From: a virus
Direction: 5' to 3' (one strand)
IMG/VR virus record: IMGVR_UViG_3300025138_000306
Coordinates: 1 to 25,870 of that record
Length of the DNA stretch: 25,870 nt
Shown here: in pieces, positions 1 to 25,870 of the stretch
Layout of the letters: every line of letters begins with the position of its first letter
Numbering within the stretch: position 1 is the stretch's first letter
Program-made: the position numbers and the translations under genes
The notes under the pieces: generated by a model
Seen by the model: the letters and a program-made list of their open reading frames with translations, nothing else
Databases searched by the model: none
What the model was told of the DNA's origin: nothing

Positions 1-44
1 CTCTATAACGTTAGAATTGTGGGGTTCAAATCCCTACTCGAGCA
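1..44 (+). tRNA. 3' end of a tRNA gene, cut by the window edge
   Basis: A T-arm is visible: stem TGGGG at 20-24, loop TTCAAAT at 25-31, stem CCCTA at 32-36 (with one G-U pair). It is followed by a seven-base acceptor strand CTCGAGC at 37-43 and discriminator A44. No CCA is encoded. With a five-base variable loop the anticodon would fall at 5-7 and read ATA, which is unusual, so the identity is left open. The 5' half is outside the window. Phages of this size often carry tRNA genes. Confidence 0.6.
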
Positions 45-63
45 TAAATTTTATAAAACTAGA

Positions 64-99
64 AATCTCAAAAACTTTTTTCGACACTTTTTTGAGATT
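64..99 (+). terminator. possible hairpin terminator after the tRNA
   Basis: An 11-base AT-rich inverted repeat pairs 64-74 with 89-99 around a 14-base loop. It contains T-runs in the loop side but is not followed by a clean T-tract on the + strand. It separates the tRNA from the SSB promoter and may end or process the tRNA transcript. The assignment is weak. Confidence 0.35.
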
Positions 100-123
100 A
101 TGAAAAAAACTTTAACTTTTTAC

Positions 124-152
124 TTGACAAGCAAGTCAAAACATGTTATATT
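124..152 (+). promoter_or_regulatory. sigma70-type promoter P1 for the SSB gene
   Basis: TTGACA at 124-129, spacer of 17, TATATT at 147-152, with TG at 144-145 giving an extended -10. The upstream context TTTTTACTTGACA and the -10 context ATGTTATATTAT recur at six other sites in the window. The start would lie near 159, giving a leader of about 95 bases before the SSB start codon, the longest in this promoter family. Confidence 0.85.
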
Positions 153-159
153 ATAGTAT

Positions 160-253
160 AACAAAAACGAATTACAAATGGGGGTATGGTTGAAACCCTG
201 CCTACCTTAGTGATAAAACACAATAAAATAAACAAACCATATAGGAGTATATT
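160..253 (+). promoter_or_regulatory. structured 5' leader of the SSB mRNA
   Basis: The leader can fold 183-186 (GGTA) with 203-206 (TACC) and 188-190 (GGT) with 195-197 (ACC). It then becomes A/T-rich and unstructured up to the ribosome site AGGAG (242-246). T4 gene 32 mRNA is autoregulated by gp32 binding a structured element followed by an unstructured A/U-rich stretch over the ribosome site, so a similar role is an inference. A short frame starting at ATG 178 (10 codons) is also present and may be chance. Confidence 0.35.
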
Positions 254-1027
254 ATGGCTATAGATCTAAATGCAATGCGAGCTAAGCTCGATCAATCAAA
301 AAACGGTGGAAAATCCTCCGGACGCAAGAGTACAATGTGGAAACCAAGTGCTGGTGACCAAATGATTCGTATTCTACCAACAGCGGATGGCGATCCGTTC
401 CGTGAGTTCCACTTTCACTACAATGTAGGGAAGAACCCTGGAATTTACTGCAACAAGCGAAACGACGGTGGCGAATGTGCCATCTGTGATTTCGCATCAA
501 AGCTTTGGAGGGATGGCGTTCAAAGTGACGACCAGAACCTCAAAAACGAAGCTAAGAAAATGTTCGCTCGAAAGCGATATTATTCACCTGTTCTTGTTCG
601 TGGAAACGAAGCCGACGGTGTAAAAATCTGGGCTTATGGTAAGACCGCTTATGAAACCCTTTTGGGCTATGTATTGGATCCTGACTACGGAGACATCACT
701 GACTCTCAAACAGGAACTGATATTAAGTTAACTTATTCAATTCCCGGAACACCTGGTTCTTTTCCAAAGACAGTCTTGCAACCCCGCCGACGTCCATCTA
801 TCTTATGTGACGACAGCATCGCAGACTGTCAACAATTGTTGGATTCCGTTCCTGATATCGACAACTTGTTTGATGTCAAGACTCCGGAAGAAGTGCAAAC
901 TCTGCTGGATGGTTACCTGTCCTCCGACGGTTCAGCAGAGTCCTCTTCCAATGAGACTCAACAATATAAAAAGAAAACAGGAGCAGACGTGGATAAAGCA
1001 TTCGCCGCTTTCATGAGTGAAGACTGA
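254..1027 (+). CDS. gp32-like single-stranded DNA-binding protein
   Basis: This 257-residue protein resembles T4 gp32, which coats single-stranded DNA during replication, recombination and repair. The zinc-binding set is recognisable: H53, C66, C75 and C78, with the same 12-residue gap between His and first Cys and the same C-x2-C as in T4 gp32. A basic N-terminal region (K11-K30) precedes the core. The C terminus is acidic and short (ends in FMSED), as in gp32, where the tail recruits replication partners. At 257 residues it is shorter than T4 gp32 (301). The start is fixed by AGGAG eight bases upstream. It is transcribed from P1 and followed by a hairpin at 1055. Neighbouring recombinase, exonuclease and helicase fit a T4-style replication set. 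Confidence 0.9.
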   Translation: MAIDLNAMRAKLDQSKNGGKSSGRKSTMWKPSAGDQMIRILPTADGDPFREFHFHYNVGKNPGIYCNKRNDGGECAICDFASKLWRDGVQSDDQNLKNEAKKMFARKRYYSPVLVRGNEADGVKIWAYGKTAYETLLGYVLDPDYGDITDSQTGTDIKLTYSIPGTPGSFPKTVLQPRRRPSILCDDSIADCQQLLDSVPDIDNLFDVKTPEEVQTLLDGYLSSDGSAESSSNETQQYKKKTGADVDKAFAAFMSED

Positions 1028-1054
1028 TATATCCTCCTGTGTTGTTAGGGTTTT

Positions 1055-1082
1055 GCCGTTCCCCCGTGATCAAAGGAACGGC
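1055..1082 (+). terminator. terminator-like hairpin after the SSB gene
   Basis: GCCGTTCC (1055-1062) pairs perfectly with GGAACGGC (1075-1082), followed by TTTATG. The T-tract is short, so termination may be partial. The left arm can instead pair with GGGAACGG at 1122-1129, which would exclude this hairpin. Confidence 0.6.
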
Positions 1083-1227
1083 TTTATGTCGCACAAGATC
1101 AACCTCCTCGTGGTGTGCGATGGGAACGGGTAATGCCGGCTAAGATCAATAAATTTTATTTATGCGTTATTAAAAACAATAATACATGAATGATAATAAC
1201 ATTTAATATTAAATTATAGGAGCAGAA
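1083..1227 (+). other. intergenic region with further hairpins
   Basis: TCGCACA (1089-1095) can pair with TGTGCGA (1114-1120). GGGAACGG (1122-1129) can pair back to CCGTTCCC at 1056-1063. A 7-base AT-rich inverted repeat pairs 1166-1172 with 1194-1200. No gene and no -35/-10 pair of the local promoter family is seen. It may be a small structured RNA or an attenuator before the next gene; no known RNA family is recognised. Confidence 0.35.
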
Positions 1228-2442
1228 ATGCAAAATTTTAAAGCAAAAGACTTCATTCAAAATGAAGCACACAAAATCCACATCGACCGAGCCTTCCAAC
1301 GAAGATCGTGCTGGTCAGACCACACATGTCGACAATACATATTGTCTGCGAATAGAGGTCGAACACCATATCCAGTTGTTGTGGCTAGTGTTGAAACAGG
1401 ACTTATCGCTTCAGAAGATTCTGGTGACTTAGTCTCTGAGCAGAAATATCAATTCGTACAAGGCCTTAGAAAGGACTATGTGTCTCTCGATGGACAAAAC
1501 CGAGTTGAAGGGTGGCGAAGACTCTTTGATGATGAATTAACTTTGATCGGCACCTTCATTGATGCAGATGGAGCCGAAGTTGGAATTAATAACAAATACT
1601 ATAGTGGGCTTCCGTTAAGGTTGCAAGATGCACTTAGAGATACTGCTATTTCTATTTCCATTATGCACAAGTGTTCATATTCAAGTCTTCATGACATCTT
1701 TGTTAATATTAACTCAGGAGATGCACTGAATCCTCAAGAAAAGAGAAATGCGATAAATACTCCAATATCTGAATACTTCAGAAAAATGTCGGAACGACCT
1801 GATATCGCAGAAATGTGGCCAAAGATTGCTGGTTTTAAGAAAACTAACATACAGAGATCACAAGACACAGAATGGGTAGCTATCGCATATATCGCAACAC
1901 TGCAGGAGCATCAAACAGACGCTAGAGACTCCAAGTTGGATGAATTCTACAATTTGGGAAAAGGAAAGGAAAATAAAGGCATAGTACAATATTCTCCTTA
2001 CTTTCGAACCAGATTTAGTAACATATTAAGTCTAACTTCAAACTTGGTTAAGCATTCAAAAACTAGTTCGACTAAGTCAGTCACCCAAAAATCTTTTTGG
2101 GGCTTGTTGATGGTTGCTGAATACATGGTTGACAATCAAATAGTAATTTCTGATTATGAATCTTTGATTAATGCATTCAAGAATGTGGACTCTCAACTCT
2201 CTAGTGAATCTAGCGTTCAATATCTTAAAGATTTGGAAAAAGCAAATAAAAATGGCGACTCTGAACCATCGAAGTCAGGATATTACTTCTTTAACCAAAG
2301 CAATATAAAGGGAATGAACAGTAGAAATTCCAGAAGAGCATTGCTAATTGATCGACTGATTTCTAGTGAGGATTTTAAGTTCATATTGGAACTTGAGAAA
2401 TCACTACTAGCAGTGGAAAATTCAGAAGAAGAAGCGGCTTAG
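1228..2442 (+). CDS. DUF262/ParB-like (DGQNR) protein
   Basis: The 404-residue protein has the signature of the DUF262/ParB-like fold: an early QRR segment (residues 24-26), DGQNR at 88-92 in the place of the usual DGQQR, and a segment at 158-176 containing FVNINSG and the NPQEKRNA that normally follows. DUF262 proteins include the N-terminal part of GmrSD-type restriction nucleases, where the motif acts in nucleotide hydrolysis and control of cleavage. No HNH or DUF1524 nuclease partner is visible in the C-terminal half (ends in an acidic SEEEAA), so this is a stand-alone version. The start follows a TAGGAG site. It lies between the SSB and a ClpP-like gene and is followed by a strong terminator. 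Role here unknown; DNA metabolism, defence against other phages, or inhibition of host systems are all possible. Confidence 0.6.
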   Translation: MQNFKAKDFIQNEAHKIHIDRAFQRRSCWSDHTCRQYILSANRGRTPYPVVVASVETGLIASEDSGDLVSEQKYQFVQGLRKDYVSLDGQNRVEGWRRLFDDELTLIGTFIDADGAEVGINNKYYSGLPLRLQDALRDTAISISIMHKCSYSSLHDIFVNINSGDALNPQEKRNAINTPISEYFRKMSERPDIAEMWPKIAGFKKTNIQRSQDTEWVAIAYIATLQEHQTDARDSKLDEFYNLGKGKENKGIVQYSPYFRTRFSNILSLTSNLVKHSKTSSTKSVTQKSFWGLLMVAEYMVDNQIVISDYESLINAFKNVDSQLSSESSVQYLKDLEKANKNGDSEPSKSGYYFFNQSNIKGMNSRNSRRALLIDRLISSEDFKFILELEKSLLAVENSEEEAA

Positions 2443-2463
2443 GCTTTTTCGATAAACCGCAGG

Positions 2464-2491
2464 AAGGCACGGGTTTACAGGTGCCTTTTTT
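2464..2491 (+). terminator. intrinsic terminator before the ClpP-like gene
   Basis: AAGGCAC (2464-2470) pairs with GTGCCTT (2481-2487) and the T-run continues to 2491. It lies after the DUF262-like gene and before the ribosome site AAAGGAG (2496-2502), so some read-through or an unseen promoter must feed the next operon. Confidence 0.75.
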
Positions 2492-2507
2492 ATTTAAAGG
2501 AGACAAC

Positions 2508-3119
2508 ATGTTATGGAAAAGAAATATTGACAGTAATATAAAATCTGTTGAATTAAGAAGCAGCCCGGTCATCATCAGAGTTAACAAGTTTGATGAAAAA
2601 TCAGCGAAGGAGTTCGCAGAGAAGATGGCTTCGGCACACAATACGGGTCAATCTGTTATTCCAGTAATCATTGATTCTTATGGAGGTCAAGTCTACTCTC
2701 TCATGAGTATGATCGCATCCATCAAGAACTCTGAATTACCGGTAGCAACCATAGTCGAAGGAAAGGCTATGAGTTGTGGAGTCATTCTGTTCTCTTGTGG
2801 AACCGAAGGATATCGATACATAACAGAAGACGCAACATTGATGATCCACGATGTAAGTTCCGCCTCATGGGGTAAGAACTCGGAGATTCAAGCAAGTGCA
2901 GAAGAGGTGAAGCGTTTGAATGAGAAGATTTACAAAATCCTATCAGCAAACTCAAACAAGTCAGAGAAATGGTTTAACAAACAGTTAAACGAGAAAGGTC
3001 GTGCCGACTGGTTCATTGAATCTAAAGAAGCGATTGACCTTGGATTAGCCGACAAAGTTGGTATGCCAAAATTAGAAATAAATATAAAATTAGATATAAA
3101 ACTAAAGGAGGTAACATGA
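2508..3119 (+). CDS. ClpP-like (S14) serine protease
   Basis: The 203-residue protein matches the ClpP/crotonase fold protease family. The likely catalytic triad is intact: S89 in GKAMSCG, H114 in MIHD and D167 in ADWF, followed by the EAIDLGLADKVG segment typical of ClpP. The DSYGG loop at 56-60 is the usual oxyanion glycine segment. Phages use such enzymes either as head-maturation proteases or as stand-alone peptidases. No capsid or portal gene is adjacent, so the role here is open; processing of tagged virion proteins is one possibility. ATG 2508 is chosen over an upstream GTG because AAAGGAG lies six bases before it. The stop overlaps the next start (ATGA). Confidence 0.8.
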   Translation: MLWKRNIDSNIKSVELRSSPVIIRVNKFDEKSAKEFAEKMASAHNTGQSVIPVIIDSYGGQVYSLMSMIASIKNSELPVATIVEGKAMSCGVILFSCGTEGYRYITEDATLMIHDVSSASWGKNSEIQASAEEVKRLNEKIYKILSANSNKSEKWFNKQLNEKGRADWFIESKEAIDLGLADKVGMPKLEINIKLDIKLKEVT

Positions 3120-3364
3120 TGTTACTACTAACAATGCTCTTTGCTTGCGGAGAGAAGGAAGTCACAAACAATGTAGACTCCACAACTACAGCAGCCGAAG
3201 TTGCTACAATAGAAACGAAGGAGACAACTAATGAAAAAACTGCAGACGTTACAGTCGAAGTTGCTAAAGATGTTAATGCTATCACACTTGAGCAACCTAA
3301 AACAGAAGTCACTTCGACTTCAACCAAAACTACTAATACAAACGAAGGAGTAACAAATGATTAG
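3116..3364 (+). CDS. small Thr/Glu/Lys-rich lipoprotein
   Basis: This 82-residue protein has a very short hydrophobic signal (residues 2-10) and a lipobox-like LFAC with C11 as the probable lipidated cysteine. After C11 the protein is low-complexity, rich in Thr, Glu, Val and Lys, and likely disordered. No Arg or Lys precedes the hydrophobic stretch, which is unusual for a signal peptide. Glycine at +2 would not retain it at the inner membrane by the usual rule. It begins within the stop of the ClpP-like gene after a perfect GGAGG site and overlaps the next lipoprotein gene by eight bases. Its first 15 residues are similar to those of the next protein (ITM/LTM, ACG, then acidic-Lys-Glu). An o-spanin role is conceivable but no partner is seen. 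Confidence 0.7.
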   Translation: MMLLLTMLFACGEKEVTNNVDSTTTAAEVATIETKETTNEKTADVTVEVAKDVNAITLEQPKTEVTSTSTKTTNTNEGVTND

Positions 3365-3551
3365 TTTATTAATAACAATGTTCTTGGCCTGTGGCGACAA
3401 AGAAGAAGAACAAGATACAGCAGTAGATGCTGAAGAGACAACCGAAGAAACTGCTGAAGAAGTAGAAGACACGGCATCCGAAGGTTCCGAAGAGGAAACT
3501 GAAGAAGAGACTGAGGAGACCGAAGAAGGCTCTGAAGAAGGTGAAGAGTAA
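3357..3551 (+). CDS. small, very acidic Glu-rich lipoprotein
   Basis: The 64-residue protein repeats the plan of the preceding gene: short uncharged signal, lipobox-like FLAC with C12, then GDKEEE and a nearly all-acidic tail of Glu, Thr, Asp and Ser. It is probably disordered and surface-anchored. Alignment of the two signal regions at protein and DNA level suggests a tandem duplication with diverged tails. GAAGGAG precedes the start. Its stop TAA shares one base with the RecA/UvsX start (TAATG), so translation of the recombinase is coupled to a lipoprotein. Glu-rich ACGDKEE-type tails occur on lipoproteins of some delta-proteobacteria, but that is only a weak host hint. Confidence 0.7.
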   Translation: MISLLITMFLACGDKEEEQDTAVDAEETTEETAEEVEDTASEGSEEETEEETEETEEGSEEGEE

Positions 3552-4657
3552 TGACCAAAGCAGGTAAGATTGACATTAGTTCTATGAAGAAGTTCATCAA
3601 TAAAAAAGTTGGACTGAACATAGCACACAACCTTAGTGAAGACAATCCTACTGCTGTCACAGAATGGATTCCAACTGGTTCACGCTGGTTGGACTCTATT
3701 ATCTGTCGAGGTAAGATGGCTGGAATTCCCGTTGGGAAAGCCACTGAGATCGCCGGCTTATCATCAGCAGGCAAATCTTACATGGCTTGTCAAATTGCTG
3801 CGCAAGCACAAAAGAAAGGCCATTTTGTCATTTACTTTGATGCGGAGTCTGCTATTGACCCGGCATTCCTATTGAGTTCTGGCGTTGATATTGAAAACCT
3901 CTTCATGTATGTTCAGGGAGTTTCCGTCGAGAAAGTTCTTGAGACAATTGAAGACCTGATGACGGAGTATTCGGAGACAAAATTTTTGTTTATTTGGGAC
4001 TCAATCGCAGCTACCTCTTCCGAGAAAGAGTTGGAAAGTGATTTTAATCCCCAGTCAACAATGGCCGTGAAACCAAGGATTTTTGCGAAAGCATTTCCTA
4101 AATTGATTATTCCGTTAGCAGATCACCAATGCACAATGTTGTTGATTAATCAGCTTAAGACCAACATAACTTCAAACATTGCTGAGGCAATGACCACGCC
4201 CTACATTGCTCCAGGCGGTAAGGCAATCGGTTATTTCTGTTCGCTACGCATTTGGTTAACAAAGCGAAAAGCGAAGGCTTCTTATGTAACTAATGGAACC
4301 GGTGTTCGCATTGGCTCTGAGGTAAAAGTTAAGGTTGAGAAGTCTCGCTTCGGATCTGAGGGGCGCACATGTGGCTTTAAGATCTTGTGGGGAAATACGG
4401 TCGGAATTCAAGATGAAGAATCGTGGTTGGAAGCACTAAGGGTCTCAGGTTCTGATCGCTTTAAGCCGGGAGCTTGGAACAAGATTTATGACGCGAATGG
4501 AAAGGAATTCAAATTCCAGAAGTCGCAATGGATCAACAAGTTGCAAGAACCAGAGTTTCGTTCTGTTGTGCTTGACATCATGGATGAGGAAATCATAAGA
4601 AAATTTGAGTCTGAAGGCAAGAACTTTGGACTTGAAGGTGAGGACGAAGAAGGTTAG
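3551..4657 (+). CDS. UvsX/RecA-type recombinase
   Basis: A 368-residue strand-exchange ATPase. Walker A is GLSSAGKS at 69-76, the catalytic glutamate is probably E99 in YFDAES, and Walker B is FLFIWDS with D150. A later LLINQLKTNI segment corresponds to the DNA-contacting L2 area. The C terminus is acidic, as in many RecA/UvsX proteins. Length is close to T4 UvsX (391) and E. coli RecA (353); the divergent P-loop and neighbouring gp32-like SSB favour the phage UvsX type. It would form filaments on single-stranded DNA for recombination-dependent replication and repair. The start overlaps the upstream lipoprotein stop by one base. A strong terminator follows at 4676. Confidence 0.9.
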   Translation: MTKAGKIDISSMKKFINKKVGLNIAHNLSEDNPTAVTEWIPTGSRWLDSIICRGKMAGIPVGKATEIAGLSSAGKSYMACQIAAQAQKKGHFVIYFDAESAIDPAFLLSSGVDIENLFMYVQGVSVEKVLETIEDLMTEYSETKFLFIWDSIAATSSEKELESDFNPQSTMAVKPRIFAKAFPKLIIPLADHQCTMLLINQLKTNITSNIAEAMTTPYIAPGGKAIGYFCSLRIWLTKRKAKASYVTNGTGVRIGSEVKVKVEKSRFGSEGRTCGFKILWGNTVGIQDEESWLEALRVSGSDRFKPGAWNKIYDANGKEFKFQKSQWINKLQEPEFRSVVLDIMDEEIIRKFESEGKNFGLEGEDEEG

Positions 4658-4662
4658 ATCCC

Positions 4663-4707
4663 GAAGTTACTCATGAACCCCTTCTCTTCGGAGTTGGGGT
4701 TTTTTTT
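4663..4707 (+). repeat. direct repeat containing terminator (copy 1)
   Basis: About 45 bases starting GAAGTTACTCAT and running through the terminator T-run are repeated at 5308-5353 with one substitution and one extra T. The two copies bracket the gene at 4750-5271. Confidence 0.9.
4676..4707 (+). terminator. terminator after recombinase gene (copy 1)
   Basis: AACCCC pairs with GGGGTT around an inner CTC-TTCG-GAG stem with a UUCG tetraloop, followed by a run of eight T. The same terminator with the same upstream bases recurs at 5319-5353. Confidence 0.9.
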
Positions 4708-4749
4708 GTTTTTAAAGCACTATTTAATATCATCAATGGAGAACTCGCG

Positions 4750-5271
4750 ATGAACCCAAAAAGACAAGTTATTGAACAAGCAATCATGGATCTTGAAGAA
4801 AACAGAGAGGTGGTAAGACAAGTCTACGAAGAATGGGCAAACATGTCCCAAAATCCAGGACCGGACTACTACCAAAGAGTTGATGAACTAGACGCCGCTA
4901 TGCAAAAAGCACGAGACGAACGAAAAAACATAGCAGTTAGGATTTTCCACAGCTGGGTGCCGGGCATCCAACTCAGCCATCCAAATGAAAAATATTATGA
5001 TCCCAATCCAACACCTATCTTTAGTGTTGGCGACTTTCATAGAGGGCCTGGTATTCCTAGAACGATCCCAGCGATCACAGGTGCGCTATCCAACCACGCC
5101 CGTAATGGAGAAAAAATCTTGAGAAGAATTGATAAATTTATTAAACAACTAAAAGATAAAATGAAAAGAAGAAAAGACCTGCAAGAGAACAATTTATTTC
5201 AACTCACAGAAGCAAAACTAAAACAAATGATAGTGGAAGCAATTAAAGAATTAATTGGTGTAAGAAAATGA
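4750..5271 (+). CDS. unknown protein with a C-terminal copy of the packaging-type tag
   Basis: The 173-residue protein is not recognised. The N-terminal third is charged and helical, probably coiled-coil. A Pro/Gly-rich middle (about 79-115) contains HSWVPG and GPGIPRTIP, then a basic helix (123-145). Residues 152-169 (LTEAKLKQMIVEAIKELI) match the N-terminal module of the genes at 11115 and 16119-18248 in spacing, including the I-x-E at 161-163, but here at the C terminus. The gene sits between two nearly identical terminators, so it has the look of an inserted self-contained unit. A TGGAG site lies upstream; no promoter of the local family is seen, so expression would depend on read-through. 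Confidence 0.75.
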   Translation: MNPKRQVIEQAIMDLEENREVVRQVYEEWANMSQNPGPDYYQRVDELDAAMQKARDERKNIAVRIFHSWVPGIQLSHPNEKYYDPNPTPIFSVGDFHRGPGIPRTIPAITGALSNHARNGEKILRRIDKFIKQLKDKMKRRKDLQENNLFQLTEAKLKQMIVEAIKELIGVRK

Positions 5272-5277
5272 AACCAA

Positions 5278-5314
5278 CAGAAGGTTGCTAGGGACTTTGA
5301 CACCGATGAAGTTA
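5278..5314 (+). pseudogene. fragment resembling the downstream exonuclease gene
   Basis: These 37 bases match 6393-6429, inside the exonuclease gene, at 30 of 37 positions with no gap. Translated in the matching frame they give KVARDF followed by DTDEV, against KVARDF-TADEV in the exonuclease (residues 42-52). There is no intact gene around it and the frame runs into the terminator. It is best read as a vestige of a second exonuclease copy left by recombination. The small size makes this tentative. Confidence 0.5.
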
Positions 5315-5353
5315 CTCATAAACCCCTTCTCTTCGGAGTTGGGGTTTTTTTTT
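5308..5353 (+). repeat. direct repeat containing terminator (copy 2)
   Basis: Second copy of the 4663-4707 repeat. Its first bases overlap the end of the exonuclease-like fragment. Confidence 0.9.
5319..5353 (+). terminator. terminator after the unknown gene (copy 2)
   Basis: AAACCCC pairs with GGGGTTT around the CTC-TTCG-GAG core, followed by a run of nine T. It isolates the preceding gene from promoter P2, which starts 12 bases later. Confidence 0.9.
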
Positions 5354-5364
5354 ACCCTTTTTAC

Positions 5365-5393
5365 TTGACACGTCGCCTTAGACATGTTATATT
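5365..5393 (+). promoter_or_regulatory. promoter P2 for the AlaRS-like/exonuclease operon
   Basis: TTGACA at 5365-5370, spacer 17, TATATT at 5388-5393, TG at 5385-5386. The predicted start near 5400 is right at the GGAGGA ribosome site (5401-5406), so the leader would be only about 13 bases. Confidence 0.85.
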
Positions 5394-5412
5394 ATCATAC
5401 GGAGGACATATT

Positions 5413-6276
5413 ATGATAGATATAATTGATTTATATAGAAATTTTTGTGCTAGCAAAGGAGTTCAATTCCAATTGGACGACAATGTCCGGCCTTACGACA
5501 ATACAACATTGTTTTGCCCTGCAGGAATGCAGCAATTCAAAGAGAGGTTTAAGTCGGAAGAGACGGGAACACTAGCAAACGTGCAGTCATGCATAAGACT
5601 CAATGACCTTGAGGAGATAGGTGATGGAACACACTATCTTTATTTTGATATGATAGGGTTATTCTCTTTCAGGACTCTTACGGTTCAGCAGTCAGTTGAC
5701 TTTTGGATGGAGTTCGTCGAAGACACCCTAGGGATCAAAGTAGATTACGTTACCATCCATCCGGATAAGATGGAGGATTGGAAAAGCCTTTACGAAAACT
5801 ATGATGTAGAAGTCAGACCAGATGAAGAGTGCAAGTGGACCGATGGACAAATTGGTGGCTACTGCACAGAGTTCTTCAAGGACGACGTCGAGATTGGAAA
5901 CATCGTAAACCCACTTGGAACGTGCATTGACGTCGGATTTGGTCTTCAAAGACTTAACATGTTCGTCAATGGAGATAACGAAGAGACAAGGGAAGAGATC
6001 CTAATCCAAGCATGCGAGAAGCTTCTTTACTCTGGTTATTACCCAAGCAACAAGGAGCAAGGTTATGTGTTTCGCAAGCTTCTCAGGGAACTCTACAGAT
6101 TGGGTTCAGATTGGGATAATGAACACTACCTTAAGGAGAAGAAGAGACAAGACAAGGTTGTAGAAAACTACAATAGAAACAAGGACAAACCCAAGTTTAA
6201 AGACAAGTCCAACGAGTGGTGGTTCGACACCATGGGAATAGATATTGATTTCATAAAAAGTCTGGAGGACAAATGA
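5413..6276 (+). CDS. stand-alone alanyl-tRNA-synthetase-like catalytic domain
   Basis: This 287-residue protein aligns along the class II core of alanyl-tRNA synthetase. FCASKG (11-16) corresponds to FFHSKG; TLFCPAGMQQFKERF (32-46) to the LFTNAGMNQFKDVF region; CIRLNDLEEIG (60-70) and YFDMIGLFSF (77-86) to motif 2, where the enzyme has HNDLENVG and FFEMLGNFSF; GGYCTEFF (148-155) to GPCTEIF; EIGNIV (160-165) to EIWNIV; and DVGFGLQRL (173-181) to motif 3 DTGMGLERI. The tRNA-binding, editing and C-Ala domains of the roughly 875-residue enzyme are absent, and the basic C-terminal tail (235-266) is unlike it. It may adenylate an amino acid and transfer it to an unknown acceptor. ATG 5413 is set by GGAGGA; the next gene overlaps its stop (ATGA). 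Confidence 0.75.
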   Translation: MIDIIDLYRNFCASKGVQFQLDDNVRPYDNTTLFCPAGMQQFKERFKSEETGTLANVQSCIRLNDLEEIGDGTHYLYFDMIGLFSFRTLTVQQSVDFWMEFVEDTLGIKVDYVTIHPDKMEDWKSLYENYDVEVRPDEECKWTDGQIGGYCTEFFKDDVEIGNIVNPLGTCIDVGFGLQRLNMFVNGDNEETREEILIQACEKLLYSGYYPSNKEQGYVFRKLLRELYRLGSDWDNEHYLKEKKRQDKVVENYNRNKDKPKFKDKSNEWWFDTMGIDIDFIKSLEDK

Positions 6277-7223
6277 AAAATGTAATAATAATCGATGCGC
6301 TGAACATGTTTTTGCGTAGCTATGTAATAAGCCCACAGCTGGACAAAAATGGTATGCCCATCGGGGGCACCATAGGCTTCTTAAAGAGCCTTCAGAAGGT
6401 AGCTAGGGACTTTACTGCTGATGAGGTTATAATAGCCTGGGATGGCCATGAAGGCTCTCAGAGACGACGTTCGATGAACAAGAACTACAAAGGCGGAAGA
6501 AAACCGGTGAGATTCAACCGAAGAATGATAGATATACCTGAAGACAAAGAAGAGGCCAATAAAGGATATCAGCAAATTAGACTTATGGAATATCTAAATG
6601 AAATGCCTGTGATCCAACTTGTTGCAGACTTTACGGAAGCGGATGATATTATTGCGTTAGTAATTAATCATCCAAAGTATGCCGGTTGGAAAAAGACAAT
6701 CATATCAAGTGACAAAGACTTTTTTCAATTATGTCGAGATGATGTTCAAATTTACCGACCAATTCAGAAAAAAATTGTAACTGAACAAACTGTCGTAGAA
6801 CAATTCAAGATTCACCCAAAGAACTTCGCATTAGCACGAGCCATCGCTGGCGATTCGTCGGACAATTTACCGGGGATCAAAGGAGCAGGTCTTAAGACTA
6901 TTGCGAAGCGGTTCCCCTATCTCATCAGAGAGGACGAATATGAAGTCGGAGATATTGTAAAGGACTGTGTGATGGTCGGAAAAAAGCTTAAGATCCACGA
7001 GAACATTCAAAAGGATGAGCAGTTAATCAAAGACAACTATGCGATCATGCAATTACAATTCCCAAACATCAGGCCGATGAATCGAGAGATCATCAAAAAA
7101 GCAATCAATGACTTCGAACCAACATTCAATAAAATAAAGTTCACACAAATGCTCTTTGTTGATGATGCCGGCCATCTCAACTTCACAGACTTGCAGTTGG
7201 TGTTTCGAAGAATAAATAAGTGA
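6273..7223 (+). CDS. 5'-3' exonuclease / RNase H (FEN family)
   Basis: The 316-residue protein is a flap-endonuclease-family nuclease like T4 RNase H (305 residues) and the 5' nuclease of Pol I, removing RNA primers and flaps from lagging strands. Metal-site segments are clear: IIIDALN at the N terminus (D8), AWDG (55-58) followed by a basic helical-arch region RRRSMNKNYKGGRKP, EADD near residue 122, SSDKDF, and GDSSDNLPGIKGAGLKT, the helix-hairpin-helix for DNA binding. GGAGGACAA precedes the start, which overlaps the AlaRS-like stop. It shares promoter P2 and is followed by P3. Residues 42-52 resemble the fragment at 5278-5314. Confidence 0.92.
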   Translation: MKNVIIIDALNMFLRSYVISPQLDKNGMPIGGTIGFLKSLQKVARDFTADEVIIAWDGHEGSQRRRSMNKNYKGGRKPVRFNRRMIDIPEDKEEANKGYQQIRLMEYLNEMPVIQLVADFTEADDIIALVINHPKYAGWKKTIISSDKDFFQLCRDDVQIYRPIQKKIVTEQTVVEQFKIHPKNFALARAIAGDSSDNLPGIKGAGLKTIAKRFPYLIREDEYEVGDIVKDCVMVGKKLKIHENIQKDEQLIKDNYAIMQLQFPNIRPMNREIIKKAINDFEPTFNKIKFTQMLFVDDAGHLNFTDLQLVFRRINK

Positions 7224-7229
7224 AAAAAC

Positions 7230-7258
7230 TTGACAAGTGAACCGTTATAGGTTATAAT
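7230..7258 (+). promoter_or_regulatory. promoter P3 for the helicase gene
   Basis: TTGACA at 7230-7235, spacer 17, perfect TATAAT at 7253-7258. It lacks the TG seen in most sister promoters. Predicted leader about 24 bases, ending in GGGAGGACAA before the start codon. Confidence 0.85.
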
Positions 7259-7288
7259 TATATAACCGATAAAAGTCTGGGAGGACAA

Positions 7289-8644
7289 ATGAACGAATTT
7301 AACAAGAGCGAAACCTTTATGCGTTTCGGAAAAAACTTTCAAGAAAACTTATGCCAACTCATGTTGGAGGATCGACCATTTTTCGATCAAATTACGGAAG
7401 TTTTAGATATCACCTTCTTTGAAAAGAAGTATTTGCAAATTTTCGCACAAACATTGATTAACTATCGCAACAAATATAATACTCATCCAAATAACGAAGT
7501 GATGATGACTTTGTTGCGAACAGAATTAAATCACCATGATAAAGCTACGCAAAAAGATGTGAGAGAGTTCTACGCTCGTATTCATACATCTGACGGAGTA
7601 GAAGAACTTGATTTCATCAAGGACAAATCTATTGATTTCTGTCGTAAACAAGTCTTAAAGCAAGCAATGATGAAATCAGCAGCGTTGTTAAAGTCTTCCT
7701 CCTTTGAGGAAATAGAGAAACTTATCAAAGATGCACTCGTCCTTGGTACAGATAATAATTTTGGTCATGACTTCCGTAAAGATCTACTCAAGCGTTTTGA
7801 ATCTGTAACAAGAGATCCTATTTCAACAGGATGGGCTCGAATGGATGAGATTGTTAAGGGCGGCCTTGGCAAATCAGAACTTGGTGTAGTTGTAGCTCCA
7901 ACAGGTGCTGGAAAGTCAATGGTTCTCGTTCACTTGGCCACACAGGCTCTCTTGCAAGGCAAGACTGTCGTTTATTACACTTTGGAACTTAAAGATACGA
8001 CAGTTGGTCAACGATTTGATTGCTGTATAACTGACGTACCACTTCAGGAACACAAAGAGAGACAAAAAGAAATCGTCAATAAAGTAAAAGACCTTCAAGG
8101 TACTCTAATTATCAAAGAGTATCCAACCAAATCAGCTTCCGTTTCAACTCTCAAAAATCACATTGAGAAATTACGGAAGAGAGGCATTGAGCCTGATATG
8201 ATCTTGGTTGACTATGCCGACTTATTGCGACCTCCACGGGCAACCGGAGAGAAGCGTCATGAGTTAGAGGAGACCTACGAAGGTCTTCGTGGGCTTGCTC
8301 AGTCTTATGAGATCCCTTGTTGGACTGCATCTCAAACAAACCGAGGAGGTCTCAATGCTGAAGTTATCACTATGGAAGCGATCTCTGAAGCGTTTAACAA
8401 GTGTTTCGTTGCTGACTTTATCTTTTCTCTATCGAGAACTGTGCAAGACAAGCAAGCGAACAAGGGCCGCCTTTTCGTTGCGAAGAATCGGAACGGCCCA
8501 GATGGCCTTGTGTTTGATGCTTTCGTTGATTGGTCTGACGTTACCATCAAGATATTGGACAGAGACGAATCAGCAGAGAGAATGCAATCAACGTCGGATG
8601 CGTTGCAAATGCTCAAAGACAAATATGCGAAAGCAGGAAAATAA
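7289..8644 (+). CDS. DnaB/gp41-class replicative helicase
   Basis: This 451-residue RecA-fold helicase would unwind the fork ahead of the polymerase. The N-terminal domain (1-165) is helical. Residues 177-192 lead into Walker A APTGAGKS (203-210), YYTLEL follows at 229-234, Walker B is ILVDYADLL (305-313, D308), and SQTNRGG is the DnaB-like H3/H4 segment. The arginine-containing AKNRNG motif near 402-407 fits the intersubunit region. Length is near T4 gp41 (475). The start is set by GGAGGACAA. No primase or loader is identifiable nearby. Confidence 0.92.
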   Translation: MNEFNKSETFMRFGKNFQENLCQLMLEDRPFFDQITEVLDITFFEKKYLQIFAQTLINYRNKYNTHPNNEVMMTLLRTELNHHDKATQKDVREFYARIHTSDGVEELDFIKDKSIDFCRKQVLKQAMMKSAALLKSSSFEEIEKLIKDALVLGTDNNFGHDFRKDLLKRFESVTRDPISTGWARMDEIVKGGLGKSELGVVVAPTGAGKSMVLVHLATQALLQGKTVVYYTLELKDTTVGQRFDCCITDVPLQEHKERQKEIVNKVKDLQGTLIIKEYPTKSASVSTLKNHIEKLRKRGIEPDMILVDYADLLRPPRATGEKRHELEETYEGLRGLAQSYEIPCWTASQTNRGGLNAEVITMEAISEAFNKCFVADFIFSLSRTVQDKQANKGRLFVAKNRNGPDGLVFDAFVDWSDVTIKILDRDESAERMQSTSDALQMLKDKYAKAGK

Positions 8645-8668
8645 AACAAACATTTACAGGAGTAAGTA

Positions 8669-10525
8669 ATGGATTTAGAGAAGAAGATTTTATCGGACAT
8701 CACCGTCCACATGAAGTATGCACGATACATGGAAAAGGAACACCGCCGAGAGAACTGGGACGAATTAGTTACCAGAAACATGCAAATGCACATCAAAAAA
8801 TTTCCCAGTTTAGAACAAGAAATTCGTGAGAACTATAAGTTTGTCTACGACAAGCAGGTCTTACCATCTATGCGTTCAATGCAGTTCGGAGGAAAGCCAA
8901 TTGAGGTTTCTCCAAACCGCATCTTTAATTGCGCATACACACCTGCAGATGATCCCCGAGTGTTCGGAGAGATCATGTTCCTACTGCTTGGAGGAACAGG
9001 CGTCGGCTATTCAGTACAACACCATCACGTAGAAAGTCTCCCTGAGATACATAGACCATCATCAAAACGAACACGTAGGTTTCTAGTTGGAGACTCTATC
9101 GAAGGTTGGGCCGATTCCGTGAAGGCTCTAATGATGTCTTACTTTAAAGGCACATCCCGATTACGTTTTGACTTTTCAGACATCCGTCCGAAAGGTGCGA
9201 GACTAGTTACATCCGGTGGTAAGGCACCCGGTCCACAACCACTTAGAGAATGTCTAGTAAAAATAGAGGGAATTTTAGATGCGAAAGAAAACGGTGACAA
9301 ACTCACTACTATTGAGGTTCATGATATCATCTGCTATATTGCGGATGCGGTTTTGGCGGGGGGTATTCGCCGCGCCGCCCTTATATCTCTATTCAGTGCT
9401 GATGACGAAGATATGCTCTCGGCAAAAGCAGGGGCATGGTGGGAACTCAACCCTCAACGAGGACGAGCAAACAACTCTGTAGTCGTAATGCGACATAGAA
9501 TTGATAAGCCAACTTTCATGAGTCTATGGAAGCGTGTCGAAGAGTCTCGATCAGGAGAGCCCGGATTCTACTTTTCCAATGATAAAGATTGGGGATGCAA
9601 TCCATGTTGTGAGATTGGTTTAAGACCAAACCAGTTCTGCAACTTGGTTGAGATAAACGTCTCAGATGTAAACACCCAAGACGAGTTAAATGCTCGCTCT
9701 CGTGCAGCATCGTTCATAGGAACGCTTCAGGCGTCCTACACGGACTTTCATTACCTTAGACCTGTCTGGCGTCGTACAACCGAGAAAGATGCGCTCATCG
9801 GCGTCTCAATGACCGGCATTGCATCTGGCGGTGTGCTTGAGTTAAACATGACTGAGGCCTCTTTGGAAATCTCAAAGATGAACCGTCAAGTCGCAATGCA
9901 AACCGGTATCAATCAGGCTGCACGACAAACATGTGTTAAACCAGCAGGAACAACTTCTCTTACTCTTGGTACATCAAGCGGAATTCACGCTTGGCACAAT
10001 GACTATTATATTAGAAGACTTCGCGTTGGAAAGGGTGAAGCAATCTATTCGTATCTCGTCAATAACCTGCCTGAGCTCATCGAGGACTGTCGCTTTAGAC
10101 CACACGACACTGCTATCCTATCTGTGCCGCAAAAAGCTCCTGAAGGGGCAATAACGCGCCACGAAACAGCACTTGATTTGCTCGAGAGAGTAAAAAAGGT
10201 TTCTTGTGAGTGGATCAAGCCCGGCCACAAGAAAGGGAACAACACTCACAACGTCTCAGCTACAGTAAGCATCAAAGATGATGAGTGGGAAACTGTTGGA
10301 GAGTGGATGTGGACTAACCGTGGAGTCTACAATGGCCTAAGCGTGCTCCCGATGGATTTGGGCAGTTACGTCCAAGCCCCTTATGAAGACTGTGACGTTG
10401 AGACATATGAAAAGATGCTCTCGTTGGTCAAAAATGTTGACCTAGACCTAGTTATTGAAATAACAGATGAGACAGATCTGTCGGGTGAAATTGCATGTGG
10501 CGGTGGAGCCTGTGATATATTTTAA
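8669..10525 (+). CDS. class II (adenosylcobalamin-dependent) ribonucleotide reductase
   Basis: The 618-residue protein reduces ribonucleotides to deoxyribonucleotides in the cytoplasm. The redox pair is C88 (FNCAY) and C324 (QFCNLVE); the thiyl site is N311-P-C313-C-E315. The C terminus carries C610 and C615 in ACGGGACDIF, matching the shuttle cysteines of monomeric class II enzymes such as Lactobacillus RTPR (739 residues). GGTGVGYSVQ, GGIRRAALIS and KPAGTTSLTLG are further family landmarks. There is no NrdB-like radical subunit or NrdG activase nearby, which also favours class II and a need for cobalamin from the host. An ACAGGAG site precedes the start. It lies between helicase and Hc1-like genes and would pair functionally with ThyX at 11947. 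Confidence 0.92.
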   Translation: MDLEKKILSDITVHMKYARYMEKEHRRENWDELVTRNMQMHIKKFPSLEQEIRENYKFVYDKQVLPSMRSMQFGGKPIEVSPNRIFNCAYTPADDPRVFGEIMFLLLGGTGVGYSVQHHHVESLPEIHRPSSKRTRRFLVGDSIEGWADSVKALMMSYFKGTSRLRFDFSDIRPKGARLVTSGGKAPGPQPLRECLVKIEGILDAKENGDKLTTIEVHDIICYIADAVLAGGIRRAALISLFSADDEDMLSAKAGAWWELNPQRGRANNSVVVMRHRIDKPTFMSLWKRVEESRSGEPGFYFSNDKDWGCNPCCEIGLRPNQFCNLVEINVSDVNTQDELNARSRAASFIGTLQASYTDFHYLRPVWRRTTEKDALIGVSMTGIASGGVLELNMTEASLEISKMNRQVAMQTGINQAARQTCVKPAGTTSLTLGTSSGIHAWHNDYYIRRLRVGKGEAIYSYLVNNLPELIEDCRFRPHDTAILSVPQKAPEGAITRHETALDLLERVKKVSCEWIKPGHKKGNNTHNVSATVSIKDDEWETVGEWMWTNRGVYNGLSVLPMDLGSYVQAPYEDCDVETYEKMLSLVKNVDLDLVIEITDETDLSGEIACGGGACDIF

Positions 10526-10537
10526 CAGGAGAAAAGT

Positions 10538-10732
10538 ATGAGAGAACAATTAGAAAAAATTATTCATGATCTTAAAGAGGTGATGGATGACTTGGACAAA
10601 ATCGAAGCAGGGTCATATGGTTATAAATCTGCAGCCCCTAGAGCCCGAAAGACTCTCATGGAGGCTTCAAAAGAACTTAGAGAAGTTCGAACAGTAATTC
10701 AAGAAGCAAAAAAATCTCACGAAGAAAAGTGA
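10538..10732 (+). CDS. histone H1/Hc1-like small protein
   Basis: A 64-residue charged helical protein. The stretch YKSAAPRARKTLMEASKELR (29-48) followed by VIQEAKK resembles the Hc1/histone-H1-like small proteins of chlamydiae and Bacteroidetes, where the equivalent is KAAGxRARKAL then EIRKEIQEAKK. Such proteins are thought to bind DNA or to be coiled-coil. CAGGAG lies upstream and the gene directly follows RNR. It ends just before P4 and the large inverted repeat, which would stop its transcript. It could help organise phage DNA; this is an inference from similarity. Confidence 0.6.
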   Translation: MREQLEKIIHDLKEVMDDLDKIEAGSYGYKSAAPRARKTLMEASKELREVRTVIQEAKKSHEEK

Positions 10733-10742
10733 AAGTTTTTAC

Positions 10743-10771
10743 TTGACAACTCAATCACAATATGTTATATT
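10743..10771 (+). promoter_or_regulatory. promoter P4 for the co-chaperonin gene
   Basis: TTGACA at 10743-10748, spacer 17, TATATT at 10766-10771, TG at 10763-10764. The -10 and part of the spacer are also the left arm of a 19-base perfect inverted repeat. Predicted start near 10778, leader about 59 bases. Confidence 0.85.
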
Positions 10772-10823
10772 ATAAACAAGAACAGTTAATTTTGTTCCCA
10801 ATATAACATATTGTGATTTTTTT
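10753..10823 (+). terminator. 19-bp perfect inverted repeat with T-run, overlapping promoter P4
   Basis: 10753-10771 is the exact reverse complement of 10800-10818 around a 28-base loop, which has its own stem GAACA (10780-10784) with TGTTC (10793-10797). Seven T follow from 10817. An RNA read through from the upstream gene would form a long hairpin plus U-tract and stop. An RNA begun at P4 lacks the left arm and would pass. The repeat could also be a protein-binding operator. Confidence 0.75.
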
Positions 10824-10836
10824 ATTTGGAGGAAAA

Positions 10837-11118
10837 ATGCATTTTGAACCACACAACCGACACCTATGGATCTTACCGTTGAACGAAAAGAAAGAAGACA
10901 AAGAAGCACCACTCTTTGTGATGCCTGAAGAATACCAACCCCCCAAGTCTCCATATATTATAGGAGAGGTGATAGGTATGGCTGAAGACTGCTCCATCTC
11001 ATTAAAGATCGGAGACTCGATCATAGCAGATAGAACTACGGTTCAGGAGATAAAAGCCGGATCTGAGACTATTTACGTCGTTAAAGAAAATTATGTCTAC
11101 GGGAGACTAGAAGAATGA
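10837..11118 (+). CDS. GroES-like co-chaperonin
   Basis: This 93-residue protein has the GroES plan: NRHLWILPL near the N terminus for the usual DRVLVKPL, a mobile-loop-like segment EKKEDKEAPLFVMPEE, then YIIGEVIGM for GEVVAVG, LKIGDSII for VKVGDRVL, and an end IYVVKENYVYGRLEE for YLILREEDILAVIE. Phage co-chaperonins such as T4 gp31 replace GroES on host GroEL to fold large capsid proteins. ATG 10837 is preferred over the in-frame GTG 10813 because GGAGG lies just before it and the GTG lies in the hairpin. The stop overlaps the next start (ATGA). Confidence 0.82.
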   Translation: MHFEPHNRHLWILPLNEKKEDKEAPLFVMPEEYQPPKSPYIIGEVIGMAEDCSISLKIGDSIIADRTTVQEIKAGSETIYVVKENYVYGRLEE

Positions 11119-11918
11119 AACTTACAACTAAAAAGCTAAAAAAAATGATATACGAGGTTTTAAGCGAAGCACAAATAGGCTCTACAGATCAAAACTTGGA
11201 TAAATTATTAGGCACTCTACAATCAGAAAGTGGACCTGCAACCGTTGCGATAATTACAGCAGAAAATCCACCTGCGAAAGTAATAGATCCAAACGACGAT
11301 AAAAATCAAGGATCATTCCGCAAGATTAGACGTCAAATCAATGATGTTAAATTAGATTGGGATAATTCAGCAAAGATGGCCGAATTAAGACAAGACCTAG
11401 ACTCTTTAAATTTGGAGTATATGGAAGTTGACGGAGAATATTTCGGACCAGAATTAAGCTTTTTGGTTTTTGATATCGATAAGATGGATGCGATTAGGCT
11501 AGGTAAGAAGTATTTACAGGATGCGATTGTGTTTGGTCAAAAAATGAAAGCAACGAACCTATCAGATTACGATGCAAATTTTGAAGACCCAGACTTCAAG
11601 GACAGATCGCCTGACTCCATCATGTCTCAACCACCACAAGGATCTTTCAAGATTTGGATGACCTTTACTATGTTTAACTTAAGAGCGAATCACTTCAGCG
11701 GTAGAGATTATAACTATGATCCATCGGCCATCACAGACTATCATGTTGAGGATGAACGAGATATGGTTCTTGCGGGAGCAAATGTCCAACAAGCAACGAA
11801 TCTATTTACTTCTTCGAGAACCGGTAAGAAGTTTCAAATTCCATTTTATTCGGATGATCCATCAAACGCTCCGATGAGCGATGATGACTTATACAATAAG
11901 CGTCCAATTACGACTTAA
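11115..11918 (+). CDS. tagged protein with DUF3293-like body
   Basis: The 267-residue protein opens with the shared module (MKLTTKKLKKMIYEVLSE, with I12-Y-E14). The body has IITAENPPA (46-54) and, later, LGKKYLQDAIVFGQ, a pairing that resembles small DUF3293-type proteins (TAxNP and LGxxxGQxAI); that match is by eye. The C-terminal 90 residues are rich in Asp, Asn and Ser and end in DDDLYNKRPITT. Unlike the later tagged proteins it is not lysine-rich. It is coupled to the co-chaperonin gene by an ATGA overlap. Confidence 0.65.
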   Translation: MKLTTKKLKKMIYEVLSEAQIGSTDQNLDKLLGTLQSESGPATVAIITAENPPAKVIDPNDDKNQGSFRKIRRQINDVKLDWDNSAKMAELRQDLDSLNLEYMEVDGEYFGPELSFLVFDIDKMDAIRLGKKYLQDAIVFGQKMKATNLSDYDANFEDPDFKDRSPDSIMSQPPQGSFKIWMTFTMFNLRANHFSGRDYNYDPSAITDYHVEDERDMVLAGANVQQATNLFTSSRTGKKFQIPFYSDDPSNAPMSDDDLYNKRPITT

Positions 11919-11946
11919 GGTAAGAAAATAAAAATATAGAGGAATC

Positions 11947-12651
11947 ATGAAAGAAATAAAACTTTACGGAGACGGTATTGGCAAGGTCTCTTATATCCAA
12001 CATGTTGGAGATGATAAGATGATAGCTAATGCCGCTCGTGTGTCCTTTGGTCAAGATAACACCAAGCCCTTAACTAAAAAAGATAAGGGTTTGATTAAGT
12101 ATTTGATCAAGCATAGGCACACGTCACCATTCGAGCACAACTCGATTACATTTATGTTTGAAGTTCCAATGTTCGTAAGGTCTCAGCACATGAGACACCG
12201 GACTTGGGCTTACAATGAAATCTCACGACGATACACTGAAATTGACCTGAAGTTCTATGAACCAAAGGCTTTCAGAACTCAACATGAGAGCAACCGTCAA
12301 GCTTCCAATCTAGATGGCTTGATTGATCCAGTAATTACACCACGGTTTGCCGACACTTACATTAAGTCATCAGACGCCATGGTTGCTTTTCACAAGCATG
12401 CGTTGGATCTATTCAACCATTTGATCGCTAAAGGAGTTTGTCGAGAGCAAGCGAGAGGAGTTCTTCCTCAAAACCTTTATGCGAAGTATTACGGAACTGT
12501 TAACTTGTCGAACCTACTTAAGTTTATAGACCTTCGCACTCATGAAGGTGCCCAATGGGAAATACAACAGGTAGCAAAATCATGTTTAGAGATCGCAGAA
12601 GAAATCTGGCCTTATTCAATTGGTGCTTATCGTGATTTGCGAGGGACCTAA
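11947..12651 (+). CDS. thyX: flavin-dependent thymidylate synthase ThyX
   Basis: The 234-residue protein carries the ThyX signature R83-H84-R85 then seven residues to S93 (RHRTWAYNEISRRY), which binds dUMP and FAD. The preceding HTSPFEHNSITF segment (58-69) is also typical. It makes dTMP from dUMP with methylene-tetrahydrofolate and NADPH, complementing RNR. Alanine replaces the serine often seen at motif position 6 (A88), while the RHRX7S core is intact. GAGGA precedes the start. The next small gene begins inside its 3' end. Confidence 0.93.
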   Translation: MKEIKLYGDGIGKVSYIQHVGDDKMIANAARVSFGQDNTKPLTKKDKGLIKYLIKHRHTSPFEHNSITFMFEVPMFVRSQHMRHRTWAYNEISRRYTEIDLKFYEPKAFRTQHESNRQASNLDGLIDPVITPRFADTYIKSSDAMVAFHKHALDLFNHLIAKGVCREQARGVLPQNLYAKYYGTVNLSNLLKFIDLRTHEGAQWEIQQVAKSCLEIAEEIWPYSIGAYRDLRGT

Positions 12652-12874
12652 GTTTTCAATTGGTGACCTTGTCATGTTCCGTCAAGATTTTATTGGTGAA
12701 CTAATCGACGGCTTAGGAATTATAGTTTCCGAGCCTCAATTGATGTTTGAACACGACTGGCCTACAAAGTCAGGTTTTCCAAATGAATTTTGGTCTTACA
12801 ATATTAAGATCGATAATGAACTATTTAAAATGGTACCAGAACAATTCTTAAAAGGACTAAACAACGATGTATAA
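12632..12874 (+). CDS. small GDLV-type SH3-like barrel protein
   Basis: About 80 residues if GTG 12632 is used; TTG 12620, GTG 12623 or a later ATT 12659 behind GAGGGA are alternatives, so the start is unsure. FSIGDLVMFR then LGIIVSE and an end MVPEQFLKGL follow the same plan as the genes at 15911, 21161 and 21376: a GDLV strand, a GIVV strand and a closing D/E-x-L element, probably a small beta-barrel. It overlaps the 3' end of ThyX and its stop overlaps the next gene by eight bases. Function unknown. Confidence 0.6.
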   Translation: MICEGPKFSIGDLVMFRQDFIGELIDGLGIIVSEPQLMFEHDWPTKSGFPNEFWSYNIKIDNELFKMVPEQFLKGLNNDV

Positions 12875-13688
12875 GGTTAAAATTATAAATGAGAGTAAGC
12901 TACTATCTGAGGACAACAAAGGATTGTATGATTTGATCGGAGTAATGCCTGGTAGTTTGGATTTGTTTCTAGAAACCTTTACCTCTACCAATCCAACATT
13001 TAAAGATTCATTGAAAACTTTTATTAATAAAAATTTTCAAAAATTGATCGATGACCTTGAAGAAGAAGATATCCCACCCACGGGAACTAGAGGCTATAAG
13101 ACCCCCTTGTCGAAAGTCAAAGCGCTATTGGCTTCTGGAGTTACATTTTGGTGGTTTAGATTGTTTGGACTAAAAATAGTTCGTAAGATTATAAGATTTC
13201 AAGTTGTATCATATTATATTGAACTCGAAGAGAGACTTGAAAACATAAGTTACGAAGGAAGAGGTTATTCTGAGTTAACATCAAAAGATTTTGCAAAACT
13301 ACCAAAAAAAGACAAGAATATCATATATGAAAAGCATTTCTGGGAAGACTACTTGAATTTTTTCTTTAGTAACCAGATGTCTGTTGAATTAGAACTCGGG
13401 AAAAAATATGTTGGTGGAGCTGGTAAGGTATCAGGTCTATATGGTCAAATGAATGATTGGTGGATGTCTACTGATGGTCGTGGACTCATGAAGTCTGAAA
13501 TGATAGAAGAAAGAGACGAATTGAGAAAAACATTTAGCAAAGACCCAGACTCTGAGGCTCCAAGCACCGAGAAGGAACCACAATGGTTTGCCAAGGGCGA
13601 AAATGCTTGGGACGACGGAGCAACCGGCTACGACACACCAGAAGAATTGATCAAGCAGAGAAATAGCAAAGGTGATCTTGACTCATAA
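12867..13688 (+). CDS. unknown 273-residue protein
   Basis: Not recognised. The N terminus KIINESKLLSE loosely resembles the shared tag but in a different register. Residues 55-110 are mixed helix with FWWFRLFGLKIVRKI, a hydrophobic and basic stretch too charged to be a clear membrane span. The middle is rich in aromatic residues and Lys; GKKYVGGAGKVSGLYGQMNDWWMS stands out as a Gly/aromatic segment and the last 60 residues are acidic and probably disordered. The start is within the end of the preceding small gene. Confidence 0.65.
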   Translation: MYKVKIINESKLLSEDNKGLYDLIGVMPGSLDLFLETFTSTNPTFKDSLKTFINKNFQKLIDDLEEEDIPPTGTRGYKTPLSKVKALLASGVTFWWFRLFGLKIVRKIIRFQVVSYYIELEERLENISYEGRGYSELTSKDFAKLPKKDKNIIYEKHFWEDYLNFFFSNQMSVELELGKKYVGGAGKVSGLYGQMNDWWMSTDGRGLMKSEMIEERDELRKTFSKDPDSEAPSTEKEPQWFAKGENAWDDGATGYDTPEELIKQRNSKGDLDS

Positions 13689-14451
13689 GATACCAAAGTT
13701 AATCATTGGTCGATCCCTAGAGTCTCTACTATATGCGTGGAGAACTCAGACAAAGATCGTAGTGCAAGATCCCGAATATGTATTTCGACACGATTTGAAA
13801 CTGCTGGACTACGACTTTGGATTTATGAACGCAGATGACCCCAAGCAGCTTTATAATAACTTAACCTTTGCACTTGGCTTGACTTCTTTGATGATATGTC
13901 CAAATAGGATATCCAATATTCGCAAATACAAGAAAGAAGTCAACATCATAACGATTGGAAACAAAAGAGTCACCCTACACGTCGATGAGCTCATCAGGTT
14001 CGATAAGGAGACAAAAATTTTTAATGTTTACGATTTCTTTGATACTCGAGAAATGTCCATGAATGACTCGACAATGTTGATCGATCCTGAGGATGATTTC
14101 ATTTATCAATTAAATTTATATAAAACACCCCGAGTCGAACACAACAAGACAAAAGACCTTGTGGGAGCCTCTAGGATGACCATGGACCAACTTTTAAGTC
14201 CCGACTATGGCCAAGGTATAGCTATGATAAAGATACTACGCATGCTTAAGTCTGCAGGTATCAACGGCAAGTTCGCATGGCAACGCAAAAATAAGAGGTA
14301 TTATAAGAGACCAAAGATAGAGTTCTTTAGGAGAGTAACATCTCAATCGTTAAGGCCAAAATATTCACTTGAAGAGATATATAATATGGAACAAGCAAAG
14401 GAGAAACCATGGAAAACGCTAGAGACGCTACGGAAGAGAGTAGGAACTTAG
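13672..14451 (+). CDS. unknown 259-residue protein paired with a nucleotidyltransferase-like gene
   Basis: Starts at GTG 13672 (TTG 13678 possible), overlapping the upstream gene by 17 bases. The beginning KLIIGRSLESLLYAWR looks like a nucleotide-binding beta-alpha start, and TKIVVQDPE could be the second strand, as in dinucleotide-binding flavoproteins, but a clear GxGxxG is missing. The C-terminal third is strongly basic with paired aromatic residues (NKRYYKRPKIEFFRR). It overlaps the next gene by 43 bases, so the two products are likely made together. Function unknown. Confidence 0.65.
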   Translation: MILTHKIPKLIIGRSLESLLYAWRTQTKIVVQDPEYVFRHDLKLLDYDFGFMNADDPKQLYNNLTFALGLTSLMICPNRISNIRKYKKEVNIITIGNKRVTLHVDELIRFDKETKIFNVYDFFDTREMSMNDSTMLIDPEDDFIYQLNLYKTPRVEHNKTKDLVGASRMTMDQLLSPDYGQGIAMIKILRMLKSAGINGKFAWQRKNKRYYKRPKIEFFRRVTSQSLRPKYSLEEIYNMEQAKEKPWKTLETLRKRVGT

Positions 14452-15329
14452 TCGGCATCATACCAGTCGCAGGACATGAGACATTCGACTTTGACCAACC
14501 ATGGCCAGATTGCATGATGCCTATTGCTGCGAACTACAATCTGTTGGAAGCAGCCGTTGTAGAGTGCGCTTGGGCTGGATGTAAATCTATCTGGATTGTT
14601 GTTAATGGAGACTTTGCTCCAATAATAAAAAAGAGACTTGGCGGATGGTGCGGAGATCCCGTTTGGGCACATAGGACATTCGATAGGAACATTGGAGTTT
14701 CTAGAAGAAGGATTCCAATTTATTACGTCGGAGTCAATCCAAAAGACAGGCATAAGAGAGACTGTACATCATGGTCCGTTATACATGGAGCAGTCACTGC
14801 TTTCAAGACTCTAGCGAGAATCTCTGACTGGATGATACCTTCTAAGTATTATGTTTCATTCCCTCATGGGTACTTTTCCCCATACCAGCTACGAGAACAT
14901 AGAAGGATAATTAATTCCAAAAAGAATTGCTATATAAGCTTCAATGGACAGACAGTGAGAGATAACAACTTCATGTCGTTTACATTTGGCAAAGATGAGT
15001 GGCTAGACTTTAGGAGAATAATCCGTACAGGAACCGGCCGAAAGCCGCCTGGTTCTACATGGGGAGAGGAAATCTACCTTGATCCATCTCAGATGTGGTC
15101 AGCTAGGTGGTTTGGATTGGACAAAGTATTTAAACCTCTCAGTTTGGAAAAATCACATGAGATACCAGTTGATGATTTCCACAATCTCCGAAATTGGGAG
15201 GAATATAGAAACTTTCTATGTGCCTCGAGGTCCACAATCGTCAAGAGACCAGAGAAAGAAATTCTTCTAGGCTCTCGGTCTAATCGAGTGTCTGCGGACT
15301 ATTTAGATTCTGATGAAGGACAAACTTAA
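14409..15329 (+). CDS. sugar-nucleotidyltransferase-like (GT-A fold) protein
   Basis: The 306-residue protein begins like NDP-sugar pyrophosphorylases: LVGIIPVAGH (14-23) as the first strand, MMPIAANYNLLEAAVVECA (36-54) for the usual MLPIxxKPxIExAVEE, then AGCKSIWIVVNGD (56-68). SWSVIHGAVTAF (121-132) and YVSFPHGYFSP (148-158) could be the next family segments. The canonical GxGTR loop after the first strand is replaced by HETFDF, so activity on NTP is uncertain. AAAGGAG lies upstream. It could modify DNA, sugars or a surface component; partner genes do not settle this. The stop region overlaps the J-domain gene. Confidence 0.55.
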   Translation: MENARDATEESRNLVGIIPVAGHETFDFDQPWPDCMMPIAANYNLLEAAVVECAWAGCKSIWIVVNGDFAPIIKKRLGGWCGDPVWAHRTFDRNIGVSRRRIPIYYVGVNPKDRHKRDCTSWSVIHGAVTAFKTLARISDWMIPSKYYVSFPHGYFSPYQLREHRRIINSKKNCYISFNGQTVRDNNFMSFTFGKDEWLDFRRIIRTGTGRKPPGSTWGEEIYLDPSQMWSARWFGLDKVFKPLSLEKSHEIPVDDFHNLRNWEEYRNFLCASRSTIVKRPEKEILLGSRSNRVSADYLDSDEGQT

Positions 15330-15930
15330 ATTCAAAAAGCTCTTAAATGAGTTCCGTTCACTAGAAGCTGAATTCGAATACAATAACGAAGTATTGCGAG
15401 AGGCAAATGAAGCTTTTGAGTGCACCTACCTAAAGTGGTGCGAAGACAATGGCGTTAACCTAGATAATCTCCAGAAGGACAAAAATAAGAAAGTTATCAT
15501 AAACAGTCCAACAAAAATAGAATATCCAGAGGACCATTCTAGAATTGAAGTGAAGGGTAAGCAAAAAAAACATAAAGATGTATTTAAGTCTGTCGCCAAG
15601 AAAATACACCCAGACAAGGTTGGACAAACCGACCCAAGACACGAAGAATTCACCAATGCGTTTCAAAGAGCAACCGTTGCGATGAATGAAGGACAATGGG
15701 GCGAACTCTTTGACGTCATAGATCGATATAAAATCGACATTCCAAACTACGAAGAGGCGAATACATCTCTAGAGAAAGATGTGGTAAGAATGTCCGAGAA
15801 GCTTCAGAAACAAAAGACAACCTATGCTTGGCACTTGCAAAACTGTGAGGGAAATCAGGGTTGTATAGATATGGTGGTCAGCGCCTTTCTAAAGCAAGTG
15901 TTTGAGTGGGATGGATCAAAGACCCCTTAA
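15313..15930 (+). CDS. J-domain protein
   Basis: A 205-residue protein with a helical coiled-coil N-terminal half and a J-domain-like segment at about 86-135: FKSVAKKIHPDK with the HPD tripeptide at 99-101 and a following helix EEFTNAFQRATVAM. J-domains stimulate Hsp70 (DnaK) ATPase, so it may recruit host DnaK to phage substrates. The C-terminal part has CEGNQGC (two cysteines). The start overlaps the preceding gene by 17 bases; the next small gene starts within its end. Together with the GroES-like gene it suggests manipulation of host chaperones. Confidence 0.7.
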   Translation: MKDKLKFKKLLNEFRSLEAEFEYNNEVLREANEAFECTYLKWCEDNGVNLDNLQKDKNKKVIINSPTKIEYPEDHSRIEVKGKQKKHKDVFKSVAKKIHPDKVGQTDPRHEEFTNAFQRATVAMNEGQWGELFDVIDRYKIDIPNYEEANTSLEKDVVRMSEKLQKQKTTYAWHLQNCEGNQGCIDMVVSAFLKQVFEWDGSKTP

Positions 15931-16090
15931 GGTCGCAGATCTTGTGACTTCCCGGCTTCAACGAAGCAATCCAAATTATATATTGGGGATAGTCGTCCGC
16001 GAAAATTTAACCAGTGGATTTATCGCAGTTCAATGGAGAGATGGAAAAATAAGATATCACCTGAGAAGAGCTCTAAAATGGGTCGCTTGA
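15911..16090 (+). CDS. small GDLV-type SH3-like barrel protein
   Basis: A 59-residue protein starting at ATG 15911, inside the end of the J-domain gene. PLKVADLVTSR, YILGIVVRE, FIAVQWRDG and a basic end RRALKWVA match the plan of the other three GDLV proteins (12632, 21161, 21376). It is likely a compact beta-barrel. No Shine-Dalgarno of note; translational coupling is likely. Function unknown. Confidence 0.6.
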   Translation: MDQRPLKVADLVTSRLQRSNPNYILGIVVRENLTSGFIAVQWRDGKIRYHLRRALKWVA

Positions 16091-16118
16091 TACTATTTAT
16101 ATGAAACGAAGGAGTGTT

Positions 16119-16835
16119 ATGCAAATTAGTAACAAAGATTTAATTCAGATTATCAAAGAAGAGCTCACAGCTGTGCTTGATGAGAAGAAAGGTAAGAAGC
16201 GAAAAGCTGCGAAAAAGAAGAAGCGCAAAAAGAAAAAGAAAGCAAAAGCCAAGAAGAAAGATGCCTGCTATCACAAGGTAAAGTCTCGCTATGACGTTTG
16301 GCCTTCCGCATATGCTTCCGGAGCTCTTGTAAAGTGCCGCAAGGTTGGAGCCAAAAACTGGGGTAACTCAAAAAAGGAAGGCTTAGAGGAAGAGTTCCAA
16401 AAGCACGACATGTACGACCCTGAGAGCGGAAAGAAGTATGCAGCTGACGTTAAGCAAGATCACACAAGCATGGCCAAAAAGGGTTATACCCACGTCGACC
16501 CTAAGAAGATCGAAAAGATCCTCAGAGACGAAGGTGGAGCAGCAGGACTCGATCCATTCTTCAAAGAGTTTGGGAAAGAACAAGAGAAAGACATCCTTAA
16601 GACCCTTGAAGATATGCCGTCAGTAAAGAAGCACCAAAATGGTGACTACATCTTGGACGATAATAAAGATGTTGACCTATCTGAAAAGAAGCTTACCAAA
16701 AAGGACAAGCAACAAAAAGAAAAATTCGCAATGGGGATGAAGAAGAATATGAAAGGTTTCAAAAAAGATTATGGTTCTGATGCAAAGTCCGTAATGTATG
16801 CAACTGCAACTAAAATGGCGCAAGAAAAAAAATGA
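16119..16835 (+). CDS. tagged lysine-rich internal-type protein
   Basis: The 238-residue protein starts with the shared module (MQISNKDLIQIIKEEL, I12-K-E14) and a second L-D-E at 20-22. A nearly pure Lys/Arg stretch follows at once (23-47). Next is a short Cys domain (CYHKVKSRYDVWPSAYASG, 50-68, and C73), a pattern I associate with small modules of marine phages and giant viruses. The C-terminal part is charged and ends with DYGSDAKSVMYATATKM. ATG 16119 is set by AAGGAG; the in-frame ATG 16101 would add KRRSV upstream of the tag. First of five genes linked by ATGA overlaps. The basic composition suggests nucleic-acid binding. Confidence 0.75.
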   Translation: MQISNKDLIQIIKEELTAVLDEKKGKKRKAAKKKKRKKKKKAKAKKKDACYHKVKSRYDVWPSAYASGALVKCRKVGAKNWGNSKKEGLEEEFQKHDMYDPESGKKYAADVKQDHTSMAKKGYTHVDPKKIEKILRDEGGAAGLDPFFKEFGKEQEKDILKTLEDMPSVKKHQNGDYILDDNKDVDLSEKKLTKKDKQQKEKFAMGMKKNMKGFKKDYGSDAKSVMYATATKMAQEKK

Positions 16836-17392
16836 ACATAACCAAAGAAGATTTACAACGAATCATAGAGGAAGAGCTCGAAGCTGTTCTCGATGAAAAA
16901 TGTCAAAAAGGTTATAAGACTCACGAGAAGAGAAAGACCAAGAAGATGTTTGGAAAGACATATCGCAACTGCGTAAAAGCAGAAGAAGGCCAAGAGCTAG
17001 ATGAAGATATTGACGAAGCCAAGGCATACCATTGGGATGAACCCGATTGGGAATATGGCGGCGGTTATGGTGAAGGAACTCTCGAGGAAAAGAAAAAAAA
17101 GAAGAAGAAATCAAAAAAGAAATCAAAAAAGAAAAAGAAAGCTGGAACTGAATCTGGGAAAGAATCTTCCCTCCGTGACTGGTTTGGTCGCAAAGGAGCC
17201 AAAGGCAAGAAGAAAGGCTGGGTCGATTGTAATGCCCCCGACGGTAAAGGCGGATACAAGTCTTGCGGCCGTGGATCAGGCGAGAAAAGAAAGAAGTACC
17301 CCGCATGTCGGCCAACTCCCGGCGCTTGTAAAGAGCGAGGAAGAGGAAAGTCTTGGGGCAAAAAAGCTAAAAAAAGAGGAAAGAAAAAATGA
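16832..17392 (+). CDS. tagged Lys/Cys-rich protein with two zinc-finger-like modules
   Basis: 186 residues. The tag is MNITKEDLQRIIEEEL, with I12-E-E14 and L-D-E at 20-22. Module one, C24 to C47 (CQKGYKTHEKRKTKKMFG then YRNC), is compact and basic. An acidic linker ends in L-E-E at 84-86, directly before a Lys/Ser run (87-103). Module two (about 110-175) has GWVDCN, SCGRGSGEKRKKYPACRPTPGACK with cysteines at 133, 145, 159 and 166, and could bind a metal. The tail is KKRGKKK. Start and stop both sit in ATGA overlaps. The protein is extremely basic overall, as expected for a DNA-packing or injected protein. Confidence 0.75.
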   Translation: MNITKEDLQRIIEEELEAVLDEKCQKGYKTHEKRKTKKMFGKTYRNCVKAEEGQELDEDIDEAKAYHWDEPDWEYGGGYGEGTLEEKKKKKKKSKKKSKKKKKAGTESGKESSLRDWFGRKGAKGKKKGWVDCNAPDGKGGYKSCGRGSGEKRKKYPACRPTPGACKERGRGKSWGKKAKKRGKKK

Positions 17393-17412
17393 AATTATCA
17401 AAAGAAATATTA
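17381..17412 (+). repeat. 32-base direct repeat carrying ribosome site and tag start (copy 1)
   Basis: Identical to 17806-17837. It spans the end of the upstream gene (Lys codons), the start codon at 17389 and the first eight codons of the tag. Confidence 0.9.
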
Positions 17413-17817
17413 ATGAGAATTATTCATGAACAGTTGGGACAAGAGACTAAGCGAAGATTACCCAATCCAAAGTTTGACCTCGAAGATGGTATAGAAAAAT
17501 TAGTTATGAATTACTTGGGAAGAGGGTTCGACCTTGATAGCGAAGAGCAAAACCTTATTTCCGAATTCGTTAAAGCTATCTCAGCACTTACCAACACAGG
17601 AATAGAAGAAGCTACCGCTGCCGAAGAAAAAGAAAGACTGGCGAAGATAATGGCAAATTTCTCTGATGAAGAGAACGCAGCAGAGATCGAACGCCAGAAT
17701 GCAGAGAATGCTAGACCTGCAGTAGGTAAGGCCGGTAAAGAAGAACCAATGAGTCCATCAGAACGTCATCGCAAATATTTACTAAAAAAGCATAACAAGG
17801 CAGGGAAGAAAAAATGA
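17389..17817 (+). CDS. tagged charged helical protein
   Basis: 142 residues. The tag is MKLSKEILMRIIHEQL (I12-H-E14). The first 35 bases of the gene including the ribosome site match the next gene almost exactly. The body is helical and charged, acidic in the middle (EEATAAEEKERLAKI) and basic at the end (HRKYLLKKHNKAGKKK). No known domain. It overlaps its neighbours by ATGA at both ends; the AAG-rich end of the upstream gene supplies the purine-rich ribosome site. Confidence 0.7.
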   Translation: MKLSKEILMRIIHEQLGQETKRRLPNPKFDLEDGIEKLVMNYLGRGFDLDSEEQNLISEFVKAISALTNTGIEEATAAEEKERLAKIMANFSDEENAAEIERQNAENARPAVGKAGKEEPMSPSERHRKYLLKKHNKAGKKK

Positions 17818-17837
17818 AATTATCAAAAGAAATATTA
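17806..17837 (+). repeat. 32-base direct repeat carrying ribosome site and tag start (copy 2)
   Basis: Identical to 17381-17412, with the start codon at 17814. The other tag genes are similar only at protein level. Confidence 0.9.
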
Positions 17838-18251
17838 GAAAATTTAATCAACGAAGTGATGGAAGAAGCAATGCCGCCACTAAGCAAGAAGGCGAAGAGA
17901 CTAACCCAGATAGCTAAGGACATCGAAAAAGAATTTGATCGACCAGCAACACCTGAAGAGAAAGAAGAGGAAGAGAAGCGCTACCAAGATAGCGTCAGCG
18001 CAGAGATAGAACGACAGCGCCAAGCCAGATTTCGATTGGATCAAGACCGCATGGACTATTTAAGAACAGCAAAAGCTGCTCAAGGCGGAAATTTTCAAAC
18101 TACTGGACCCGACGGCGAAATGAATGTTCGAGGCATCGGCGCAACAATTGGAGATGAAGGTCCTGAACCTGAAGTCCAAGCACCAGATTTTCGCATGACA
18201 AGAGCCGGCCCACGCGGCGGCGGTCGAATGTCTGAAGGTAAAAAGAAATGA
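17814..18251 (+). CDS. tagged helical protein with glycine-rich tail
   Basis: 145 residues. The tag is MKLSKEILENLINEVM (I12-N-E14). After it the protein is helical and rich in Arg, Glu and Gln (34-75), then Gly/Pro/Arg-rich toward the C terminus (RAGPRGGGRMSEGKKK). No known domain. It shares the first ten residues MKLSKEILxx with the previous protein and a 32-base identical DNA stretch. ATGA overlaps occur on both sides. Confidence 0.7.
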   Translation: MKLSKEILENLINEVMEEAMPPLSKKAKRLTQIAKDIEKEFDRPATPEEKEEEEKRYQDSVSAEIERQRQARFRLDQDRMDYLRTAKAAQGGNFQTTGPDGEMNVRGIGATIGDEGPEPEVQAPDFRMTRAGPRGGGRMSEGKKK

Positions 18252-18688
18252 ACATCACAAACGAACAAATACGAAACATCATCCAAGAAGAACTCGATGC
18301 TGTCCTGAATGAATTCGAAGAAAAAGAGATAACCGACCCTTGCGTTTGGAAAAAAGCCCCATCGCATAGACCACCAGGAATAAGCCAACCAGAGGCCGAA
18401 GAACGGTGTGCTGCCCAATCACAAGAAGGAGAGCTCGAAGAAGCTGCTAAGAAGCCCTGTAAGCCTTCGAAAGGCAAACGCTTCGCAAAGCGTGTAAACG
18501 GTAAATGTCGCTCCTATGGACAGAAAGGAAAAGCCAAAGGTGGTGGAGACAGAATCCGACCCGGAACAAAGAAAGGTGATGCTTATTGTGCTCGATCTTT
18601 AAAGATTAAAAAGTGCAAGAATCCTCCCTGCGCCAACGCTCTCTCTAGAAAGAAGTGGAAATGCAAAGGCGCAAAGAGTCAGAAGTGA
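18248..18688 (+). CDS. tagged Cys/Lys-rich protein
   Basis: 146 residues. The tag is MNITNEQIRNIIQEEL (I12-Q-E14, then L-N-E at 20-22). An acidic linker with C32 and C54 ends at L-E-E (63-65); the remaining 80 residues are basic with cysteines at 71, 87, 114, 123, 128 and 139. Landmarks are GKRFAKRVNGKCRSYG, DRIRPGTKKGDAYCAR and NPPCANALSRKKWKC. The cysteine number allows one or two metal sites. It is last in the ATGA-linked chain; a small membrane-protein gene begins inside its end. Confidence 0.75.
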   Translation: MNITNEQIRNIIQEELDAVLNEFEEKEITDPCVWKKAPSHRPPGISQPEAEERCAAQSQEGELEEAAKKPCKPSKGKRFAKRVNGKCRSYGQKGKAKGGGDRIRPGTKKGDAYCARSLKIKKCKNPPCANALSRKKWKCKGAKSQK

Positions 18689-18837
18689 TAGTCGATCTTT
18701 GGTTTAGAATGATATTCTGGAAGGCAATGTTCTTTGGGATAATGATCCCATCCGTTGCTTTCAGTTGTTATTGGTACCTGCTATACAGACAACAGCAAGC
18801 GTTTTTAAAAAAGTTAGAAGAAATGCTTGACAAGTGA
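18661..18837 (+). CDS. small single-span membrane protein
   Basis: About 58 residues from ATG 18661; GTG 18655 and GTG 18685 (a GTGA overlap with the upstream stop) are also possible. Charged N terminus, one membrane span (about FWKAMFFGIMIPSVAFSCYW, residues 20-39), then a basic-acidic helical tail KKLEEMLDK. Its last codons overlap the -35 of promoter P5. Function unknown. Confidence 0.5.
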   Translation: MQRRKESEVIVDLWFRMIFWKAMFFGIMIPSVAFSCYWYLLYRQQQAFLKKLEEMLDK

Positions 18838-18855
18838 TCCTCAATAGGTTATATT
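18827..18855 (+). promoter_or_regulatory. promoter P5 for the UV endonuclease gene
   Basis: TTGACA at 18827-18832, spacer 17, TATATT at 18850-18855. Predicted leader about 19 bases with CGGAGGACAA before ATG 18881. The -35 lies in the end of the upstream gene. Confidence 0.82.
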
Positions 18856-18880
18856 ATTAATATAATCAATCGGAGGACAA

Positions 18881-19825
18881 ATGATTAACAATTACAACTT
18901 AGGCTATGCCTGCATCAACAGCGAACTTTCATCGCTCAAAGTAAAGGTATCAACCAACCGCACAATGCGCAAGAAGACATTCCAAGAGAAAGGCTTGGAC
19001 TATGTATCCGAGATCATCCTACAGAACGTCACAGACCTGCTAGCCATCCTTCAGTGGAATGCGAAGCACGACATTCACTTCTTCCGCATCTCTTCAGAGA
19101 TTTTCCCATGGGCTTCAGAGTATGAGATGGAAGACCTTAAAGACTTCGACGCTATTGAAGAAGCCCTTTACGAAGCCGGCCTGTTTGCTAATGAGAACGA
19201 CATTCGTCTCACATGCCATCCCGGCCCCTTCAACAAACTTTGTTCTCCAAATGAGCAGGTTGTACAAAACACTATCAAAGACCTCGAGGTTAATGGTAAG
19301 ATGATGGACCTTTTGTGTCAACCTCGCTCTACTTGGGCAAAGATCAACATTCATGTCGGTGCGGCTTACAACGACAAACCCAAAGCCATGGCGGATTTCT
19401 GCAAGAACTTCGCACGCTTATCTGACGCAGTGAAGTCACGCTTGACCGTGGAGAACGACGACAAGGAAAGTCTCTACTCAACTAAAGAACTCTACGACGG
19501 TATCTTCAGCGTCATCAACATCCCTATCGTTCACGACTATCATCATCACACAATGTGTACTGGTGGCTTGTCTCAACAGGAAGCACTCGAACTCGCTCTA
19601 AAGACATGGGGTGACGTTGTCCCTGTCGTCCACTACAGCCAGTCACGAGCAGTAGAGCATGATAACCCTAAGATCCGTCCACAAGCGCACAGCGACAGCT
19701 ATTGGACGCCTATCGACACATTCGGTCACTGCATGGACATCATGCTCGAGTGTAAGCACAAAGAAATCGGTCTATTCAAGATGCGTGAGCTAATGGCTGG
19801 CTCATCTTGCATGGCTGCGAAATAA
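18881..19825 (+). CDS. uvsE: UV damage endonuclease UvsE/UVDE
   Basis: This 314-residue TIM-barrel enzyme nicks DNA 5' to UV photoproducts and similar lesions, starting alternative excision repair. It shows the expected path: NYNLGYACIN at the N terminus, FFRISSEIFPW (about 67-77), RLTCHPGPFNKL (107-118), KINIHVG, RLTVEND (187-193), PIVHDYHHH and VPVVHYSQSR, which supply the His/Asp/Glu metal ligands. Its length agrees with the family. Set by a strong GGAGGACAA under its own promoter. Light protection is sensible for a surface-water phage. Codon use here is more GC-rich than in the surrounding AT-rich small genes. Confidence 0.9.
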   Translation: MINNYNLGYACINSELSSLKVKVSTNRTMRKKTFQEKGLDYVSEIILQNVTDLLAILQWNAKHDIHFFRISSEIFPWASEYEMEDLKDFDAIEEALYEAGLFANENDIRLTCHPGPFNKLCSPNEQVVQNTIKDLEVNGKMMDLLCQPRSTWAKINIHVGAAYNDKPKAMADFCKNFARLSDAVKSRLTVENDDKESLYSTKELYDGIFSVINIPIVHDYHHHTMCTGGLSQQEALELALKTWGDVVPVVHYSQSRAVEHDNPKIRPQAHSDSYWTPIDTFGHCMDIMLECKHKEIGLFKMRELMAGSSCMAAK

Positions 19826-19834
19826 GGAGGAGCT

Positions 19835-20353
19835 ATGACGAAAGATGAATTAAAAATGTTTCATGAAAAATCAGCATCTGGATTGTGTATCCGTGTTTAC
19901 TATTCAACAACTCAATTGATGATCGAAAACGAAGACTTTCCTTCCATCAAGTCAATCGCAGAGCGCATGGGTTACGACCTCAAGCAGAACTATATGAAAA
20001 CCATTGGGCGTGCTCTGCGCTGGCTACGCCGCGAAGGACTTATCGATCATAAGTACTTCGTCACCCCACAATCTGAAGTAAAATGCGGAATTTATCAAAT
20101 AAAAACGGAAAAAGGTGTCTATGTTGGCCAATCCAAACAAATAGATAAAAGATGGAAAGATCACGAAAGATCTATCAAAAACAATTTACATAGGTATATC
20201 AAATCTAATGATGTCTTTAAGTTCTCTATTTTGGAAGAATGTCGTATTCAAGACTTGCATACAAAAGAGCTATTGTGGGCAAACAAAATTCATTCCGATG
20301 GAGAAACGGTCCTAAATAAAGCCAATTTTATATTTATAACGGAGAACAAATGA
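19835..20353 (+). CDS. winged-helix plus GIY-YIG nuclease-like protein
   Basis: 172 residues in two parts. Residues 1-80 are helical with a winged-helix look (SIKSIAERMGYDLKQNYMKTIGRALRWLRREGLI). Residues 84-165 are a GIY-YIG nuclease: GIY at 85-87, YVG at 96-98, R106 and H110 in KRWKDH, and catalytic-type E145. This resembles phage GIY-YIG proteins used in homing or DNA processing. The DNA of the first half is GC-richer and that of the second half clearly AT-richer, so a fusion of a resident gene and an acquired nuclease is possible. AAGGAGG precedes the start, ten bases after UvsE. Confidence 0.75.
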   Translation: MTKDELKMFHEKSASGLCIRVYYSTTQLMIENEDFPSIKSIAERMGYDLKQNYMKTIGRALRWLRREGLIDHKYFVTPQSEVKCGIYQIKTEKGVYVGQSKQIDKRWKDHERSIKNNLHRYIKSNDVFKFSILEECRIQDLHTKELLWANKIHSDGETVLNKANFIFITENK

Positions 20354-20550
20354 ACTGGTTAAAGAAACTACTCGGCATTAAGTCGAAAGAAGAAAAACAA
20401 CAACAAAAAGTGAAAGATCTCTTGCAAAAGTCATTCGAGGCTCAAAGAGCGGGAGACATGGAGATGGCGGGAGTTTATCAAAAACAAGCAGATGAGATCA
20501 TGGAGAATCTTTGTAACTCATCAATCCCTCCGCTCAAGGAGGAAGAATGA
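20350..20550 (+). CDS. small helical protein
   Basis: 66 residues. An amphipathic N terminus (MNWLKKLLGIKSKEEKQQQK) is followed by a charged two-helix body with FEAQRAGDMEMAGVYQKQADEI, which resembles tiny tetratricopeptide-like bacterial proteins of unknown function (DUF6435 type), by eye only. The N terminus might bind membrane. ATGA overlaps on both sides; CGGAG precedes the start. Confidence 0.6.
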   Translation: MNWLKKLLGIKSKEEKQQQKVKDLLQKSFEAQRAGDMEMAGVYQKQADEIMENLCNSSIPPLKEEE

Positions 20551-20888
20551 AATTATACTATGGAATACTTCTGTTCGTCATCGGACAGATCCTTGCTTGG
20601 TTCCAGAGCAATTCAGGTATCATAGTGACGGAGGGTGCAACGAAAGCCATGCTCATCGCAGCATGCACCGCACCATTGACTACGCTATGCTTTGCCTTTG
20701 GAACAAAACTTATGTATGAAGAAGTCGAAGCATTGTGGTCCATCAGGTTCATGACCTTTGGGATTGGCTATTTAATCTTCATACCCCTCACTTGGTACTT
20801 CCTTGGAGAGGAGATATTCACCGCAAAGAATGGAATATCGTTCTTGCTTTGTGCATCGTTATTATTGATTCAAGCATTTATGAAATAA
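20547..20888 (+). CDS. small integral membrane protein with four spans
   Basis: 113 residues with four likely membrane helices: about 3-20, 31-53, 67-87 and 94-111. The arrangement and the short charged loops recall small multidrug-resistance/DMT-type transporters, but no conserved Glu in helix 1 is seen. It probably lies in the inner membrane. AAGGAGG precedes the start, which overlaps the previous stop. Confidence 0.65.
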   Translation: MKLYYGILLFVIGQILAWFQSNSGIIVTEGATKAMLIAACTAPLTTLCFAFGTKLMYEEVEALWSIRFMTFGIGYLIFIPLTWYFLGEEIFTAKNGISFLLCASLLLIQAFMK

Positions 20889-20898
20889 GGAGAAAATT

Positions 20899-21171
20899 AT
20901 GAATGATTATTGTGAAGCATGCGACTGCGATCCATGCGACTGTGACGGGATGGAAACACAAGACCTAACGCCACCAAAGACTACCTATGTTTACATTCCT
21001 TATGGGGACATTCTCTATGTGCCGAGAGCACCATCAATATGCGAAGCCCGCGATAGAGAGGATTTCCTCGAGGACAAGTTCAACAAAGACGTTATGATAG
21101 TCAGCCCATTCGAGTGGGAGATCTTGTCTGGAAAGATGGGTTGGAAAACCATTGAAGTGGATGGTGTTTGA
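20899..21171 (+). CDS. small protein with Cys-rich N terminus
   Basis: 90 residues. The start CEACDCDPCDC (residues 5-15) holds five cysteines and could bind a metal; the rest (PYGDILYVPRAPS and DVMIVSPFEWEILSGKMGWK) looks like a compact mixed fold. Not recognised. AAGGAG precedes the start; the next gene overlaps its last 11 bases. Confidence 0.6.
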   Translation: MNDYCEACDCDPCDCDGMETQDLTPPKTTYVYIPYGDILYVPRAPSICEARDREDFLEDKFNKDVMIVSPFEWEILSGKMGWKTIEVDGV

Positions 21172-21379
21172 TGTCGGAGATCTTGTGAGGTTTAAGGTAA
21201 AGGGTATCACCAAAACAAGATATAATCCCAACAAGAAAATAGGCATCGTCGTTTCTGTCGAGAGAGACATGTTCGATTCTTATGATGGTTCGAAAGAAGA
21301 CTTGATTGTGGTTAGGTGGATGCCTTGGGACAAGGAGGAGAGGATGATGGAGTTCTACCTTGAACACTTTAGCAAATGA
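21161..21379 (+). CDS. small GDLV-type SH3-like barrel protein
   Basis: 72 residues from ATG 21161 (GTG 21164 possible). FDVGDLVRFKVKG, IGIVVSVERD, DLIVVRWMPWD and MMEFYLEHF follow the common plan of the GDLV set. The start lies in the end of the Cys-rich gene and its stop overlaps the next GDLV gene by ATGA, forming a tandem pair. Confidence 0.65.
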   Translation: MVFDVGDLVRFKVKGITKTRYNPNKKIGIVVSVERDMFDSYDGSKEDLIVVRWMPWDKEERMMEFYLEHFSK

Positions 21380-21549
21380 CGGTTGGTGATCTAGTAAGGT
21401 GTAAGTGGCTCGAGGAGAGCTTTTGCATCATAACAGACCGTGAAGAAAGAAAATTATCAAACAGAGAAAGTTATTACATCTGCCGTGTTTACGACTTCAT
21501 GGCTTCCCAAGTCTATTGGGTTGACGAAGAAGACTTGATAAAAGTTTAG
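21376..21549 (+). CDS. 57-residue GDLV-type SH3-like barrel protein
   Basis: A short gene directly coupled to the previous one (ATGA). The protein starts MTVGDLVRCKW, continues with FCIITDREER, YYICRVYD, VYWVDEEDLIKV, the same order of strands as the other three. Four close repeats of the plan suggest a paralog group. Ends 8 bases before the -35 of P6. Function unknown. Confidence 0.6.
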   Translation: MTVGDLVRCKWLEESFCIITDREERKLSNRESYYICRVYDFMASQVYWVDEEDLIKV

Positions 21550-21557
21550 CTTTTTAC

Positions 21558-21586
21558 TTGACAAAGAAAGCATGCCGTGTTACATT
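21558..21586 (+). promoter_or_regulatory. promoter P6 for the DNA polymerase gene
   Basis: TTGACA at 21558-21563, spacer 17, TACATT at 21581-21586, TG at 21578-21579. The upstream TTTTTAC matches P1, P2 and P4. Predicted leader about 24 bases. Confidence 0.8.
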
Positions 21587-21616
21587 ATTAACATCACACA
21601 AGTCTTGGAGGACAAT

Positions 21617-24600
21617 ATGGAATTAAAGAAAGAACAATTTGTAAACTTGCACGGTCACTCGTGCTTTAGCCTATTCGATGGGTTTGGTTTCCCACAGGAA
21701 CACATGGACTTTGCTCACGGCAATGGTTCAAAAGCTTTAGCACTAACGGATCACGGATCAATGAATGGCCTGTCTTATCAGTTGCTACGAGCAAAAGAGA
21801 TGAAAGCTGATGGTGTTGACTTCAAGCCAATCTTTGGTGTCGAGGCTTACTATATCGATTCACTAGAAGAGTGGAAGACATTACGCAATGAAATCGCAGC
21901 AGACAAGAAGCGAGCAAAAGAGATTGATAAGTCTGATTCCGCTATGGTAGTTGAAGACGAGCAACGAAATGATAAGAGAGCATTGGCTCGTAAGCGTCAC
22001 ATCGTTCTTCTCGCACAAAATCAGAAAGGTCTCGAGAATATCTATGAGATGATCTCTAAGTCTTACAGTGGAGACTATTTCTATCGCAAGCCACGCATTG
22101 ACTGGGAATTATTAAAGAAGCACCAAGAGGGCGTAATCGTCCTTACAGCGTGCCTTGGAGGTATCGCAGCTGGTTCTATGTGGAAACTACAAGAAGAAGG
22201 CGAGAGCGCAATCGTTGATGATATGAGAGGTAACCTTGCCAAGTTCAAGGAGGTCTTTGGAGATAGATTTTATGCAGAATTACAATGGAATAATATTCCT
22301 GAACAACATCTCTTGAATCGCTGCCTAATTAAGGTAGCAACCCAACTTGATCTAAAGCTAGTTTCAACTTGTGATTCTCACTATCCAAGCCCAGATGCAT
22401 GGAGAGACAGAGAAGTATACAAGAGGCTTGGATGGCTTGGGAAAATGCCTGCATGGATGGACGATGAGATACCAGAAACAGTCGAGGATATAGGATATGA
22501 ACTTTACCCGAAAAACGCTCAAGAAATGTGGGAATCATATAAACGATATAGTGATGATCTCAATGTTACTTACGACGATGCTTTGGTTGCTGACTCAATC
22601 ACAAACACAACCCACATCGCTTTCGAGCAAATTGAAGATTTTCTTCCTGACACTTCTGTTCAGCTTCCTTCTTTTATGGTACCGAATGATAAGAGCGCTG
22701 ACGAAGCTCTCGAAGACCTTGCTGAGAAAGCCTTGGCTCTTTATCTTCGGGGCTCAGACAAGACAAAGAAAAGACATTACAGAAAAAGACTAGCGGAGGA
22801 ACTTGATGTTATCTCGTCTCAAAAATTTAGTGAATACTTCTTGGCGACCAAAGCAATTACTGATTTCTCATGGAATTATACTTTTGTTGGCCCTGCTCGC
22901 GGTAGTGCAGCTGGTTCGTTACTTGCTTTCTTACTAAAGATTACGCAAATCGACCCTATGGAATGGGACCTTCCCTTTGAACGTTTCCTTACTCGTGGCT
23001 CCACCGGCTTTCCGGACATCGATATTGACTTTGGAGACAACTCGCTTATCAAAGACAAGATGGTTGAGGAATGGGGAGAGGACTCTGTTGCGTTCATCTC
23101 GAACTACAACACGATGCAACTTTCTTCGTTGATCAAAGACATCTCCAAGCGTGAGGATGTTCCGTTTACAGAAGTAAACGTTGTAACGAAAGCTATGTTC
23201 GCAGAGGCAACACCAATTGCGAAGAAGAAGCGCGGTATCCGTGCTGGTGTTTACACTCCAACCTTTCAAGAGGTTTGTGACTATTCGGAAACGCTTCAAG
23301 GCTTCTTCCGTAAATATCCACACATTCAAGCACAAGTTCTTGGTCTTGTTGGTTCTCCACGCTCTATTGGTCGTCATGCGGCTGGTGCGATCATCGGAGA
23401 CTATCTTCCGAGCAAGATGCCCTTGATAACATCAAAAGGCGTTAGGCAGACACCATGGGCCGAAGGGCAGAATGTTCGACACCTTGAACCATTGGGCTTC
23501 ATCAAGTTTGATATCCTTGGTCTCGAGACTCTTAAAATGTTCGAGGATGCGATCCAACGAATCTTAATCAAAGAGGGCAATCGCAACCCAAGCTATGAAG
23601 ACTGTAAAGACTGGTACGTGAAAAATCTCCACCCATCAAGTCTTGATTTGAACAATCAAGAAGTGTACAAGAAAGTATTTCACTTAGGAAACTATGCTGG
23701 TATTTTTCAATTTATGAACAGTGGTATGCAGCGACTTGGTACTAGTGCGAGAGTATCTTCAATAGAAGAGATCGCAACTGTATCAGCCATCTTTAGACCG
23801 GGGCCACTATCCGCTGGTGTTGACAAGATGTACGTCAAAGCAAAAGAAGGTGTTGAGGAGCCAGAGTATGACCACCCTCTTATCGAAGATGTGCTTGGTA
23901 AGACCTTTGGATTGATCGTGTTCCAAGAGGACATCATGAACTTGGTGAATGTTCTTGGAGACAAGATTACAATGACGGATGCGAACGTGTTGCGTAAGTT
24001 GTTGACCAAGAAAGGTTTGTCCGAGACAAAGATGAGAAAGAAAAAGGATCTTTACGAACGTTTCGTTAAAGGTTGTGAGAAGAAGGGAATGTCTTTCACT
24101 CAAGCAAAGTCTTTGTGGGATAAGATGGAATACTTCTCTGGTTATGGTTTCTCAAAGAACCATGCGATTCCTTACTCTATCATCTCATACCAATGTGCTT
24201 GGATGCAGACTTATCATCAAGATGAGTGGATTGCCTCCTTCCTTGACCACGAACCAGACAAGCGTAAAGAGGTGGCCATTAACATCGCTCGATCTTTCGG
24301 ATATAGCGTTAAATCTTTAGACATCAACACCTCCGGCAAACGCTGGGAGATTGTAGACGGGCAACTAGTCTCTCCTTTGACAACGGTCAAAGGCTTAGGT
24401 ATGGCTGCGATTGATGAGATCGTACACAAGCGCCCATTCTCGTCCGTAGAGGACCTTCTCTTTGATAAGGGTGTGGTAGCACGGAAAGTCAACAAGAAGT
24501 CCTTAGATGCGATGTGTCGAGCCGGAGCGATGGAATCCTTGATGGATGACCGCTTCTTCGGAGACAAACACTTCTGGTCTGCGGTTGTTGTTGATAAGCC

Positions 24601-25039
24601 GAAGAACAAGAAGAAACTAAATGCTAACATTGAGAAATATAAAGATGAAGGCACATTCACAAAAGGTGAAAGAATCAGTCACCTACAAGCATTGACTGGG
24701 ATTTATCCAATCAATATGGTTGTTCCTGTGAAAGCATATCAATTCTTTGAGTTACAAGGTATCAAGCCCATTTCTGAGTATGACCGAGAACTAGGCAAGG
24801 CATGGTGTGTCCCTACAGAAGTTACAACTCGCAAGACAAAGACTGGAAAATCTTACTATCAAGTAACTGTGATAGACTCCAGTATGAAGACACAGAGAAT
24901 TAATTGTTGGGGTGTTGATCCAAGTAGGGATTTTATTTACACTCATAGACTCTACGTTCTAGAGTGGCCAAAATACAATGCTACTTGGGGATTCTCTACA
25001 ACTGGTGGGCTGTCTAGGAATTGGAAGTTACTAGGATGA
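21617..25039 (+). CDS. dnaE: DNA polymerase III alpha subunit (DnaE-type) with intact PHP site
   Basis: This 1140-residue replicative polymerase is close to bacterial DnaE in length (E. coli 1160). The PHP domain keeps all nine usual metal ligands: H12, H14, D21, H46, E76, H128, C179, D253 and H255. Such sites give 3'-5' exonuclease activity in some bacteria and are lost in E. coli. The polymerase core has GPARGSAAGS (425-434), the catalytic PDIDIDF (466-472) and FIKFDILGLETL with the third Asp; then IFRPGPLSAG and FQEDIM. A helix-hairpin-helix region and a C-terminal OB-fold (TKTGKSYYQVTVIDSS) follow. No intein or insertion is seen. ATG 21617 is set by TTGGAGGACAAT. The last bases overlap the next start. 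Confidence 0.95.
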   Translation: MELKKEQFVNLHGHSCFSLFDGFGFPQEHMDFAHGNGSKALALTDHGSMNGLSYQLLRAKEMKADGVDFKPIFGVEAYYIDSLEEWKTLRNEIAADKKRAKEIDKSDSAMVVEDEQRNDKRALARKRHIVLLAQNQKGLENIYEMISKSYSGDYFYRKPRIDWELLKKHQEGVIVLTACLGGIAAGSMWKLQEEGESAIVDDMRGNLAKFKEVFGDRFYAELQWNNIPEQHLLNRCLIKVATQLDLKLVSTCDSHYPSPDAWRDREVYKRLGWLGKMPAWMDDEIPETVEDIGYELYPKNAQEMWESYKRYSDDLNVTYDDALVADSITNTTHIAFEQIEDFLPDTSVQLPSFMVPNDKSADEALEDLAEKALALYLRGSDKTKKRHYRKRLAEELDVISSQKFSEYFLATKAITDFSWNYTFVGPARGSAAGSLLAFLLKITQIDPMEWDLPFERFLTRGSTGFPDIDIDFGDNSLIKDKMVEEWGEDSVAFISNYNTMQLSSLIKDISKREDVPFTEVNVVTKAMFAEATPIAKKKRGIRAGVYTPTFQEVCDYSETLQGFFRKYPHIQAQVLGLVGSPRSIGRHAAGAIIGDYLPSKMPLITSKGVRQTPWAEGQNVRHLEPLGFIKFDILGLETLKMFEDAIQRILIKEGNRNPSYEDCKDWYVKNLHPSSLDLNNQEVYKKVFHLGNYAGIFQFMNSGMQRLGTSARVSSIEEIATVSAIFRPGPLSAGVDKMYVKAKEGVEEPEYDHPLIEDVLGKTFGLIVFQEDIMNLVNVLGDKITMTDANVLRKLLTKKGLSETKMRKKKDLYERFVKGCEKKGMSFTQAKSLWDKMEYFSGYGFSKNHAIPYSIISYQCAWMQTYHQDEWIASFLDHEPDKRKEVAINIARSFGYSVKSLDINTSGKRWEIVDGQLVSPLTTVKGLGMAAIDEIVHKRPFSSVEDLLFDKGVVARKVNKKSLDAMCRAGAMESLMDDRFFGDKHFWSAVVVDKPKNKKKLNANIEKYKDEGTFTKGERISHLQALTGIYPINMVVPVKAYQFFELQGIKPISEYDRELGKAWCVPTEVTTRKTKTGKSYYQVTVIDSSMKTQRINCWGVDPSRDFIYTHRLYVLEWPKYNATWGFSTTGGLSRNWKLLG

Positions 25040-25266
25040 AACGACCAGTTCGAATCGACGTGACGATCTTTTGGACAAAGGATTGTGATAGTATGTCCTA
25101 CTATTCAATCTATACGTCAGAGATTGAGGAAATGGTTATAAACTATGAGAAGGGTAATCAGGCCCTTCTCTTCTCCTATGTTAAGGTAGAAACCATCCGT
25201 CAGTGGCTGTGGGATGTTTTTTGTCGAGAACCAGAAGAGGTCGTTGTTGATGAAATAAAATACTAG
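25036..25266 (+). CDS. unknown 76-residue protein
   Basis: Starts in an ATGA overlap with the DnaE stop. Begins MKRPVRIDVTIFWTKDCDS, then a Tyr-rich segment and a helix with QWLWDVFCREPEEVVVDE. No family recognised. The C terminus is acidic. It is followed at once by promoter P7. Confidence 0.55.
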   Translation: MKRPVRIDVTIFWTKDCDSMSYYSIYTSEIEEMVINYEKGNQALLFSYVKVETIRQWLWDVFCREPEEVVVDEIKY

Positions 25267-25272
25267 AACGAC

Positions 25273-25301
25273 TTGACAACCACAAACAAAGATGTTATAT
25301 T
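25273..25301 (+). promoter_or_regulatory. promoter P7 for the DNA methyltransferase gene
   Basis: TTGACA at 25273-25278, spacer 17, TATATT at 25296-25301, TG at 25293-25294. The predicted start near 25308 is the first base of the GGAGG ribosome site, giving a leader of about 11 bases. Confidence 0.82.
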
Positions 25302-25318
25302 ACAATATGGAGGAAAAA

Positions 25319-25870
25319 ATGAATAAAATACAATTAGGAGACTCTCGAGAACTCCTCAAGCAACTCGAGGACAAAAGTATTGATGCGGTCTACTTTGACC
25401 CACCTTTCAATTCAAACAGGAAATATAGACTAACGTCATCTGACGACAGCATCGGCTTCGATGATATATTTAAATCAGATGATGAGTACGTGAAGCTCGT
25501 AGAGCCAATGGTTAAGGAGTGTGCGAGAGCCATCAAGAAGGATGGATCATTCTTTTTCCACATCTCAGCTGAGCAGATGCTTATCCCGCAAATGATTTGC
25601 TCAAGATTTTTTTCAAGAGTTCAGCCCATTTTTTGGAAACGTTCGAGATCAAAGAACAATGTAAAGACAAAGCTGGGTGCATGTACTGATGTTATCTTCT
25701 GGTGCTCTCATATACCAAAGCCAAAGTTCAACATGGTTTATCAACCACTCGATTCTTACTATGCGGAGAACTCTTACAAGAACAAGGATGCTCGAGGGAA
25801 CTATGCTTTGGGGCATGTTTGCTACACAAGAACCCAGGCTCCAGACAAATCAAAGTCAGATAGGTATTAT
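25319..25870 (+). CDS. DNA methyltransferase (N6-adenine/N4-cytosine type), 3' end missing
   Basis: An open frame of 184 codons that runs off the window. It begins MNKIQLGDSRELLKQLEDK and continues to AVYFDPPFNSNRKYR; DPPF at 27-30 is the catalytic motif IV of beta-class amino-methyltransferases, and the GDS followed by LL-x-LEDK matches their opening. A later LGACTDVIFWCS segment is typical for the group. It would transfer a methyl group from SAM to adenine or cytosine in DNA. Motif I (FxGxG) would lie beyond the window edge in this permuted class. GGAGG lies six bases before the start. Protection from restriction or regulation are both possible. Confidence 0.85.
   Translation, partial: MNKIQLGDSRELLKQLEDKSIDAVYFDPPFNSNRKYRLTSSDDSIGFDDIFKSDDEYVKLVEPMVKECARAIKKDGSFFFHISAEQMLIPQMICSRFFSRVQPIFWKRSRSKNNVKTKLGACTDVIFWCSHIPKPKFNMVYQPLDSYYAENSYKNKDARGNYALGHVCYTRTQAPDKSKSDRYY

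Follow-up and report, generated by a model that had tools for sequence, protein, structure and literature searches.

A phage-lineage DnaE polymerase with a complete PHP metal site, probably the proofreading partner of a small family A polymerase

The window, a stretch of 25,870 nucleotides from an uncultured virus (IMG/VR record IMGVR_UViG_3300025138_000306), encodes a DnaE which, on balance, we consider to be a self-proofreading bulk replicase of phage lineage, acting beside a second polymerase (divPolA1) and without the T4 clamp set. Enzymes of this type and the group of phages have both been described already, and the DnaE of this large marine phage is mostly an ordinary example of them. 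It gives a clear test of PHP proofreading in phages, a subject that is absent from the titles and abstracts listed in the literature searches; in the paper on polymerase swapping, 'PHP' occurs nowhere in the main text (PMC11348598). The features of the window are collected in Table 1.

Table 1. Features of the window; for single residues the first base of the codon is given.
Feature	Position	Strand	Remark
gp32-like single-strand binding protein (SSB)	254..1027	+	Pfam, PHROG
UvsX/RecA-like recombinase	3551..4657	+	Pfam, PHROG
FEN-type 5'-3' exonuclease	6273..7223	+	Pfam, PHROG
DnaB-like replicative helicase (gp41 counterpart)	7289..8644	+	Pfam, PHROG
Ribonucleotide reductase, match to B12-dependent (class II) insertion domain	8669..10525	+	Pfam, PHROG
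ThyX thymidylate synthase	11947..12651	+	Pfam
UvdE UV endonuclease	18881..19825	+	Pfam
Ribosome-binding-site-like sequence GGAGG	21607..21611	+	5 bases 5' of ATG 21617
dnaE, family C DNA polymerase (Pol III alpha-like), 1140 aa	21617..25039	+	ORF intact
PHP domain, residues 11-223	21647..22285	+	Pfam match, 3.8e-30
PHP ligands H12, H14, D21, H46, E76	21650, 21656, 21677, 21752, 21842	+	
Loop between ligands E76 and H128, 51 aa	21845..21997	+	adjoins PHP site by homology
PHP ligands H128, C179, D253, H255	21998, 22151, 22373, 22379	+	
DNA_pol3_alpha (palm) domain, residues 365-635	22709..23521	+	Pfam, 2.1e-46
Palm catalytic aspartates D467, D469, D632	23015, 23021, 23510	+	within DNA_pol3_alpha domain
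Fingers domain (DNA_pol3_finger), residues 668-822	23618..24082	+	Pfam, 8.1e-30
Helix-hairpin-helix domain (HHH_6), residues 895-979	24299..24553	+	Pfam, 5.1e-14
C-terminal beta-rich region, OB-fold-like, residues 1061-1121	24797..24979	+	predicted strands, weak Foldseek matches
Conserved C-terminal peptide WGFSTTGGLSRNWKLLG	24986..25036	+	candidate clamp- or partner-binding tail

The start codon of dnaE was placed at ATG 21617 rather than at the longer ORF start 21572 because GGAGG stands five bases before the former. All domains in the Pfam order PHP, palm, fingers and HHH were over the cut-off, the PHROG match was phrog_405 'DNA polymerase' (9.2e-228), and the best solved relative was Taq Pol III alpha (5.5e-91), followed by E. 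coli and M. tuberculosis DnaE. The ORF, domains, PHROG family and solved relatives agree with the bacterial-type DnaE named in the original prediction. The structure model was poor (pLDDT 68, pTM 0.41), with several PHP ligand stretches below 50. In its C-terminal beta-rich region, strands were predicted at a block pLDDT of ~82-90, and the OB-fold matches in Foldseek were weak (E 0.02 and worse); after this region few residues are left, in which neither Pfam nor the structure model gave a recognised domain.

All nine PHP ligands that had been read from the sequence are present, the codons of D253 and H255 falling just past the end of the PHP Pfam match. The resulting set, HHDHEHCDH, agrees with the motif HHDHEH[C/H]DH, which is given as the criterion for an active PHP domain in the available part of PMC12926913. 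The nine ligands were kept in 89 of 92 distinct related sequences, the remaining three being pieces without the ligand region; the palm DDD was also kept in 89 of 92, the remaining three being incomplete there. In the 87 full-length rows (pairwise identity ~50-99% among the first 60), 59 of 290 PHP-region columns, 14 of 60 H/D/E/C positions and 9 of 9 ligands were invariant. Ligand invariance thus exceeds chance, with a hypergeometric P of 1.4e-7 for a statistic that ignores relatedness. Across the same rows, the loop between E76 and H128 measures 48-58 aa. M. tuberculosis DnaE1, which has the same kind of ligand set, proofreads with three zincs, and a loop at the same place adjoins its exonuclease site and contributes to activity (PMC5636811, available part). 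Ligand sets that are complete or nearly so may still be inactive, as reported for G. kaustophilus PolC and for the 5mPHP version of E. coli Pol III, in which every ligand was put back and no convincing activity was gained (PMC3666897, available part). The complete ligand set makes exonuclease activity of the window DnaE likely, without proving it.

A complete PHP site does not set this DnaE apart. It is the usual state in phage DnaEs: the site was complete in 17 of 21 phage isolates, which were chosen by hand for spread, not at random, from 1356 records, and the reading of it as a rarity was rejected. For KLEB27-3 and AM11, in which the gene is broken, the PHP state was read from the N-terminal fragment. 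An RNase_T (DnaQ-like) gene was present in 4 of 4 broken-PHP phages versus 5 of 17 intact-PHP phages (P 0.021); since the latter five carry both, PHP and RNase_T are not strictly exclusive. Phages with an adjoining DnaQ-like gene have lost seven to eight of the nine ligands. With DnaQ-like genes in the phages whose PHP is broken, a pattern described for bacteria (PMC3666897, available part) reaches viruses as well.

The description of the neighbouring genes as a T4-like replication set stands with one nuance. The SSB matches the gp32 family (3.4e-13), and for UvsX and the DnaB-like helicase the matches are to phage families; the exonuclease is of the FEN type, acting 5'-3'. Of 13 window genes compared with the relative G001, 10 match at 77-90% identity and in the same order. 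When the relatives G001 and G002 were searched by phmmer, the T4 gp41 query matched its counterparts in both (E ~1e-25 to 1e-28) and the T4 UvsX query matched that of G002 only (1.2e-6); queries with T4 gp43, gp45, gp44 and gp62 gave no match in either record.

All absences were read from relatives because the window's own genome is a 25.9-kb fragment only. Ten records were used, four of them of 159-187 kb; G002 is apparently a complete permuted genome. In profile searches of the ten records, RNase_T gave nothing over the cut-off, with one sub-threshold piece in G003 (E 0.013, 13 bits), and DNA_pol_A_exo1, the Rv2179c-like exonuclease, the gp45 clamp and the bacterial clamp were each absent from all ten. 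As controls, the bacterial-clamp profile detected a clamp in 10 of 14 control genomes, all over the cut-off, and the T4 clamp family profile recognised T4 gp45; the PF09116 search was run without a true positive control. The gp44 family (phrog_168) matched weakly in 4 of 10 records. In G001 and G002 these matches are PhoH-like or AAA_5 genes, the PhoH-like call being made on the G002 protein with G001 as its counterpart and the AAA_5 call on the G001 protein; those of G003 and G004 were judged to be of the same kinds from frame lengths only. Of the suggestion that DnaQ, clamp and clamp loader lie elsewhere in the genome, only these weak loader matches and the sub-threshold G003 piece are left in the ten records. 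The idea that T4 clamp genes must accompany a T4-like set somewhere in the genome was rejected on the same empty clamp profiles and weak gp44 matches; the replisome shares with T4 the gp32-like SSB, the UvsX-like recombinase and the gp41/DnaB-like helicase, but in the ten records the profiles detected no gp45, and for gp44 they gave just the weak matches to ATPases.

In relatives, DnaE does not stand alone as a polymerase. A divPolA1-like gene, encoding a small exonuclease-less family A polymerase, lies upstream of SSB in 8 of 11 records, namely the window and its ten relatives; the window itself starts 253 bases before SSB, which puts the place of the gene just beyond its edge and out of sight of the original prediction, and G008 and G009 by their coordinates do not extend to the divPolA1 place. 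The protein has ~395 aa with conserved TGR and motif A, B and C residues, and its model has a Pol I fold (pLDDT 86, Foldseek 1.7e-12 to KlenTaq). In G002, divPolA1 (133685-134887) precedes SSB (136703), and the 'regular' polymerase, DnaE (160381-163908), is found near the chaperonin gene (Cpn60, 169774-171342), as in the divPolA1 group.

This divPolA1/Immutovirus group, in which replicases of families A, B and C replace one another, has been published (Yutin et al. 2024, PMC11348598). According to these authors, its members always have, besides divPolA1, a 'regular' polymerase whose family changes between A, B and C. A conserved replication block adjoins divPolA1, which has a truncated thumb, has lost its exonuclease and is argued from context to be involved in replication, the role of the 'regular' polymerase being less obvious (PMC11348598). 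The phages studied here belong with this group. The closest isolate by terminase is Flavobacterium phage immuto, with 48% (TerL), 50% (MCP) and 40% (portal) in comparison with G002. Shared with immuto and its group are the order SSB-recombinase-exonuclease-helicase, the divPolA1-like gene upstream, a genome size of 159-187 kb and a chaperonin-60 gene, which in G002 and G001 stands ~6-8 kb away from that of the polymerase (for G001 via the match to G002). The 'regular' polymerase differs, being in immuto a PolA of 777 aa that includes a 3'-5' exonuclease domain and here of family C. For Microcystis phage Mel-JY01, no polymerase was annotated in the 50 of 190 kb read. Since relatives carry divPolA1 upstream of SSB, DnaE probably belongs to a pair of polymerases in which it is the one that proofreads; such a pair makes it possible to ask, for phages with swapped replicases, which of the two enzymes is responsible for genome copying.

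A search for a clamp-binding motif in the C terminus gave a mixed result. The canonical beta-clamp motif Q..[LMI][FLY] was found nowhere in the window DnaE, including the part between HhH and OB, and in the 87 full rows its occurrences are confined to one position in the fingers (75 rows) and to the C-terminal tail (2 rows). The protein is accordingly filed as a family C polymerase of the DnaE type rather than as a bacterial holoenzyme subunit. A non-canonical C-terminal peptide is conserved, typically with [FW][KR][LM][LI]G at the very end. Compared by eye, this hydrophobic peptide resembles the T4 gp43 tail KASLDFLFG, which binds gp45. It is a candidate clamp hook, and use of the host clamp by DnaE is a guess.

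The interpretation given in the original prediction is thus supported in part. With the full PHP site and no DnaQ or clamp detected in ten relatives, proofreading by PHP is the best-supported guess from sequence. In a large phage whose head is T4-like, DnaE would synthesise the bulk of the DNA accurately, and a nine-ligand (by homology tri-zinc) PHP 3'-5' exonuclease would proofread its synthesis, since the phage seems to encode no DnaQ. We infer a division of labour in which the exonuclease-less divPolA1 and the FEN-type 5'-3' exonuclease could together take on the filling and trimming of Okazaki fragments, the task of Pol I in bacteria, and the C-terminal peptide may hook a clamp from the host or from an unrecognised phage gene. 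A more far-reaching picture is less likely than not: an uncultured lineage, well represented in viral metagenomes, would have a hybrid replisome in which SSB, recombinase and helicase are of T4 type, a PHP DnaE that proofreads itself is the replicase, a small exonuclease-less PolA and a separate FEN nuclease form a 'Pol I in two pieces' and the phage lacks its own clamp set, DnaE being tied to the host clamp or another partner by the new C-terminal peptide.

Copying of a 160-190-kb genome without proofreading would be unusual, which counts against divPolA1 as the main replicase with DnaE serving repair, recombination-linked synthesis or late replication. We consider that distribution of roles unlikely, even though divPolA1 shortly precedes the genes for SSB, recombinase, exonuclease and helicase, its replication role has been argued by Yutin et al. 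(PMC11348598), and in the window ~11 kb separate DnaE from the ribonucleotide reductase. divPolA1 has only ~395 aa, with a truncated thumb and a lost exonuclease, and its group always keeps a 'regular' polymerase too, though the family changes (PMC11348598). That the PHP metals are kept for folding and stability and not for proofreading also appears improbable to us. It would be in line with E. coli Pol III, where the metal-free PHP fold is kept, stability depends on PHP and restored ligands brought no convincing activity (PMC3666897, available part), and with M. tuberculosis, where expression was lost in E73Q and stability was reduced in D23N and D226N (PMC5636811, available part). However, phages with an adjoining DnaQ-like gene tolerate the loss of seven to eight ligands, so the metals are not needed for the PHP fold, and D253, which matches the proposed catalytic D226 of M. 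tuberculosis DnaE1, is invariant in the family.

A separate proofreader, clamp or clamp loader may be present in the genome yet too divergent to be recognised by these profiles, which we regard as conceivable but doubtful. Several scanned conserved proteins of G001 and G002 are without a family match, one G003 piece reaches 13 bits with RNase_T, and the relatives' AAA_5 ATPase weakly matches the T4 clamp-loader family; in addition, relatives have a late-sigma-like gene, and the late sigma of T4 needs the gp45 clamp. Against this, the clamp profiles work on controls (bacterial, 10 of 14 genomes; T4 family, on gp45) yet were empty in the ten relatives.

The lineage of the DnaE was examined in a tree (quick method, 54 rows, long branches). 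For the bacterial rows, one locus in three of L088-L163 was taken (26 of 76), and its 15 phage rows left out the split-gene KLEB27-3 and AM11 and four later-added phages. The window DnaE family forms its own clade with 100% support and a branch of 2.1. It joins with phage DnaEs, apart from the sampled bacterial DnaEs, over long branches and with an SH-aLRT of 95-97%, which holds for sets of phage and family rows only; phage rows need 3 changes, and two of them group with bacteria. Recent capture of dnaE from a bacterial host was rejected, as in this tree the family's own 100% clade joins other phage DnaEs, off the sampled bacterial rows. With the phage DnaEs of phrog_405 it shares domain order, PHP ligands and palm aspartates, but it differs in its own clade, in ~30% identity to the best isolate among the matches listed (1356 records), in the 48-58 aa between ligands 5 and 6 and in the conserved C-terminal peptide. 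M. tuberculosis DnaE1 and Thermus Pol III alpha share with it the nine-ligand PHP and a sequence match to solved structures; identity in the structure matches is only ~22-24%, and the window DnaE is without the canonical clamp pentapeptide, and no tau-binding domain was recognised in its C terminus by Pfam or in the structure model. Four MAG contigs (L084-L087) group within the family and probably represent phage contigs or integrated phage.

The dnaE gene was confirmed as an intact ORF with a good ribosome-binding site. Its product contains PHP, palm, fingers and HHH domains according to Pfam, was assigned to the phage DnaE family of PHROG (phrog_405) and is matched by Pol III alpha proteins of solved structure. 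All nine PHP ligands listed in the original prediction (H12, H14, D21, H46, E76, H128, C179, D253 and H255) were recovered as exactly the same residues, confirming the full PHP site, and the set fits the active-PHP motif HHDHEH[C/H]DH given in PMC12926913. A comparable set (five His, three Asp/Glu and one Cys) serves as ligands in M. tuberculosis DnaE1, which binds three zincs and proofreads (PMC5636811).

Two scans of viral contigs, some of which occurred in both, gave at least 103 loci; the family is larger than the loci counted. Matching ORFs from 101 loci yielded 91 distinct sequences, hence 92 rows including the window. The nine ligands are all present in 89/92 rows, the remaining three being pieces without that region, and the palm residues D467, D469 and D632 are likewise present in 89/92, the other rows being incomplete there. 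Across the 87 full rows, invariance extends to 9/9 ligands but to only 14/60 of all H/D/E/C positions in the PHP region (P = 1.4e-7, only descriptive because the rows are related). Four bacterial MAG contigs (L084-L087) carry members of this phage family; the L087 locus is close to the beginning of a 2.85-Mb record whose title names it a WOR-3 chromosome.

Using tblastn, DnaE was detected in 1356 isolate records, none above 60% identity and the best near 30% among the matches listed. In 21 isolates picked for spread, the nine ligands were complete in 17 and broken in four; a complete PHP site is not special among phages. An RNase_T (DnaQ-like) gene was present in all four broken-PHP isolates, directly adjoining the polymerase gene in three, and in 5/17 intact ones, which means that an intact PHP and such a gene are not strictly exclusive (P = 0.021, kinship uncorrected). 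The association of broken PHP with a DnaQ-like gene is a rule known from bacteria (PMC3666897).

The window being a 25.9-kb fragment, absences of DnaQ and clamp genes were read from ten relative phage records. G001 (183.9 kb) is a fair proxy for the window genome, because 10 of 13 compared genes match collinearly with 77-90% identity; the 404-aa, alanyl-tRNA-synthetase-like and GIY-YIG genes had no match there. G002 (187.4 kb) seems complete, because one gene spans its two ends. Genes present in the relatives include a primase, a fused SbcD-SbcC-like protein and a PD-(D/E)XK nuclease. Searches covered RNase_T, DNA_pol_A_exo1, Rv2179c-like, gp45 (T4 clamp, two models), gp44 (T4 clamp-loader protein) and the bacterial clamp. 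Only gp44 gave matches with E < 0.01 (4/10 records), and those checked are PhoH-like and AAA_5 ATPases; the other families had no such match in the ten records, where diverged genes could escape; for RNase_T a single piece, in G003, scored below the threshold (E 0.013). As in the window, no DnaQ or clamp was detected in these relatives, the loader being qualified by the gp44 matches, and the proposal that the polymerase proofreads itself and uses a host clamp is supported in part only. By a weak match, G002 carries a late-sigma (gp55)-like gene, and gp45 was undetected in this phage; T4 late transcription requires the gp45 clamp.

Flavobacterium phage immuto, the closest isolate by terminase, has SSB, recombinase, exonuclease, helicase, primase and head genes in common with G001 and G002. 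Its large polymerase, unlike the family C DnaE of the window, belongs to family A; it is 777 aa long and includes a 3'-5' exonuclease domain. The small PolA-like gp001 of immuto matches a ~400-aa protein encoded upstream of SSB in G001 and G002. This gene was found in 8/11 records; the other three are the window, whose left end lies only a little ahead of SSB, and two fragments that, going by their coordinates, do not extend to this position. TGR and the residues of motifs A (LDFNAAEIR or a near variant), B and C (HD) are conserved in 8/8 proteins. A good structural model (pLDDT 86) matches KlenTaq and Klenow; a search against isolate records at 1e-5 gave no match. We take this protein to be divPolA1, a small exonuclease-less family A polymerase. 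Yutin et al. (2024, PMC11348598) described divPolA1 for 14 phages of 155-190 kb grouped around immuto; all of them have, in addition, a regular polymerase (family A, B or C) encoded close to a chaperonin gene. In G002, a Cpn60 gene lies ~6 kb beyond dnaE. The DnaE finding is ordinary within this group.

In the simplest reading, DnaE would fill the proofreading-replicase slot held in immuto by the exonuclease-bearing PolA, each with its own proofreader, unlike divPolA1. We infer that divPolA1 and the FEN-type exonuclease could act as a two-piece Pol I. PHP proofreading in a phage replicase is a good testable question.

The canonical beta-clamp pentapeptide was not found in the window DnaE, which seems to be without a tau-binding tail. 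It ends in WGFSTTGGLSRNWKLLG, and in 83 of the 87 full rows the C-terminal end is [FWLM]-x-[LMIVR]-[LMIV] plus at most one residue. The T4 gp43 end (KASLDFLFG) resembles this tail, a sequence likeness that is suggestive only; the peptide is a lead.

In a quick maximum-likelihood tree (54 rows) the family forms one clade (100%), joined with phage DnaEs and apart from sampled bacterial DnaEs; deeper joins are unsure because several branches are long. Identity with the G002 DnaE is 56%, compared with 61-78% for most orthologous neighbours (52% for a 306-aa gene), which perhaps reflects faster evolution or an older swap within the family. The window dnaE is unbroken. In G001 the gene (L019) is interrupted at the catalytic palm motif: its two pieces have intein-like ends and are separated by a free homing endonuclease gene of LAGLIDADG type, an arrangement that resembles published 'fractured' split-intein genes. 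NrdJ and the SbcCD-like gene are likewise divided in G001, an ORF separating the two parts of each.

Coordinates of features in the window and relative records
Feature	Location	Remark
DnaE, 1140 aa	window 21617-25039 (+)	
ClpP-like protease	window 2511-3119	PF00574, 1.1e-27; inside replication block
Alanyl-tRNA-synthetase-like protein	window 5413-6276	PF01411, 6e-21; only first quarter of domain model (8-134 of 552)
FEN-type exonuclease	window 6273-7223	
Six ORFs with similar N-terminal stretch	window starts 11115, 16101, 16832, 17389, 17814, 18248	
DNA methylase	window 25292-25870	PF01555, 1.3e-12; cut by window end
Split dnaE (L019)	G001:45413-50189 (-)	
221-aa protein	G002:32319-32984	sub-threshold metallopeptidase-type matches: PF07737, 26.9 bits (cut-off 27.4); PF06167, 21.2 (26.2)
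Late-sigma (gp55)-like gene	G002:45993-46685	weak match, phrog_234, 9.3e-5

An ORF with a start like that of the window DNA methylase adjoins dnaE in G001. The 221-aa protein of G002 may, judged by its sequence, have a zinc peptidase fold. The stretch shared by the six ORFs, approximately M-x-[IL]-[ST]-x-[EKR]-x-L-x-x-[IL]-I-x-E-x-L, has the look of a shared tag that may serve packaging or targeting, and ORFs with a similar stretch occur in the relatives too.
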